The notes below the pieces were generated by a model, which had not been told where the DNA came from, did not search any database, and worked only from the letters and a program-made list of their open reading frames with translations. Shown here in pieces: positions 1 to 63,177 of a DNA stretch of 63,177 bases. This DNA is from Candidatus Methanoperedens sp. (lineage in GTDB: Archaea; Halobacteriota; Methanosarcinia; Methanosarcinales; Methanoperedenaceae): contig VEPN01000017.1 of NCBI GenBank assembly GCA_012026835.1, positions 1 through 63,177 on the forward strand, written 5' to 3'. The position numbers were made by a program, and so were the translations under genes. How positions within the stretch are numbered: position 1 is the stretch's first letter; every line of letters starts with the position of its first letter.

Positions 1-11
1 ATAGGTCCAAG

Positions 12-53
12 GAAATCCATCTCCGATTATTCGCAGTAATAGAGATGGATTTC
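12..53. repeat. Hairpin-forming inverted repeat at window start
   Basis: Perfect 12-base arms GAAATCCATCTC (12-23) and GAGATGGATTTC (42-53) flank an 18-base spacer. The spacer can pair further with one bulge. An oligo-T tract on the minus strand (about 55-68) lies between this hairpin and the stop of the reverse gene ending at 76, so the tract probably terminates that gene. The hairpin itself could belong to a structured RNA or a small repeat element. Confidence 0.6.
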
Positions 54-75
54 TAAAAATAAAAACCTGTTACTT

Positions 76-426
76 TTAGATCGATTGTGTGAACATCAGT
101 ATAGAAATACTTTTAATTGCCACCACATCACGGGTCTTTTCAATACCACCCGCAGCCTTGCTGTACAGCAAATATCGACCGGCCATAAGGAAGAATGGAA
201 GAAGACCGATGCTAAGCCATTGAATTATTTGTAGATATTGTTCTGGAATATTGGCTTTTATTATCTCATCACCGAGGATAATCGTTTTTTCTGAGAAAAA
301 GACAAATTGTAACCTAATTAAAAGAAATACCCATAGATAATATAATATAAGTCCAAATATCGTTCCAATTATAGCTCTAATAATCTTCATTAATTCTTGG
401 GGTTTAGCGCGCTCTTGCTGAACCAC
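76..426 (-). CDS. Hypothetical two-span membrane protein
   Basis: I do not recognise this 116-residue protein. Two hydrophobic segments are visible, at about residues 15-40 and 68-88, separated by a short polar loop, so a small integral membrane protein is likely. The open frame begins at a GTG (426). An ATG twelve codons in (390) is an equally good start, because a TATA-like AT-rich box at about 432-452 leaves almost no leader for the GTG. It lies downstream of, and on the same strand as, the surface-protein gene ending at 445, with 18 bases between. Function unknown. Confidence 0.5.
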   Translation of the reverse strand: MVQQERAKPQELMKIIRAIIGTIFGLILYYLWVFLLIRLQFVFFSEKTIILGDEIIKANIPEQYLQIIQWLSIGLLPFFLMAGRYLLYSKAAGGIEKTRDVVAIKSISILMFTQSI

Positions 427-444
427 TGAACTCTATATAATAAT

Positions 445-1107
445 TTATATATTTGACCGTCTTCTAAATAACCATACGCATAACAGGGTGATTAGTCCAT
501 ACGATAATCCAAAACCTTGGACTGGTTTATTTGAGACTTCTTTTGGTATAGTTGGCATAGGTGTAGTTTTATTCTCAAGCAGAGGTGGATCTTTGTTTGA
601 AGTTCCAACAGTCATACCTACCAATGGTTGAACACTTCCCAGAAAGAACATCACAGGTACATCATGAATACCCCTCTTTTTTGCCTCTTCATCGATCAAT
701 CCATATATCTCATCCAGCAATGGTCTCTCAATAGTTAAGCTGTTATTAATTACTGCCACAAAGTAACCATTTGGATCAGTACCAAAGACTACCAAAGGAC
801 CTTTTGGGGAAAAGTATAATGTTATTCTGTCTTTTAAACCCTCTATAATAGCTGGCTGAGTCTTGTATGTCCAGTTCCACTTTTGATCTTCAGTTTTGAG
901 TTCAGGAAGTTTTCCATATGTAGCTACAGCAGCCGATTTATTCAATTCAACATTATTTTTTCTATAATCTTCCTCAGCTTTTTTTTCAGCATCCGATATT
1001 CCATTGATATTTTTCAAAGGATCACCTCCATCTGATATATTAACAACAAAGGTGAAGATGCTAATTATTCCTATTGTTGCTATTATTAAACGTTTTGATT
1101 CTCTCAT
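445..1107 (-). CDS. Surface protein with PGF-CTERM-like tail, relative of a protease propeptide
   Basis: The protein has an N-terminal hydrophobic signal (IIATIGIISIFTFVVNI) and a C-terminal Gly-Phe-Gly, hydrophobic stretch and Arg-Arg-Arg tail, the layout of archaeal sorting signals cut by archaeosortase. The middle (GKLPELKTEDQKWNW and TIERPLLDEIYGLIDEEAKK) resembles the propeptide half of the broken protease gene next door (GKIPKFETEKERKDW and TVDTYVDDKIYTILDNYAKK). This looks like a paralogue that keeps the propeptide module but has no catalytic domain. The ATG at 1107 is preferred because a GGGAG box lies about eight bases upstream; a TTG frame start at 1122 is possible. Role unknown, possibly an envelope-anchored inhibitor or relic. 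Confidence 0.6.
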   Translation of the reverse strand: MRESKRLIIATIGIISIFTFVVNISDGGDPLKNINGISDAEKKAEEDYRKNNVELNKSAAVATYGKLPELKTEDQKWNWTYKTQPAIIEGLKDRITLYFSPKGPLVVFGTDPNGYFVAVINNSLTIERPLLDEIYGLIDEEAKKRGIHDVPVMFFLGSVQPLVGMTVGTSNKDPPLLENKTTPMPTIPKEVSNKPVQGFGLSYGLITLLCVWLFRRRSNI

Positions 1108-1162
1108 TTCCATTTCTCCCAAAAAATGGTTATCAATAATCGATAACCATCGCTCATGTGTC

Positions 1163-2140
1163 TTATCTGGTAAGGACAGTTACGCCTAAATCACTCTTCA
1201 CATAACGGATATTTGAGAAATAACAGTAGTCCATACCTCCCACAGTAGCCTTTGAAGCAAGAATTCCTACTATTTGGCGGTTTATATTGGCGTCCAGATA
1301 CCATACTGGAGAACCACTATCTCCTCCATTACAGGAAAGTGTTGTTTGCACTTGGTTATAGTAAATCCGTCCGTTATTGGACATTGTCTCAGAGATACCC
1401 TTTACATATCCCATTGTTATAGCTGTCGTTACACCCGATTTGTAGACTTTCCAGTCGACCTGGGGCTCCAGATCGCCCTTAACAGGCACATAATACCCTC
1501 CACCAATATGGATTGATGCCTCAACATTACTAAAGCGTATAAATTCTGCATCTGCATTATTAGTCCCGATTCTCGTAACTGTCCCGGCTTCATTCCCAGA
1601 ACCAGGAAAAGGCTGCCGGTATCTCTTACGGCAAAACCTAAAGTACCGTAATTAGTGCCGTTACTTGCCATAATTCCTCCCACTATAGGACGTCATTTAG
1701 TATCATAACCTGCAAGTAATTTGGGAAAATCTCCTATTCTAAATACTACTGGAATTTCTTGATTGCCTCTCTTTTTTGCATAATTATCTAATATAGTATA
1801 TATTTTATCATCAACGTAAGTATCCACCGTTAAGTTTTCATAAAACATTATTATTTAGCCAATCCTTTCTTTCTTTTTCAGTTTCAAATTTTGGTATTTT
1901 TCCACGTGTTTTAAGAACCTTGGGCTCTTTTTTTATTTTCTCGAAAACTTCAGGTCCGAAATCTGGGATATCTTTATCCTGAAGCTCAGAATCATTTAAT
2001 CCTAATAAAACACGCTCCGGTAAATCTTTAGGAAAATTTTTAAATTCCTTGTCTGGAACAGCGGTACCTGCATATGCTACTACGATCAGCAGCATCGCCA
2101 CAACCACCGCGCCTAACCGCATTCCTTTACTTTTGTTCAT
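1163..2140 (-). pseudogene. Broken streptogrisin-like S1 serine protease
   Basis: Three reading frames together spell one secreted protease. The first part (2140-1838) has a signal peptide (AVVVAMLLIVVAYAGTA) and the start of a propeptide ending at WLNN. The frame then shifts into FYENLTVDTYVDDKIY at about 1845, and meets an in-frame TGA near 1695 just before RPIVGG. The catalytic part begins GTLGFAVRDTG (about 1630) and shifts again into NADAEFIRF and VKGDLEPQVDWKVYKSG. The serine motif CNGGDSGSPVW is intact (about 1300-1330). The segment that should carry the catalytic His (TAGH in this family) is missing between the RDTG and NADAEF parts. Several independent lesions make a sequencing error an unlikely sole cause. 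Confidence 0.8.
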
Positions 2141-2337
2141 ATTTTCTATACCTCCTTTATTTTTCTCTTCTATCCAGAGGTGAAAAAGTCAAGCTATAAG
2201 TATCTTTAAAGCCAACATATCCCAGCCTCCGGGCAATGCAGGGGTTCAACGGTTTTTGTGATTCGATTGAACCCCGCACAACATCTTTTTTGATGTTTGC
2301 AATATGCATCTATGGTAATCTTTTATAAATCAATTAT

Positions 2338-2391
2338 GTCCAAATCATCGAACTGTTCACAGGTTTAACTCCTCAGTTGGATGATTTGGAC
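2338..2391. repeat. 18-base inverted repeat with 18-base spacer
   Basis: The arms GTCCAAATCATCGAACTG (2338-2355) and CAGTTGGATGATTTGGAC (2374-2391) pair at 17 of 18 positions. This is the longest hairpin I found in the window and it lies in no gene. It could be a terminator, a structured RNA or a decayed mobile-element end. Confidence 0.7.
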
Positions 2392-2471
2392 AGGTTCTGC
2401 TAATCTGCGTGGGTGTACTAAATATGACCATACCATACGGAGAAAGCCGGCACAGCACGTTTATATTTTGA

Positions 2472-2674
2472 ATGATTAATCGTTATGGAATCACAACTCT
2501 CAACAGCTTAACAGAATCGTTTCATGGCATATGAAACGTCTAAATAAAGCAGGAGCTATAAACATAGACGGGAACACGTACCCCAGGAGATACTGCCTTA
2601 CGGACAGCGCTATGATAATACTGCAGAAAGACAGCAACGATGCAGAACTTTTTTATACTTTTCCCAAACAGTAA
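2472..2674 (+). pseudogene. Remnant of a winged-helix regulator
   Basis: One frame reads MINRYGITTLNSLTESFHGI and stops at 2534. A second frame, open to a stop at 2674, reads KRLNKAGAINIDGNTYPRRY followed by CLTDSAMIILQKD. Together they resemble the C-terminal helix-turn-helix and wing of archaeal regulators, with a frameshift near 2515-2530. The 5' part of such a gene is not visible. The evidence is pattern-level only; short chance frames remain possible. Confidence 0.4.
2648..2661 (+). promoter_or_regulatory. TATA-like box upstream of the GcvH-like gene
   Basis: The sequence CTTTTTTATACTTT lies about 25 bases before the ATG at 2681. This spacing predicts a leaderless or nearly leaderless transcript. 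It overlaps the 3' end of the regulator remnant. Confidence 0.4.
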
Positions 2675-2680
2675 TGCATC

Positions 2681-3109
2681 ATGAAAGCACATGAATTTGA
2701 GTTCCCCGAAGACAGGTATTACCTGAAAAACCATGTATGGCTAAAGACAGACAATGGAAACATCCTCATCGGGATCACTGAACTGGGCCAGTCCCTTTCA
2801 AAAGGGATTGTGCATATAGATTTACCTGAAACCGGGGAATCAATCAAAAAGGGGGATACGCTGGTAGCATATGAAACCATAAAAGCCGTATCGCAGATAG
2901 CCCTTCCTTTTGATGCCAGTGTTACAGAGGTGAATGAAAAACTCTGGGAAGACCCCAACATAATCAATGGCGACCCGTACAACGAATGGATAGTAAAAAT
3001 AAAAGGTGAGCTTGATGAGCGCTCATTGATGAAAGTGGAGGATGCCGTAGAATATTACGGCAGGCTGATCGCTAAAGAACGCGAACGGTATGCGGGGATT
3101 GATGAGTGA
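2681..3109 (+). CDS. gcvH: Glycine cleavage H-like lipoyl carrier protein
   Basis: The 142 residues match the biotinyl/lipoyl fold of GcvH: an HVWL motif near residue 18, GITELGQ at 31-37, IDLPETGESIKKGD, then the lipoylation site YETIKAVS with the acceptor Lys at residue 68, and a late LWEDPNIINGDPY. GcvH normally shuttles aminomethyl groups on lipoyl-lysine between the P, T and L proteins of glycine cleavage. None of these partners is in the window, so this orphan may serve another lipoate-dependent process. The C-terminal tail (about residues 108-142) is longer than usual and charged. The 3' end overlaps the reverse gene 3072-3656 by 38 bases. Confidence 0.85.
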   Translation: MKAHEFEFPEDRYYLKNHVWLKTDNGNILIGITELGQSLSKGIVHIDLPETGESIKKGDTLVAYETIKAVSQIALPFDASVTEVNEKLWEDPNIINGDPYNEWIVKIKGELDERSLMKVEDAVEYYGRLIAKERERYAGIDE

Positions 3110-3656
3110 TATACAGATTGCAATATTTTCCAGGCATGCACTTATCAAACAAAATAACTTTTCGTGCTGTCTCTAAATCATCAGTATTGAGTTTTATCTT
3201 ATACCACCATTTGTTGCCGCCTTCATCAACACTTCCCACAGCTACCATCCACAATTTACCGTTAATTTCTGCCAGCCCGTAATCCTCCCCGAACCATTCA
3301 AATACCTGCCGTTTTACCCCATCGGTCTCCTCAAGTGGTAAATCGCGATATGTACTCTGGTCTATGTATTTATCAAGCAACCTGCCAGTCTCGTTTTTCC
3401 AGATGTCATCATAAAAAGTATCAAGCAGGCCATGCTCAGCCAGATATCTCAACCCCTCGTCTATATTTCTTAGTTTACCGCTTGTTCCAATACCTGTATC
3501 CGTATGTTCTATATATTTACCAAGCAACTTGCCAGTCTTCTTCTTCCAGATTTTATCATAAAAAACATCAAGCAGGTCAAGTTCAGCCAGATATTTTAAT
3601 CCCTCGTCTATATTTCTCAATTTTTCAGTTGTTTCAGTACTCATATCAGTATTCAT
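3072..3656 (-). CDS. Hypothetical protein with a duplicated 49-residue module
   Basis: I do not recognise the family. The N-terminal part holds two copies of one module: KLRNIDEGLKYLAELDLLD with FYDKIWKKKTGKLL, and KLRNIDEGLRYLAEHGLLD with FYDDIWKNETGRLL. The repeat period is 147 bases and the copies are about 80% identical in DNA, so the duplication is fairly recent. The C-terminal half (QVFEWFGEDYGLAEINGKLW and later) looks like a separate globular, cytosolic domain. The coding end runs 38 bases into the 3' end of the convergent gcvH-like gene. Confidence 0.6.
   Translation of the reverse strand: MNTDMSTETTEKLRNIDEGLKYLAELDLLDVFYDKIWKKKTGKLLGKYIEHTDTGIGTSGKLRNIDEGLRYLAEHGLLDTFYDDIWKNETGRLLDKYIDQSTYRDLPLEETDGVKRQVFEWFGEDYGLAEINGKLWMVAVGSVDEGGNKWWYKIKLNTDDLETARKVILFDKCMPGKYCNLYITHQSPHTVRVL
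3361..3620 (-). repeat. 147-base tandem duplication inside a gene
   Basis: The segment beginning TCTATGTATTTATCAAGCAA at 3361 recurs from 3508 as TCTATATATTTACCAAGCAA. The similarity continues through the helical module encoded on the reverse strand. The duplication is in frame (49 codons). Confidence 0.7.
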
Positions 3657-3718
3657 ACTCTTGCCACCCCATTAAATAATCTGTACGACAGAGTATAAAA
3701 AATTTGCTATTTGTGATT

Positions 3719-3841
3719 ATGGGTGATCTGAAAAATCTTCGGGACTATTATCAAATGAATATGGAGTATCAGGTTACAAAGGAAATATCAGGAAGATATG
3801 GCATTTCGACCATGCCCATCGCATATATAGACACTTTATAG
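3719..3841 (+). pseudogene. Short thioredoxin-fold-like fragment
   Basis: This 40-codon frame starts MGDLKNLRDYYQMNMEYQVT and continues KEISGRYGISTMPIAYIDTL before TAG. The pattern (a helix ending RYGI, then a cis-Pro-like STMP and a beta strand) is what thioredoxin-like proteins show at their C-terminal half. No CxxC lies upstream, so if related it is a decayed fragment. The similarity is short and could be chance. Confidence 0.3.
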
Positions 3842-3960
3842 CAAAATATAGTTATCCGCATAACCAGTACTTCCGTAGGCAATGCTTAGATTTGACCTTC
3901 TTTCTGCAAAATTTGCCATTTAATACTCAACATTATAAATATAATTTGATTAAGAGATGC

Positions 3961-4964
3961 TCAACATAAACTTTTATGGGTTTTTAATAAAAAAATTCGA
4001 TAGCTTACGCTATTTCGATTTTCTGGCGGGTCTTCGATTAGTGTATTTCCCATTGTATTACTAAGATGCATCGTGATACGAAGTTTCATTATTCTTGTTG
4101 TTATTTTTTGGGTTCCTAACTCAATTCCATTCTCTCGGCAGTATATCATGCTGCAGAGCAACCAAAGCCAGAAAATCTTTTTTTACGCGGTATCCTGTTT
4201 CTATACCCCATCTTTTTCTATATAACTCTGCAATACAGTCTATATCTTTTTCATATTTAATTTCAAAATTTGTTGCAGTTCGAGTTATCTTTAATTATCT
4301 CCTTTATTCTATCATTTTTAGGAACAGGCATGATATACTTGAGTTTTAAACTCTCAAGAACTTTTATGATTTCAATTGAGAAAAAACCACGATTGAGAAG
4401 CACATATTTAATATGTACATATTTCATAGCATGTTCCAGTAACTCTTTCACTACACCCTCATTTTTCGAAAGTGGAGTAAGCGGAATTGCTTTCAGGGTG
4501 AACCTTTGATTCTTCTCGGCTATGTCTATGATTGCATATTTGTAACAATAAGAAGTCCCTCTATCGTGTTTACAGCCCATTATAAGCGGATTATTCACTT
4601 CCCCATAATAAGGGATTTCATGAATATCTATGGCTATTGCTGCATATTTTCCAAAAAGCCTTCTTTTTGCAGCCAGTTGGTGTGAGGAATTAACAATCCG
4701 ATCTAACTGGCACAAAAGCCTGAAATAACCCTGCTTTTCGATATGATAAAAAATAATGTCGGCTGATGAAATATCCTTCTTGCTTTTGACCTCTTTCAAC
4801 TCAACAACTGAACTCCCGGCGGAAGTGGTATTAACAGATGCCATCAGAATTATATTGAGAATATCTTCCTGATGGTATGTTGAATTTGATCTTATTTTTA
4901 AATCAATTTGTCTGTTCAGCGCTTTAAGCGCATCTTTATGTAAATGTTCGACTAAATAATTCAA
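3961..4964 (-). pseudogene. Frameshifted IS4-type (ISH3-like) DDE transposase
   Basis: The first frame (4964-4263) carries the N-terminal and catalytic core with AIDIHEIPYYGEVNNPLIMG (a DDE aspartate region) and GCKHDRGTSYCYKYAI. Near 4280 the frame changes. The continuation reads FEIKYEKDIDCIAELYRKRW then GIETGYRVKKDF, the Y-R-E-K signature of IS4-type enzymes, and soon shifts again near 4140 into a frame ending at 3961. At least two frameshifts make it inactive. The region is more AT-rich than its flanks. Clear terminal inverted repeats were not found, so element ends are unresolved. Confidence 0.75.
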
Positions 4965-5173
4965 ATGTCTATCCTTTCTGGTTTTATGTGATTAACAAAA
5001 TATTCCAGTAAAGGACAGACTTAAATTTATCTTTCACTTGCGGAAGTACTGTTATAGTGCTTTATGACTGAATTCAGAGTAACATTGTCCCAAAAACTTT
5101 ACATAAACGATGCAGTAATGAATCCTGGCAAAAGTTTTTTATAATTTCATCCTAAACTTTTTATAATATCTTT

Positions 5174-6406
5174 TTACTCCTTCAACCTGCCCGCCACTTC
5201 CTCCACAGTAAGCAATTCCTGCCCCCCGGTCTTCATATCCTTGAGCGCAACTTTTCCTGCGTCAAGCTCGTTCTTTCCCACTACCACAACATGGCTTGCA
5301 CCTATGGTGTTGGCATAGGATATCTGGTCTTTAAATTTCCTTCCCATCACATCGATATATGTAACTACATGCTTCCTTAGCCTTTTTGCGATAACGATGG
5401 CCTCCTTTCGTGTATCTTCGAACGAGACCACAACTATGCTCACTGGAGCCGCGGGCTTCACTTCGCATATCTCCATTATCCTATCAAACCCGATGGCATA
5501 CCCGGTGGAAGGTGTATCCTCACCCCCGAACAACTGGGCAAGGCGGTAAGAGCCTCCCCCGCATACCTGGTTCTGCGCACCAAGGCCGTCGCAGTATATC
5601 TCAAAGACCATGCCCGTATAATAGTCAAGACCCCTTGCTATCCCGAGATCGACCTGGTATTCAAGGCCGTAAACATCAAGGAGCGATAGCAGGGCATCGA
5701 ATTGTGATATAGCCCCGATATCCCCGACAAGCTCCCGTGCCTCATGTACGGCATTTATGCCCCTTAGCCCAATCAGGCGGAATAACTTCCCCCGCATATC
5801 ATCCGGCGCATTTATTTCATCAAGGAAATCCTCAAGCCCCTTCTCATCCTTTTTATCCACAAGACGCATTATTTTGCCCTGGTGCTCAGGCAGGATGTCC
5901 TTCAGGAGGGAGCGCACGATACCCAGATGTCCCACATGCAAGTCTCCTGTAACACCCGCCATTTTTAACATCTCCACAGCCATTGCGATGACCTCGGCTT
6001 CTGCCTCGGGGCGGATGCTTCCTATTATCTCGACGCCGAACTGGAAAAATTCCCTGAACCGCCCTTTCTGCGGACGCTCGTACCTGAAACAGTTGTCAAA
6101 ATAAAAGAATTTTAGGGGTTTAGGCGACTTCTGTAATTCTTCAACATACATCCTTACCACAGGTGCCGTGAGTTCAGGGCGCAGTGCGATCTCGCGGTCT
6201 CCCTTGTCCTTGAAATTATATATCTCACCAAGAATTCCTTCACCTGACTTCAGCGTGAAAAGCTCTATATGCTCAAAGGTCGGGGTCTTTATTTCCCCGT
6301 AACCCCAATGCACTGCAACCTCGCGCAGCCTGCTCTCTATACATCTTCTTTTTGCCATCTCCGGTGGGAGAAAATCACGCGTGCCTCGGGGTTTTGGGAT
6401 TTCCAT
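5174..6406 (-). CDS. hisS: Histidine-tRNA ligase
   Basis: This is a class II aminoacyl-tRNA synthetase that charges tRNA-His with histidine using ATP in the cytosol. It starts [20 protein letters not shown]. Motif 2 is visible as [18 protein letters not shown], and the histidine-specific loop as [16 protein letters not shown]. Motif 3 is [12 protein letters not shown]. The C-terminal part (about residues 325-410) is the anticodon-binding domain. The length of 410 is normal. The start has GGATC a few bases upstream and a TATA-like TTTATTAATG at about 6438-6452. It is divergent from the lipoprotein gene at 6552. Confidence 0.95.
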
Positions 6407-6472
6407 AGATGATCCTCAGGCCTCGTTTACAGCATATTCATTAATAAACCCTTATGCTTCCATGCCTTCAAA

Positions 6473-6507
6473 CCCAAACACATCATTATTATGATGATGT
6501 GTTTGGG
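6473..6507. promoter_or_regulatory. Perfect 14-base palindrome between divergent promoters
   Basis: The arms CCCAAACACATCAT (6473-6486) and ATGATGTGTTTGGG (6494-6507) are perfect with a 7-base spacer. It lies between hisS and the lipoprotein gene, just upstream of the latter's TATA-like TTTTTAAACAAATA at about 6512-6525. It could be a regulator binding site serving both genes or an RNA hairpin. Confidence 0.6.
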
Positions 6508-6551
6508 AAATGTTTTTAAACAAATAATACAATAAATATGCACGTGATTTA

Positions 6552-7484
6552 ATGAAGAAAATCATTCCTATCTTGTTAATAATTCTATTAGTCACCTTAT
6601 CAGGTTGTGTAGGCCCATCTGAAACAACAACTGTCCCGCCTAAGTTCGAACTTGCAAATCCAAATCTTGTCGGAAAAATAGTGGATGCAAAGATCGATAG
6701 GGAAAACGACATCATAGCAGGGGAAGTAGCCAGTGCCGATCTTATCGTAGCAAACATGGGGTCTGAAAAGATTACCGCTGAGACGATAGATATAAAAGTG
6801 AAGGTTTTGTCACTTGAAGATTTCCTGGCTAACCTGTATCTAAAAACCATGAGCGATGAAAAGAAAACAAGGGAGATAACGCCAATAAACTTTGATGACT
6901 CAATAGATCCCGGCACTGTTAAAACGCTGAGTGCCAAATTCCATACGATCAAGGAAATGCAGGGGAGAAGCCTTGCAGGGAAATATGATATTACGATAAT
7001 TTTATCAGTAAACGGGCAAAAAGTTGACTCAAAGGTAATCGGGATAACTCTCAAATCGGGTACACCAAGGGAAATTACCCCGACTCCCACTCCAGTGCCC
7101 ACACCAACTCCGACGCCAGTTCCTTCACCGACCCCGGAAATCACGGAAACACCTGAACCCACACCGACCCCCACTCCTGAACCTGTTGTTATTGCAACAC
7201 CGACAGGAAAAGTGAATTATACCCGTATAATCAGTTCGGCTTTTGGAGAGCCAGTAATTAACATCTATGCCGGAGACACGATTGAATGGAATAACAATGA
7301 TGATGTCATCTATACGCTTGTCGAAAAAGATGAAAAAATATCCAATCTTACGATAAAAGAATATAGAAGATACCGTCAGACATTTAATCAGACAGGCGAT
7401 TATCACTTCAGTTTGATCTACTGGGGACTAAGAACCACTCCAAAAGAACAGACTATCAGTGTGAAGGTCAATACAAGCCAGTGA
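6552..7484 (+). CDS. Lipoprotein with PT-rich linker and cupredoxin-like C-terminal domain
   Basis: The N-terminus is a signal peptide ending in a lipobox (TLSGC, Cys at about residue 19), so the mature protein is probably lipid-anchored outside the cell. An N-terminal beta domain (about 35-170) resembles conserved-repeat domains with a LIVANMGSEKITAE strand. A Thr-Pro-rich linker (about 176-218) leads to a domain beginning VNIYAGDTIEWNNNDDVIY and ending TISVKV, the strand pattern of plastocyanin-like folds. The His and Cys that ligate copper are absent, so copper binding is unlikely. Function unknown. It is followed by a hairpin terminator. Confidence 0.75.
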   Translation: MKKIIPILLIILLVTLSGCVGPSETTTVPPKFELANPNLVGKIVDAKIDRENDIIAGEVASADLIVANMGSEKITAETIDIKVKVLSLEDFLANLYLKTMSDEKKTREITPINFDDSIDPGTVKTLSAKFHTIKEMQGRSLAGKYDITIILSVNGQKVDSKVIGITLKSGTPREITPTPTPVPTPTPTPVPSPTPEITETPEPTPTPTPEPVVIATPTGKVNYTRIISSAFGEPVINIYAGDTIEWNNNDDVIYTLVEKDEKISNLTIKEYRRYRQTFNQTGDYHFSLIYWGLRTTPKEQTISVKVNTSQ

Positions 7485-7510
7485 GCCATCACTGGCTCAC
7501 AAAGTTTTTA
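7477..7510 (+). terminator. Hairpin terminator with two alternative folds
   Basis: Two perfect hairpins overlap. AGCCAGTGA (7477-7485) pairs with TCACTGGCT (7489-7497), and GTGAGCCA (7481-7488) pairs with TGGCTCAC (7493-7500). They are mutually exclusive and share the stop codon of the lipoprotein gene. A T-run follows at about 7504-7509. Confidence 0.65.
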
Positions 7511-7542
7511 TCGTTGGAACGCGAATCAGCGGTGGTGAGATT

Positions 7543-8433
7543 ATGATATCCAGGAAAACCCTCTTAATTGTCTTAGTGATATTGTCAGGTATTGAAGTTA
7601 CAAATGCTGCCACTCTTAATGTAGGAGATGGCCAAACATATACGACTATCCAGTCCGCGATAGATGCCTCAAATACAGGCGATGAGATCTCAGTAGGAGA
7701 AGGCACATACAGTGAAAACCTTGTTATAAAAAAGAACGACATCTCAATAACCGGGAAGAATAAAGAAAAAACTGTTATCGATGGCAAGAAAATCGGCAGT
7801 GTGATAAAGATAGACCAGGCCAATAATGTGAAAATAAGCGGATTCACTATCCAGAACAGCGGAGGAAGCGGCAAAGAGGATGCGGGAATAACAATCTATT
7901 CTGCAAAAAGCAGCATGGTCTCAAATATGATATTCCTGAATAATATCGCCGGGATTTCTATATATTCGGGAAGCAGCGATAACATCATTTCAGGAAATGA
8001 TATAAGATCAAGTGCTAATAACGGCATATTCATATTCTCATCCACTGGCAATAAAATTTACAATAATAATATCCAGGGTAATAAATTCGGGATTTATGCT
8101 GATTCCGCCCGCCAGAACAATATTTATTCGAACAATTTCATGGAAAATAAGAACCAGGCTTTTGATAACAGCGGTTTGAACTCGTGGGATGATGGTAAAT
8201 CAGGTAATTACTGGAGTGATTCTAAAGGAAGCACTGTATATACCATCCCGGGAGAAGGAAAAGCAAAAGATAATTACCCGCTGTCAGGAGCTGTCACATT
8301 AAAATCTGAAACAGTCTCCACATCAGCCGATACAGCCCAGAAAGACACATCGAAACCCTCTCCCGGATTTGCGGGTGTTGTTGTCCTGGCACTGTTCATT
8401 ATAGCGGGAATATTAAGAAACAGGAAAAAATGA
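7543..8433 (+). CDS. NosD-like beta-helix surface protein with PGF-CTERM tail
   Basis: A signal peptide (about residues 1-23) is followed by a right-handed parallel beta-helix of NosD/CASH type. Visible repeats include TTIQSAIDASNTGDEISVGE, SGNDIRSSANNGIFIFSS and GNKIYNNNIQGNKFGIYA, then GNYWSD and DNYPL near residue 245. The C-terminus PSPGFAGVVVLALF plus hydrophobic residues and RNRKK is a typical PGF-CTERM sorting signal, implying archaeosortase processing and lipid attachment at the cell surface. Related proteins bind or process surface glycans, but the ligand cannot be told. An unlinked gene; a TATA-like stretch for carB follows it. Confidence 0.85.
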   Translation: MISRKTLLIVLVILSGIEVTNAATLNVGDGQTYTTIQSAIDASNTGDEISVGEGTYSENLVIKKNDISITGKNKEKTVIDGKKIGSVIKIDQANNVKISGFTIQNSGGSGKEDAGITIYSAKSSMVSNMIFLNNIAGISIYSGSSDNIISGNDIRSSANNGIFIFSSTGNKIYNNNIQGNKFGIYADSARQNNIYSNNFMENKNQAFDNSGLNSWDDGKSGNYWSDSKGSTVYTIPGEGKAKDNYPLSGAVTLKSETVSTSADTAQKDTSKPSPGFAGVVVLALFIIAGILRNRKK

Positions 8434-8524
8434 TCTCTTTCTTTCTGGATAACATAATTTGCCGGGAGATGATTTAATAACAGGTCATACCATTTAGGCC
8501 TAAAATTAGTAGGTTCGAGGTATA

Positions 8525-11500
8525 ATGCCAAAAAGATCCGACATCAAAAAAGTACTTCTGATCGGTTCAGGCCCGATAATGATAGGCCAGGCGGCGGAGT
8601 TTGATTTTTCAGGAAGCCAGGCATGCCGCTCGCTTCGTGAGGAAGGTATAAAAGTCGTCCTTGTCAACAGCAACCCGGCCACCATAATGACTGATACTGA
8701 TATGGCCGATTCCATTTATATAGAGCCTCTTGAGCCCGATATCGTGGCAAAGATAATAGAACGCGAGAGGCCGGACGGCATTATCGCGGGGCTGGGAGGC
8801 CAGACCGGGCTTAATATTACCTCCGAACTTGCAGAAATGGGAGTATTTGACAAATTCGGGGTTGAGCTTCTGGGTACGCCCCTCCAGGCCATAATGGATT
8901 CCGAAGATCGTGACCTGTTCAAGAAAAAGATGATAAGCATCGGGGAAAAAGTCCCGCGCTCAAAGGCCGTGAATAACCTGAAAGATGCAGAGGAACTGAT
9001 AGAAGAGCTCGGGCTTCCGCTTATAATCCGTCCTGCATATACCCTCGGCGGTGCAGGCGGGGGCATTGCCCGTACAAGGGATGAACTGCTTGCGATAACC
9101 GGGCGCGGACTTGAACTCTCAAGGATCCACCAGGTGCTCATAGAGGAAAGCATCATCGGGTGGAAAGAATTCGAGTATGAGGTGATGCGTGACAGGAATG
9201 ATACCTGTATCGTGATATGCAATATGGAGAATATCGACCCGATGGGCATACATACAGGCGAGTCCGTTGTAGTGACGCCTTCCCAGACGCTTTCAGATGC
9301 CGACCACCAGAAGCTTCGCAGCGCATCGATAAAGATAATAAGGGCGCTTGGGATAGAAGGTGGATGCAACATCCAGTTCGCGGTGCGCGATGACGAGGTC
9401 AGGATAGTCGAGGTGAACCCCAGGGTCTCGCGTTCCTCGGCGCTTGCCTCGAAGGCCACAGGTTACCCGATAGCCCGTGTCACAGCAAAGATTGCAATAG
9501 GCATGACGCTTGATGAGATTACAAACGACATCACGAAGAAAACCCCGGCTTCTTTTGAACCAACAATCGACTATACAGTCGTCAAGATACCGCGCTGGCC
9601 TTTTGACAAATTTGTGACAGCAGACAAACACCTTACCACCGCGATGAAAAGCACAGGGGAAGTGATGGCCTTCGGGCGCACTATCGAAGAGGCGCTCCTG
9701 AAAGCTGTTCGTTCGCTTGAAGTGGATATGTATTTCGGGTTCAGGGAATGGACCAATGATGAAATCCTGGATATCCTGCACAATCCCACAAATGAGCGCC
9801 TGTTCGTTATCTACCAGGCATTACGTAACGGTATGGCGGTCGATGAAATTTCAAGGATAACGAATATTGACCCGTTCTTCATCAGGAAAATACTGAATAT
9901 CATAGATATGGAAGATACCATAAAACAGGAGCTGTCTGCTGGCAACCTGAGAAAAGCCAAGCGCATGGGATTAAGCGATGAGAGGATAGCGTTCCTGTGT
10001 AAAACGACAAGGGGAGAGATTAACGACATGCGAAGGAGGGGCGGGATAATACCGACCTTCAAAATGGTGGATACATGTGCCGCTGAATTCGCAGCCGCCA
10101 CGCCTTATTATTATACCACGTACGAGGACCAGTGCGAGGCCACCCCGACAGACAAGAAGAAAGTTCTCATCATTGGCTCAGGCCCGATCCGCATCGGCCA
10201 GGGTATTGAATTCGATTACTGTACTGTCCATGCAGTGACTGCGCTGCGTGAAGAAGGAATTGAGACGCACATAATTAACAACAACCCTGAGACTGTCTCA
10301 ACAGATTATGATACTTCTGACAAGCTGTTCTTTGAGCCGCTTACGCTTGAAGATGTCATGAACGTGATAGACAGGGAGCGCCCGTATGGCGTGATGGTCC
10401 AGTTCGGGGGACAGACCTCGGTGAACCTTGCCATTCCGCTTAAGAAGGAGCTTGACCGCAGGACTGACCTGAACACAATCATCCTTGGGACCACGCCCGA
10501 CGACATGGATATTGCCGAGGACAGGGGACGTTTCAATGCAATGATGAAACAACAGGGCATATTGCAGCCAGAGGCCGGATGCGCAACAAATTACAGGGAA
10601 GCTTTCAACGAAGCAAAGAGAATCGGGTACCCGGTGCTTGTCCGTCCTTCGTATGTGCTCGGCGGGCGGGCGATGGAGATTGTTTATGATGATAACGACC
10701 TTGAAAGATATCTCAAAGAGGCCGTAAAAGTTTCTAATGAGCATCCCGTGCTTATCGATGATTTCCTCGATAATGCCATAGAGATAGATGTGGATGCCAT
10801 ATCAGATGGAAAGGAGGTTCTCATAGGTGCGATAATGGAGCACATAGAAGAGGCGGGGATACACTCAGGCGACTCGGCCTGTGTCATACCGCCGCAATCC
10901 CTGAAACCTGAGATACTTGCCATCGTCCGTGACTATGTGATAAAGATAGCCCTTGCCTTGCGTGTTGTGGGGATAGTAAATATCCAGATGGCAACGAAGA
11001 ACGGGGTTGTTTATGTGCTTGAGGCAAACCCGCGGTCAAGCCGGACAATACCTTTTGTTAGCAAAGCTGTGGGCCTGCCGCTTGCCAAGATAGCAGCAAA
11101 GGTCATGGCAGGCCATACGTTAAAAGAACTCGGGTATAAGGGCGACCCTGTTCCGAAGCATGTATCTGTCAAAGAAGTCCTGCTGCCATTTGATAAACTC
11201 CCGGGCGCCGACCCTGTGCTCGGGCCTGAGATGAAAAGTACTGGCGAAGTGATGGGAATAGACTATGATTTCGGGAGGGCTTTTTTTAAAGCCGAATGGG
11301 GGGCTAATAATTCCCTTCCCCTTTCCGGGGCCGTGTTTATGTCCATACGTGATGAAGATAAACCTCTCATAGTCAAAGTGGCAAAAAAAATGCAGACTGC
11401 GGGTTTGCGCCTCGTAGGCACGAGGGGCACGGCCCTGTTCCTTTCAAAGAACGGGATAAAGATGGAAGTCATTAAGAAAGTGAGTGAAGGCGAGCCTAAT

Positions 11501-11725
11501 ATCGTTGATCTTGTCCATAACAAGGAAGTAAATCTTATAATAAATACTCCAACAAGTAAACAGACAGTCAAGGACGGGTTCCAGATAAGGCGTGCAGCAG
11601 TTGATTTCAAGGTGCCCTATATTACCACGATACAGGCGGCCCTGGCTGCTGCCGATGCTATTGAGGCAATAAAGAAAGGCGAGATCACTATCAAATCAAT
11701 GGGAGAATACCACGCTGTAAGATGA
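8525..11725 (+). CDS. carB: Carbamoyl-phosphate synthase large subunit
   Basis: The 1066-residue enzyme makes carbamoyl phosphate from bicarbonate, ammonia (delivered by CarA) and two ATP, for pyrimidine and arginine synthesis. The internal duplication is clear. The first ATP-grasp half has GSGPIMIGQAAEFDFSGSQA and IRPAYTLGGAGGGIA; the second has GSGPIRIGQGIEFDYCTVHA (about residue 550) and VRPSYVLGGRAME. EVNPRVSRSSALASKATGYP and EANPRSSRTIPFVSKAVGLP are the matching metal-site loops. A C-terminal MGS-like domain occupies about 930-1066. The start has a GAGGT box four bases upstream. No carA is adjacent; it must lie elsewhere. Confidence 0.97.
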   Translation: MPKRSDIKKVLLIGSGPIMIGQAAEFDFSGSQACRSLREEGIKVVLVNSNPATIMTDTDMADSIYIEPLEPDIVAKIIERERPDGIIAGLGGQTGLNITSELAEMGVFDKFGVELLGTPLQAIMDSEDRDLFKKKMISIGEKVPRSKAVNNLKDAEELIEELGLPLIIRPAYTLGGAGGGIARTRDELLAITGRGLELSRIHQVLIEESIIGWKEFEYEVMRDRNDTCIVICNMENIDPMGIHTGESVVVTPSQTLSDADHQKLRSASIKIIRALGIEGGCNIQFAVRDDEVRIVEVNPRVSRSSALASKATGYPIARVTAKIAIGMTLDEITNDITKKTPASFEPTIDYTVVKIPRWPFDKFVTADKHLTTAMKSTGEVMAFGRTIEEALLKAVRSLEVDMYFGFREWTNDEILDILHNPTNERLFVIYQALRNGMAVDEISRITNIDPFFIRKILNIIDMEDTIKQELSAGNLRKAKRMGLSDERIAFLCKTTRGEINDMRRRGGIIPTFKMVDTCAAEFAAATPYYYTTYEDQCEATPTDKKKVLIIGSGPIRIGQGIEFDYCTVHAVTALREEGIETHIINNNPETVSTDYDTSDKLFFEPLTLEDVMNVIDRERPYGVMVQFGGQTSVNLAIPLKKELDRRTDLNTIILGTTPDDMDIAEDRGRFNAMMKQQGILQPEAGCATNYREAFNEAKRIGYPVLVRPSYVLGGRAMEIVYDDNDLERYLKEAVKVSNEHPVLIDDFLDNAIEIDVDAISDGKEVLIGAIMEHIEEAGIHSGDSACVIPPQSLKPEILAIVRDYVIKIALALRVVGIVNIQMATKNGVVYVLEANPRSSRTIPFVSKAVGLPLAKIAAKVMAGHTLKELGYKGDPVPKHVSVKEVLLPFDKLPGADPVLGPEMKSTGEVMGIDYDFGRAFFKAEWGANNSLPLSGAVFMSIRDEDKPLIVKVAKKMQTAGLRLVGTRGTALFLSKNGIKMEVIKKVSEGEPNIVDLVHNKEVNLIINTPTSKQTVKDGFQIRRAAVDFKVPYITTIQAALAAADAIEAIKKGEITIKSMGEYHAVR

Positions 11726-11741
11726 TGGTTTGTGAGGCAAC

Positions 11742-12983
11742 ATGGCCCTTATCAAAGGTATAAAGAAGAACGTATTTGTCCTTGGGCTGGTCAGCTTTTT
11801 CATGGATATCAGCAGCGAAATGCTGTATCCCATAATCCCCATGTTCCTGACATCAGTTCTTAATGCGCCGATGTTCATAGTCGGTGTTATAGAAGGAATT
11901 GCAGAGAGCACGGCCAGCATCCTGAAAGTGGTCTCAGGCTGGCTGTCAGATAAAACCGGAAAGCGTAAACCTTTTGTCATATATGGCTACGGCCTTTCGA
12001 CAGTTGCAAAACCACTCCTGGCATTTGCCGCCACATGGCATTTCGTTCTTACTGCCCGGTTTCTTGACAGGTTCGGGAAAGGCTTGCGGTCATCGGCACG
12101 GGATGCCCTGATTGCCGATTCGACTGAAACCGGGTATCGCGGGAAAGCCTTCGGGTTCCACCGCTCGCTTGATACGGTGGGTGCTGTTTTCGGACCGCTT
12201 ATTGCACTTCTGGCCCTGTACTACTATAGTGGCAGCCTTGAAGATAAATACAGGCTGATTTTCCTTATTGCGTTCATCCCTGCACTGATCAGTGTGGTTC
12301 TCCTGGTTTTATTTGTCTCAGAGAAAAAAAGCGAGACCAAAAACGGAATGCGGTTTCGACTGTCGGATTATAGCCGCGAATTCAAGATATTTCTCCTGAT
12401 ATCCATGATATTTTCAATAGGCAGCTCAAGCAATGCGTTCCTGATCCTTCGGGCAAGGAACATTTTTGAATCAGACCTGGGGGAGATACCGCTATTCATA
12501 TCATCGAATTTCGGGGAGATGTCTATCCTTGCAGTAGTCATATTGGCCTATGTGGTCTATAATATAACATACTCTGTTGCATCCATGCCTGCCGGGGCTC
12601 TTTCAGACAGGATAGGGAGAAGGAATGTAATGGTGGGCGGTTTTCTTATTTTCTCGCTGGTATATCTTGGTTTTGCTTTTGCCACAGAAGGATATATAAT
12701 GTGGATACTGTTTGCGGTATATGGTTTCTACATAGCGATGACGGATGGCGTGAGCAAGGCGTTTGTTGTGGATTTAGTACCTGCTGACAAAAGAGGGACA
12801 GCGATAGGCCTCTATTATACGGCCACCGGGCTCCTTGCGCTTTTTTCAAGCATAATAGCCGGGCTGCTATGGGATTATATCGGGCCGCAGGCCACTTTCC
12901 TGTTCAGCACAGGGACGGCGTTCGCGGCCGCTGTGATGATGGTTGCGCTTTTGCCAAGATTCAATCAGGTAAATCGGGGTTAG
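11742..12983 (+). CDS. MFS transporter, 12-span type
   Basis: A 413-residue integral membrane protein with the hydrophobicity of a major facilitator. The loop 2-3 motif appears as GWLSDKTGKRKPF and the corresponding second-half motif as GALSDRIGRRNVMVGG. An additional loop, RFLDRFGKGLRSSARDALIA, is typical of the drug/sugar exporter-like archaeal and bacterial group. The substrate is unknown. It begins 16 bases after carB on the same strand, so the two may be co-transcribed, although no functional link is evident. Confidence 0.85.
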   Translation: MALIKGIKKNVFVLGLVSFFMDISSEMLYPIIPMFLTSVLNAPMFIVGVIEGIAESTASILKVVSGWLSDKTGKRKPFVIYGYGLSTVAKPLLAFAATWHFVLTARFLDRFGKGLRSSARDALIADSTETGYRGKAFGFHRSLDTVGAVFGPLIALLALYYYSGSLEDKYRLIFLIAFIPALISVVLLVLFVSEKKSETKNGMRFRLSDYSREFKIFLLISMIFSIGSSSNAFLILRARNIFESDLGEIPLFISSNFGEMSILAVVILAYVVYNITYSVASMPAGALSDRIGRRNVMVGGFLIFSLVYLGFAFATEGYIMWILFAVYGFYIAMTDGVSKAFVVDLVPADKRGTAIGLYYTATGLLALFSSIIAGLLWDYIGPQATFLFSTGTAFAAAVMMVALLPRFNQVNRG

Positions 12984-13060
12984 GGCTTTTCCCGGGAAAT
13001 GGGTAATCGAAAAGTATTTTTATGTGGAGTATAATTGAAGGTTGCTATTATTTTGGGATA

Positions 13061-13072
13061 GCTTTTATACCA
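13061..13072 (+). promoter_or_regulatory. TATA-like promoter of the secE-spt5-rpl11 operon
   Basis: GCTTTTATACCA lies about 40 bases before the secE start, preceded by a purine-rich GGGATA. This is the expected place for the promoter of the three-gene operon. Confidence 0.45.
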
Positions 13073-13109
13073 GTTATCATAATCATTCAAATTACGGATG
13101 TGAAAAATA

Positions 13110-13310
13110 TTGTCAGAAGATAGTGAAATGCCGGGAAATGTGTCGTTAAGGCTTGGCGAATATGTCAGGGTGTTGAAGCTGACAAGGAAACCATCAAGGG
13201 AAGAGTTTACCGTGATCGCAAAAGTAGCCGGGGCAGGCATACTGTTGATAGGATTTATCGGTTTTATTATTTACCTGTTGATAACCGTAATACCGGGATG
13301 GTTCAAATGA
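13110..13310 (+). CDS. secE: Protein translocase SecE / Sec61-gamma subunit
   Basis: The 66-residue single-span subunit stabilises the SecY channel. An amphipathic cytosolic part ([20 protein letters not shown]) is followed by one membrane segment ([18 protein letters not shown]), exactly the family layout. The frame begins at a TTG; the first ATG is six codons later at 13128. Synteny with spt5 and L11 is the classic archaeal order and supports the call despite the short length. Confidence 0.9.
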
Positions 13311-13783
13311 ACGATGTGGCGGCAGAAGACGCAGCTATCTATGTTGTAAAGACTACTGCGAACCAGGAAAGGGCCGTCGCAAATCTAATAGAGAAAGTGG
13401 CAAAAAAAGAACATCTTGACATTCGTGCGGTACTTGCGCCTGATGAACTGAAAGGATACATCCTTGTCGAGGCCGCAGGCCCTGAAATTGTGGAACAGGT
13501 CATCCAGACCCTGCCCCATGCCCGCACCCTTGTTAAAGGCAAGTCCAGTTTCTCAGAGATCGAGCATTTCCTTACGCCCAAACTTACTATCACAGGTATT
13601 ACTGAAGGTAGCATAGTTGAACTGATATCAGGACCTTTCAAGGGTGAAAAAGCAAGGGTAAAACGGATTGATGAAACTCATGAAGAGATTACTGTCGAAC
13701 TGTTCGAAGCGATGGTTCCTATACCTGTAACAGTCCGCGGTGATAATGTGAGAATATTGAAACGTGAAGAAATCGAGAAATAA
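13298..13783 (+). CDS. spt5: Transcription elongation factor Spt5 (NusG)
   Basis: Spt5 binds the RNA polymerase clamp, closes the DNA cleft and increases processivity. The NGN domain spans about residues 12-95 ([29 protein letters not shown]), and the KOW domain about 100-155 ([20 protein letters not shown]). The gene overlaps the 3' end of secE by 13 bases, implying translational coupling. A second in-frame ATG (residue 4) is an alternative start. Confidence 0.95.
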
Positions 13784-13809
13784 TTATTATTAAATAAGGA
13801 GAATTAAAA

Positions 13810-14292
13810 ATGGTGAGCGTTGTAGAAGCATTAGTCCCGGGCGGCACAGCCACCCCCGGCCCGCCACTTGGTCCTGCACTTGGGCCGCTTGGCGTGAACG
13901 TAAAAGCGATCATAGATAAGATCAATGAGCAGACAAAGGCATTCAGCGGGATGCAGGTTCCTGTCAAAGTAATAGTAGATGATAAAAAACAGTTCACAGT
14001 ACAGGTTGGCACTCCGCCGACATCTGCACTAATAAAGAAAGAACTGGGAATCGAGACAGGTTCAGGCACGCCGAACACGAATACTGTCGGCAATCTCACT
14101 GTAAAACAGGCAGTAAAGATAGCGCGCATGAAAAAGAACGATACTCTTGCGAAGTCTTTAAAGAACGCGGTGAAAGAAGTAGTCGGTTCATGCGTTCCCC
14201 TTGGTGTGAATGTTGAAGGCATGAAACCCAAGGAAGCCATTGCGGCAATCAACAGCGGAAAATTCGACTCGGATCTCTCCGAGCCGCTGTAA
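13810..14292 (+). CDS. rpl11: Large ribosomal subunit protein uL11
   Basis: L11 binds 23S rRNA at the GTPase-associated centre with the stalk. The hallmark glycine/proline-rich N-terminus is present (VPGGTATPGPPLGPALGPLG), with KAIIDKINEQTKAFSGMQVP next and the RNA-binding domain after residue 70 (TPPTSALIKKELGIETGSG). The length of 160 is normal for archaea. A GGAG box lies upstream. The gene ends with a short T-rich terminator (TTTTTC/GAAAAA pair just after the stop). Confidence 0.97.
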   Translation: MVSVVEALVPGGTATPGPPLGPALGPLGVNVKAIIDKINEQTKAFSGMQVPVKVIVDDKKQFTVQVGTPPTSALIKKELGIETGSGTPNTNTVGNLTVKQAVKIARMKKNDTLAKSLKNAVKEVVGSCVPLGVNVEGMKPKEAIAAINSGKFDSDLSEPL

Positions 14293-14643
14293 TTTTTCGT
14301 GAAAAATGGGAAAATAATAATTCCTGCGATAATTTCAAAAACGCAATTTCTTTTTCAGTGGGATATAGACTCCTGCTGCATTTTTCAGAATGTACAGGAT
14401 ATAAATTTCATGTCGGTGTTCATTTATGAGTGGGTAGAATAATCCAGAATGATTGCATCTGAATCTATAAGAGGCAGAGCAAATTACGAAAGAGGCTGGC
14501 TTAAAAAATTAGCCTTACTGCACATCGATGCAAATATATATAGGATATTAGAAATAAGAGAATATACGCAGGAGACTGTAAGAAAAATATTTAATAACGC
14601 AGTCACAGCTTATGTTAATAGAAATATGACGATGGGGATAACT
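14293..14643. other. 351-base region before the glycan operon
   Basis: A T-rich stem (TTTTTC, GT, GAAAAA) just after rpl11 looks like its terminator. TATA-like boxes occur at about 14397-14408, 14528-14542 and 14583-14597. An open frame from 14449 runs in frame into the aminotransferase, but its 65 extra residues match nothing typical of that family and probably represent leader. No RNA gene is visible. Confidence 0.45.
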
Positions 14644-15828
14644 ATGACTGAGAAAAAGCGAGTTCTGTCAAGAGCGGCATACAGGATTGAAGGACAGCCG
14701 ATGTTTAAAGTTTTGGAAAAGGTCCAGAAGTTAGAACAACAGGGAGAACATATAATCCATTTTGAAATTGGAGACCCGGATTTTAAAACTCCAGATCATA
14801 TAATAGAGGCGGCATACTCTTCTATGAAGAATGGAGAGACCCATTACACTAATTCGATGGGATTATTTGATTTCAGGGAAGTTGTAAGTGAGGCCACAGC
14901 CTTTTCAAGAGGCTTCTCACCTTCTATAGACCAGGTGCTTGTTACTCCGGGTGCGAACATAATAATATATCTTGCTGTTAAGTGCCTGGTAAACCCAGGC
15001 GAAGAAGTAATAATACCTGATCCCGGCTTTCCTACATATTATTCAGTATTGAAACTTTGTGGAGTTTCGGCTGTCAGAGTTCCCTTAAGAGAAGAAAATA
15101 AATTCAGAATGAACCCTGATGATATAAAAAACGCCATTACCCCAAAAACAAGACTTATTATAATTAATTCACCAAATAATCCAACAGGGTCGGTTATGAC
15201 CTCTGAAGAGATGAATGAAATTTATAGAATTGCAGAAAAGAATGGCATTTATTTATTAAGTGATGAAATATATTCCCGAATGATTTATGAAGAGGATGCA
15301 AAATTCCACAGCCCCTCTAACGGCGATTTCTGTAAGAAACTGACCATCGTAGCGAATGGTTTTAGTAAAGCGTTTGCTATGACGGGCTGGAGATTGGGTG
15401 TTGCTATAGGTCCTGAAGATGTTATTGAGAAGATGGGTTTACTGGTACAAACCCTGGTCTCATGTACTCCTCCGTTTATCCAGCGCGCAGGAATAGCTGC
15501 AATAAAAGGAGACCAGGCAGAAATTCGTAACATGATGGAAATATACAAGAAAAGAAGAGATGTTATTGTTGATGGTTTGAACAGTATTCCGGGTATTAGC
15601 TGTTTAAGAAGTGGCGGGGCTTTTTACGTATTTCCGAATATAACAAAGACAGGGATGTCCAGCGAGGAATTTGCGAATTATATTCTTGATGAAGCTAAGG
15701 TTGCTATTTTACCTGGCACCAATTTTGGAAATTATGGAGAGGGGTATGTAAGGTTAACCTACGCCACTGGCGTAGAAAATATTAAAATAGGTATAGAAAG
15801 GATACGTAATGCCGTAGAAAAATTATAG
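14644..15828 (+). CDS. Class I PLP-dependent aminotransferase, aspartate type
   Basis: A fold-type I enzyme that moves an amino group between an amino acid and a 2-oxo acid. Family landmarks are the N-terminal IEGQPMFKVLEKVQKLEQQG, HFEIGDPDFKTP, INSPNNPTGSVMT, LSDEIYSRMIYE and the PLP-lysine loop NGFSKAFAMTGWRLG. The ATG at 14644, with GGGGATA upstream, fits the family start; an upstream in-frame ATG at 14449 would add 65 unsupported residues. It is the first gene of the glycan operon, 18 bases before the ThDP enzyme, so it may supply an amino sugar or amino acid substituent. The exact substrate is unknown. Confidence 0.85.
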   Translation: MTEKKRVLSRAAYRIEGQPMFKVLEKVQKLEQQGEHIIHFEIGDPDFKTPDHIIEAAYSSMKNGETHYTNSMGLFDFREVVSEATAFSRGFSPSIDQVLVTPGANIIIYLAVKCLVNPGEEVIIPDPGFPTYYSVLKLCGVSAVRVPLREENKFRMNPDDIKNAITPKTRLIIINSPNNPTGSVMTSEEMNEIYRIAEKNGIYLLSDEIYSRMIYEEDAKFHSPSNGDFCKKLTIVANGFSKAFAMTGWRLGVAIGPEDVIEKMGLLVQTLVSCTPPFIQRAGIAAIKGDQAEIRNMMEIYKKRRDVIVDGLNSIPGISCLRSGGAFYVFPNITKTGMSSEEFANYILDEAKVAILPGTNFGNYGEGYVRLTYATGVENIKIGIERIRNAVEKL

Positions 15829-15846
15829 TCTTATATAGGAGAAGGA

Positions 15847-17649
15847 TTGATGATGCGAGTTGCAGATTTCATTGCAGAGTTCATATACGATATTGGGGTC
15901 AAACATGTTTTTATGCTTACAGGTGGCGGAATAATGCATCTGACCGACGGAGTTGCATGCAATAAGGATCTACAGGTTGTATGCTGCCACCATGAGCAGG
16001 CATCCTCTATGGCATTGGAAGCTTATTCCAGAATGACCGGTAATTATGGTGTCGGATATTTTACTACCGGACCGGGGGCAACTAACGCTATAACAGGACT
16101 TGCAGGCGCGTGGCTTGATTCTGTGCCCTGTTTATTTATTTCAGGCCAGGTAAAAAGGAAAGAAGCTGTATATAATGCAAAGATACCGGGATTGAGACAG
16201 TTCGGGGTTCAGGAGATTAACATACTACCTATAGTTGAGTCCATTACAAAATATTCAGCAATAGTAAATAATCCTGAAGATATAAGATATCATCTTGAAA
16301 AAGCATTATATTTATCAAAGGAAGGAAGACCCGGGCCTTCGTGGCTGGATATTCCACTTGATGTCCAGGGAGCTATTATTGAACCGGATAAATTAAGAGG
16401 ATTTACTCCACCAGAGGATATGAAGAAAATACCGGAATCCCAGATTAAACAGGTTGAGCAATATATCAAATCTGCATCCAGGCCTGTAATCCTGGCAGGG
16501 TATGGCGTCAGGATATCAGGAGCTATCAATGATCTATTAAAGCTTGTTGAAAAATATAATACTCCTGTTATTACTACTTATTTAGGGGCTGATGTAATAG
16601 ATAGCGAGCATCCAAACTATGTAGGCCGGATAGGCATCAAAGGAGACAGAGCTGGAAATTTAGCCATGCAGAACTCTGATTTGTTGATAGTAATAGGTAG
16701 CAGCCTGCCTGTTGCAGAGATTGGGTATGAATATCCACAATTCGCAAGGGAAGCCAGGGTTGTAATAGTGGATATTGATATCTCATCTCATAAGAAGAAT
16801 ACAATAAAGATTGATTTATTAATAGAGGGTGATGCAAAAGAATTTCTAAACAAATTATCCCGATTATTAGACAAACAACAGATTAACTCTGGAAATAAAT
16901 GGCTGGACACTTGTATATCGTGGAGAAATAAATATCCTGTATGCTTGCCGGAATATGAAAAACTAAAAGATAAAATAAATATTTATTACTTTATCGATAG
17001 ATTATCCAGGAAACTGAACACTGATGATGTAGTAGTTACTGATGCAGGTTCAGCGTTCTATGCCGGGTCGCAGTGTGTAAAAATCAAACAGGGTATGAGG
17101 TATATCACATCCGGGGGCTTTGCGACAATGGGTTACAGTCTGCCTGCAAGTATAGGAATCAGCGCTGCCCTTAATAAGAAAAGGGTAATGTGTATTACCG
17201 GGGATGGTTCATTGCAGCAAAATATCCAGGAGCTCCAAACAGTTGTTCATTATGGTTTTCCCTTGAAGATTTTCATTTTAAACAATGATGGATATCTCTC
17301 AATAAGATTCACTCAGGAGAAATATTTTAATGGAAGGTTCATCGGGGAAAGTTCGATTTCAGGAGTATCATTTCCTGACTCTAAGAAAATTGCAGATGCC
17401 TATGGTATAAAGTTCGTGCGGGTCAGCAATAATAGCCAGTTGGATAAAGCTCTGGATGATGTCCTGGAATTTGACGGCCCGGTCATTTGTGATATCATGA
17501 CGCCAAGGGACCAATTGATCATACCAACTGTTGCCTCGGAAAAAAAGGATGATGGCACAATGGTATCAAAACCCCTTGAAGATATGTATCCTTTCTTGGA
17601 ACGTGATGAGTTCAGGAAAAATATGATTGTGAAAGCACTCAGTGAGTGA
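15847..17649 (+). CDS. ThDP-dependent enzyme of the acetolactate synthase family (possible YerE-like)
   Basis: The 600-residue protein has the three-domain plan of pyruvate-oxidase/acetolactate-synthase enzymes. An N-terminal pyrimidine-binding domain holds the catalytic Glu in CCHHEQASSMALEAYSRMTG. A central domain spans about 195-335, and a C-terminal diphosphate-binding domain carries ITGDGSLQQNIQELQTVVHY and NNDGYLSI. Branched-chain amino acid synthesis would need a small subunit and ilvC, which are absent. The position beside an RfbH-like dehydratase and an SDR suggests a YerE-type role: adding a two-carbon unit from pyruvate to a 3,6-dideoxy-4-ketosugar. This is inference from context; the fold assignment itself is firm. 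Confidence 0.8.
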   Translation: MMMRVADFIAEFIYDIGVKHVFMLTGGGIMHLTDGVACNKDLQVVCCHHEQASSMALEAYSRMTGNYGVGYFTTGPGATNAITGLAGAWLDSVPCLFISGQVKRKEAVYNAKIPGLRQFGVQEINILPIVESITKYSAIVNNPEDIRYHLEKALYLSKEGRPGPSWLDIPLDVQGAIIEPDKLRGFTPPEDMKKIPESQIKQVEQYIKSASRPVILAGYGVRISGAINDLLKLVEKYNTPVITTYLGADVIDSEHPNYVGRIGIKGDRAGNLAMQNSDLLIVIGSSLPVAEIGYEYPQFAREARVVIVDIDISSHKKNTIKIDLLIEGDAKEFLNKLSRLLDKQQINSGNKWLDTCISWRNKYPVCLPEYEKLKDKINIYYFIDRLSRKLNTDDVVVTDAGSAFYAGSQCVKIKQGMRYITSGGFATMGYSLPASIGISAALNKKRVMCITGDGSLQQNIQELQTVVHYGFPLKIFILNNDGYLSIRFTQEKYFNGRFIGESSISGVSFPDSKKIADAYGIKFVRVSNNSQLDKALDDVLEFDGPVICDIMTPRDQLIIPTVASEKKDDGTMVSKPLEDMYPFLERDEFRKNMIVKALSE

Positions 17650-18599
17650 TTAAAATTTCTGAAAGATTATTAGTCACCGGGGCTGCTGGTTTTGTAGGGT
17701 CAAATCTTACCAGAAGATTGATCAAAGAAGGATATGAAGTCCATATTATCACCCGGGAAACATCTGACTATTGGAGAATAAAAGATATGCTACCGTGCCT
17801 GAAAAACCATGTGGCGGACTTACTTGATGAAGACGGGTTAAAAACCGTAATTCAACAGATAAATCCGGATGTGATATTTCATCTGGCAAATGCCGGTGTT
17901 TATGGTGGCGTTCATCTTCCTGAAAAGAAAGTTGTTGAGACAAATTTTATCGGGACAATGAACCTGATTAGCGCAAGCAACGATATTGATTACAAGTGCT
18001 TTATCAATACCGGTAGTTCCGCAGAGTACGGCCCCAAAAAATTTCCTATGAAAGAAACTGATTTATGCGAGCCGATTAATGTCTATGGAGTCTCAAAATG
18101 CGCAGCGACGCTGTACGGAAATTATATCGCAAGGATAAAAGACAAACCCATAATTGGATTGCGACTTTTCTCTCCATTTGGACCCTATGATGATAAAAGC
18201 AGGTTAATGACTTATGCTATAACGAACGCACTTTGGAATAAACCATTATCTCTGGGAAATCCCAATGCAGTACGAGATTATATATATACTGAAGATGTGC
18301 TGGATATTTATTTACAAAGCATAAATATAGCCTCTGAATTAAAAGGAGAAGTATTCAATCTGGGTAGTGGTTCTCAAGCAACAATTTCATATATTGTCAA
18401 TAAAATCATTGAAATAACAGGCTCAAAGAGCGAAATAAAGTGGAACTCATTTCCCGGAAGGGCGCATGATACAGAAAAATGGGAGGCAGATGTCGAAAAA
18501 ATAAGTAAATGTTTTAACTGGCACCCTAAATATCATATAGATGATGGAATCAGGCAAACGATTTCATGGTTCGAAAATAATTTGCGTTTATACAAGTAG
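17646..18599 (+). CDS. NAD(P)-dependent epimerase/dehydratase (extended SDR)
   Basis: A Rossmann start VTGAAGFVGSNLTRRLI, the active-site pair NTGSSAEYG and the YGVSKCAA Tyr-x-x-x-Lys motif identify an extended short-chain dehydrogenase acting on a nucleotide sugar. Binding-site strands GLRLFSPFGPYD and RDYIYTEDVLDIY are also typical. The GTG start overlaps the preceding stop (GTGA), so the gene is translationally coupled to the ThDP enzyme. In this setting it may reduce or epimerise the ketosugar (a role like YerF, RfbJ or RfbS), but the specific reaction cannot be read from sequence. Confidence 0.85.
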   Translation: MIKISERLLVTGAAGFVGSNLTRRLIKEGYEVHIITRETSDYWRIKDMLPCLKNHVADLLDEDGLKTVIQQINPDVIFHLANAGVYGGVHLPEKKVVETNFIGTMNLISASNDIDYKCFINTGSSAEYGPKKFPMKETDLCEPINVYGVSKCAATLYGNYIARIKDKPIIGLRLFSPFGPYDDKSRLMTYAITNALWNKPLSLGNPNAVRDYIYTEDVLDIYLQSINIASELKGEVFNLGSGSQATISYIVNKIIEITGSKSEIKWNSFPGRAHDTEKWEADVEKISKCFNWHPKYHIDDGIRQTISWFENNLRLYK

Positions 18600-18609
18600 T
18601 CAGTAATAT

Positions 18610-19944
18610 ATGAAAACCAAAGAAGAACTCAAAAAGGAAATTTTCAGCAAGGTCAAAGAGTACTTTCTATTAGCCCATCGGCAGAAACAATTCATACCCG
18701 GCAAGTCAAAGGTAAATTACGCCGGAAGAGTGTACGATGAAAAAGAATTAATAAGCCTTGTCGATTCAGCCCTTGATTTCTGGCTCACGGCCGGCAGGTT
18801 CGCAAGACAGTTCGAGAAAGAATTTGCAGAATTTTTGGGCGTAAAACACTGCCTGTTGACAAATTCAGGCTCCTCTGCCAACCTGCTGGCTTTATCGGCT
18901 TTGACCTCCCCGACCCTGGGAGAAAAACAGTTAAAACCTGGGGACGAAGTAATTACTGTAGCTGCCGGGTTCCCTACTACGGTCAATCCGATAATACAGA
19001 ATAACCTGATTCCAGTGTTCATAGATGTAAACCTTGGAACATATAATATTCAATGTGATAAGATTGAAGATGCGATTTCAGACAGGACAAAAGCCATTTT
19101 TATTGCACATACGATGGGCAATCCTTTCAATCTCGATGCTGTGATGGAAATCGTAAAAAAACACGACCTCTGGCTAATAGAGGATAACTGCGATGCCCTG
19201 GGGTCAAAGTACAAGGGCAAATATACAGGGACTTTCGGCCATATTGCTACTTTCAGTTTTTACCCTCCTCATCATGCGACCATGGGTGAAGGCGGCGCCC
19301 TGGTTACAAATGATACGAATTTAAAAAGGCTCATTGAATCTTTCAGGGACTGGGGAAGAGATTGCTGGTGCGAGCCGGGATGCGATAACTCGTGTGGAAA
19401 AAGGTTTGACTGGCAGTTGGGTGAACTGCCATATGGTTATGATCACAAATACATATACTCGCATATAGGATATAATTTAAAGGTTACTGATATGCAGGCG
19501 GCAGTAGGGGTAGAACAGTTGAAAAAGCTGCCTTCATTCATTGAGGCGAGAAAGAGAAATTTTAGACTTCTGTACGATGGGTTGAAAAAATACGATAAAT
19601 ATTTTATTCTGCCTGAGATTGAGAAGGGAGCAGAACCAAGCTGGTTTGGGTTTTTACTGACAGTCCGTGAAAACGCAGGGTTCAGTAAAATTGATATAGT
19701 AAAATATCTTGAAGAACATAAAATAGCCACGCGAATGCTTTTTGCAGGGAATATCACCCGGCATCCAAGTTTTACAGGCGTAAATTATCGTACTTATGGC
19801 GATCTTATGAATACGGATTATATAATGAATGATACCTTCTGGGTTGGTGTTTATCCGGGAATGACCGGGGAAATTATCAGATACATTTTGTATTGTTTTG
19901 AAGAATTTATTTCATTAAAACTTAATGATGGTAAATCAGCATGA
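18610..19944 (+). CDS. NDP-4-keto-6-deoxyhexose 3-dehydratase, E1/RfbH type
   Basis: This is a DegT-fold enzyme in which His replaces the PLP-binding Lys: [14 protein letters not shown], with His221 at the Lys position. Four cysteines at residues 194, 252, 254 and 262 keep exactly the C-X57-C-X-C-X7-C spacing of the [2Fe-2S] site of CDP-6-deoxy-glucoseen dehydrase E1. The stretch [20 protein letters not shown] is the RfbH signature. It removes the C3 hydroxyl of CDP-4-keto-6-deoxyglucose using PMP and electrons from a reductase. No E3 reductase, rfbF or rfbG is in the window, so these must be elsewhere. Confidence 0.92.
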
Positions 19945-21002
19945 CTCTCCTGAGTATATGTATTCCAACATATAACAGACCTGAACAAGTAAAGAATCTT
20001 TACAAGACATTTTTATCCCGTGCCCTGCAGGAATACGGCAGCCAGATTGATATAATCGTTTGTGATAATTCTGACGACGAAAAAGCCTGTTTGAATCAGT
20101 CAATTCTTGGGTCTAAAGTACATTACCATAAAAATAAGGCAAATATTGGTTTTTATGGCAACATAATACAATGTACAAAACTGGCTGATGGCCAATTCAT
20201 CTGGATTATTTCTGATGATGATATTATTTTGTGGGATGGTTTCCAAAGCTTAATGGATTATCTGTCCCATGCAAGCAATGAATGTATTGATTGTATTATG
20301 CTACCGTACCGTAATGATGATTTTAATAAAAATGAAATATTAAATGATCAGCATGAATGGGGCGTAGAAAAAGATACAAATCTTTTAACACTTTTGAATG
20401 CAGTTAGATATTCATATAATCATGCCCCTTTTTGTCTTTTTTCGACTGCGGTTATCCGGCTGGATAAAAAAAGATTGGATTGGGCGGCTAACGAATTCCG
20501 TGACAATGTTATGATACAGATACCGCTTTTCCTGTGCATGCTTAAACCAGAGTCAAAATTACGGTTTCTGGATGAGATTATCATACAATACGCAGCGGAC
20601 TATCATATACAAGTGCAACTCCTGGCTTTCTACAAAGACATGAAGGACATATTGCTATTCATAAGAAAAGAATACGGGGTTGATGTAAAAGAGGCACTGG
20701 ACCTATTATACAATAAAGTGCTCTCCTTACTGTTATCCCACCGTGTTGGAATCTGCAATTACAAAAATGCAGATACCCAGCGCTGGCCCATATTGGCCGG
20801 ACTTCCCCAGCATCTGCATATTAAAACGATTATTTTAGCTTTATTAGTCGCTATGCCCAGGATTTTAATGAAGATACCATATCTGTTTTATTTAAGTATT
20901 CATTATGCATATGCAAGCAGGGAAATTTCGATTAAAAAAGTCATTACCAATTACAATACATTGTATCATTCTATCAGTATTAAGAACAAAGAATACAGAT
21001 GA
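19941..21002 (+). CDS. Family 2 glycosyltransferase (copy 1)
   Basis: The GT-A fold opens [19 protein letters not shown] and the nucleotide-sugar site is [14 protein letters not shown] (about residues 92-105). The C-terminal third is helical and partly hydrophobic (IIILALL-like stretch near 295-320), suggesting peripheral membrane contact. It transfers a sugar to a growing surface glycan; donor and acceptor are unknown. It overlaps the dehydratase gene by ATGA. It is closely related to the next gene, so the pair arose by tandem duplication. Confidence 0.85.
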
Positions 21003-21031
21003 AAGAAAAGACTTTAAGGAAATAAACGGCC

Positions 21032-22111
21032 ATGTGCATTGAGAATAATATGAAACTTTTGAGCATCTGTATCCCTACTTATAACCGGCCTGATAAGCTG
21101 AAAGAAATCTATCAAAATTTTCTGGTCTTTGCCCTTCATGAATATGGTGATCAGGTAGAGGTAGTGGTCCGTGACAATTCGGATGAAAAAAATGCCCGTA
21201 TAAACCGTTCTATACTTGAAGGCACCCAGGTACGTTATTACAAGAATGAGACAAACGTATATTTCTGCGGAAACCAGGTAAGATTAATTGGCGACTCTAA
21301 AGGACAATTCATATGGATCGTTTCAGACGATGATTTAATCCTTATGGATGGATTCAAACAGCTAATGAGTTGTCTGCCCACTGCCAGCAAAGAATGTATA
21401 GATTGCCTTATCCTTCCAATCAATTATCGCAATAATATGGGAGAACTTATAGAACATAAATATGGCATGAACAGCAAGGGTGATACTGATATTGAAAAAT
21501 ATCTGAAAACTCTGCCTGTGGTCCCTTTTGGATATTTTGCTGAAGCAGTTATCCGGGTAAATAAGAGCCGGCTGGATTGGGTGGCAAAAGAATACCAGGG
21601 TAATGAAATAATTAATATACCACTTTTCCTTACAATGCTTAAACCCGAGTCAAAAATGCGATTTTTGGATAAAGCCGTAATTGAATACCATGAGACATAT
21701 TATGTCAGGGGTTTTGATATTTGCAAATATTATTACTGGCACCGTGAAGTGACCTCGTTTTTAGAGAAATATTATAATGTTGATAGCGCGATGCTGAACG
21801 ATAATTCATACAAGGAGTTTTTGTTAATGGTATTGGTTCACAGGGTTGGGCTTCGGATATACCCCAATATAAAAGAAGTACGACGATTTCTGGTTACCAA
21901 AATCCGTCATAATTTATGTTTGAAAAGTATCGCTCTGGCAACTATCATAGTTTTACCCGGAAGTTTAGTGAGACACCCTTACTTATTTTATTTAAGCGTT
22001 CAGCGTGCACATGGCTGTGGAGGTTTCTCTATTAAGGAAGTCGTTTCAAGGTACAGTTTACTAAATAACTTCATTCGCACGAAAGAAGATGAAAGAAGGT
22101 CGGTCAATTGA
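21032..22111 (+). CDS. Family 2 glycosyltransferase (copy 2)
   Basis: This 359-residue paralogue of the preceding gene aligns along its whole length: [55 protein letters not shown] and a C-terminal LFYLSVQRAHGCGGFSIKE. The catalytic DDD is kept in both copies, so both are probably active with different acceptors. The first residues MCIENN may be extra; MKLLSICIP is an alternative start at 21050. Confidence 0.85.
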   Translation: MCIENNMKLLSICIPTYNRPDKLKEIYQNFLVFALHEYGDQVEVVVRDNSDEKNARINRSILEGTQVRYYKNETNVYFCGNQVRLIGDSKGQFIWIVSDDDLILMDGFKQLMSCLPTASKECIDCLILPINYRNNMGELIEHKYGMNSKGDTDIEKYLKTLPVVPFGYFAEAVIRVNKSRLDWVAKEYQGNEIINIPLFLTMLKPESKMRFLDKAVIEYHETYYVRGFDICKYYYWHREVTSFLEKYYNVDSAMLNDNSYKEFLLMVLVHRVGLRIYPNIKEVRRFLVTKIRHNLCLKSIALATIIVLPGSLVRHPYLFYLSVQRAHGCGGFSIKEVVSRYSLLNNFIRTKEDERRSVN

Positions 22112-23028
22112 ACTTTGTACGCATTATCCTGTCTGGCGACCTGAGTATATATACCAAATTAGAAATCCTGAAACAAAAAGCTATGGCGTTTACTATAAAA
22201 TTACTGAATATCTTTAAAAAACCACAAGCCGTAGAAAGCCCTATAAAACAACCGGGTTCTGGGATTGGTACTTTCAATTATAAAGGATTTATTTTCTATT
22301 ACAACAACCATGGAATCAGAGCCGACCTTTTGAAATCCGGTAACTGGTCATATGACCAGGAAATCGCTTCTTCAATAATTGCAGAACTTACTAAATCATC
22401 TGCACCGGTATTCCTGGACATAGGTGCACATGCGGGTTTTATTACATTAAATATTCTTGAGAAAGTACCATCTGCGCAGGTATTCGCTTTCGAACCAGGG
22501 ATACTTCAAAGTTCATTATTTGAAAAAACGATCAAGGCGAATAACCTGAACGATAAAGTTATTCTCTATAGAGAAGCCCTGGGACGTGAAACAGGGATAA
22601 CATCATTTATCTGTCAGGAATCTCCGGATGTTGACTGGTCAATGAACAATGGATTTCTGGATACGGGCAGGGGAAAAGGCAAGCAAAAGCGCGTTGAAGT
22701 TAAAGTTCAGACTGTTGATAAATGGTGGAAGGAAGCAGGGCAACCAAAAGTCAGTGTTGTAAAAATGGATACTGAAGGTGCAGAACTCTGGATATTGCAG
22801 GGCGGCACTGAATTCTTATCAGCCTGCAAGCCAGCGATCTTTTTAGAAATCAATCCTTTGAATCTTCATGTTTATCCTTATGGGGCCAGGGATATTCTGG
22901 TATGGCTTGATAATCACAATTATTGCGTGGAAACCCTTGGAGGAGTCCGGGTCGTACCGGATAATCTTAAGCGGATTTTAAAAGATAATGAATTCTTTGT
23001 CGCAAGACCAAATGCAGGGCATGAATAA
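22108..23028 (+). CDS. FkbM-family SAM-dependent methyltransferase
   Basis: A class I methyltransferase core begins near residue 90 with FLDIGAHAGFITLNIL (SAM-binding glycine loop), followed by VFAFEPG and the FkbM signature VVKMDTEGAELWILQGG. Family members methylate hydroxyl groups on sugars and other metabolites, so O-methylation of the surface glycan is the likely job. The gene overlaps the second GT2 gene by ATGA and touches the next gene, giving tight coupling. Confidence 0.85.
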   Translation: MNFVRIILSGDLSIYTKLEILKQKAMAFTIKLLNIFKKPQAVESPIKQPGSGIGTFNYKGFIFYYNNHGIRADLLKSGNWSYDQEIASSIIAELTKSSAPVFLDIGAHAGFITLNILEKVPSAQVFAFEPGILQSSLFEKTIKANNLNDKVILYREALGRETGITSFICQESPDVDWSMNNGFLDTGRGKGKQKRVEVKVQTVDKWWKEAGQPKVSVVKMDTEGAELWILQGGTEFLSACKPAIFLEINPLNLHVYPYGARDILVWLDNHNYCVETLGGVRVVPDNLKRILKDNEFFVARPNAGHE

Positions 23029-23978
23029 TGAATGAAGAAAAATCCGTTAAGGCAGCGATCGTATATCTTGCAAGGTCAAGACCAGGAGACATAGCAGAGC
23101 TGAAACGCAGCTTATCACTTCTGGATGTTAACTTCAACGATAAATTCAATTACCCTGTTGTTATTTTTCATGAAGACATTAATGAAAAACTGATGGGAAA
23201 AATCCGTGAATCTACACGGTCACAAATTCAATTTGAAAAAGTTAGTTTTAAGATCCCTGATTTTTTAAACAAAGAGGAAGTCCCGGAATTAATCTATCTG
23301 GACGGGGACTGTTTTTCAATGGGATACCGCCATATGTGCCGGTTTTTCAGCGGAATTATTTTCCATCATCCTGCACTGAAAGATTACGATTATTACTGGC
23401 GGCTTGATACGGATTCTTTTTTACTTGATAAAATAGATTATGATGTGTTCCAGTTCATGCATGAGAGAAATTTTAAATATGGTTATATCGGTATATTTAA
23501 AGATGAGCCTGGCGTGACCCGGGATTTGTGGGATACAACAAAAAAATATATAGAAGATAATAACCTCAAGCCGCAATTCCTGCAAAAATTCATGTCTGAT
23601 GGGATATGGGATAGAAGCTATTATTATACAAATTTTGAAATATCAAGACTTGATTTCTGGCGCTCTGAAGAGTTTATGAATTATTTCGAGTATTTAGACC
23701 GGGCCGGAGGGATTTATAAATATAGATGGGGAGATGCTGTTATTCACCTGCTGGCTGTCTCAATATTCCTTCCTGAAAGTAATGTCCACAGGTTCAGCGA
23801 TATTGCCTACCAGCACCAGGGATTTTTTAACAATTATTCACCGAGCCCGGATATTTTTAGCAGGTTAAAAAACCTGAAAGAAATTATCAAGAAACCTGTT
23901 GTGAGAACATCGAACAGCCTCAAGAGAAAATCAGGCTTATACAGGAGATTTATAAAATTCGTCAAAAGGGAATCATAG
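23028..23978 (+). CDS. GT15-like (Kre2/Mnt1-type) mannosyltransferase
   Basis: The sequence YRHMCRFFSGIIFHHPALKD, YYWRLDTDSFLLDKI and YDVFQFMHERNFKYGYIG follows the signature order of fungal alpha-1,2-mannosyltransferases of family GT15, including the MCRF(F/Y)SG and YYWR motifs. No N-terminal membrane anchor is present, unlike the fungal type II proteins. It ends the glycan operon. Transfer of mannose to a surface glycan or glycolipid is the family expectation; the donor is unproven. GT15 is mostly eukaryotic, so a transfer history is plausible. Confidence 0.75.
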   Translation: MNEEKSVKAAIVYLARSRPGDIAELKRSLSLLDVNFNDKFNYPVVIFHEDINEKLMGKIRESTRSQIQFEKVSFKIPDFLNKEEVPELIYLDGDCFSMGYRHMCRFFSGIIFHHPALKDYDYYWRLDTDSFLLDKIDYDVFQFMHERNFKYGYIGIFKDEPGVTRDLWDTTKKYIEDNNLKPQFLQKFMSDGIWDRSYYYTNFEISRLDFWRSEEFMNYFEYLDRAGGIYKYRWGDAVIHLLAVSIFLPESNVHRFSDIAYQHQGFFNNYSPSPDIFSRLKNLKEIIKKPVVRTSNSLKRKSGLYRRFIKFVKRES

Positions 23979-24006
23979 TCATTGGAAAATAATAATGCAT
24001 TAACGA

Positions 24007-25983
24007 TTATTCCTTTAATCTCGATCCGCCCGGAGGCAGGAACCTTGCAATCGTATCTGGCGACGCTATTGCCTTTATGAGTTTTTTATCCTCGAATTTC
24101 TCATTCAGCAACCTGTAAATCTTCTTTGAAAGGTCATTCTGGTTGAATTCCCCGGGCTCGACCTCTATTACAAACTGCGCCTTTTTCTTCACGGCGCTCA
24201 CCGGACCTCCGATCAGCTTTTTCTCTTCATTCATTTCAAGGCCCAGCGCAGCTTCAAGCCTAACATCCTTGTAGTAATTGCGCTTTCCCCTTATCACAAA
24301 AGCTCCTTTTGCCACATATTCTCCTGATTCCGGAGTTTTTGAGACCTGCTCAGGGAGCACCCGGTAGCACTCCCCGCTTGCCTGCCCGGATTTCCAGATT
24401 CCTGAGTAAGAGACTGTAAACTGAGCAGCCTCAAGGAGCGTGGTTTCAGGAACCTCTTTGCCTCCGGTTTTTACAACTACAGCAGGTGAGCCCGATACAT
24501 GGGTATGGAAGAATATATCCCGTTTTTCAAGGTACTTTTTCACGATGTTCTCGTTACTTTCTGCATCCCTGCCGCCGATGACAAGGAAACCGTCAGATGA
24601 GACGAACCACCTGAATTGCTCATACCATTTCTGTTTTGGTTTCGGGATATTTTTCCTGATTTTCGGCTCTTCTATTTTTTCAGATAATTTCTTTGTTTCT
24701 TCAATGGCCATTAGTGCGCCCTTTATCTTTGCTGACAATTTCTTGGACTTATCGTAATAGGCCTGGGAATTCTGGGGAACCGACAGCCTGATATCCAGTT
24801 CAACCTCTTCATCATCAAGATTCACATTTATAGTGCCCTTTGCAGCATTGATCGACCTGACGAGCCCGGCTTCAGGAATACCCGAATTTTTTAACGTGCT
24901 TTTGATATCCTCCCATGAATAGCCCTTATCCCTGGCATTCTTTATAACTCTCAGGAGCCCTTCGCACATCTGGTAATGTGCATAGATTAATTCGCCTTTA
25001 TGAACCAGTTTCTGCTCATCTTCTTTGAATTTTTGGAGCGCCAACATCTGTTTTTGCATCCTGTACTCGTATAATCCAGGTTTTTCGGCTTTTTTCCCCT
25101 CTTTTTTTCCTGTTCCTTCTATTGCTTCCTTACCTTTCTTCTCCTGTATTCCGTAACTAAAAAAATTATCCAGCGCTTCATTAAAAGTAGCAAAAAACTG
25201 TTTTTCATCCTTTTCATATTGTGATAACTCAAAAGGCAGCACATCCACCGGTTTTCCGTTTTTTAATACGATGTGGGGTTTTAGCCCGCCGTGCAGGGGC
25301 TTGAAAACATTATGCATCGCATCAAGCAGAGGTGCCACATCAATCAATTGCCTTGCCTGTGTATTCTTTGGAATACCTGCGCGGGAGCATATCTCTTCTG
25401 AATACTGTCCGCCAATATTCATGCGCGTTGCCATGGTTCTTACAACATCTGTATCAGAACCTGAGAATATGGCTTTCAGGTCATCCAGCGTAGCTGTAAT
25501 CGGGCTGAGCTGGGCCTGGGGAAGCTCATAAACCTCCCCTCCCCTCACTCTCCTGTCCCTGAAACTTATTGATTTTAAGGGAAGGATAATCCGTTTCTCA
25601 GCATCCAGCAAAATAATGTTGCCCTTTGAAAAAAGCTCGACCAAAAGGGTGGTACTGTTCTCGCCCCGCTGGATGTGTATCTCGACTATACGGTCAAAAT
25701 CATACTGTGAAATGCCGGTTATCCTTCCGCCGCTTAAGTGTTTCCGCAGGAGCATCGGGAAGGACTGGGGGAATTTTGGGGCAATACCCGGATGTTCCGT
25801 GAGATGCAGCCGTCTTCCCGCCTCAATAATAAGATTTGTCCGCCCCTCCTTAAAAATATGAAGCCCTATTCTTATTTCATCCTGAGAATGCTGGTATATC
25901 TTTCCAAGTTTGGCGTCAAGAAGGCGCGGGCCAAGTTCCCTGATGAGCGCGGCAACATCCACGCTTGACATTTCCTGTTTCAT
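24007..25983 (-). CDS. rqcH: Ribosome quality control protein RqcH (NFACT family)
   Basis: The 658-residue protein has the NFACT-N domain (about 1-190, with RELGPRLLDAKLGKIYQ and VELFSKGNIILLD), a helical coiled-coil region (about 290-420) and the NFACT-R domain with WFVSSDGFLVIGGRDAESNE and FFHTHVSGSPAVVVK, including the Gly-Gly-Arg-Asp motif. These proteins bind obstructed 50S-peptidyl-tRNA complexes and recruit tRNA for C-terminal tailing. The start overlaps the stop of the upstream regulator gene by ATGA, so both form an operon. The convergent glycan operon ends 28 bases away. Confidence 0.93.
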   Translation of the reverse strand: MKQEMSSVDVAALIRELGPRLLDAKLGKIYQHSQDEIRIGLHIFKEGRTNLIIEAGRRLHLTEHPGIAPKFPQSFPMLLRKHLSGGRITGISQYDFDRIVEIHIQRGENSTTLLVELFSKGNIILLDAEKRIILPLKSISFRDRRVRGGEVYELPQAQLSPITATLDDLKAIFSGSDTDVVRTMATRMNIGGQYSEEICSRAGIPKNTQARQLIDVAPLLDAMHNVFKPLHGGLKPHIVLKNGKPVDVLPFELSQYEKDEKQFFATFNEALDNFFSYGIQEKKGKEAIEGTGKKEGKKAEKPGLYEYRMQKQMLALQKFKEDEQKLVHKGELIYAHYQMCEGLLRVIKNARDKGYSWEDIKSTLKNSGIPEAGLVRSINAAKGTINVNLDDEEVELDIRLSVPQNSQAYYDKSKKLSAKIKGALMAIEETKKLSEKIEEPKIRKNIPKPKQKWYEQFRWFVSSDGFLVIGGRDAESNENIVKKYLEKRDIFFHTHVSGSPAVVVKTGGKEVPETTLLEAAQFTVSYSGIWKSGQASGECYRVLPEQVSKTPESGEYVAKGAFVIRGKRNYYKDVRLEAALGLEMNEEKKLIGGPVSAVKKKAQFVIEVEPGEFNQNDLSKKIYRLLNEKFEDKKLIKAIASPDTIARFLPPGGSRLKE

Positions 25984-26756
25984 AGGCTTAAATCAACGAC
26001 TTCGTAATTCAATCCTTCTGATTCAAGTCGGTTAAGCAGGGACGGGACTTCTTCATCCACAGAGACAACAAGCGATGACAGGCCATGAAATGCCGCTTCA
26101 ACTACCGATTCCCTTGCGCCAAAAAGGATGTCGGGATGGACGTTTATTTTCCGAAGAGATATCAGTGCCTCGACGCCTATAGCCGCAATATATGTTTTAT
26201 CCTTTGAAAGTTTTTTAAGGTTCTCATAATCTACGCTCCTTGAACCCCCCCTTTCGACCCTTGGCACTTTACATATCGTTATACTTACCGATGGCAGGTT
26301 TATCATCCCTTTCAGGTCCGTCACACCTACTTCCTCCCCTTCTTCCGCTCCTGATATCGTGGTACCGGTGACTTCCCCTTCTTGCGGGTCTGCATATAGC
26401 AAACCCTTATCCATCGTTAGTGAGACCCGCTGCCCCCTGCCAAGTCCCTTAGAGGCGATCGCTGTCGCAACCGATACATGGCTGACGACATCTTCCATGA
26501 TATAGCGGGAATATTTCTTTAGCTCTATAGCCTTCTCAAGAACCCAGTCAACCCCCTTTTTTGTTACACGGTAACGTAACCTTCCGTCAGAGAATAAAAA
26601 ACCATCTGATGCAAGTTCTTTGATGTATTCTGAAACCGCCTGGGGGGTTATTCCGATTTTATCTGCGATCTCTTTTTGCCTCACATCGGGTTGGTGGGCG
26701 GATATTTCAACAAGAATCTGGAATTTGGTGCTTTCTTTTTTGCTCCGAAGTATCAT
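25980..26756 (-). CDS. Winged-helix transcription regulator with C-terminal sensor domain
   Basis: Residues about 10-70 form a winged helix-turn-helix (VRQKEIADKIGITPQAVSEY, then a basic wing). The remaining 185 residues form a conserved archaeal domain of unknown function, including GLGRGQRVSLTMDKGLLYAD and VEALISLRKINVHPDILFGA. It probably binds DNA and may regulate its own operon: a 10-base palindrome (26753-26778) covers its start codon. The ligand is unknown. Coupled by ATGA overlap to rqcH. Confidence 0.75.
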   Translation of the reverse strand: MILRSKKESTKFQILVEISAHQPDVRQKEIADKIGITPQAVSEYIKELASDGFLFSDGRLRYRVTKKGVDWVLEKAIELKKYSRYIMEDVVSHVSVATAIASKGLGRGQRVSLTMDKGLLYADPQEGEVTGTTISGAEEGEEVGVTDLKGMINLPSVSITICKVPRVERGGSRSVDYENLKKLSKDKTYIAAIGVEALISLRKINVHPDILFGARESVVEAAFHGLSSLVVSVDEEVPSLLNRLESEGLNYEVVDLSL

Positions 26757-26830
26757 AAAGGGTTACACCCCTTTATGACGTATAGGGTATGCAAAGCATA
26801 CCCTTCTTTGACAAAACTTTCTTAAAGTTT
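26753..26830. promoter_or_regulatory. Three consecutive palindromes between two regulator genes
   Basis: TCATAAAGGG (26753-26762) pairs with CCCTTTATGA (26769-26778). GGGTATGC (26785-26792) pairs with GCATACCC (26796-26803). AAACTTT (26814-26820) pairs with AAAGTTT (26824-26830). All are perfect. The first covers the start codon of the downstream regulator, so it may be an operator or a translational hairpin. The last, right after the ArsR-type stop, may terminate that gene. Confidence 0.65.
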
Positions 26831-26831
26831 T

Positions 26832-27341
26832 TCATTCGGCTTCCCCGGCCAGCTCGATCCTCTGTCCTTTCACTGTCAGCAAGGGTGATCGCTTTGCAAC
26901 GCCGCGGATGAACATTATGCTCTTGTCCACAACACGCTGGAGGCCGTTCATTGACTGGTTGCCTTCGGTAACTTCTTTCTCGATCATTTCAAGGTAATTC
27001 CTTATCTCACTGTCGCTCTTGAAAGTGATCATTATCAGGTCACTTAAGTCCTCAACAGTACACTGGAAGTTCACATGCACCCTGGAATAAGATGAATGAT
27101 ATTCCTTATCAGGCTTCTTTCCAGGCTGCGGCATCCGCCATTTGCTCTCCACAAGGCCGCTTTTTTTCAGGATATCGAGACTTTCGGCTGGTTTAAAACC
27201 TACCTCTGCCTCTATCTCTTCTTCGGTTTTCCAGTCTTTTTGCAAAAAATCAAAAACTTTTTTATGTGAATCAGAACCAAATGCCCGCAGTAAGGGGACA
27301 AGGTCTGATGGTTCATTAATAATGCGAGTTCTCTTACCCAT
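26832..27341 (-). CDS. ArsR-type winged-helix regulator
   Basis: The N-terminal part (about residues 10-100) is a winged helix-turn-helix: LLRAFGSDSHKKVFDFLQKD, TEEEIEAEVGFKPAESLDIL and a wing through YHSSYSRVHVNF. The C-terminal part is helical (LEMIEKEVTEGNQSMNGLQR) and may dimerise. No metal-binding cysteines are evident, so metal sensing is unlikely. It resembles regulators common in Methanosarcinales whose targets are mostly unknown. Upstream (27360-27473) is AT-rich with TATA-like stretches. Confidence 0.75.
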   Translation of the reverse strand: MGKRTRIINEPSDLVPLLRAFGSDSHKKVFDFLQKDWKTEEEIEAEVGFKPAESLDILKKSGLVESKWRMPQPGKKPDKEYHSSYSRVHVNFQCTVEDLSDLIMITFKSDSEIRNYLEMIEKEVTEGNQSMNGLQRVVDKSIMFIRGVAKRSPLLTVKGQRIELAGEAE

Positions 27342-27473
27342 AAATTACATCTCTCAAATTACAAGCTACTCTTCCATTCAATACTTATATGTGTTATAAA
27401 TGGATAAATGTTTTGAAAGAGCAGATTTAAAATAAAAGTCAATATATTTATATATTTTTTTAAATAATTATAT

Positions 27474-27971
27474 TTATAACAATATTTTTATTCCAGCTAC
27501 TGTTAACGCAGTTACGATTATCCCAGCCATTAAAACGCCTGCGAGTATTGCAAGAAAGGCATTCTTAAACTTGAAACCGAACACGAAAGCTGCGGCGCAG
27601 CCAGTCCATGCTCCCGTTGCAGGAAGGGGAATCCCCACGAATATGGCAAGACCTAATGACCCGTATTTTTCAAAATCTGCACTGTGCCTATGATGAGTTC
27701 TTGTGAACAACCATGTGAAAAAAACGTCCCATATATGCCATCGCCGCAGAAAATTCGAAACAGGTTCAAGAAACAGGAGCAAGGGAATAACAGGCAGCAT
27801 ATTTCCAATGACAGAGAGATAAAAAGCATTGAACGGGTCAAAACCGAATTCCAGTATTGCCATAGGAATGGAAAGCCTCAACTCCGCAACCGGCAGGGTG
27901 GCAATCAGAATGACTGCAAGTTCCTTTGGGAAGGAACTGAAAAAAGTCAGGAGCGTTGCTTCAAGGGTCAT
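27474..27971 (-). CDS. COG2426-type small multidrug export protein
   Basis: This 165-residue integral membrane protein has about four hydrophobic segments and the family motifs PVAELRLSIPMAILEFGFDP and GIPLPATGAWTGCAAAFVFG. The family is annotated as putative small multidrug exporters, but substrates are not established. Its ATG overlaps the rfcS stop (ATGA), so it is translated from the same message. A functional link to replication is not apparent. Confidence 0.8.
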   Translation of the reverse strand: MTLEATLLTFFSSFPKELAVILIATLPVAELRLSIPMAILEFGFDPFNAFYLSVIGNMLPVIPLLLFLEPVSNFLRRWHIWDVFFTWLFTRTHHRHSADFEKYGSLGLAIFVGIPLPATGAWTGCAAAFVFGFKFKNAFLAILAGVLMAGIIVTALTVAGIKILL

Positions 27972-28933
27972 TTTTTATTTGCACCGCATAGTATGAAATG
28001 GGCTATCAGGGCCTCAAGCTGGATACGTTCATTCGCGCCTTCTGCCATCCTGAAATCAATCTCTCCTATATGGTCGATGAGTTCTACTTTCAGCCGGTCA
28101 GGTATAGCCATATCAAACATGGCGCGGTATATCTGTCCTATAATGTCCTCGCCTGAAAGTCCCTGTTCTATCAGCAGAAAATCCAGTTTTGCCCTTGCTT
28201 TCATGAAATTGCCGTCAATGGCAAGTTTGATCAGTTCCATTACTTCTTCAGGTTTGGCTGTAGCCGTAGTCTTATAGATAGCATCCATATTCACATTCTT
28301 ATCAAGCATGGCAGCCGCCTGGAGGGCATTGATGGCGCGCCTCATATCCCCCGCAGCCACGTATTTTATTGCGTCCATACCATCATCACTGAGGTTTACG
28401 GCTTCCACTTTCGCTATATGTCTCACTCTTTCCTCCACCGCTGCGCTTGAAATGGGCTTAAACCTGTAAACAGCACACCTTGACTGGATGGGTTCTATTA
28501 TCTTGGAAGAATAATTGCATGAGAGTATGAAACGGCATGAGCTTGTATATTTTTCCATGGTCCTGCGCAGCGCCGACTGTGCATCCGATGTAAGCGCGTC
28601 TGCCTCATCAAGGAATATTATCTTGAACTCTGCTTCGCCAAGCGGTGATGTCCTTGCAAAGTTCTTTATTTTGTTCCTGACAACATCAATGCCGCGCTCG
28701 TCACTGGCATTTAATTCAGTGAAGTTATTCACCCAGTTCTCACCGAAAAGCTCGCGCGCCACGCATAAGGCGGCGGCAGTTTTCCCCACACCTGGGGGCC
28801 CTGAGAAAAGAAGATGCGGGAGGTTCCGTGACTGGACATAGGATTTGAGGCGCTTTATGACCTCGTCCTGCCCCACGATATCATCGAGTTTTTTCGGGCG
28901 GTATTTCTCTATCCATATTTCTTCCTTGAGCAT
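27968..28933 (-). CDS. rfcS: Replication factor C small subunit
   Basis: A clamp-loader AAA+ ATPase that opens and loads PCNA at primer-template junctions with RfcL. The protein starts MLKEEIWIEKYRPKKLDDIV. Walker A is FSGPPGVGKTAAAL, Walker B IIFLDEADALTSDAQSALRR, and the SRC arginine-finger motif is EPIQSRCAVYRFKP. The start at 28933 is chosen over the open-frame start at 29011 because the family begins there and because a TATA-like AACTTAAATAATAG lies at about 28956-28969, inside the longer frame. Confidence 0.95.
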   Translation of the reverse strand: MLKEEIWIEKYRPKKLDDIVGQDEVIKRLKSYVQSRNLPHLLFSGPPGVGKTAAALCVARELFGENWVNNFTELNASDERGIDVVRNKIKNFARTSPLGEAEFKIIFLDEADALTSDAQSALRRTMEKYTSSCRFILSCNYSSKIIEPIQSRCAVYRFKPISSAAVEERVRHIAKVEAVNLSDDGMDAIKYVAAGDMRRAINALQAAAMLDKNVNMDAIYKTTATAKPEEVMELIKLAIDGNFMKARAKLDFLLIEQGLSGEDIIGQIYRAMFDMAIPDRLKVELIDHIGEIDFRMAEGANERIQLEALIAHFILCGANKK

Positions 28934-28955
28934 GCGAGTCTTAATAAGAAGCAAA

Positions 28956-28969
28956 CTATTATTTAAGTT
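28956..28969 (-). promoter_or_regulatory. TATA-like box of rfcS
   Basis: Read on the minus strand, AACTTAAATAATAG lies 23-36 bases before the chosen rfcS ATG, the spacing expected for a short-leadered archaeal promoter. Confidence 0.4.
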
Positions 28970-29067
28970 TCCCTGAAAGCTTGGGGGAATTATAAGATTG
29001 GTTCGATACAATTTGAAACCACCAAAGCATTTAAATAATATATTAACAAGAATTAAATTGTGAGCAA

Positions 29068-29301
29068 ATGGATCATCTCAACGATCATTTTTTGTTTAGT
29101 GATTGCAGTGGAAAGCCTGTTCCGATAATCTATTTCCAGGGTACAGCAGATCAGCGCTCACTATGGAATGGAGGCAATTGCAGCAGGTGTATGGGAAAAT
29201 TCTTAAATGAGACCGGATTTAACACTGGCGAAAACACAAGAGAATGCAAAAGCATAGAAGAATATGTGGAATTCTGGAGTTTTTCAAAAATCATTCGTTA
29301 A
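29068..29301 (+). CDS. Hypothetical small protein with CxxC
   Basis: I do not recognise this 77-residue protein. Four cysteines are present (residues 13, 38, 41, 60), including NCSRCMGKF, so metal binding is conceivable. There is no signal peptide or membrane segment. A TATA-like ATTTAAATAATATA about 30 bases upstream (29029-29042) and a start only 27 bases before the next gene's upstream region support real transcription. Possibly co-transcribed with the nucleotidyltransferase gene. Confidence 0.5.
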   Translation: MDHLNDHFLFSDCSGKPVPIIYFQGTADQRSLWNGGNCSRCMGKFLNETGFNTGENTRECKSIEEYVEFWSFSKIIR

Positions 29302-29327
29302 AATGAGGAGCAATAGATCGATGAAAC

Positions 29328-30104
29328 ATGCATGAGAGAATAATTTCGGAACTCAGGAGAATCGAAGAAAGCCATAGTATCCGCATACTATATGCCTGCG
29401 AGTCGGGCAGCCGCGCGTGGGGATTTCCCTCCAGGAACAGCGATTATGATGTGAGATTCATCTATATCCATCCGCCTGACTGGTATCTCTCGATCCAGGA
29501 AAAGAGGGATGTGATCGAATTGCCTGTAAGCGAGCTGCTGGACATTAACGGCTGGGAGCTTCGCAAAGCCCTGAAACTTCTTCGAAAATCGAATCCGCCA
29601 ATTCTTGAATGGATGGAATCACCAATTGTATATCTTGAAACCTATTCAACGATCCAGAAAATGAGAAATCTTAGCCGGATTTCCTTTTCTCCCCTTTCGT
29701 GTTTATACCACTACCTGAGCATAGCAAGAGGGAATTTCGGGAAATACTTACAGGGTGATAAAGTAAAGATCAAGAAATATTTTTACGCCTTAAGACCGAT
29801 ATTTGCCTGCAAATGGATCGAGGAAAATAATACAATGCCGCCAATGGAATTTGAAGAACTCATCCGCGCTTCTCACCCTGATGATATTTTGGCAGATGAA
29901 ATAAATAAATTGCTGGAACGGAAAATATCAGGGGAAGAACTTGATTATGGCACTCAGATCAATGTATTAAATCAATTTTTGGAGGAACAAATACAACATT
30001 TTGGCAGTTACCTCAAATCCGTTGGAAGAAAAGAACCCGCAGAAGAGGAATTATTTGATCAGATTTTTATTGATGCATTAAAGGAAGTCTGGAGCCCGCC
30101 TTAA
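29328..30104 (+). CDS. RlaP/COG3541-type nucleotidyltransferase
   Basis: A DNA-polymerase-beta-like nucleotidyltransferase. The signature is ACESGSRAWGFPSRNSDYDV, giving the Gly-Ser and the Asp-x-Asp that bind metal and NTP, followed by RFIYIHPPDWYLS. The C-terminal helical region includes YFYALRPIFACKWIEENNTM, shared with RlaP-like proteins found near RNA ligases in RNA-repair loci. No RNA ligase is present here, so the substrate is unknown. Confidence 0.8.
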   Translation: MHERIISELRRIEESHSIRILYACESGSRAWGFPSRNSDYDVRFIYIHPPDWYLSIQEKRDVIELPVSELLDINGWELRKALKLLRKSNPPILEWMESPIVYLETYSTIQKMRNLSRISFSPLSCLYHYLSIARGNFGKYLQGDKVKIKKYFYALRPIFACKWIEENNTMPPMEFEELIRASHPDDILADEINKLLERKISGEELDYGTQINVLNQFLEEQIQHFGSYLKSVGRKEPAEEELFDQIFIDALKEVWSPP

Positions 30105-30218
30105 CTCATGTTTTTCTTCTGTTGGACAAGTGAAGTCAGAACCCCGGCAGCACAGAAGATAGCAGATACAAGGAAAGCATAATGGAACCAAAAACGATGC
30201 CTGTGGAAAGATTTTATC

Positions 30219-31130
30219 ATGAATCGGGTAATATACTCCGATATGCCCGTCCCGGTAAAAAAGATCAATTATTTTATTACGTCAGATCACTTCCCCTCAA
30301 TTTCAGTAACAGGAAGCAATTGCTCTCTCATGTGCCAGCACTGCAGGGGGAAATTGCTTGAGTCGCTTGTCCACGCCACGACCTGCGATGAACTTGTGGA
30401 GAAATCCCTGTTCCTGCATAAAAAGGGAGCTAAAGGCATTCTCCTGACAGGCGGCTGTGACGAGCGCGGGCGGGTGCCCGTAAGCGATATCGCCCCTGCC
30501 ATCAAAACGATCAAGGACAGGACCGGGATGCTGCTTATCGCGCATACAGGCTTTATATCAGGCGAAGAAGCTTCTGCGCTTAAGGGGTCAGGGCTTGATG
30601 GTATAGGTTTTGATGTGATAGGGGATATGGGGACGGCAAAAGAGGTTTACGGTCTCTCGCTTTCTGAAAGAGATTATATACAGAGCCTGCAAGCCATTGA
30701 GGATTCCGGGCTTATGGTGTTCCCCCATGTATGCGTGGGGCTGCATTTCGGGGAATTGAGGGGGGAATTTCACGCTCTTGAGATGATACGGGATGTAAAG
30801 CCAGTCACTGTGATTATTACAGGTCTGATGCCGGTGGCAGGAACTCCGATGGCCCACATCAAGCCCAGGATTTCTGATTTTGAAAAAGTGATAACAAGAG
30901 CCGTGGAAATGTTCCCTGGTACACCCATTGTACTTGGATGCGCCCATTCAAGTGGTAAAGACAGGGAAGAAATTGAAAAGATCGCGCTGAAATGCGGTGT
31001 TAGCGGCATCGCAGCGCCCACAATGGGGATAATTGGGATCGCGGAAAAGGAAGGATACGAAATAAATTATTATGGCGCTTGCTGCGGTATTGTTCCGGAT
31101 GAGAAAATAAGGATCAGTAGAATATGCTGA
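30219..31130 (+). CDS. Radical SAM protein, biotin-synthase-like (COG1856 type)
   Basis: The cluster motif Cys-x3-Cys-x2-Cys is at residues 35, 39 and 42 (NCSLMCQHCRG), within ISVTGSNCSLMC. The TIM-barrel glycine strand is GILLTGGCDERGRVPV. Further cysteines occur near residue 245 (VLGCAHSSGKDREE) and at the C-terminus (YGACCGIV), which could ligate an auxiliary cluster. The family is described as an uncharacterised homologue of biotin synthase. The archaeal lipoyl synthases LipS1/LipS2 are similar radical SAM proteins, and an orphan GcvH-like carrier is in this window, but assignment to them is only a suggestion. Confidence 0.75.
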   Translation: MNRVIYSDMPVPVKKINYFITSDHFPSISVTGSNCSLMCQHCRGKLLESLVHATTCDELVEKSLFLHKKGAKGILLTGGCDERGRVPVSDIAPAIKTIKDRTGMLLIAHTGFISGEEASALKGSGLDGIGFDVIGDMGTAKEVYGLSLSERDYIQSLQAIEDSGLMVFPHVCVGLHFGELRGEFHALEMIRDVKPVTVIITGLMPVAGTPMAHIKPRISDFEKVITRAVEMFPGTPIVLGCAHSSGKDREEIEKIALKCGVSGIAAPTMGIIGIAEKEGYEINYYGACCGIVPDEKIRISRIC

Positions 31131-31167
31131 TTAATCTGACGGAAAAAAAATTCAATCCACTATTATT

Positions 31168-31413
31168 CTACCACGACACCACTTTATCGTATTCAAACAA
31201 CATCTCAACTATCCTGTCGTATCCCACGCATTCATGCTTCCTGACGCCTCTTGCTTCCGCATCGGCGGCGCATGCATACGCCTTCAATCCGGGATCTGCA
31301 TACACTGCATCCTGCATCAGGAGTATCGCAACATCGTGCTCTCTGTCCTGGGCTTTTGCTATCTCTATCGGGGTCGTATCGTTGGGATTCCGGATAATAT
31401 GAAGTATTTTCAT
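31168..31413 (-). CDS. DsrH/TusB-like sulfur relay subunit
   Basis: The 81-residue protein begins MKILHIIRNPNDTTPIEIAK, has the VAILLMQDAVYA strand and ends in VVSW, as TusB/DsrH proteins do. In bacteria TusBCD accepts sulfur from TusA and passes it on for tRNA wobble-uridine thiolation; DsrEFH does the same in sulfur oxidisers. It is the last gene of a five-gene run, two bases after the DsrF-like gene. Confidence 0.75.
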   Translation of the reverse strand: MKILHIIRNPNDTTPIEIAKAQDREHDVAILLMQDAVYADPGLKAYACAADAEARGVRKHECVGYDRIVEMLFEYDKVVSW

Positions 31414-31415
31414 AA

Positions 31416-31766
31416 TTAAAATGGTATAACAATATCTGAATCTGTTATTGTTTTCACGATATCTTCGCGATTTACGGTCTTTACATCAGGGAGGAGGGTG
31501 TTTATTCCTCTCTTTTTAAGGGAAAGCCCGTCAGCAATCAGGGAGCATTTCAGCATAGAGAGCGCTTCAAATTCTTTTTTAGGGGGTTGGAAACCGATAA
31601 TTTCCGGCCTGGCAGGGGTGGCGGTATAGACTCCGTCATCCATGAAAATGACCGTTACCTTATCCTCCCGCAGCGTCAGTCCCACACTCATCCGCAGGGC
31701 TTCTGAGTTCCGTCTTGTGTTCAGGGGAAGGTTCCTTACAACTACTGTTATTTTCTTCATGTTCAC
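31416..31766 (-). CDS. DsrF/TusC-like sulfur relay subunit
   Basis: A DsrE/F-fold protein: KKITVVVRNLPLNTRRNSEA, a second strand VTVIFMDDGVYT and a conserved LKCSLIADG with a single Cys, then DIVIPF at the end. It pairs structurally with the DsrE- and DsrH-like neighbours to form a hexameric sulfur carrier in known systems. The ATG overlaps the upstream stop by ATGA. Confidence 0.75.
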   Translation of the reverse strand: MNMKKITVVVRNLPLNTRRNSEALRMSVGLTLREDKVTVIFMDDGVYTATPARPEIIGFQPPKKEFEALSMLKCSLIADGLSLKKRGINTLLPDVKTVNREDIVKTITDSDIVIPF

Positions 31767-32065
31767 CCGAAAGAAATGAACCTGTCAACATCGGATGCGA
31801 TGCAGGCATGGTCGTACTGGCTCCCGAACAGTATTCCCTCAACCCTGTTCACTTTTCTCTGCTCGACATTGAGCGCGCAAACAGCTATGTTTACACCTTT
31901 GTCCACCAGTTCCGCGAATTCTTTTTTATTCACGTTATACACGCCGTCGTACATCAGGAAAATGGATACATCGTGACCCGCCTTCCGCGCTGCTGTGCTT
32001 ATCGCAATAACTGTATTGGTATTCTCGTTCTCAGGGCTTGTGGTCAGGAGAATCCCGAGTTTCAT
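31763..32065 (-). CDS. DsrE/TusD-like sulfur relay subunit
   Basis: A DsrE-fold protein starting MKLGILLTTSPENENTNTVI with VSIFLMYDGVYNV and VNIAVCALNVEQRKV. The Cys in the last motif aligns with the sulfur-accepting Cys of TusD/DsrE, so it is likely the catalytic subunit of the set. It overlaps the TusA gene by ATGA. Confidence 0.78.
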   Translation of the reverse strand: MKLGILLTTSPENENTNTVIAISTAARKAGHDVSIFLMYDGVYNVNKKEFAELVDKGVNIAVCALNVEQRKVNRVEGILFGSQYDHACIASDVDRFISFG

Positions 32066-32286
32066 GCCTTGCGTATCCTCACTTTCCAGAGATGATCGCC
32101 ATTCTGTTCAATCCCCATTATCTTATGCCCTTCGTTTTTCAGGCTGCGTGGCACGTTCTCCACCGCAGGGGCATGGTCGAATGTAACGACGAGTTCTTCG
32201 CCGCTTTCAATCTCTTCAAGTTTTAGTTTCGTTTTTACAAATGTATAAGGGCATACCTCGCCCTTCAGGTCAAGTTCGATTGCCAT
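32062..32286 (-). CDS. tusA: TusA-family sulfur carrier
   Basis: The hallmark CPYT motif occurs in LDLKGEVCPYTFVKTKLKLE, where the Cys carries persulfide sulfur. A C-terminal EQNGDHLWKVRIRKA strand completes the small two-layer fold. I prefer the ATG at 32286, with GGTGA just upstream. The ATG at 32307 would add seven residues and overlap the preceding gene by 16 bases. It lies between the E1-like adenylyltransferase and the DsrE-like subunit. Confidence 0.85.
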   Translation of the reverse strand: MAIELDLKGEVCPYTFVKTKLKLEEIESGEELVVTFDHAPAVENVPRSLKNEGHKIMGIEQNGDHLWKVRIRKA

Positions 32287-32291
32287 TTTTT

Positions 32292-33110
32292 TCACCAGAT
32301 CCTGCATGATTCTCCATATATTTCTTCCTGTATTGATGTTATTTTGGGTTCTTCACCGCATACAGGGCAGTTCTTGTTCCACCGCATTTTGATCTCATCA
32401 AAGCTCATGTTGAGCGCATCATAGTAAATAAGCCTCCCCACGAGCAGTTCACCTATTCCGAGAAGGTATTTTACAACTTCTGTCGCCTGGATGACACCGA
32501 TTATCCCTGGCAATACACCGAGAACGCCAGCTTCCTGGCAGCTTGGGACCATTCCGGGTGGAGGCGCATGCTCAAAAAGACACCTGTAGCACGGCCCTTT
32601 GTGCGGTATTATGGTTGTCACCTGGCCTTCGAACCTGTAGATGCTGCCATGCGAGAGTGGTTTGCCTGTTATGACGCACGCGTCGTTGACGAGGTATCGC
32701 GTTGCGAAGTTATCAGAGCCATCAACCACGATGTCATATTCCTTAAAAATATCGATGGCATTGCCTGCGTTCAATCGCTCGATGTACGTTTTTACTTCTA
32801 TATCGGGATTGAGATTATTAACGAATTGCTTTGCGGATTCTGCTTTATGAATCCCCACTTTTCCCCCGTGTATGACCTGCCTCTGGAGGTTGCTCAGGTC
32901 AACAGTATCATCATCCATGATGCCAAGCGTTCCCACGCCAGCAGCAGCAAGGTATTCTATTATGGGCGCTCCAAGCCCGCCTGCGCCAATGCATAACACT
33001 TTTGAGTCGAGGAGTTTCTTCTGTCCTTTCCCCCCCACCTCGGGCAGTATGATGTGGCGCGAGTATCTTTTTATTTGTTCTTCGCTGAATCCGCCTAACA
33101 TTCTTATCAC
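32292..33110 (-). CDS. MoeB/ThiF/HesA-family E1-like adenylyltransferase
   Basis: The protein adenylates the C-terminal glycine of a ubiquitin-like sulfur carrier. SRHIILPEVGGKGQKKLLDS, the nucleotide site CIGAGGLGAPIIEYLAAAGV, the DLSNLQRQV arginine loop, and zinc-binding CYRC and CPVCGE pairs are all present. The catalytic Cys region is GVLGVLPGIIGVIQATEV, lacking an obvious Cys, as in MoeB-like members. The target could be MoaD, ThiS or an archaeal SAMP, none of which is here. It heads the sulfur-relay operon. Confidence 0.88.
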   Translation of the reverse strand: MIRMLGGFSEEQIKRYSRHIILPEVGGKGQKKLLDSKVLCIGAGGLGAPIIEYLAAAGVGTLGIMDDDTVDLSNLQRQVIHGGKVGIHKAESAKQFVNNLNPDIEVKTYIERLNAGNAIDIFKEYDIVVDGSDNFATRYLVNDACVITGKPLSHGSIYRFEGQVTTIIPHKGPCYRCLFEHAPPPGMVPSCQEAGVLGVLPGIIGVIQATEVVKYLLGIGELLVGRLIYYDALNMSFDEIKMRWNKNCPVCGEEPKITSIQEEIYGESCRIW

Positions 33111-33185
33111 CGATTATTACTGGTAGTATTATTTAAGCTCATGAAGTATTACTACCATAAATAATTTGTGGTAATGGCAATGGAT

Positions 33186-33800
33186 TCATATAAACTGGCG
33201 GGCAATGAACCATAGCCCGAATATTACCAGGAACAACCCGCAGGCGGTCAGTAAGTACCTGTAAGCTTCCTGTGACATGAATGCTTTGCTGCGGCTTACC
33301 GAAGCCGAAACAAGGGTGTACCATCCCGCATCCGCGATCCAGTGGCCTGCAACAAAGAATCCTACAGCGATGAGCCCTGCTTTTAGCCCTTCCATGATAA
33401 GTCCGCTGCCTGCGCTGAACCACCATATCCAGAAATAAGGATTGGATGCCGAAGTCACAAATCCTGCAATAACCGGGCCTGCGGATTGCGATCTTTTTCC
33501 GGTATCCAGCCTGGCATTCTTCCTGTCCCTGAGTATAAGACCCCCGAAGATACACAGGGAAATACCGCCTATCAGTGATATTGCTCCTGTGGTTTCATAA
33601 TTCACGACTGAAACAAGCCCGATAACAATAAATGCGCAGATAGCGATTTCAAGAATCGCATGACCGAAAACGATTTTCGGCCCTGCTGTCCAGCCGTCCC
33701 TCAAAGATGATTCGATTGTGGCAAAAAGCATGGGGCCTGGAGCCATTGCTCCTGTCAGTCCCACAGTGAAGCCTATGAAAAGCATCTCAAGGATTGTCAT
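33186..33800 (-). CDS. LysE-family exporter
   Basis: Six hydrophobic segments and the N-terminal motif FTVGLTGAMAPGPMLFATIE identify a LysE/RhtB-type exporter of amino acids or similar small molecules. The typical loop WTAGPKIVFGHAILEI and the central LILRDRKNARLDTGKRS are visible. The length of 204 is normal. It stands alone between the sulfur operon and aspA. The substrate is unknown. Confidence 0.82.
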   Translation of the reverse strand: MTILEMLFIGFTVGLTGAMAPGPMLFATIESSLRDGWTAGPKIVFGHAILEIAICAFIVIGLVSVVNYETTGAISLIGGISLCIFGGLILRDRKNARLDTGKRSQSAGPVIAGFVTSASNPYFWIWWFSAGSGLIMEGLKAGLIAVGFFVAGHWIADAGWYTLVSASVSRSKAFMSQEAYRYLLTACGLFLVIFGLWFIARQFI

Positions 33801-33897
33801 TGTTTTTCCCTTTTATGGCCGGTGTTCATTAATGTTTTGTCAGTGGATAATGCGTTAAACCTATGAATCATCAGGAAAATAATACGGGGGATACAAA

Positions 33898-35325
33898 ATG
33901 AACAGGAGAGAAAAAGACAGCCTCGGTGAGATAGAAGTTCCTGAAGCCGCACTCTACGGCGCATTCACAACCCGCGCATATGGTAATTTCCGGATAAGCG
34001 GTATCAGGGCAAAAACAGAATTCATTACATCGATAGCGATCATAAAGAAAGCGGCAGCACTGGCGAATATGAAAGTCGGAAGCCTTGATAGAAAAATCGG
34101 GGATGCAATAGTTGAGGCCGCAGATGAGGTCATCCGGGGAAGATACAGGGACCAGTTCATACTTGATGTATTCCAGGCAGGCGCGGGGACACCATTCAAC
34201 ATGAACACAAACGAGGTCATAGCCAATGTAGCGATCAAGAAACTGGGGGGAAAGCCGGGCGATTACCATATCGTCCACCCGAACAACCATGTCAACATGG
34301 CGCAGTCCTCAAATGACGTGATACCAACCGCGATAAGAGTGAGCGTGCTTTTAACCCTGCCTGCCCTTATTAAGGAACTGGAAGGAATCATTCTTACATT
34401 CCAGGGAAAGGCGAAGGAATACAACGGCATCATCAAGACCGGGAGAACCCATCTTGAAGATGCTGTCCCGATACGGTTCGGCCAGGTGTTCGACGGATAC
34501 GCGTATTCTTTAAAAAGATGCATTGACAGGATCGAAAGCTCAGAAAAAGGCATGCTTGAGCTTGGAATCGGCGGTACAGCCATAGGCACGGGTATCAATA
34601 CACATCCTGATTTCAAGAAGAACGTGATTTCTGAACTCAGGGAAATTACAGGCCGTGAGTTTTTCCTGGGGAACAGCGTGGCGCTTTCATGGAGCATGGC
34701 AGGTTTTGTTGAGATATCAAACGCGTTCAGGATGCTTGCGATAGAGCTGAATAAGATATCAAATGACCTGCGCCTCCTGAATTCAGGGCCAAAAGCAGGG
34801 ATTTCTGAGATAATGCTTCCTGAGGTCGAACCCGGCTCTTCCATAATGCCGGGAAAGATTAATCCCTCCATTCCAGAAGCCGTGAACATGGTATGCTTCC
34901 AGGTCATGGGAAACGACCATGCAGTTGCAATTGCCTCTGAAGCCGGACAGCTTGAACTCAATGTGATGACGCCTCTTATCGCTTTTGACCTGCTGTGGAG
35001 CATTGAGCTTTTGACAAACACTATCAGGATGCTTCGCGAAAAATGCGTATCCGGGATAATAGTGGATGAAAAAAGGTGCAAGGAGCTTCTCGAGGAAAGC
35101 CATGCCCTGGCGACCGTGCTCAACCCTTATATCGGTTATGAGAACGTGGCCGGGCTTGTAAAGACCGCGCTTTCAGAGAATAAGCCGCTAAAGCAGGTGC
35201 TAATTGAGAAGGATATTATTCCTGAGAAGTATTTGAACGCGATACTTGATCCTGCGAAGATGACAGAGCCAGGCGTGATCGATAAGGAAATACTTAATGA
35301 GATAAAAGGATACAGGAAAAGTTGA
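33898..35325 (+). CDS. aspA: Aspartate ammonia-lyase
   Basis: A fumarase/aspartase superfamily enzyme that splits aspartate into fumarate and ammonia. The N-terminal EKDSLGEIEVPEAALYGAFT and FQAGAGTPFNMNTNEVIA, the HPNNHVNMAQSSNDVIPTAI loop and the signature GSSIMPGKINPSIPE (catalytic flexible loop) are clear. The N-terminal form resembles aspartases more than fumarase C, but fumarase cannot be fully excluded. The length of 475 is normal. The GDT1-type gene starts five bases after its stop. Confidence 0.88.
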   Translation: MNRREKDSLGEIEVPEAALYGAFTTRAYGNFRISGIRAKTEFITSIAIIKKAAALANMKVGSLDRKIGDAIVEAADEVIRGRYRDQFILDVFQAGAGTPFNMNTNEVIANVAIKKLGGKPGDYHIVHPNNHVNMAQSSNDVIPTAIRVSVLLTLPALIKELEGIILTFQGKAKEYNGIIKTGRTHLEDAVPIRFGQVFDGYAYSLKRCIDRIESSEKGMLELGIGGTAIGTGINTHPDFKKNVISELREITGREFFLGNSVALSWSMAGFVEISNAFRMLAIELNKISNDLRLLNSGPKAGISEIMLPEVEPGSSIMPGKINPSIPEAVNMVCFQVMGNDHAVAIASEAGQLELNVMTPLIAFDLLWSIELLTNTIRMLREKCVSGIIVDEKRCKELLEESHALATVLNPYIGYENVAGLVKTALSENKPLKQVLIEKDIIPEKYLNAILDPAKMTEPGVIDKEILNEIKGYRKS

Positions 35326-35329
35326 GAAC

Positions 35330-35890
35330 ATGGACATAACACCGCTTCTAACAACCTTCGGGCTTATCGCAATGGCTGAGCTTGGCGATAAAACACAGCT
35401 TACGGTTATCGCATTATCCGCAGGATACGACAGGGTCAAGGTTTTTTCAGCCGTCGTGCTCGCTTTTGCTCTTGTGACAGGACTGGGAGTACTGGTGGGC
35501 GAGGGATTGCTGCAAATAATCCCTGAGAATTATATCAAAATTATGGCAGGCCTGTTGTTCATAGTGTTTGGTATCAGGATATTGATGTCTAAAGAAGAAA
35601 GTGACGACGAAAGTAGCTCACAGGTAAACAATGTTTTTGTTTCAACATTCAGCATGATAACCCTTGCCGAGATGGGAGATAAGACACAACTTTCTGCGAT
35701 CACGCTTGCGGCAAAATACGATTCGCCTTATCTTGTATTTATCGGGGCTGTGCTTGCGCTTGCTTTGATAAGCCTGATTGGGATAATAGTCGGGAAAAAA
35801 CTGTGCGAAATAGTGCCGCTGCCTAAGATAAAGCTGGGTGCAGGGGCGTTATTCATACTGTTCGGGATACTATTCCTGGCAGGCTTGTAA
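35330..35890 (+). CDS. GDT1/UPF0016-family cation exporter
   Basis: Two repeats each carry the family motif Glu-x-Gly-Asp-Lys-Thr-Gln: MAELGDKTQLTVIALSAGYD and LAEMGDKTQLSAITLAAKYD. Six membrane segments are predicted. Family members export Mn2+ or Ca2+ in exchange for protons. It is the second gene of the aspA transcript; a metal link to the lyase is possible but speculative. Confidence 0.88.
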   Translation: MDITPLLTTFGLIAMAELGDKTQLTVIALSAGYDRVKVFSAVVLAFALVTGLGVLVGEGLLQIIPENYIKIMAGLLFIVFGIRILMSKEESDDESSSQVNNVFVSTFSMITLAEMGDKTQLSAITLAAKYDSPYLVFIGAVLALALISLIGIIVGKKLCEIVPLPKIKLGAGALFILFGILFLAGL

Positions 35891-35964
35891 AAATTTGGTA
35901 CGTGCAGGGAAAAAAGTGGAAAAAGTCGTCTTAAAATCCAAGCTTCTCATTTACAAAATAATTT

Positions 35965-36585
35965 TCAGGTTACTTTCTTTGTGATCTCTGCAATTCTTTT
36001 GCCCAGGGTCTTTGCAATTTCAAGGTCATTGTCCGTAGGACTCCTGTCAGCCGCCGGTCCTGAAACCGAGGATGCGCCGTAGGGTGAACCTCCTGATACC
36101 GGATCCATCGAAAACAGCCTCTGCTCGGAATACGGGACCCCGACAATTATCATGCCAAGGTGGAACAGCGGCACCATTGATGTTATTATCGTGGTTTCCT
36201 GGCCCCCATGCTGCGTGCTTGTGCTTGTGAATACCCCTGCCACCTTGTTCTCAAGTGCTCCCCTCTGCCAGAGACCTCCTGTCTTATCTATGTAATTTTT
36301 CATCTGGGCAGACATGTTGCCGTATCTTGTGGGAGTACCGAAAGCTATGCCATTAGCCCATTCCAGGTCATCCATTGTTGCAATCGGGATGTCTTTAAGC
36401 TCCTCTTTTACTTTTTTCATCACGTCGTTCCATTTATCTTTCGGGATAAGCTCATCAACCTGCCTTATCCTTACTTCGGTGTCCCCGGAACTTTTTGCAC
36501 CATCTGCCACGGCTTTTGCAAGCTTTGCGATATTCCCTGTCATGCTGTAAAACACCACAAGGATATTTATTTTATTTTTTGCCAT
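35965..36585 (-). CDS. wrbA: WrbA-like NAD(P)H:quinone oxidoreductase
   Basis: A flavodoxin-like protein: the FMN phosphate loop VVFYSMTGNIAKLAKAVADG and the isoalloxazine loop TPTRYGNMSAQMKNYIDKTG are typical, with a C-terminal SPTDNDLEIAKTLGKRIAE. It reduces quinones by two electrons and protects from oxidative stress. The ATG at 36585 is chosen because an AGGGAGAG box precedes it; the open frame extends ten codons further. A TATA-like stretch sits near 36622-36634 (minus strand). Confidence 0.88.
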   Translation of the reverse strand: MAKNKINILVVFYSMTGNIAKLAKAVADGAKSSGDTEVRIRQVDELIPKDKWNDVMKKVKEELKDIPIATMDDLEWANGIAFGTPTRYGNMSAQMKNYIDKTGGLWQRGALENKVAGVFTSTSTQHGGQETTIITSMVPLFHLGMIIVGVPYSEQRLFSMDPVSGGSPYGASSVSGPAADRSPTDNDLEIAKTLGKRIAEITKKVT

Positions 36586-36738
36586 AAAAAACTCTCCCTG
36601 ATAATTGCATGGCAAACAAACTATAAATATTTTACCTTGTTACCGTATAAAACATGACGCGGAGGCCAAAAAGAATTAGAGTTAGTGCTCACAGACCTGC
36701 TGTAGTAGATTTCACCGCAAAGTCAACTATGAGCCACA

Positions 36739-37134
36739 TTACTGTACTTTTTTCATATTATTATACTCGACCTTCATGCACTTATCCATAATGACTTCTA
36801 TCCCTGCGGCGCGGGCTTTTGCAGCAGCCTCTTCATTTATGATGCCCTGCTGCATCCAGATGGCCTTTGGCCTGATCTTAATGGCCTCATCCACAATGGG
36901 AGGGATAGCTTCGGAACGCCTGAATATATCCACCACATCCACCTTCACAGGAATGGACAGGAGGTCAGGGTAACATTTTTTTCCTTCCCACTCTGTAAGA
37001 TTGGGATTGACCGGGATGATGTTATAGCCGTGCCCGGCCAGGAAACTTGCCACCATATGGCTTGGCCGCTCCGGGTCATCGGATATGCCTACCACTGCTA
37101 TTGTCTTATACTTCAAAACAGATTCTATTGTCAT
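36739..37134 (-). CDS. CoA-binding domain protein (YccU type)
   Basis: A single Rossmann-like CoA-binding domain: YKTIAVVGISDDPERPSHMV, IIPVNPNLTEWEGKKCYPDL and AIWMQQGIINEEAAAKARAA. The family is widespread and poorly characterised; some members bind CoA. One base separates it from the ccmD-like microgene upstream on the same strand. Confidence 0.8.
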   Translation of the reverse strand: MTIESVLKYKTIAVVGISDDPERPSHMVASFLAGHGYNIIPVNPNLTEWEGKKCYPDLLSIPVKVDVVDIFRRSEAIPPIVDEAIKIRPKAIWMQQGIINEEAAAKARAAGIEVIMDKCMKVEYNNMKKVQ

Positions 37135-37135
37135 G

Positions 37136-37258
37136 CTATTTCAGTTTGCCTAAAACCTCAAGCTCGTTATTGAAGGTCCTGCGCAGCCGTATCAGGTTCA
37201 GGATATATGCGATTAATATAATCCATACGATTCCGAATGCTGTGTATAAGTATGTCAT
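37136..37258 (-). CDS. ccmD: CcmD-like small membrane protein
   Basis: A 40-residue frame reads MTYLYTAFGIVWIILIAYIL followed by NLIRLRRTFNNELEVLGKLK. This is the CcmD plan: one membrane span and a basic, then acidic, cytosolic tail ending in a leucine-rich helix. CcmD helps release holo-CcmE from the CcmABC haem exporter during cytochrome c maturation. No other ccm gene is in the window, though several cytochromes c are. The call rests on pattern and length only. Confidence 0.6.
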   Translation of the reverse strand: MTYLYTAFGIVWIILIAYILNLIRLRRTFNNELEVLGKLK

Positions 37259-37453
37259 GGTGGGTAATTTTGTCTGCTTGTTAGATAAAGGTTGGTGAAG
37301 AATCTATGAGTGCCAAACTGCCCGGTATGGAAAAATCCGTGCGGTTTTTGATGTTTCCGGGTACACTTTCACCTCCTATCCAGGGGCAGTTCCAGGCGGC
37401 AGTTCCAAGCACAAAGTAAATATAGAATTCAGGCAATAAATACAGACTATTGA

Positions 37454-39079
37454 ATGACCCAAACAAAAAGCAATTCAGATCCGTTATCTGGAAACCGGGC
37501 GCCATTCCATGACAACGAAACCGGGGAGAACTATCTCAGCCTGTTCAATAATGTCAGCGATGCAGTGATAACAAGCGACCTTGAAGATCGCGTAACATCA
37601 TGGAACCGCAGTGCAGAGAAAATCTTTGGCAGGAATGCCCGGGATGTCATAGGGAAAAACCTTTCACAATTAACAGTCCCGTTTGAACTCTGGGATGAAA
37701 GGGATGCTGTGCTCCGTCATACTAAATCCGGCTCTGTGACAGCAGGCGTAGATACACAGCGCCTTCGCGCGGATGAGACATTAATAAACGTGGGCATGAC
37801 TACTTCTCCTGTCAGGGATGCGGATTATAATATAATTGGAATTATGTATATATTTAAGGATTTAGATGAATCCATTCGGATGAGGGAGGAGTTAAAAGAA
37901 AGTGAAGAAAAATTCCGCTCAGTCGTGCAATCTACGACTGATGCAATCATCCTGTCAGACAGCATCGGAAAGATCATTTCATGGAACACTGGCGCGCAGA
38001 AGATATTCCAGTATTCTGAAGAAGAAGCGCTGGGTAAGCCCCTTACGATCCTGATACCCGAACGCTTCAGGATACCTCACGAAAACGGGTTGAAATGGGT
38101 GATTTCTACAGGCGAATCCCACATAATCGGAAAAATCGTTAAATTATACGGTCTTCGCAAAGATGGAAGTGAATTTCCCATAGACCTTGCTCTTTCCAGA
38201 TGGCGAAAAGGGAAAACGTCATTTTATAGCGGTATTGTCCGGGATACCACACAGCGAAAAAAGGCCGAAGAAATAATGTTTGACATTGAGTGCCAGAAGC
38301 GCCTCTCGGATATCGGCAGCAATGCAAATTATATAACTGACCGCAGGAAAGCCGAAGAAATATCTCTTGAAAATATGCGCCTGATACTTGCAGGGAAGGC
38401 AGAATCAGAATTCCTTGCAGGCATAAGCCATGAATTCCGCACGCCTTTGAATTCTATCATCGGCTTTGCAGAACTCCTGAAACAGAAAATGCAGGGGGAC
38501 TTAAATAAAAAACAGGAACAATATGTGAGCAATGTACTTACAGGCGGCAAATACCTGCTTAACCTTGTGGATAATCTCGAGCTAAAAATGGTGGAAGTAG
38601 ACAAGATCAACCTTGTCATTGAGAAAGTCTCAGTTCCTGAGGTCATAAATGAAATAATCCTCCTCTTAAAAGAAAAGGCTGTAAAACAAAACGTGACTTT
38701 ATTAAAGGATATCGACCCGCAGCTTGATTTTATTGAGGCTGACAAACGAAGGTTCAGGCAGGTATTTTTTAACCTTGCCAGCAACGCGATAAAGTTCAGC
38801 AAGGCAAAAGGGGGAACTGTGACCATAATCGCAAAAAAGGAGGAAGGAATGGCAAGGTTCCGGATAATTGATACTGGTGCCGGGATTGATGAGAAAAGGC
38901 TGGCGGTGTTGTTTAACCAGAATCCTGATGCCGGAAAAGGAAAAAATGAAGGCTCAGGACTTGGACTTATTATCTCAAAGAAACTGGTTGAGTCACACGG
39001 CGGTACAATAACTGCAGAAAGCAAATACGGCGCTGGTAGTACTTTTACTTTTCAACTTCCTCTCACGGCAAAAGTATGA
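37454..39079 (+). CDS. Cytosolic histidine kinase 1 (PAS-PAS-HisKA-HATPase)
   Basis: No membrane segment is visible, so it senses internal signals. Two PAS domains are seen at about residues 25-135 (VSDAVITSDLEDRVTSWNRS) and 150-270 (TTDAIILSDSIGKIISWNTG). The H-box is FLAGISHEFRTPLNSIIGF (His near 325), the N-box NLASNAIKFSKAKGG and the G-boxes DTGAGIDE and GSGLGLIISK. The dimerisation helix lacks the usual [10 protein letters not shown] (it reads DNLELKMVEV), and the F-box (LFNQNPDAGKGKNEG) departs from its seven relatives, so activity may be altered. First gene of the signalling island. Confidence 0.88.
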   Translation: MTQTKSNSDPLSGNRAPFHDNETGENYLSLFNNVSDAVITSDLEDRVTSWNRSAEKIFGRNARDVIGKNLSQLTVPFELWDERDAVLRHTKSGSVTAGVDTQRLRADETLINVGMTTSPVRDADYNIIGIMYIFKDLDESIRMREELKESEEKFRSVVQSTTDAIILSDSIGKIISWNTGAQKIFQYSEEEALGKPLTILIPERFRIPHENGLKWVISTGESHIIGKIVKLYGLRKDGSEFPIDLALSRWRKGKTSFYSGIVRDTTQRKKAEEIMFDIECQKRLSDIGSNANYITDRRKAEEISLENMRLILAGKAESEFLAGISHEFRTPLNSIIGFAELLKQKMQGDLNKKQEQYVSNVLTGGKYLLNLVDNLELKMVEVDKINLVIEKVSVPEVINEIILLLKEKAVKQNVTLLKDIDPQLDFIEADKRRFRQVFFNLASNAIKFSKAKGGTVTIIAKKEEGMARFRIIDTGAGIDEKRLAVLFNQNPDAGKGKNEGSGLGLIISKKLVESHGGTITAESKYGAGSTFTFQLPLTAKV

Positions 39080-39188
39080 GAAGTTATTTTTAGCTGTATA
39101 AACTATTTTATAGATAATTATATAAACCAGTAGTAATTATGATAATAATGACCATAATTTGAATTAAGATATTGGGGATGTGAAAAAA

Positions 39189-40688
39189 ATGGCAGAAACA
39201 CGGATACTGGTCGTTGAAGATGAAGTCATTGTGGCAGAAGACATACGCAGGACTCTGCAGAACCAGGGTTATGATGTCCCTTCAACAGTAACTTCTGGTG
39301 AAGATGCGATAAAAAACGCAAAGGAGAACAATCCCGACCTGGCATTAATGGATATTTTTTTGCAGGGAGAGATGGACGGGATTGAAACCGCGAAGCAAAT
39401 GCGTTCGCTTTTTGATATTCCTGTGATATATCTCACGGCATATTCAGATAAAAAAATACTGGAAAGGGCAAAAATAACAGAGCCTTTTGGCTATATCATT
39501 AAACCCTTCAAAGAAAGGGAATTGAGCATTGCCATAGAGATGGCGCTCTTCAAACACAAAATGCAGAAGGAATTAAATGAGAGCAGGGAATGGTTTAATA
39601 CGACCCTCCGGAGCATCAGTGACGGCGTAATTACCACAGACCAAAAAGGCTTTGTGAAATTCATGAACCCGGTTGCCCAGTTCATGACAGGTTGGGAGCA
39701 GGAGGAAGCCAGGGGGAAGCTCCTGATGGATGTATTTTACATTTCAGGTGAAAGCAAAGACAGCGCTATATACCTGATCGGCGGTGAAACCGGTTCTATT
39801 AAGGGATGTCAGGCAGCACTGGTCTCCAGGAACAAAACAAAAACGTGCATCGACCTTAGAAGTTCTCCAATCAGGGACGAGAATGGAAACTTCAAAGGCA
39901 CAGTTCTTGTGTTCCGCGATATCACCGAACAGAAGAAAGCCGAGGAGATACGTATCGAGAAAGAACGTCTCGCATATGCAAGCCAGGCCAAATCAGAATT
40001 CCTTGCCAATATGAGCCATGAACTCCGCACGCCACTGAACGCGATAATCGGCTTTTGCGAGCTTATGAAACAAAAAGTGCATGGGGAACTGACCGAAAAA
40101 CAGGAGCATTATGTGGATAATGTCCTTACGAGCGGCAAATTCCTTCTCAACCTTATCAATGATATCCTTGACCTGTCCAAGGTGGAAGCAAGAAAAGTTG
40201 AACTTTCCATCGAGCAGATATCAGTACCGGATGCCATAAATGAAGCGCTAACACTCATTAGTGAAAAGGCGGCAAAACATAATGTAAGCCTGAAAATGGA
40301 TTTTGATCCCCAACTTGGTCTTATAGAAGCAGACAGGCAGAGGTTCAAGCAGATACTCTTCAATCTTCTCAGCAACGCTGTGAAATTTAGCAAACAGGAG
40401 GGGGGTATAGTAACAATAAGTACGAAAAAAGAAGGGGAAATGGCGAAGATCTCGGTTTCAGATACAGGTGTTGGTATAAAGGACGAAGACATCGGAAAGT
40501 TATTCAGGACTTTCGGCCAGCTTGATACGGGTAGCTCAAGGAAATTTGAGGGGACAGGCCTCGGGCTTGCTATTTCAAAAAACCTTGTAGAGTTGCACGG
40601 AGGCGAAATAACTGTAGAGAGCAGGTACGGAGCAGGCAGCACTTTTACCTTCAAGCTTCCTCTTGCTGCAAAAAAACGAACGGGCTGA
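39189..40688 (+). CDS. Receiver-PAS histidine kinase 2 (REC-PAS-HisKA-HATPase)
   Basis: The N-terminal receiver domain (1-120) has VVEDE, the phosphoacceptor Asp55 in [11 protein letters not shown] and the Lys in GYIIKPF. A PAS domain follows (about 125-250, [20 protein letters not shown]), then the kinase core with [46 protein letters not shown] and [10 protein letters not shown] receiver at the N-terminus makes it a phosphorelay-controlled kinase. The ATG at 39189 is used; a GTG three codons earlier is possible. The receiver DNA is about 94% identical to that of the next gene. Confidence 0.9.
39371..39530 (+). repeat. Near-identical receiver-domain segment (copy 1)
   Basis: This stretch encoding [20 protein letters not shown] through KPFKEREL matches 40871-41030 with only about nine or ten differences in roughly 155 bases by eye. 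That indicates recent duplication or gene conversion. Confidence 0.7.
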
Positions 40689-40698
40689 CGGGGATATA

Positions 40699-42945
40699 AT
40701 GGCGGACACGAAAATACTTGTAGTTGAAGATGAAGTCATTGTTGCTGACGACATACAAAAAAGTCTTAATAACCTCGGATACGCAGTCCCGGCAATAGTA
40801 TCATCCGGAGAAGCTGCTATAAAAAAAGCAGGGGAATATATTCCGGACCTGGTCTTAATGGATATTGTGTTACAGGGCGGGATGGATGGGATTGAAACCG
40901 CGAAGCAAATGCGTTCTCTTTTTGATATTCCTGTGATATATCTCACGGCATATTCAGATAAAAAAGTACTGGAAAAGGCAAAAATAACAGAGCCTTTCGG
41001 CTATATCATTAAGCCTTTTAAAGAGAGGGAATTGAAAATAGCCCTTGAAATAGCTCTCTTAAAACATGACATGGAGAGGAAATTAAAAGAAAGCAGGGAC
41101 TGGTTCACAACAGCACTGAAAAGTATAAGCGACGCCGTGATCGCAACTGACCCGAAAGGTTGTGTGAATTTTATGAACCCTGCGGCGCAGGTGATGACAG
41201 GATGGGAACTGAAAGAGGCGGAAGGAAAATACCTTGAAGAGATATTCAATATTGTACTCGAAGAACTTGTGGCTGTACCCGGAAGTATGGGATTCGAATA
41301 TAGAACCATACTGGTTTCAAGGAACAATGCAAAAATACCCATTGAAGGCAGCCGTGCCCCTATAAAAGATGACCGGGGTGGCGTCACAGGTACGGTTGTT
41401 GTTTTCAGGGATATTACCCTGCGCAAGAAAGCCGAGGAGGAGCTGCGACGCCAGGAGGAACATTTCCGTCTGCTTATTGAGAATATTTCTGATGTCATAA
41501 CGATCCTGAAAGAGGATGGAACCATAAGCTATCAAAGTCCCTCTATCGAACATATAACCGGATACAAACCTGCGGAATTAACAGGCAGAAATGTATTTGA
41601 ACTTGTTAATCCTGATGATTTACAGTATGTTCTCAATGTATTCAATGAAGGAATCCGGGATCCGCAGTCCATAAAAACAGCAGAGTACCGTTTCCTTCAT
41701 AAGAACGGTTCATGGATTTTTTTTGAATCCGTAGGCAAAAGTCTCCTTGATAATGTTGAGCCCGGAAAGGTGATAGTCATTTCCCGTGACATCACTGACC
41801 GCAAGCGCGCCGAGGAGGCATTACACAGATCAGAAGAGAAATACCGGACTATGATCGAGAATTCCAATGATATGATATGGACTCTTGATAAACAGGGGAA
41901 TTTCGTATATTATAATAAGAGGGCTGAGGAAGTGAGCGGGCACGACCTGTCACAATGGATTGGAAAGAGCTTTGCACCCTTAATAATTCCTCAAGATTTA
42001 ATCCGGGTAAATAAGATTTTCCTGGGTACGATGTCAGGCAAACCCCAGCAGTACGAGGTAAACATCTATAAAAAAGACAGATCAATCCGGACTTTATCTG
42101 TGAATACGACCCCGAACATTGAATCAGGTGAAGTAGTTGGGACAGTCAGCTTTGGCAGGGACATCACCGAACAAAAGAGAGCAGAGAAAATACGTATCGA
42201 AAAAGAGCGCCTTGCAGAGATTAGCAGGGCGAAATCTGAATTCCTTGCCAATATGAGCCATGAGCTTCGCACGCCACTGAATGCTATAATCGGTTTTTCA
42301 GAACTCCTGAAAAATAAAGCCGCCGGAAAACTCACTGAAAAACAGGGACATTATGTAGAAAATGTTCTTATCAGCAGCAAACACCTTCTTTCGCTTATTA
42401 ACGATATACTTGACCTCTCCAAGATAGAAGCCGGAAAAATCGAACTTATTATTGAAAAGGTCTCTGTACCTGAGATCATAGATGTGTCTATCACGCTCAT
42501 AAATGAGAAGGCAACAAAACATAATATCACCCTGAAAAAAGAACTTGATCCAAGGCTCGATTACATAGAGGCCGACCCTCAAAGGTTCAAGCAAGTACTT
42601 TTCAACCTGCTCAGCAATGCCGTAAAATTCAGTAAGGACGGCGGGACAGTAACCATAACCGCGAAAAAGGACGGGGCTATGGCGGAATTCCGGGTAAGAG
42701 ATACAGGTATCGGGATAAAGGAAGAAAACCTTGGGAAGTTATTCATGGCCTTTGAACAGCTTGAAGCCGGGATTTCAAAGGCATACGAAGGAACAGGTCT
42801 TGGCCTTTCCATCACGAAAAAACTGGTAGAACTGCACAGCGGCACGATTACCGCAGAGAGTAAATACGGGGAAGGCAGTACATTTACCTTTTTGCTTCCA
42901 ATTGCACAAAAGCCAGGCAAAAATAAATCCTATGGCAAACACTGA
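40699..42945 (+). CDS. Receiver-triple-PAS histidine kinase 3
   Basis: The receiver (1-120, Asp55 in LVLMDIVLQGG) is followed by three PAS domains at about 125-250 (SDAVIATDPKGCVNFMNPAA), 265-380 (SDVITILKEDGTISYQSPSI) and 388-500 (NDMIWTLDKQGNFVYYNKRA), then HisKA ([32 protein letters not shown]) and HATPase ([38 protein letters not shown]). It is cytosolic. The start at 40699 follows a GGGGAT box and lies ten bases after the preceding stop, so co-transcription with kinase 2 is likely. Confidence 0.9.
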   Translation: MADTKILVVEDEVIVADDIQKSLNNLGYAVPAIVSSGEAAIKKAGEYIPDLVLMDIVLQGGMDGIETAKQMRSLFDIPVIYLTAYSDKKVLEKAKITEPFGYIIKPFKERELKIALEIALLKHDMERKLKESRDWFTTALKSISDAVIATDPKGCVNFMNPAAQVMTGWELKEAEGKYLEEIFNIVLEELVAVPGSMGFEYRTILVSRNNAKIPIEGSRAPIKDDRGGVTGTVVVFRDITLRKKAEEELRRQEEHFRLLIENISDVITILKEDGTISYQSPSIEHITGYKPAELTGRNVFELVNPDDLQYVLNVFNEGIRDPQSIKTAEYRFLHKNGSWIFFESVGKSLLDNVEPGKVIVISRDITDRKRAEEALHRSEEKYRTMIENSNDMIWTLDKQGNFVYYNKRAEEVSGHDLSQWIGKSFAPLIIPQDLIRVNKIFLGTMSGKPQQYEVNIYKKDRSIRTLSVNTTPNIESGEVVGTVSFGRDITEQKRAEKIRIEKERLAEISRAKSEFLANMSHELRTPLNAIIGFSELLKNKAAGKLTEKQGHYVENVLISSKHLLSLINDILDLSKIEAGKIELIIEKVSVPEIIDVSITLINEKATKHNITLKKELDPRLDYIEADPQRFKQVLFNLLSNAVKFSKDGGTVTITAKKDGAMAEFRVRDTGIGIKEENLGKLFMAFEQLEAGISKAYEGTGLGLSITKKLVELHSGTITAESKYGEGSTFTFLLPIAQKPGKNKSYGKH
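40871..41030 (+). repeat. Near-identical receiver-domain segment (copy 2)
   Basis: Partner of 39371-39530. The surrounding PAS and kinase regions of the two genes are less alike than this block. Confidence 0.7.
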
Positions 42946-43018
42946 GGAATATGACTATATATCATCAGTATAATCATAATGATAAAAATGTATATATTAA
43001 ATGATGTAAAATTGAAAT

Positions 43019-43144
43019 ATGAAGGATATATACTATAATATACTCGATAATGCCAGTGAAGCAATAATAGCGGCCGATCTTGATAACAATATCATTTTAT
43101 GGAACAAGAGCGCTGAAAAGATTTTCGGGTGGAAATTATCATGA
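43019..43144 (+). pseudogene. Truncated PAS-domain reading frame coupled to kinase 4
   Basis: A 41-codon frame, MKDIYYNILDNASEAIIAAD then LDNNIILWNKSAEKIFGWKL, is the first third of a PAS domain. It closely matches the PAS of the next gene (NASDAILTTDLENNITSWNK). It ends in TGA that overlaps the ATG of kinase 4 (ATGA at 43141-43144). It is either a decayed kinase start or a short leader peptide that couples translation. Confidence 0.65.
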
Positions 43145-45420
43145 AAATTTTGCAGAAACTGGCTGTGGGATTTTCAGTGTTTGTTTTATTAATGCTGGTT
43201 GCTGGCGTTCTCTCTTTTCTGGAACTAAATAATATCGCTGAACCCCTGAATAATGAGATACCACAGAGTATAAAAGATGTCCTGGAAACTTCATACATTG
43301 ATTCATTAGCCCAGTTCATACGTTATTATGATGAAATCCTGACCCAGTCTGCAAGAAACTATGCTTTCACCCAGGATAAAAAATGGAAAGAACGATATTT
43401 TGAAAACGAGCCAAAATTGGATAAGATAATAAAAGAAGCAATCAGCCTTGGAGGGGAAGCGGATAAAGAATTTTTCTCAAGTATTGATGAAGCGAACATC
43501 GCTCTTGTAAAAATGGAATATAAATCCATGGAATATGTGGATAATGGACAAAAAGAAGAAGCAATTAAATTATTAGAGAGCGAGGAATACTGGAGACAAA
43601 AAGAGATTTACAAGTCAGGCCTGATGCAATATGTCCAGATGAGGGGGAAGAAATATGATGAAGCACTTACAGCATCTACAAAGACAGTATCTGATGTAAC
43701 AGAACATACCAGAATCAAGGTTGAAAATGACAAAAAAGCAATTACAATAATTATCATCCTGTCGTCAATATTTTTGGCTGTCTCAGTTATCTTATTCTAC
43801 GGGTCTATTTTGAAACCTATATCTAAACTGATGACTTCTGTCAATGAGATCAGTCATGGCAATCTGTATGCAAAAATAGATATTCACTCTAATGATGAAC
43901 TGGGATTGCTGGCTTCTGCTTTTAATAAAATGACTGAAGAGCTTGCTGAAACAACAATTTCAAAAGATTTTATGAATAATATTATCAGAAGTCTGTTCGA
44001 CATGCTGGTTGTGGCATCACCTGAGGGTACAATCCAGCTCGTGAACAAGGCCACATGCGATGGGCTTGGGTACAGGACTGAGGAACTTGTAGGGAAGAAA
44101 GTTACTGAAATACTTGCCGAGGACGACATACTATTAAAAGGTTCATTTCTTGACCTGATTGAAAAAAGTTCCATTAATAATGCTGAAAAAGTATTTCTTT
44201 CAAAAGATGGCAGGAAAATACCTGTTCTTTTCTCATCCTCGATGATGCACGATGATGCTGGCAATATCCAGGGAATCATATGTATCGCTAAAGACATGAC
44301 TGATTGCAGGAGCCTGGAAGAAAGATATCGCAACATCTTTGATAACGCCAGCGATGCGATACTGACGACAGACCTTGAAAATAACATTACATCATGGAAC
44401 AAAAGCGCTGAGAAGATTTTCGGGTGGAAAGCAGAGGAAGTTACAGGAAAAGGGCTTTTCCAGTTGATCGCCCCCTCCATGCTTATAGAAGAAAACAGGC
44501 AGATAGCCCGCGATACCCTGGAAGGAAAAACTGTTACAGGGCTTGAAAATGTGCTATTTCGCAAAGATGGCTCAAGCATATATGTGAACTTGACTACGTC
44601 CGTCTTGCAGGATATCAGCAAGAATAAAATCGGCATCTCGTTTGTAATAAGGGACATAACTGAGCTTCGGAAATCAGAAGAACTACAGATCGACAAAACA
44701 CGCCTCATGCTTGCAAATAAGGCAAAAACAGAGTTCCTGGCAATAATGAGCCATGAACTCCGTACCCCCCTGAATTCGATAATCGGCTTCTCTGAACTTT
44801 TAAAGCAGCAGGTGCAGGATGAATTAGAGGAAAAGCAAGTGCATTATCTTGACAACATCATTTCAAGCGGAAGGCATCTCCTCAACCTGATTAACGATAT
44901 TCTTGACCTTTCCAGGGTGGAGGCCGGGAAAATAGAACTGAAAATAGAGAAAATCCCTTTGCACGAGATCATCAAAGAAGCAACTGACCTCATAAAAGAA
45001 GCTGCTTCAAAGAGTAAGGTGACACTGAAAACGGAAATAGATCCACAGCTTGAGTTTTTAGAGGCCGACAGGCAGAGATTAAAGCAGGTGCTTTTTAACC
45101 TGCTTGGCAACGCCGTTAAATTCAGCAAGCCCGAAGGCGGAACTGTCACGTTGGTAGTAAGGGAAGCGGGCAACATGGCAGAGTTTCGCATATCAGATAC
45201 CGGGATAGGGATAAAAAAAGAAAACATTGGAAAATTATTCCGGGAATTCACCCAGCTTGAATCAGGAAGCTCAAGAAAATACGGGGGCAGCGGGCTTGGG
45301 CTTTCTATCGCAAAACAACTTGTTGAACTGCAAGGGGGTATTATCATGGCAGAAAGCAGGTATGGAGAAGGCAGTACTTTTGCCTTTTCACTTCCGATCA
45401 TGGCAAATGGAGGAAAATAA
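43141..45420 (+). CDS. Membrane histidine kinase 4 (4HB-HAMP-PAS-PAS-HisKA-HATPase)
   Basis: One membrane span at about residues 8-27, an extracytoplasmic helical bundle to about 200 (FIRYYDEILTQSARNYAFTQ), a second span 202-224, HAMP 225-280, and PAS domains at about 295-395 and 405-515 (NASDAILTTDLENNITSWNK). The kinase core has [47 protein letters not shown] and GSGLGLSIA. The bundle is of the kind that detects small molecules or partner proteins. The ATG at 43141 is preferred to the GTG frame start at 43129 because it overlaps the PAS-fragment stop. Confidence 0.9.
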   Translation: MKILQKLAVGFSVFVLLMLVAGVLSFLELNNIAEPLNNEIPQSIKDVLETSYIDSLAQFIRYYDEILTQSARNYAFTQDKKWKERYFENEPKLDKIIKEAISLGGEADKEFFSSIDEANIALVKMEYKSMEYVDNGQKEEAIKLLESEEYWRQKEIYKSGLMQYVQMRGKKYDEALTASTKTVSDVTEHTRIKVENDKKAITIIIILSSIFLAVSVILFYGSILKPISKLMTSVNEISHGNLYAKIDIHSNDELGLLASAFNKMTEELAETTISKDFMNNIIRSLFDMLVVASPEGTIQLVNKATCDGLGYRTEELVGKKVTEILAEDDILLKGSFLDLIEKSSINNAEKVFLSKDGRKIPVLFSSSMMHDDAGNIQGIICIAKDMTDCRSLEERYRNIFDNASDAILTTDLENNITSWNKSAEKIFGWKAEEVTGKGLFQLIAPSMLIEENRQIARDTLEGKTVTGLENVLFRKDGSSIYVNLTTSVLQDISKNKIGISFVIRDITELRKSEELQIDKTRLMLANKAKTEFLAIMSHELRTPLNSIIGFSELLKQQVQDELEEKQVHYLDNIISSGRHLLNLINDILDLSRVEAGKIELKIEKIPLHEIIKEATDLIKEAASKSKVTLKTEIDPQLEFLEADRQRLKQVLFNLLGNAVKFSKPEGGTVTLVVREAGNMAEFRISDTGIGIKKENIGKLFREFTQLESGSSRKYGGSGLGLSIAKQLVELQGGIIMAESRYGEGSTFAFSLPIMANGGK

Positions 45421-45424
45421 AAAT

Positions 45425-45787
45425 ATGACAAAAGTGCTTGTAGTTGAAGATAACCCGTTCAACATGGAACTGGTGCTTGAAATACTGGATGGTATGGGTT
45501 TCGGGGCTACCGGGGCAGTGAACGGGGCTGAAGCGATTAAGAATGTGGAAAAAGATGTCTATGACCTGGTGCTGATGGATATAGAACTTCCGGGCATGGA
45601 TGGCGTTGCGATATCAAAAATTATCAGGAGCAGGCCGCAGTATAAGAACGTGCCCATGATAGCCCTGACTGCATACGCGATGAAAGGGGATAAAGAGAGA
45701 TTCCTTGCAGCGGGCTTTGATGATTATATATCAAAACCTCTGGATGTTCCCGATTTCATGAAAAGAATGGAAAAATACAGGAAATAA
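45425..45787 (+). CDS. Stand-alone receiver (DivK-like response regulator)
   Basis: A 120-residue single receiver: VLVVEDNPFNMELVLEIL, phosphoacceptor Asp52 in LVLMDIELPGMDG, the Thr and Lys switch residues in ALTAYAMKGDKERFLAAGFD and SKPLDVPDFM. It has no output domain, so it probably shuttles phosphate or acts by protein contact. It starts five bases after kinase 4 and is the only stand-alone receiver in the island, so it may be shared by several kinases. Confidence 0.92.
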   Translation: MTKVLVVEDNPFNMELVLEILDGMGFGATGAVNGAEAIKNVEKDVYDLVLMDIELPGMDGVAISKIIRSRPQYKNVPMIALTAYAMKGDKERFLAAGFDDYISKPLDVPDFMKRMEKYRK

Positions 45788-45790
45788 TCT

Positions 45791-46072
45791 ATGGAACTCC
45801 AGGAAAGCGAAGTAGTTACTCTTGTTTTGGGGTTTGCTTCAATCCTGACATTAATGTCTGTCTTCTGGAAAAAAGAGATGCAAAGGCTCCATTTGTTCTA
45901 TGCGGGGTTTGTATTCATTATCTGCGCTTATATCTTCACTGTGGTTGAAGGTATTTTCTGGGGCGGGTTGTTCAACCTGCTTGAACAAGTGTCATACGCG
46001 TTATCCGGGGTTTTATTTGCAGCAGGTTGCAGATCGCTTGTGCTGCATCCGGAATCTGATGAGGTTGCATGA
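45791..46072 (+). CDS. Small three-span membrane protein
   Basis: I do not recognise this 93-residue protein. Three hydrophobic segments are visible (LVLGFASILTLMSVFW, LFYAGFVFIICAYIFTVVEG, LEQVSYALSGVLFAAGC). It resembles the membrane sensor part found at the N-terminus of the next kinase and overlaps that gene by ATGA. It may be a separate sensory subunit. Confidence 0.6.
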   Translation: MELQESEVVTLVLGFASILTLMSVFWKKEMQRLHLFYAGFVFIICAYIFTVVEGIFWGGLFNLLEQVSYALSGVLFAAGCRSLVLHPESDEVA

Positions 46073-47988
46073 ATACTGATGTTATTTTTGCTGTTATTTC
46101 AACTATCGGCTTTGGCATTGCACTTATTTTTTGCTTCCAGATACGAAAGAGCTTAATGGATACAGCGGCCAGGACGTTCCTTTCCGCAAGCATGGGAATA
46201 TATTTTCTAACAGGTATCGGCAAACTGCTGCAATGGTTTTCGATCACTGATTACTTTATTCCTTATCTTGGCCTTTTCGAAATCCTGTTCGTCCCGTTTT
46301 TCCTGTTCTTCGTATATTCTTTCGATACCAATCGTGAGCTTAAAACGCGCAAAAGGGTTGAAGAGGCATTGCAAAAATCCAACAATGACCTTGAAGCCCG
46401 GGTAAAAGAGAGAACTGCACAGCTTGCGACCTCCAATGAAGCGCTGAAGCTTGAAATCACAGAGCGTACCCATGCTGAAGAAACACTGCGGGAAAGTGAA
46501 GAGCAAATCAGGAATCTTCTTGATTCCACGGCAGAGGCAATCTATGGGACCGACCTTAACGGAAACTGCACTTTCTGCAACCCCGCATGCCTCCGGATGC
46601 TTGGATACAGCAGCCTTGATGACCTTATAGGTAAGAACATGCATAGCCTGATCCACCACAGCAGGCACGACGGTAGCCCGTACCCGGCGAAAGATTGCCG
46701 TATTGACCAGGCTTTTAAGCACGGGGAAGGTATACATGTTGATGATGAGGTGCTGTGGCGCCCGGACGGTACATGCTTCCCGGCAGAATACTGGTCATAT
46801 CCTGTACGCCGGGATAATCAAGTCGTGGGCGCAGTAATGACTTTTTTTGACATCACAAAGCGCCGGGAGGCGGAAGAGAGACTCTTACAATCAGAGGAAA
46901 AATACCGGATGCTTATCGAGAACAACCAGGATGGAATCTTTATCAGCCAGGATGATATAATCAAGTTTGCAAATGAGGCATTTGCAAAGATCCATGGATA
47001 CACGGCTGAAGAAATCATCGGAAAGAATATATGGGAAATTATCACGCCTCAGGATATAGACAAGGTAGCCGATGTATTCAGAAGGATACAGGCAGGGGAC
47101 GATGCACCTGGGGAGTTCGAGCTGTGTACATTGCACAGGGACAGAAGGACAAGAATTTTTGTTAATATGAATATCGGGAGGATTACCTACTGCGGCATGT
47201 GGGCTAACATGGGGACAGTCAAGGACATTACGGAGCGCAAAAAAGCAGAAGAGATACAGCTTGAAAACCAGCGGCTTGTGTATCTGAACAAGGCCAAATC
47301 CGGGTTCCTTGCAAACATGAGCCATGAGCTTCGCACTCCTTTGAATTCAATAATCGGTTTTACCGAACTCCTGAAGCAGAAAGTAGCCGGGCAACTCAAT
47401 GAAAAACAGGATCGCTATGTAGAGAATGTCCTTACCAACTCCAAGCTCCTGTTAAGCCTCATTGAGGATATCCTCGACTTCAATAAGATAGAAGAAGGGA
47501 GGATAGATCTTGTATTCGAGGAATTACCAGTTCCTGAAACCATAAAAAAGATACTCGAACTATTAAAAGAAAACGCTTCAAGAAAATACGTGACCCTTAA
47601 AGCTGAGTTAGACCCTGAACTTACTGTTATTGAGGCAGACAGGCAGAGATTCAACCAGATACTCTATAACCTGCTAGAGAACGCAGTTAAATTCAGCAAG
47701 ACCGAAGGGGGAATTGTTACAATAACAACCAGGAGAGAAGGTAACACGGGGATATTCCAGATATCTGATACTGGTATCGGGATAAAAGAATATGATATGG
47801 GGCGGATGTTTAAGGCTTTTGAACAACTCGATGCCGGAATAACCAGGAAATACGGAGGTACGGGGCTTGGGCTTGCGATCACAAAGAGGCTGGTAGAGCT
47901 GCACGGAGGGGAGATAACGGTGGTGAGCAGGTACGGGCTGGGAAGCACGTTCACTTTTTCAATCCCAGTTTCGCAGGTGTGGAATTAA
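46069..47988 (+). CDS. Membrane histidine kinase 5 (3TM-coiled coil-PAS-PAS-HisKA-HATPase)
   Basis: Three N-terminal membrane spans (about 5-90) with short loops, a coiled coil (NNDLEARVKERTAQLATSNE), a PAS at about 145-265 with HDGSPYPAKDCRIDQAFKHG, a second PAS at about 275-390 (NQDGIFISQDDIIKFANEAF), then [47 protein letters not shown] and GTGLGLAIT. The first PAS carries a conserved Cys seen also in kinase 8. Without a large external domain it probably senses membrane state or the adjacent small membrane protein. Confidence 0.9.
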   Translation: MNTDVIFAVISTIGFGIALIFCFQIRKSLMDTAARTFLSASMGIYFLTGIGKLLQWFSITDYFIPYLGLFEILFVPFFLFFVYSFDTNRELKTRKRVEEALQKSNNDLEARVKERTAQLATSNEALKLEITERTHAEETLRESEEQIRNLLDSTAEAIYGTDLNGNCTFCNPACLRMLGYSSLDDLIGKNMHSLIHHSRHDGSPYPAKDCRIDQAFKHGEGIHVDDEVLWRPDGTCFPAEYWSYPVRRDNQVVGAVMTFFDITKRREAEERLLQSEEKYRMLIENNQDGIFISQDDIIKFANEAFAKIHGYTAEEIIGKNIWEIITPQDIDKVADVFRRIQAGDDAPGEFELCTLHRDRRTRIFVNMNIGRITYCGMWANMGTVKDITERKKAEEIQLENQRLVYLNKAKSGFLANMSHELRTPLNSIIGFTELLKQKVAGQLNEKQDRYVENVLTNSKLLLSLIEDILDFNKIEEGRIDLVFEELPVPETIKKILELLKENASRKYVTLKAELDPELTVIEADRQRFNQILYNLLENAVKFSKTEGGIVTITTRREGNTGIFQISDTGIGIKEYDMGRMFKAFEQLDAGITRKYGGTGLGLAITKRLVELHGGEITVVSRYGLGSTFTFSIPVSQVWN

Positions 47989-47989
47989 A

Positions 47990-48913
47990 ATGAATATGAG
48001 ATGGATATACGTAGTGCTGGCAATTGCCCTGGTGGCCGGACTTGCCGGATATTACACTTATATAAATTTAAACGATGATATAAAAAATAGCCCTGAACAG
48101 CAAAAAACAGGTTTGTCACGGAATACAAGAACAATAACAATTGGAACAGATTCATACTATGCAGCCAAACAGCTAACAGAATTTCAGCCTCTTGCGGATT
48201 ATATCGCATTAAAGCTCAGTGATGATGAAACAATTTATGAAGGCAGGGTAGTAGTTGTAAAGACAGTTGATAATGTAACCGATCTATTAAAGGAAAAGAA
48301 AATCGATCTGTATATAGCCAGCCCTTTTACAGTTTATCTGGTTTCAAAAAAAAGCGGAGCAATAATATTTTTAAGAGGATGGAGAGACGGGGTACCACAG
48401 TATCATTCGCTGTTTGTTGTCAGGAATGATTCGTCCATAAGAACGCTTCAGGATTTTTTGGGAAAAACCATTGCGTTCCAGACGCCGGAATCCAGTTCAG
48501 GATATCTGCTGCCCAGGGCGCATTTTCTGGAGAAGGGCCTTAACCTGAGCCAATCGGACGGAAAAAACAGCGTCAAATATATTTTCACAGAAGAGGAAGA
48601 GGAAAATATAGTCTTATGGGTAATTGAAGGAAAAGCAGACATAGCAGCATTATCCAACCTTAATTTTGATAAGCTTGTAAAATCGCGTAAAGATGAGTTA
48701 AAAATAATCGACAGAACCATCGATGTACCAAGACTTGTAGTGTCTTACAGGTCAGATATTGACCCTTCGCTTCTTGAAAGAATCAGGCAGGTACTCCTGG
48801 ACATGGACAAAGACCCGCAGATCAGTTCATTCACTACAAGAACTAAAAAATATGACGAGATATCAGAAGAGGAAATTAACAATATCAGCAGACTGACAAA
48901 TTTATTGGATTAA
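47990..48913 (+). CDS. Membrane-anchored PhnD-like solute-binding protein 1
   Basis: An uncleaved-looking N-terminal anchor (IYVVLAIALVAGLAGYYTYI) is followed by a periplasmic-binding type II fold of the phosphate/phosphonate group: FQPLADYIALKLSDDETIYE, LKEKKIDLYIASPFTVYLVS, FVVRNDSSIRTLQDFLGKTI and FQTPESSSGYLLPRAHFLEK. The family binds oxyanions such as phosphonate, phosphite or phosphate, but this ligand is unknown. No permease or ATPase is nearby, so a sensing role with kinases 5 or 6 is inferred. It starts two bases after kinase 5. Confidence 0.85.
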   Translation: MNMRWIYVVLAIALVAGLAGYYTYINLNDDIKNSPEQQKTGLSRNTRTITIGTDSYYAAKQLTEFQPLADYIALKLSDDETIYEGRVVVVKTVDNVTDLLKEKKIDLYIASPFTVYLVSKKSGAIIFLRGWRDGVPQYHSLFVVRNDSSIRTLQDFLGKTIAFQTPESSSGYLLPRAHFLEKGLNLSQSDGKNSVKYIFTEEEEENIVLWVIEGKADIAALSNLNFDKLVKSRKDELKIIDRTIDVPRLVVSYRSDIDPSLLERIRQVLLDMDKDPQISSFTTRTKKYDEISEEEINNISRLTNLLD

Positions 48914-48940
48914 ATTATTAAAATAAACAATGAGGTCAAA

Positions 48941-49861
48941 ATGAAACTGAACAGGAAATCCATATATATTCTTTTAGCAGTTGTTTTACTTGCCGGTCTG
49001 TTAGTTTATAATATAAATTCTTCAGGCGTTGATAATGGCAGGGAAGTAAAACAAAATCTGGAAAATACAGAGATAATAAGCATTGGTACTATCGGGGATG
49101 ATGCAGTCCGTAAAATAGAACTTTTCCAGCCTACTGCGGATTATATTGCCGAAAAGTTAAGCGATAATAAAACCACCTATAAAGGTAAAGTCATTATTGC
49201 AAAAACACTTGATAATTTAAGCGACCTCTTAAAAGAACAGAAAGTGGATTTATTCGTTGAGAGTCCTTTAACAGCGGCTGTGATAGCCAATAAGAGTGGT
49301 TCGGTGCCTTTTTTGAGAAGATGGAAGAATGGAATCGGTTACTATTACTCGGTATTTATTGTACGAAAAAATTCTTCCATCAGTACGGCGGATGATCTCG
49401 TAGGGAAAACTGTTATTTTTGAAGACCCGGCATCCACTTCCGGATATTTACTGCCAAAAGCATACCTGCGCCAGAAAGGCTATTCATTGAACCAGCCGGC
49501 CGGAGAAAATAGTATCGGTTTTGTCTTTAGCGGAAATGATGATAATACCCCGATATGGGTGATAGAAGGAAAAGCAGATGCCGGTGTGATGTCAGATATC
49601 GATTTTAAAAAACTCCCCGATACCCAGAAAAGCGAGTTAAGAATAATTGACAGGACGACCGACCTGCCAAGACATATAGTATCCCGCAGGTCGGATCTTG
49701 ACCCGGTTATGGTGGAAAAAATCAGGCAAATACTGCTGGATATGGATAAAGACCCCGTGGGAATTGGTATTATGAACGATTTTGAAAAAACAAAAAAATA
49801 TGATGAGATAACTGGCGATGAAATGAATAACATTAATAAAATTTTTAACTCATTAGAATAA
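48941..49861 (+). CDS. Membrane-anchored PhnD-like solute-binding protein 2
   Basis: A tandem paralogue of the preceding gene with the same layout: anchor SIYILLAVVLLAGLLVYNIN, LFQPTADYIAEKLSDNKTTY, LKEQKVDLFVESPLTAAVIA, FIVRKNSSISTADDLVGKTV, and FEDPASTSGYLLPKAYLRQK. The ends also match (VRKIRQILLDMDKDP-like in both). Divergence inside the binding lobes suggests a different ligand. It lies 13 bases before kinase 6. Confidence 0.85.
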   Translation: MKLNRKSIYILLAVVLLAGLLVYNINSSGVDNGREVKQNLENTEIISIGTIGDDAVRKIELFQPTADYIAEKLSDNKTTYKGKVIIAKTLDNLSDLLKEQKVDLFVESPLTAAVIANKSGSVPFLRRWKNGIGYYYSVFIVRKNSSISTADDLVGKTVIFEDPASTSGYLLPKAYLRQKGYSLNQPAGENSIGFVFSGNDDNTPIWVIEGKADAGVMSDIDFKKLPDTQKSELRIIDRTTDLPRHIVSRRSDLDPVMVEKIRQILLDMDKDPVGIGIMNDFEKTKKYDEITGDEMNNINKIFNSLE

Positions 49862-49874
49862 TAAAGAGGATATA

Positions 49875-51365
49875 TTGGCAATCCGGAAAATAAGTTATAA
49901 GTTGACGGTTCTTGCGATAGTGCCCGTAATTTTATCGATGGTAGTTTTCGGAAGTATATCTTACGTTATTTTTAAGGAGCAGTTGATAAATGAACGGATA
50001 GAAGAGACAACATCATTGATTGATTTATCTTCACAGGAAATCAAGAATCCGCTGTATTTCCTGGATATAAGCAAGCTCAACAGCATTATTAAAAATATTA
50101 AGAAAAATCCTAACATCCTGGCAGTGTACATTATGGAACCTGATGGAAGGGTAATTACTGATGGTACGCCTGAAAATAAATTCTATAATCAAATATTAGA
50201 TGATGAATTCAGTAAAAAATCCATAATATCTGACGGTACTTACATTGAAATTGAAGATAATATCATCCGCATTTCCACTCCCGAAATTATCAACGAGAAG
50301 ATCGGGATAATCAGGATAGATTATTCTTTAAATGAGCTTGACAGGGCTTTACAGAACCTTATTGTTCTACTTATGGCAGTTGGTACGCTTATAATCCTTG
50401 TTGTTGCTTCCATAGATATTTTCATTTCAAGGAACATCTCAAAACCGATAATAGGCCTGAGGGATGCCTCTTTTGAAATTGCTAAAGGAAATTTTGGAAC
50501 AAAAATAGAAATCCGGTCAAATGATGAGATAGGTGAACTGGCAGAAGCATTTAATAAAATGGCGCAAGATTTGCAGAGATCAATTGCTGAACTTAAACGT
50601 ACAGAAGAAATACGCCACGAGAACGAGCACCTCATCTATGCCAGCAAGTTAAAATCCGAGTTCCTAGCGATTATGAGCCATGAACTGCGCACCCCGTTAA
50701 ATTCGATAATCGGTTTTTCGGAACTCCTGAAAATGGGGGGAGGATTGAGTGAAAAACAGGAACACTATCTGGATAATGTTCTTACAAGCAGCAAATTCCT
50801 GCTCGGCCTTATCAACGAAATCCTTGACCTTTCCAAGGTTGAAGCCGGGAAGATGGAACTGGCAATCGAAAAAGTTTCTGTGCCTGCAATGATAAACGAG
50901 ACTGTCATGCTCCTTAAGGAAAAAGCAGCAAAGAGTAATATAAACCTGATAAAAAACCTGGATACTGAACTGGATTTTATCGAAGTTGATCCCCAGAGAT
51001 TCAAGCAGATTCTTTTTAACCTCCTCAGCAATGCTGTAAAATTCAGCAAACCTGAAGGGGGAACTGTAACTGTTACATCTGAAAGGGAAGGTAATATGGC
51101 AAAGTTCCAGGTATCGGATACAGGTATCGGTATTATGGAAGAAGATATGGGTAAACTATTCAAGGCTTTTGACCAGCTTGATACAGGGATTTCCAGGAAA
51201 TACGGAGGTACGGGGCTTGGGCTTGCGATATCAAAAAAGATGGTCGAACTTCATGACGGCAAAATCATGGCAGAGAGTAAATACGGCGTTGGTAGCATGT
51301 TTACATTTATCCTGCCTATAGAGGCAAAAGCGCGGGATAAAAATAAAATAACAAGGGGAGATTAA
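49875..51365 (+). CDS. Membrane histidine kinase 6 (sensor-HAMP-HisKA-HATPase)
   Basis: The first span is at about residues 12-33, then a small external domain of about 120 residues (FLDISKLNSIIKNIKKNPNI, YIMEPDGRVITDGTPENKFY) resembling a double-PAS/Cache-like sensor, a second span at about 157-180 and HAMP 181-235. It lacks PAS domains. The core has [47 protein letters not shown] and [13 protein letters not shown] start is used; no good ATG alternative exists. Following two binding-protein genes, it is the best candidate partner for them. Confidence 0.88.
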   Translation: MAIRKISYKLTVLAIVPVILSMVVFGSISYVIFKEQLINERIEETTSLIDLSSQEIKNPLYFLDISKLNSIIKNIKKNPNILAVYIMEPDGRVITDGTPENKFYNQILDDEFSKKSIISDGTYIEIEDNIIRISTPEIINEKIGIIRIDYSLNELDRALQNLIVLLMAVGTLIILVVASIDIFISRNISKPIIGLRDASFEIAKGNFGTKIEIRSNDEIGELAEAFNKMAQDLQRSIAELKRTEEIRHENEHLIYASKLKSEFLAIMSHELRTPLNSIIGFSELLKMGGGLSEKQEHYLDNVLTSSKFLLGLINEILDLSKVEAGKMELAIEKVSVPAMINETVMLLKEKAAKSNINLIKNLDTELDFIEVDPQRFKQILFNLLSNAVKFSKPEGGTVTVTSEREGNMAKFQVSDTGIGIMEEDMGKLFKAFDQLDTGISRKYGGTGLGLAISKKMVELHDGKIMAESKYGVGSMFTFILPIEAKARDKNKITRGD

Positions 51366-51366
51366 T

Positions 51367-52575
51367 ATGAAGAAAAAATTTTCTTTGATAGTGTCGATAC
51401 TGTTTGTATCAATAATAATTGCAGGTTGCCTGGATAAAGTCGAGAAAGAGCCTGCAAAACCACACAATGCTAACGGCATTACAGATACGGAGATTATCAT
51501 CGGCTCTTCATTACCGCTGACCGGGGATTCCGGTGTAATAGGGACACAATACACTCACGGCTCCCTGGCTTTGATAAATGAAACAAATGCCCAGGGAGGA
51601 ATCCATGGCCGTAAGATCAGGCTCATACAGTACGATGACCAGTACGACCCGGTAAAAACCGTAGCAAATACGCAAAAATTGATACTGGAAGATAAGGTCT
51701 TCATTTTGTTCGATTATGTCGGGACACCTACAAGCATTAAAATAACCGACATGGCTGAGGAAGCAAAAATTCCTGTCATGGGAATATTTTCAGGCGCTGA
51801 AGAACTGAGAACTCCTTTTCAGCCATATGTTTTTAATGTGCGCGCCTCATATTACCAGGAAACCGACGCTGCAATTGATTATTTTGTAAAGAACCTGGGC
51901 TTAAAAAGAATCGCTGTCTTTTACCAGGATGATGCATTCGGGCTTGCGGGATTGAGGGGCGTGGAAATCGCGTTGAACAAATATGGCCTGAAGCCGGTTG
52001 CTACAAGCACATACATCAGCGGCACAGAGGACCTGGAAAACGCCCGGCGAATAATTAAACAAGAAAATCCGGATGTTATTGTCATGTTAGGCACGTACCA
52101 GCCCCTGGCAACGTTTATAAAAAATTATAAGGAGCAGGGCGGCGATCCATATTTTTACAGCGTGTCTTTTGTGGGCGCGGATGCTTTTGCCCTGGAACTG
52201 TCAGGCAAGGGGATAAACACGTCTGACAGGATCATCGTAACCCAGGTCGTTCCTGACCCATATGAAGCTGCCGCCATTTACCTGAGGACTGTCCAGAATT
52301 ACAGGAGACAACTGGCAAAACATTTCCCGCAGGATGAACCCAATTACGTGGGCCTTGAAGGGTACATGAATTCCCTGATCCTGACAAAGGTGCTGAATGA
52401 TACCGGAAGGGACCTGGACAGGAATAGTTTTATCAGGACAGCGGAGTCTCTTAAAGATTACAGCGCAGGCATAGGATTCCCTGGCAATTACGGGCCAAAT
52501 GACCATCAGGCGTTTGATAAAGTGTTTCTTTCCCACCTGGATAATGGAAGATTCCTGTTATTTGAATTAGATTGA
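51367..52575 (+). CDS. LivK-like branched-chain amino acid binding lipoprotein
   Basis: The signal peptide ends in a lipobox IIIAGC (Cys about residue 19). The type I periplasmic-binding fold is clear: IIIGSSLPLTGDSGVIGTQY, RKIRLIQYDDQYDPVKTVAN, RIAVFYQDDAFGLAGLRGVE and VDVIVMLGTY-like strand, with VGLEGYMNSLILTKVLNDTG at the end. The family binds branched-chain amino acids, amides or related molecules. No Liv transporter is adjacent. It starts one base after kinase 6 and six before kinase 7, implying a shared message and possible sensing partnership. Confidence 0.88.
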   Translation: MKKKFSLIVSILFVSIIIAGCLDKVEKEPAKPHNANGITDTEIIIGSSLPLTGDSGVIGTQYTHGSLALINETNAQGGIHGRKIRLIQYDDQYDPVKTVANTQKLILEDKVFILFDYVGTPTSIKITDMAEEAKIPVMGIFSGAEELRTPFQPYVFNVRASYYQETDAAIDYFVKNLGLKRIAVFYQDDAFGLAGLRGVEIALNKYGLKPVATSTYISGTEDLENARRIIKQENPDVIVMLGTYQPLATFIKNYKEQGGDPYFYSVSFVGADAFALELSGKGINTSDRIIVTQVVPDPYEAAAIYLRTVQNYRRQLAKHFPQDEPNYVGLEGYMNSLILTKVLNDTGRDLDRNSFIRTAESLKDYSAGIGFPGNYGPNDHQAFDKVFLSHLDNGRFLLFELD

Positions 52576-52581
52576 TTTAAT

Positions 52582-54768
52582 ATGAGATTACAATATAAAT
52601 TATTTGTTTTTCTGGCAATCCTGATCCTGGTATTTGGTTCTGCCACTATCGTATCAACTTCAATGATCCTGAAAAAAGAATTAGAACATACGCTGATAGT
52701 AAGAGAAAGAACCGGGTCTGAAGTCCTGGAACACAGGATATTCCCGTATATTGCAAATAAGGAATATGATAAAGTAACAAGCATTTTATTTGAGGATAAG
52801 GCGGTCAGGAAAGAATCGATAAATTATATATTTGTAAACGATAACAACGGGAATATACTGGCACATACTTTTTTAGATCAAATACCCGGAAATATAAAAA
52901 ACCGTGTTCATAACGAAGTTGAAGATTTTTCTGCCACTGAATTCATCATTAATGATGTTCCTGTAATAGAAATAGTAATAGCGGTAAAAGAAGGCGCATA
53001 CGAAGCCGGGCATCTTCATGTAGGATATAAGAAAGAGTATATAGACAACATTATTTCCCGGAATATAAACACAATGGTGTCCATCCTGGTCATTTTAATG
53101 GCCTCTTCAATAATTTTAAGTTTCTTCTTAAGCAAATTCATAGTCAGACCAATCAATGAGCTTTCAAGAGGTATGCTGGAAGTCAGTAAAGGGAACCTCA
53201 ATCACCGGATAAAGACCGACTCAAAGGATGAACTTGGGGAACTTGCCCTTACTTTCAAAAAAATGACCGAAGACCTGCGGAAAACAACTGTTTCGAAAGA
53301 TTACGTGGACAATATAATAAGGAGCATGTTCGGCACAATAGTAGTCGTAACCCCGGATGGACAGATACAGACAGTGAACCAGGCTACATGCGATATGCTT
53401 GGATATAAAGCGCAAGAACTGGTCGGGCAGCCGGTTGATATCCTGTTTGCCGATGAGAACATAAAGCATAAAGCTGCGTGGTTTGATGAACTGACTGAAA
53501 CCAATTATGTCAGCAATATAGAAAAAACATACCTGGCAAAAGACGGAAGAAGAATACCCATGCTTTTCACAGGTTCCGTAATGCGTAATGATAACGGCGA
53601 AGTCCAGGGGCTGGTTTGCGTGGCTCTTGATATTACGGAACGCAAACGGATGATGGAACAGCTCAAACAGAAAAATGAATTTGTAAGGACTACACTGGAA
53701 TCTCTTCCTTACCCCTTCTACGTTATTAATGCCCGGGATTATACCATAGCCCTTGCGAATTCAGCGGCTTATAGCGGCAACATGGGGAAAGATTCCACTT
53801 GTTATGCTCTCACCCATAAAAGAAGTGAACCATGCAAGGGCGGAGAACATGAATGTCCGCTTGAAGAGGTAAAAAGAACAGAGATGCCTGCAATAGTAGA
53901 GCATGTCCACCTTGATATGAAAGGCGATCCCAGGAACGTGGAAGTTCATTGCTATCCCATTTTCGATAATAGTGGCAATGTTGTGCAGGTTATAGAATAT
54001 TCCCTGGATATCACGGAACGCAAGGAGGCGGAAAAAATCCGTCTTGAGAACCTGCGCCTTGACCTTGCAAGCAGGACAAAATCTGAGTTCTTAGCCAATA
54101 TGAGTCATGAGCTTCGCACACCTCTTAACGCCATAATTGGCTTTTGCGAGCTTATCAAGCAAAAAGTGCACGGGGAACTGACTGAAAAACAGGAGCATTA
54201 TGTGGATAATGTCCTGGCGAGCGGCAAATTCCTTCTCAACCTCATTAATGATATTCTTGACCTGTCAAAAGTTGAAGCAGGGAAGATAGAACTGGTGATT
54301 GAAAAGATCTCACTGCCGTCGGTAATAAATGAGACGATGAACCTTATAAAAGAAAAAGCATCAAAGCATAATATTGCCCTGAAAACAGTATTTGACCCCG
54401 CACTGGATATAATCGAGGCAGACCAGCAGAGATTCAAGCAGATACTTTTTAACCTGCTCAGTAATGCCGTGAAATTCAGTAAAGAAGAAGGAGGGACTGT
54501 TACCATAACAACGAAAAAGGATGGGGATATGGCAAGAATTTCAGTCTCGGATACAGGCATAGGTATCAGGGAAGATGACTTAAGGAAACTATTCACCGAG
54601 TTTGAACAACTTGACTCAGGCATCTCAAAAAAATACGGGGGTACCGGGCTTGGGCTTTCTATCACAAAGAAACTGGTCGAACTTCACGGAGGCAAAATTA
54701 TGGTAGAAAGTAAGGCCGGTGAAGGAACCACGTTTACCTTTGTATTGCCGATCTCGGTGAGAAAATGA
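52582..54768 (+). CDS. Membrane histidine kinase 7 (sensor-HAMP-PAS-Cys-rich PAS-HisKA-HATPase)
   Basis: Spans at about 6-28 and 162-184 bracket a Cache-like external domain (YIFVNDNNGNILAHTFLDQI). HAMP is at 185-240 and a first PAS at about 250-355. The second PAS holds three cysteines in CYALTHKRSEPCKGGEHECP (near residues 405-430), a possible metal or redox site. The core has [47 protein letters not shown] and GTGLGLSIT. The HisKA DNA is close to that of kinase 2. It follows the LivK-like gene and overlaps kinase 8 by ATGA. Confidence 0.9.
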   Translation: MRLQYKLFVFLAILILVFGSATIVSTSMILKKELEHTLIVRERTGSEVLEHRIFPYIANKEYDKVTSILFEDKAVRKESINYIFVNDNNGNILAHTFLDQIPGNIKNRVHNEVEDFSATEFIINDVPVIEIVIAVKEGAYEAGHLHVGYKKEYIDNIISRNINTMVSILVILMASSIILSFFLSKFIVRPINELSRGMLEVSKGNLNHRIKTDSKDELGELALTFKKMTEDLRKTTVSKDYVDNIIRSMFGTIVVVTPDGQIQTVNQATCDMLGYKAQELVGQPVDILFADENIKHKAAWFDELTETNYVSNIEKTYLAKDGRRIPMLFTGSVMRNDNGEVQGLVCVALDITERKRMMEQLKQKNEFVRTTLESLPYPFYVINARDYTIALANSAAYSGNMGKDSTCYALTHKRSEPCKGGEHECPLEEVKRTEMPAIVEHVHLDMKGDPRNVEVHCYPIFDNSGNVVQVIEYSLDITERKEAEKIRLENLRLDLASRTKSEFLANMSHELRTPLNAIIGFCELIKQKVHGELTEKQEHYVDNVLASGKFLLNLINDILDLSKVEAGKIELVIEKISLPSVINETMNLIKEKASKHNIALKTVFDPALDIIEADQQRFKQILFNLLSNAVKFSKEEGGTVTITTKKDGDMARISVSDTGIGIREDDLRKLFTEFEQLDSGISKKYGGTGLGLSITKKLVELHGGKIMVESKAGEGTTFTFVLPISVRK

Positions 54769-56120
54769 GAAAAATGACAAATCGTCTGGTACTGCTGGGT
54801 TTTTTACTTGGTGTTCTTTTCTGGATTTTTGACTCTTATATAGATGCTTCGTTTTTCGGTAAAGAAAGTTTTGCACAGACATTTTTTAATCCCAGTATCT
54901 TTGAAATTTATATACGGTCATTTGTAATGCTCCTTTTCCTGGCTTTCAGTATATATGTAGAAACCATCATTACTATACTCAAAAAGACAGAAGCTGAACT
55001 TAAGAGAGTGAGCCACCAGAATAAACTGATACTGGATTCCGCAGGTGAAGGGATATTCGGGCTGGATTTGCAGGGGAATATAACGTTTCTCAATCCATCT
55101 GTTGTGAACCTTACAGGTTATGATGAAAAAGAACTTATCGGGAAAAACAGTCACAATCTCATTCACCGTTTGAAGCAGGATGGAACACCATTCCCTAAAG
55201 ATGATTGCCCGATATGTGCGGCATACAGGGATGGTGTTGTTCGCCATGAAGAAAATGATGTGTTCTGGAGAAAAGATGGCACGAGCTTCCCTGTTGAATA
55301 TGTAAGCACTCCGATACTGGAGAAAAATGTCCTCATAGGTGCAGTCGTGGTTTTTAAGGATATATCTGATCGCAAAAAAATGGAAGAAACGCATCTTGAG
55401 AACATGCGCCTCCTTGTAGCGAACAAAGCAAAATCCGGGTTCTTAGCTAATATGAGTCACGAGTTGAGAACACCTCTGAACTCGATCATCGGGTTTTCAG
55501 AGCTTCTGAAGCAGAGAAGTGGCCTTAATGAGAAACAAGAGCATTATATTGAAAATATTCTTAAAAGCAGCAAGCACTTGTTAGAACTTATTGACGACAT
55601 TCTTGACATTAGTAAAGTTGAAGCAGGAAAAATTGAATTAACAATAGAAAAAACATCTTTGATTGGTATCATAAATGAAACTGTATCCCTAATTAAAGAC
55701 AATGCCCAGAAGAACAATATAAGTTTGATAAAAGAACTTGATCCGCAACTGGATATAATAGAGGCAGATAAGAGGAGAATCAAGCAGGTACTTTTCAACC
55801 TTCTGAGCAACTCTATAAAATTCAGCAAGAAAGAAGGCGGAATCGCAACGATAAAAACGAAAAAAGAAGGAGACATGGTAAAAATCTCTGTTTCAGATAC
55901 AGGCATTGGGATAAACGTAGACAAGATGGAGAGATTGTTCAAGAGTTTTGAACAACTTGATTCCGGAAGCGCAAGAAAATATGGCGGAGCTGGCCTGGGG
56001 CTTGTAATTTCAAAACAGTTAGTTGAACTCCACGGGGGAAAAATCATGGCAGAGAGTAAGGAGGGTGAAGGAACGACCTTCACTTTTTTACTACCCCTGA
56101 TGAAAAAAGAAAAAAACTGA
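54765..56120 (+). CDS. Membrane histidine kinase 8 (2TM-PAS-HisKA-HATPase)
   Basis: Two N-terminal membrane spans (about 8-26 and 50-70), then a PAS at about 85-205 with KQDGTPFPKDDCPICAAYRD and DVFWRKDGTSFPVEYVSTPI, and the core [47 protein letters not shown] and GAGLGLVIS. The short external loop means the signal is probably membrane or cytosolic. It overlaps kinase 7 by ATGA and closes the signalling island; the next gene is convergent, five bases away. Confidence 0.9.
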   Translation: MRKMTNRLVLLGFLLGVLFWIFDSYIDASFFGKESFAQTFFNPSIFEIYIRSFVMLLFLAFSIYVETIITILKKTEAELKRVSHQNKLILDSAGEGIFGLDLQGNITFLNPSVVNLTGYDEKELIGKNSHNLIHRLKQDGTPFPKDDCPICAAYRDGVVRHEENDVFWRKDGTSFPVEYVSTPILEKNVLIGAVVVFKDISDRKKMEETHLENMRLLVANKAKSGFLANMSHELRTPLNSIIGFSELLKQRSGLNEKQEHYIENILKSSKHLLELIDDILDISKVEAGKIELTIEKTSLIGIINETVSLIKDNAQKNNISLIKELDPQLDIIEADKRRIKQVLFNLLSNSIKFSKKEGGIATIKTKKEGDMVKISVSDTGIGINVDKMERLFKSFEQLDSGSARKYGGAGLGLVISKQLVELHGGKIMAESKEGEGTTFTFLLPLMKKEKN

Positions 56121-56125
56121 CTTTC

Positions 56126-56995
56126 TCACCTGTTATTTCCCTTTCCCGGAGTCCGTGAGGGCGGCATGTAAGGAGTGGGAATGAATTCCACAGAAGGCCG
56201 CCTCGTCCCTGCCTGCGGGTAGAGTTCCATCAGGTCGTATATCTCCTTGAACACAAGCCCGCTCACAGGCAATCCCATCTCCAGGGCTTTTTCAAAATCG
56301 ATTGGATAATCATGTGTCCAGCGTCCCTGGCTCAGCATTTTTGCAAGTTCTGCGGCCTTCTCAGGTGCAAGATGCTCAAGCAGCAGATTATGGACTGTAT
56401 TATATACCTGATCAATGGCCTTCTTCGCAACGTCGCCCAGGATGAGTGTCTGGTCGTCCCTGTTCGGATTGGGTTGTTCCAGAGCCTTGAGTATGGAGGC
56501 CGCAGGATAGTAGCCCATCTGCCCTCCAAGCTGGGGATCGACCGGGCCGAGAACCGCATTCGGGTCCATGACTATCTCATCTGCCCCCAGTGCAACAAGC
56601 GTTCCCCCGGACATGGCATAGTGAGGAACGAATACTGTGACCTTGCCCTTATGACGCTTCAGGGCGCAGGCTATCTGCTCAGATGCAAGGACAAGCCCGC
56701 CCGGTGTATGGAGCACGAGGTCTATGGGCATCTCCGGCGGCGTCATACGGATTGCCCGCAGCACAGCTTCAGAATCCTCGATGTCGATGTAGCGGGCTAT
56801 TGGTATGCCAAGGAAGCTCATGGTTTCCTGTCTGTGTATCATGGTAATTACTCTTGACGCACGTTTTTTTTCCATGTTCTGTATGATAGAAAAACGTCTG
56901 GCAGCGAGCAGGCGTTTCTGCATTACAGGAATAAAAAATGATATTAGAAAGAAAATCCAGATAATATTCAGTAAGTCGCTTATATTGGTGGCCAT
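56126..56995 (-). CDS. Membrane-anchored ClpP-fold serine protease (SDH family)
   Basis: An N-terminal membrane span (IIWIFFLISFFIPVMQKR) is followed by a crotonase/ClpP-fold domain. The nucleophile region is HYAMSGGTLVALGADEIVMD, preceded by DLVLHTPGGLVLASEQIACA, and the catalytic-base region is AVLGPVDPQLGGQMGYYPAA. Relatives are annotated as SDH-type serine proteases and may act in membrane protein quality control like SppA. It lies four bases after the M24 peptidase gene on the same strand, at the end of the NOR operon. Confidence 0.85.
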   Translation of the reverse strand: MATNISDLLNIIWIFFLISFFIPVMQKRLLAARRFSIIQNMEKKRASRVITMIHRQETMSFLGIPIARYIDIEDSEAVLRAIRMTPPEMPIDLVLHTPGGLVLASEQIACALKRHKGKVTVFVPHYAMSGGTLVALGADEIVMDPNAVLGPVDPQLGGQMGYYPAASILKALEQPNPNRDDQTLILGDVAKKAIDQVYNTVHNLLLEHLAPEKAAELAKMLSQGRWTHDYPIDFEKALEMGLPVSGLVFKEIYDLMELYPQAGTRRPSVEFIPTPYMPPSRTPGKGNNR

Positions 56996-56999
56996 TTTA

Positions 57000-58121
57000 T
57001 CACTCTGGAATAAGCGTGCGCGGATATCCGGTCAGAATTTTCGGTCCGGCCGCGCCGACTACGATCGTATCTTCCACCCTCACGCCCCACGAACCCATAT
57101 ATAGCCCGCAGTTGCCCACCGAGATCACGACATTGGATGCAAGAGGTGGCGGTTCCTTCTCGCCGTGGAAGAAAGCATGGCCAGGGGGCAGCGGCGACTC
57201 CTCGAACTCGATACCCACACCATGTATGGGCGGCCCGAAAATATGTTCTTCATGACCTGCCTCTTTAAGCACACCATGAAGTGTTTCTTCAAGTTCTTCC
57301 ATTCCGACTCCCGCCTTCGCCTTTGCGATAGTGGCCTGCTGGGCCTTCAAATAGAGGTCATAGGCTGCCTGTTGCTCACCTGAAGGTTTGCCGGCGCATA
57401 CTGTCCGGCATATATCGGCGCTGTAACCGTTGACTATGGGATGGATGTCAATCATCACAAGATCATCTTTTTGAAGCTTTCGCAGGGTAGGCAGTCCGTG
57501 TGCGATACTGGTGCGCGGCCCGGAGCTTACATATGTCCGCCAGAACTCTTCAGCCCCGGCATTACGCATGGCATACTCGGCCTCAGCAGCTACCTGGCTT
57601 TCAGTAGACCCCGGAACCACAGCATCAACAGCGGCCTCCATCCCTGTATCTGCCGCTTTCGCTGCCGCACGTATTCGTCTTATCTCTTCATCATCCTTGA
57701 CCATCCGCAGTTCAGACATGATATGGGTGCAATCCTTTGCCACTACACCTTCCGGTTTTGCATGGGGATGCGTGAACATTCCCATCATAGACTGCGTGAG
57801 AAAGGTGTACTCAAGGCCTACTGAGCCCTTTTTTATTCCAAAATGCTCAAAATAATGGGCTATGGAATGGATCATTCCAACCTCGTCCTCAAAACCTGTA
57901 ATGTTATCGGAATGCGCAAGTGCTTTTACATCATCAACATCTGTCCGGGGCACTCCAAGCCCGACTTTTCCATCACCGGTGATTATCATGAAAGCGCATA
58001 AACGCCCGTCACCGGTAAGATAGAACATGTTCGCAGGTTTAGCAAGAAGCAAGGCATCAAGTCCTGCCTCTTTCATAAGGTTATTGCATTTTCTTAAACG
58101 TTCTTGATACGGATTATTCAT
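57000..58121 (-). CDS. M24 family aminopeptidase (Xaa-Pro type)
   Basis: The N-terminal creatinase-like domain (about 1-130) precedes the pita-bread catalytic domain. Metal ligands are visible: Asp in MIDIHPIVNGYSADICRTVC (two), His in FGPPIHGVGIEFEE, Glu in the following FEESPLPPG and Glu in VEDTIVV. The family removes N-terminal residues before proline. The ATG overlaps the NorB stop by ATGA, so it is co-translated with the reductase; why a peptidase sits here is unclear. Confidence 0.88.
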   Translation of the reverse strand: MNNPYQERLRKCNNLMKEAGLDALLLAKPANMFYLTGDGRLCAFMIITGDGKVGLGVPRTDVDDVKALAHSDNITGFEDEVGMIHSIAHYFEHFGIKKGSVGLEYTFLTQSMMGMFTHPHAKPEGVVAKDCTHIMSELRMVKDDEEIRRIRAAAKAADTGMEAAVDAVVPGSTESQVAAEAEYAMRNAGAEEFWRTYVSSGPRTSIAHGLPTLRKLQKDDLVMIDIHPIVNGYSADICRTVCAGKPSGEQQAAYDLYLKAQQATIAKAKAGVGMEELEETLHGVLKEAGHEEHIFGPPIHGVGIEFEESPLPPGHAFFHGEKEPPPLASNVVISVGNCGLYMGSWGVRVEDTIVVGAAGPKILTGYPRTLIPE

Positions 58122-59497
58122 CTTTTTACCTCCTTTGTTTCATCAATAAAACCCCCGGTATTCGGCCGGCTCAAGACTATCAAATCATATGCCACTATGA
58201 TCCCCCCGACAAGAGCGATGACCCCTCCTATGGTCCGCCAGCCATAGAAAGGCAAGAGCATATTCTGGACTGCCATAAAGCTTACTCCCTGCATCCGTTG
58301 CTGGTAAACCTGGATTATCCCGGCGATAACGAGTGCTATTATCATATTCATAAAACCAAGCACGAGAACCCAGAAACCGATCCTGCCCCTGTACTGGGAG
58401 AAAGAGAACTTCCCCGCAAGCTCGGGGACCGCGATGTAGGCTATCCCCAGCACCAGCAGTAAATACGTTCCCGGAGTTGCAAAGTGGGCATGGGATGCTG
58501 TTATCTGGGTGCCGTGCGTGAAGAAATTGACCTGAGGGAGGGTGTGCATGAAGCCCCAGACGCCTGCCCCCAGCACGTTCCCCAGAGCTGCGCCAATTAT
58601 CATGTAAAGTGCCACCTTATTAGGAATGGGCTTTCTGTTCTCCTTCAAATCCTTATAAGCCGACCATACCATGAGGAAAAGAGGTACAGGCTCAAGTGCG
58701 CTGAAGAGCCCGCCGAGGAAAAGCCAGAATCCGGGTGTGCCTATCCAGAAATAATGGTGCCCCTGGCCGATTATTCCGGTCAGGAGAATCAGTGCAACCT
58801 CAATAGCGAGGTATTTCTCGATTATCCCACGCTTCACATCGGTCATGGAAAGAAGGACAAGCGCAATGATACCTGCGGCTATAAGCTCAAAAGTCGCCTC
58901 GACCCAGTAATGCACGACCCACCACCTGAAGTACTCGGCTGCTACCAGGCTGTTGAACCATATCTCTCCCGGAATATACATGAGTATCGAGCCGACAGCC
59001 CCCCAGGCCAGGACTATCATGGGGGAGCTCATCTCCTTCTTCCGCCCCACAACTGTAGCCCCGACATTATATACTACAGTTAGCAGGCCGATAGTAAGCA
59101 AAATGTCCCAGAATCTCCCGGCTTCGACGTATTCCCGCCCTTCCACAAGCCACCAGTTCGCTCCTGTAAAGAAAAATTCAGAGATTATTATACCGACGCC
59201 GGAAAGTATGAGGAACCAGAACTGGAAATCGATCATCCGGGGATGTTTTATGTCCCTTCCGACTTCTCCGGGCAAAAGATAGTACAGCCCGCCGATGAAT
59301 CCAAGAAGTATCCAGAGTATCATGAGGTTAAGATGGAGGGCTTTGTAGATGTCAAACGGAAAGAGAAGGTTTGTGTTCCTCGATACCATCTGGATACTCA
59401 TTAATAAACCCAGTATCATCTGGAGGACAAAAAGCAGGACTGCGGCAATGAAGTATTTCCGCGTCTTTGCCCGCGAGAGGTATAATTCGCCATTCAT
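58118..59497 (-). CDS. norB: Nitric oxide reductase subunit B
   Basis: A haem-copper superfamily membrane enzyme with about 12 spans that reduces 2 NO to N2O. Metal ligands in place are His196 in VVHYWVEATFE, His247/His248 in GHHYFWIGTP, and His336 and His338 in TASHAHFATPG. Glutamates 200 and 204 match the Glu pair near the non-haem iron of cNOR, and ALEPVP keeps a third conserved Glu. The cross-linked Tyr of oxygen reductases is not present in the HYWVE motif. This favours NOR over oxidase. It overlaps norC by ATGA. Confidence 0.9.
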   Translation of the reverse strand: MNGELYLSRAKTRKYFIAAVLLFVLQMILGLLMSIQMVSRNTNLLFPFDIYKALHLNLMILWILLGFIGGLYYLLPGEVGRDIKHPRMIDFQFWFLILSGVGIIISEFFFTGANWWLVEGREYVEAGRFWDILLTIGLLTVVYNVGATVVGRKKEMSSPMIVLAWGAVGSILMYIPGEIWFNSLVAAEYFRWWVVHYWVEATFELIAAGIIALVLLSMTDVKRGIIEKYLAIEVALILLTGIIGQGHHYFWIGTPGFWLFLGGLFSALEPVPLFLMVWSAYKDLKENRKPIPNKVALYMIIGAALGNVLGAGVWGFMHTLPQVNFFTHGTQITASHAHFATPGTYLLLVLGIAYIAVPELAGKFSFSQYRGRIGFWVLVLGFMNMIIALVIAGIIQVYQQRMQGVSFMAVQNMLLPFYGWRTIGGVIALVGGIIVAYDLIVLSRPNTGGFIDETKEVKR

Positions 59498-60075
59498 GTC
59501 TTATTTCCCACCTTTGCGCGCTCGTATGCCAGGACCAGCGCAAATATTATGAGATTGAAGAATACGATCCCAGCTACCACCTGCCAGATACCCATAGGCC
59601 GGATATTCTCAGCGGCCGTCCCATCAAGTCCGCCATCGCGGTCCCACGAGCCGTTGTTGGGCCAGCCGTTGGTATCCAGCATATCGGTATATTTAAGAAA
59701 TGCGACCAAACGATATGCATCCTCGTTACCCATACCCCTGTCCCTCATCGGCGGCATGCCTTTTGAAGGAAAGCCTGACTGGATGATGCCCGCCAGGGAG
59801 GCTCCGTTCCCGCCTGTCCTCTTATAGACCCGGGTCAAATCCGGAGCAAAATATGCCCCGTTCCCGACAATGGTATGGCAATCCATGCACTGGTACTGTT
59901 CAAAGGCTTTCTTACCTTCTACTGCATCGTAATTCTTGCCGTTGAAGCTTACGGTGACCTGCAAGGGGTCAGGGTTCTTATTTGCAAAGTCTGTGTAAAA
60001 CGAGATTATGCTGAACGGGATTAAAAGAAGCGCGGGCACAAGAAGCCCGATTATCATGAGCTTTGTGTTGTTCAT
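59494..60075 (-). CDS. norC: Nitric oxide reductase subunit C-like cytochrome c
   Basis: An N-terminal membrane span (MIIGLLVPALLLIPFSIISF) and a single haem c site YQCMDCHTIVGNGAYFAPDL, the NorC signature, with the axial Met in KGMPPMRDRG. It passes electrons from a donor cytochrome to NorB. Unlike typical NorC, which ends soon after the haem domain, this one has a second C-terminal span (QVVAGIVFFNLIIFALVLAY). ATGA overlaps link it to both neighbours. Confidence 0.88.
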   Translation of the reverse strand: MNNTKLMIIGLLVPALLLIPFSIISFYTDFANKNPDPLQVTVSFNGKNYDAVEGKKAFEQYQCMDCHTIVGNGAYFAPDLTRVYKRTGGNGASLAGIIQSGFPSKGMPPMRDRGMGNEDAYRLVAFLKYTDMLDTNGWPNNGSWDRDGGLDGTAAENIRPMGIWQVVAGIVFFNLIIFALVLAYERAKVGNKT

Positions 60076-60851
60076 CTTTCAAGCAGCCCCCTGCCGAACA
60101 GGTAAATTGTCCAGGCGGCTATTGCTATTGAGATGAGAATTATGACAGCGCCGCCTGATGTCATGTACCATTCGTTGTCTTTTGGGATTTCTATCGATGG
60201 TGAAGGGTCCACAGCCGCCTGTGATGTCGCCTGAGGAGGGTAATCCCTGAACTGGAACGTCCAGAGATACTTGACTGCATTCCAGCGCCCGCCTTGTGCA
60301 AGAGAATCTTTCCACGGGGGCATTGCTGTCTCGGCCACACCTTCGCTTACACTCTTAAAGAAAACGGCAGGTTGCACATATGCCATCCTGCTCAGGTTCG
60401 TGAAATCAAATGCGCCGGGAAGACCTGACCCGTCGCCTTTTTCGCCGTGGCATGAAGTGCAGTTCTTATTAAAAATATCCTTTCCGTTATCCACGCCCGT
60501 CCTGTCGGCCCAGAATGTCCAGATATAAGCCACAACGTCCCATCTTTTGGACAGGGAGAGGTTACCAAAGGATGGCATGGCTTTTCCGGGGACTCCATTT
60601 GTGACTGTTGTGAAAAGGAGTGTGGAATTCCTGACTATCATTATCTCACTGTTCGTGAAGTCAGATGCCCCGTTCATGCCTGAGCCGTCTCCTTTTCCGC
60701 CGTGGCAGGCCGCACAGCTCATGCGGTAAACATCATATCCCGAATTGACAGAAGGTTTTTCCAAAGGGTATTGGGCTGATACGGGGCTAATTAAAATAAA
60801 CAGGCAAAATAACATGGAAAACATTTTGTGCAATATAACCACTCCACTCAT
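60072..60851 (-). CDS. Membrane-anchored diheme cytochrome c
   Basis: A signal peptide (FSMLFCLFILISPVSA) precedes two tandem haem domains, MSCAACHGGKGDGSG (near residue 53) and NCTSCHGEKGDGSG (near 140). Each has a distal Met (GKAMPSFG; ETAMPPWK). A C-terminal span (VIILISIAIAAWTIYLFGRG) anchors it. It is the first gene of the NOR operon and probably the electron donor to NorC. An internal ATG (residue 10) is an alternative start. Confidence 0.88.
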   Translation of the reverse strand: MSGVVILHKMFSMLFCLFILISPVSAQYPLEKPSVNSGYDVYRMSCAACHGGKGDGSGMNGASDFTNSEIMIVRNSTLLFTTVTNGVPGKAMPSFGNLSLSKRWDVVAYIWTFWADRTGVDNGKDIFNKNCTSCHGEKGDGSGLPGAFDFTNLSRMAYVQPAVFFKSVSEGVAETAMPPWKDSLAQGGRWNAVKYLWTFQFRDYPPQATSQAAVDPSPSIEIPKDNEWYMTSGGAVIILISIAIAAWTIYLFGRGLLER

Positions 60852-60883
60852 CTTACTAACCTTATTATTCAGGTTTGTTTCTT

Positions 60884-60897
60884 GGTTATATATAGTT
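60884..60897 (-). promoter_or_regulatory. TATA-like promoter of the NOR operon
   Basis: On the minus strand AACTATATATAACC lies 33-46 bases before the diheme cytochrome start, the normal distance for an archaeal promoter with a short leader. Confidence 0.5.
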
Positions 60898-60930
60898 ATT
60901 TAAATGATTCTATGTATTATCATTTAGATG

Positions 60931-61827
60931 TTAGCCTCCTTCCGCGTCAGTGTGTATGAAACAGTAGCCTCCTTTTATGGACTGGTGCACCTTTTCGCGT
61001 ACTTCCTCGGCAATGCGGTCAGCTTCTTCGATGGGAAGCCCGCGCTTTACTTCGATATGCATCCCGACATGGACAGTGTCGGGCCCTATGTACTCTGCCC
61101 GCATGTCATGCACCCCCAGGACTCCATCCACAGAGCGGGCCGTATTTTCAATCTTATTCAAGTATTCGGATCCCGGAGAGCGCCCGAGCAGGAAGCTCAG
61201 GTTGTCCCTGAAGAGGCCGATAGCGTTAAAGGCAATGATCGTGGCCACGGCAATGGAAGCGAGGGGATCGGCGATATATTCCCCGCGCATAATGAACAAT
61301 GTACCCACAAGCGCAGCCAGCAGGCCCAGTTCATCGTTGAACAATTCCATGAGCTGGGCTTTTGCTGCGGCCCCCTTTTTCTTTTTTGTGTACAAACTGA
61401 AAAGGGGAATTGCGGCGACAAACATCGATGTTATAAGTACGCCGGCGGCAAGCCATAGGTTCTCGTAGGCCGCTTCTTCAGGCCGGAAAAGCCGGGGAAT
61501 CGCTTCTTCATACAATTTGAAGCTGGTAAATGATATGAACAGTGTCGCAGCCACGAGTGCAGCCGCATTCTGCGCCCTGCCATAGCCGAACATATGGACT
61601 TCATCCGCCTCCTTGCGGGACCATATCGAAGCTGCAAGAAGAAAACTTGAAACAAAAATATCGCTGAGAGTGTGCAGGGCTTCAGCAAAAATAGCCATGA
61701 CTCCTGTCATGAAGTAAACAGCCAGCTTCATGACAAACACGATGATATATATCCCCACACTCAGCTTGAGGGCGCGCACATCGCTCTCCCCGGAAGTGGC
61801 AGCTTCCATGTTTATCGTTTCCTCCAA
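60931..61827 (-). CDS. Cation diffusion facilitator transporter
   Basis: A 298-residue exporter with six spans. Metal-site motifs are EALHTLSDIFVSSFLLAASI (His-x3-Asp) in the second span and DELGLLAALVGTLF in the fifth, with HMFGYGRAQNAAAL after the third loop. The C-terminal cytosolic domain (ENTARSVDGVLGVHDMRAEY) is the usual CDF ferredoxin-like fold. It exports divalent metals such as Zn2+, Fe2+ or Mn2+ using the proton gradient. It stands alone 79 bases before the NOR operon, so it has its own unit. Confidence 0.9.
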   Translation of the reverse strand: MEETINMEAATSGESDVRALKLSVGIYIIVFVMKLAVYFMTGVMAIFAEALHTLSDIFVSSFLLAASIWSRKEADEVHMFGYGRAQNAAALVAATLFISFTSFKLYEEAIPRLFRPEEAAYENLWLAAGVLITSMFVAAIPLFSLYTKKKKGAAAKAQLMELFNDELGLLAALVGTLFIMRGEYIADPLASIAVATIIAFNAIGLFRDNLSFLLGRSPGSEYLNKIENTARSVDGVLGVHDMRAEYIGPDTVHVGMHIEVKRGLPIEEADRIAEEVREKVHQSIKGGYCFIHTDAEGG

Positions 61828-61902
61828 TTATGCCTTCCCTCTTAGAGGGGGAATCAACCGAACTTGCGGTTATAAATCTACTCCTTATGATACGTATTCC
61901 TG

Positions 61903-62541
61903 TTACCTGGTGTGAGCCTCTAACTCCGTGTTGTTCTCCGTTGTCTTCGTTGCATCCGGATAGTGTCCTTCTGCCATTTCCGTGGCAGCTTTATAGATAC
62001 GTTCAACGAAGTGTATGTATTCTACATAGTGGCTTACATAATCCCTCCCGGCCTCTACGTCATTGGCATCATAATCCTTTCGCTCCATGACGCCGTTGTA
62101 CTGATCAGTGACCCCTTCTTCCACAGATTCTGTCAGAAACTTCAGTAACGGTTTCAGTTTTTCTTCCTCAAGCGCCTCGTCCGCGGCAGGAATAGCAGGT
62201 TCCGATTCACTCCCCGCAGGTTTCAGACCCGTGTAGGCTGCACCTTCCCCGGCTCGATGAATGCGAACTAATGTCTCAAAGAACCAGTAGTCTGCAAGTT
62301 CTTTTACCTTCGGATCAAGCTCCCGGACTGCAAGTGTCTTATTGAAAGCTTCTTTTATTTCCTCTTCATTTTTCTCCTGCACCCAGATAAGAACCATGTT
62401 CGCGTTCCCGGTCTCCAGTGCGTCCCTGGCAGCTTTGACAACAGGTCCGTCCATGGTGTCACAGTGTGCAGAAGCCACGCCAGATCCTGTAATTACGAAC
62501 AGGACAGCCAGTACGACTATTATAAAGTACTTACTTTTCAT
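61903..62541 (-). CDS. Secreted DUF6448-like protein
   Basis: A signal peptide (YFIIVVLAVLFVITGSGVAS) precedes SAHCDTMDGPVVKAARDALE, a conserved His-Cys-Asp start of the mature domain. The helical remainder has LADYWFFETLVRIHRAGEGA and YVSHYVEYIHFVERIYKAAT, with several histidines. I associate this with the DUF6448 family, whose function is unknown. The ATG at 62541 follows a GGGAGGAAAT box; the frame is open five codons further up. The His/Cys content suggests metal or haem binding, unproven. Confidence 0.75.
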   Translation of the reverse strand: MKSKYFIIVVLAVLFVITGSGVASAHCDTMDGPVVKAARDALETGNANMVLIWVQEKNEEEIKEAFNKTLAVRELDPKVKELADYWFFETLVRIHRAGEGAAYTGLKPAGSESEPAIPAADEALEEEKLKPLLKFLTESVEEGVTDQYNGVMERKDYDANDVEAGRDYVSHYVEYIHFVERIYKAATEMAEGHYPDATKTTENNTELEAHTR

Positions 62542-62591
62542 AATATTTCCTCCCAAACTTTCACGAAATTTACTGACGTTTTCCCCGTATT

Positions 62592-62840
62592 TCAGGCAGT
62601 TGCCGCTTTTCTATGAGTTATGAACCTGTACGACTTCCCTGATACCCCGACGACCAGCCTTTCTATGCCTATAAAAAGCAGCGCCACCGCAAAGAGTATA
62701 ACCAGCGTGCGCAACGCAAGCAACGGATTGATAATAGCCATAATAGCGGCTACTATGGAAATGATGCCGCTGATTATAGCCAGCAACCGCATCCATCCCG
62801 GCAATCGGACTGCTTCTGATTCCTCTAATGTCTCAGCCAT
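62592..62840 (-). CDS. Small HdeD/DUF308-like membrane protein
   Basis: Two hydrophobic segments (LLAIISGIISIVAAIMAIIN and TLVILFAVALLFIGIERLVV) match one repeat unit of the HdeD/DUF308 family, which normally has six spans, so this is a short form. The ATG at 62840 is preceded by a GGGGGTGA box. A TATA-like AAGTATATATAG (about 62892-62903, minus strand) and a small palindrome CATAC/GTATG (62865-62879) lie upstream at the expected transcript start. Function unknown. Confidence 0.65.
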   Translation of the reverse strand: MAETLEESEAVRLPGWMRLLAIISGIISIVAAIMAIINPLLALRTLVILFAVALLFIGIERLVVGVSGKSYRFITHRKAATA

Positions 62841-62864
62841 ATATTCACCCCCATTATTTTTAAC

Positions 62865-62879
62865 CATACTAAATGTATG
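62865..62879. promoter_or_regulatory. Small palindrome at the probable transcript start
   Basis: CATAC (62865-62869) pairs with GTATG (62875-62879) about 15-30 bases downstream of the TATA-like box of the small membrane protein gene, a place where a repressor could sit. Short arms make this tentative. Confidence 0.3.
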
Positions 62880-63044
62880 AAATATTCGTCTATATATACT
62901 TAATTGTTAACATTTTGTTTACAGCGTTAACTGCACTCGATTTTAACGATATTTTGTAGCCATCTAAGCAATTTCCCAGATATATGTTATTGAAAAAAGA
63001 AGTGTAGCCATCGAGATACCGAACGTAAAAAACGATATCTACCA

Positions 63045-63177
63045 ATGGCTGCAAATTGGAAGTTTACAAGAACTCTATTAATTCCCCCATGCAGGCTCAG
63101 GAACCGCAAGCCTGCGGGTGAATACCCAGTCAGTGCTGATACTGCTGCTTGGCTGTGCGGCAGCCATGAAAACTTTC
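63045..63177 (+). other. Possible reading frame running off the window end
   Basis: A frame opens at ATG 63045 (MAANWKFTRTLLIPPCRLRN) and remains open to the window end. The opposite strand over the same bases also gives a plausible short frame (MAAAQPSSSISTDWVFTRRL). A perfect 7-base hairpin (GCAGGCT 63091-63097, AGCCTGC 63109-63115) is inside. I cannot tell whether either frame is real. Confidence 0.2.

Follow-up and report, generated by a model that had tools for sequence, protein, structure and literature searches.

The window analysed here, a stretch of 63,177 nucleotides of Candidatus Methanoperedens DNA, contains an operon of eight co-directional genes (14449–23978, forward strand) separated from one another by −4 to +29 bases, the last of which encodes a glycosyltransferase of family GT15. 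The G+C content of the operon is 36–41%, against 45–48% in both flanks. The same contig carries archaeal genes for Spt5, L11 and NFACT, named from their sequences and, for NFACT, also by Pfam. The island begins just after the genes for Spt5 and ribosomal protein L11 (13298–14449); the L1-L10-L12 genes, which often follow L11 in archaea, are absent there.

The operon and its predicted sugar

All eight genes lie on the plus strand. The operon starts with a class I aminotransferase gene (14449–15828; PF00155, 232 bits), which is 88% identical in locus L183; in a related genome, G003, such a gene likewise stands before a YerE-like gene. Next is a YerE/JanthE-like thiamine-diphosphate carboligase (15847–17649; PF02775, PF00205, PF02776), which scores below the acetolactate synthase equivalog cut-offs and has its best PDB match at 461 bits with 8rph, which we take to be JanthE; the next match reaches 277 bits. 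An SDR of the epimerase/dehydratase/reductase type (17646–18599; PF01370, 158 bits; no NCBIfam equivalog over cut-off) is a candidate ketoreductase of the branched sugar. It is followed by an RfbH/DdhC-type CDP-4-keto-6-deoxyglucose 3-dehydrase (E1) (18610–19944; NF011936, 750 bits with a cut-off of 423; 3bcx and 3bb8, about 590 bits), which has SFYPPHH where the PLP lysine motif usually stands. Two GT2 glycosyltransferases (19941–21002 and 21032–22111; PF00535, 47.9 and 39.8 bits, both over cut-off) and an FkbM-family methyltransferase (22108–23028; PF05050, 59 bits; TIGR01444, 87 bits, over cut-off) precede the GT15 gene (23028–23978), the ATG of which overlaps the FkbM stop codon. The preliminary description, made from the DNA alone, had placed a GT15 enzyme in an archaeal glycan operon, and this gene content agrees with it.

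Together, RfbH and the YerE/JanthE-like ligase suggest a pathway that adds a unit derived from a 2-keto acid to C4 of CDP-3,6-dideoxy-4-ketoglucose, the chemistry described for YerE (PMC12247030). Elsewhere in the genome there is a glucose-1-phosphate cytidylyltransferase (347 bits, cut-off 300), adjoined by a CDP-glucose 4,6-dehydratase-like SDR (201 bits, under the equivalog cut-off of 278). These two enzymes would take the CDP-glucose steps of DdhA and DdhB, after which RfbH would act as dehydrase; the YerE-like ligase would then add its unit from a 2-keto acid, and reduction by the SDR would follow. O-antigen operons of the yersiniose/erwiniose type (DdhC/RfbH with YerE, ErwE or JanthE) likewise combine such a dehydrase with a YerE-like ligase acting on CDP-3,6-dideoxy-4-ketoglucose; the present operon differs from them in its archaeal setting, in the presence of GT15 and in that other loci of the genome encode the CDP-glucose steps. 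On the basis of these genes, we infer that the operon is a kit for a C4-branched 3,6-dideoxysugar, and the identity of the final sugar is likewise predicted.

The GT15 protein and its active site

The product of 23028–23978 (316 aa) is a genuine GT15 enzyme, and a rare one, from a branch of the family that is soluble and prokaryotic/viral. The three motifs from which membership in the Kre2/Mnt1 family had been proposed are present in the order given, YRHMCRFFSG at residues 100–109, YYWRLDTDSF at 122–131 and YDVF at 138–141, and the membership is borne out by profile, sequence and fold comparison. The Pfam profile PF01793 matches at 192 bits (gathering score 25; E 2e-56) over profile positions 52–324 of 325, and the sole phmmer matches in the PDB are Kre2p, ScKtr4 and AfKtr4/CmsA (E 1e-35 to 4e-44). 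When an AlphaFold model (pLDDT 85.9) was compared with the PDB by Foldseek, the top 11 matches were all Kre2/Ktr4 (GT15) chains (E 1e-22 to 1e-27, TM about 0.75), with the next family some 14 orders of magnitude behind (E 4e-8); thus, the best match is not to an unrelated transferase family. In a viral library the best fold match is the giant-virus protein A0A5J6VLB3 (Megaviridae environmental sample; TM 0.66, 28% identity), in which, unlike in the archaeal protein, the GT15-like region is part of a protein of 536 aa. A search for GT15 in 14 control genomes gave no match.

With the fungal Kre2-Mnt1-Ktr enzymes (Kre2p, 1s4n; Ktr4p, 5a07; CmsA/AfKtr4, 7boo) the archaeal protein shares the fold and a near full-length profile match, the YRHMCR, NFEI, RWGD and Y-x-H motifs, the Mn-ligand positions and an equivalent of Glu329. 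Unlike fungal Kre2/Mnt1, it has neither a type II signal anchor nor a stem, and it also lacks the conserved C-terminal disulfides, Cys95 and Cys104 being its only cysteines. Its cytosolic appearance, also noted previously, holds: there is no hydrophobic N-terminal segment, the profile match begins at residue 4, and the most hydrophobic stretch of 19 residues (mean hydropathy 1.16) falls at 235–253, within the domain. The C-terminal tail (residues 270–316), mostly of low confidence in the model, contains 14 Lys/Arg against 3 Asp/Glu.

We mapped the active site onto the Ktr4p-GDP-Mn contacts of PMC4546622, where E262 and H411 are the Mn ligands. D127 and H263 occupy these positions, with Glu replaced by Asp at D127, and their equivalents are invariant in 81 of 81 phage sequences compared. 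Y100, M103 and R16 correspond to Ktr4 Y235, M238 and R142, and E204 and D236 to Kre2 E329 and D361. The residue check that had been proposed thus finds the metal ligands and E204 kept, and D127/D129 (the DxD motif), H263, Y100, M103, E204 and D236 are all conserved. Glu stands at the Kre2 Glu329 position, that of the nucleophile candidate of the family, in all three archaeal proteins.

Unlike the fungal GT15 proteins, the archaeal enzyme is the product of a prokaryotic operon, and it has DTD in place of EPD/EPN and several altered donor contacts. The guanine contacts N172/D173 of Ktr4 are replaced by H48/E49, although all archaeal and phage sequences spanning the Asp173 position have an acidic residue there, Asp or Glu; the stacking Trp204 is replaced by Phe74; and Tyr229, a β-phosphate contact, is lost. 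Because of the changes at Asn172, Trp204 and Tyr229, another nucleotide sugar is possible as donor. The genome encodes ManC/GMP_PMI (458 bits, cut-off 373), which indicates a supply of GDP-mannose, as well as a GDP-mannose 4,6-dehydratase (624 bits, cut-off 415). As these genes lie outside the operon and are common in prokaryotes, judging by control genomes, they lend weak support to any assignment of the donor. Taken together, residues and genome content favour GDP-mannose as the probable donor.

Relatives in archaea and tailed phages

In archaea, GT15 is rare. PF01793 turned up in two genomes both among the 34 of the family and among the 238 of the class, and in one of 393 genomes sampled from the phylum. 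Of 87 genomes from the phylum of a DPANN genome, one has it. The third archaeal copy is partial and lies at a contig end of Arabian11_MAG_21, a DPANN MAG (PMC10936187); it passes the PF01793 cut-off on re-scanning. The second belongs to a sibling genome of the same genus (Ca. Methanoperedens group), where a cassette of the order SDR-RfbH-GT2-GT2-FkbM-GT15 lies on a different contig. Its genes are 62–89% identical to those of the window, and the GT15 protein is 81% identical. The thiamine-diphosphate enzyme of the sibling is only 35–38% identical, with neighbours mostly at 70–89% (L002:16-1059 and 4481-5983), and a B12-binding radical SAM gene is inserted between its GT2 genes (L002). In G003 the aminotransferase, YerE-like and RfbH genes are 85–88% identical and GT15 is absent. 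The cassette at another place in the sibling and the operon without GT15 show that the island is modular, and that GT15 is an optional late piece of it. The NFACT gene next to the island is present in 29 of 31 genomes of the genus (71–90% identity), and a shared genomic site of the island was rejected on the grounds that the NFACT flank of the sibling genome is without it.

In IMG/VR, a single-sequence scan found 39 loci and an alignment-guided scan 143 GT15-related stretches, of which we kept the best 80. Among these best 80 of 143 are the nearest non-archaeal relatives by identity, uncultured tailed phages with up to 43%, compared with 31–36% for fungi. Four phage proteins were re-scanned and all exceed the PF01793 cut-off, and the phage contigs tested carry a phage DNA polymerase, a UvsX-like recombinase and a DnaB-like helicase. 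Archaeal, clade-A and clade-B proteins used as tblastn queries found no GT15 in isolate phages or plasmids, and PHROGs has no family matching these proteins. A six-pattern scan of genome contigs matched only two other archaea and no bacterial GT15, the reach of these patterns being limited to 39 viral loci against 143 for the alignment-guided scan, with clade B missed. Since most viral loci escaped the patterns, bacterial GT15 genes may still exist.

In a tree of 70 sequences, which is unrooted and contains only three fungal sequences, three lineages meet: the fungi, whose branch measures 1.9 changes per site (support 100/100), the three archaeal proteins (86/80) and clade B of the phages (100/99), with the clade-A phages set apart by a well-supported branch. 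A first tree had joined archaea and fungi against the clade-A phages, but this grouping gave way to an unresolved three-way split when clade B was added. The clade-B proteins (for example L050 and L053) resemble the archaeal enzyme in being soluble, in their DxD motif and in 36–43% identity. An RfbH homologue lies nearby in 10 of 22 clade-B loci and in 0 of 53 clade-A loci, as raw counts uncorrected for how often RfbH occurs across IMG/VR, and the phage RfbH proteins reach at best about 42% identity to their archaeal counterpart. In contrast to the archaeal operon, clade-B genes share their contigs with UvsX and phage DNA polymerase, are in some cases present as tandem copies, and occur without BLAST homologues of the archaeal GT2s.

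A parallel is phage contig L053, where RfbH, SDR, YerE-like, FkbM and GT15 genes lie within 6.6 kb in an order that differs from the archaeal one: RfbH, SDR, YerE-like ligase, PanB homologue, GT15 and FkbM-domain protein. Its RfbH scores 477 bits (cut-off 423), and its YerE-like protein is 50.6% identical to that of the window over 597 aa. The gene set common to this contig and the archaeal operon, in which the YerE-like ligase and FkbM also take part, is the strongest evidence that GT15 functionally belongs with the branched-sugar pathway, and it suggests that cassettes for branched sugars move between the genomes of viruses and of cells. The gene between the YerE-like ligase and GT15 encodes a homologue of PanB (ketopantoate hydroxymethyltransferase; L053:5030-5968, over cut-off), which might make a 2-keto acid donor for branching.

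Phage GT15 genes show further variation. Several contigs carry two copies, adjacent or close and often of different subclades (L056/L057, L059, L060, L065, L067, L069), suggesting diversification of linkage or acceptor. In L033:4344-5762, an FkbM-type methyltransferase appears, from the sequence, to be fused N-terminally to GT15, echoing the FkbM-GT15 pair of the window. In clade A (for example L029–L031, L037, L039–L041), the Kre2 Glu329 position is Phe in seven sequences and Asp in four, a possible sign of changed chemistry or of an inactive enzyme; the wider group thus tolerates loss of that residue.

Role, origin and significance

We think it probable, with some reserve, that the archaeal GT15 is a soluble, GDP-mannose-dependent retaining enzyme that acts on a cytoplasmic lipid-linked glycan, within a mobile surface-glycan operon making a C4-branched 3,6-dideoxysugar. 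As one of several glycosyltransferases of the operon, it would transfer mannose from GDP-mannose to the growing lipid-linked oligosaccharide in the cytoplasm, with retention of configuration; D127 and H263 would bind the Mn2+, and the basic C-terminal tail may dock the enzyme at the membrane. Its donor, acceptor, linkage and membrane docking, like the identity of the final sugar, are as we infer them here. It is possible, if unlikely, that the donor is another one, either the operon's own CDP-activated branched sugar or a GDP-6-deoxysugar, so that GT15 adds the special sugar itself. This would fit the association of GT15 with RfbH in both archaea and clade-B phages, the altered base contacts, and the homologues of GDP-mannose 4,6-dehydratase in the examined GT15 flanks of eight phage loci, in one of which (L005) the gene adjoins GT15. 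Against it, the enzyme retains its acidic contact to guanine N1/N2, which argues against CDP; G003 has the same aminotransferase/YerE/RfbH operon, showing that the sugar can be handled without GT15; and two GT2 enzymes are available for adding it. The confinement of GT15 to a few genomes could also be taken to mean that the protein is an inactive or non-catalytic relic, but this is very improbable, given that the sibling protein retains all active-site residues and that the operon is intact, with overlapping start and stop codons. A binning or assembly artefact is scarcely credible: although the genome is split into 116 contigs and its relatives are MAGs, the gene is contiguous with those for Spt5, L11 and NFACT, and an independent sibling MAG has the same cassette in another place. 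The archaeal host assumed earlier is thereby supported.

The term "fungal-type", used for this gene in the preliminary description, names the fold correctly and misleads as to its likely source, as the archaeal proteins do not group within the three fungal sequences available and are nearer to phages, by identity and by path length (1.8 from the window GT15 to clade B, 3.3 to fungi). Acquisition from a fungus or other eukaryote, with adaptation to the cytoplasm through loss of anchor and disulfides, is improbable. All characterised and PDB members of GT15 are fungal, the literature found treats PF01793/GT15 as eukaryotic, and archaea and fungi as one clade give a p-AU of 0.48. On the other hand, archaea with clade B are equally not rejected (0.68), the fungi form a clade of their own on a long branch, and archaeal and phage proteins share the DxD, MGYRHMCR and the acidic contact in forms that fungi lack. 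The phylogeny that had been called for rejects placement of the archaea with Kre2 inside the three fungal sequences (p-AU 2.6e-13). As the tree is unrooted and has only three fungal sequences, we claim no direction of transfer. Tentatively, GT15 could be in essence a prokaryotic/viral family. One soluble branch of it would move, together with RfbH/YerE-type branched-sugar cassettes, between archaea, tailed phages and the hosts of these phages, and the Golgi-anchored fungal Kre2/Mnt1 enzymes would descend from such a source, not the other way round.

We found no prokaryotic or phage GT15 in the open-licence literature; in matches naming Bifidobacterium, GT15 is a strain name. In soil metagenomes GT15 has been taken as a eukaryote signal (PMC11237643), a use that is weakened by its presence in Methanoperedens, a DPANN archaeon and well over 100 phage contig stretches. 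Soluble, disulfide-free GT15 enzymes are now on offer for biochemistry, and the origin of fungal mannan synthesis becomes testable. More broadly, the findings point to a glycan kit for branched dideoxysugars that is common to phage genomes and archaeal surface-glycan operons. Elsewhere in the window, a minus-strand cluster at 31168–33110 appears, from its sequence, to encode several small DsrE-like proteins together with a TusA-like protein and a ThiF/MoeB-like enzyme, perhaps a sulfur-relay operon.
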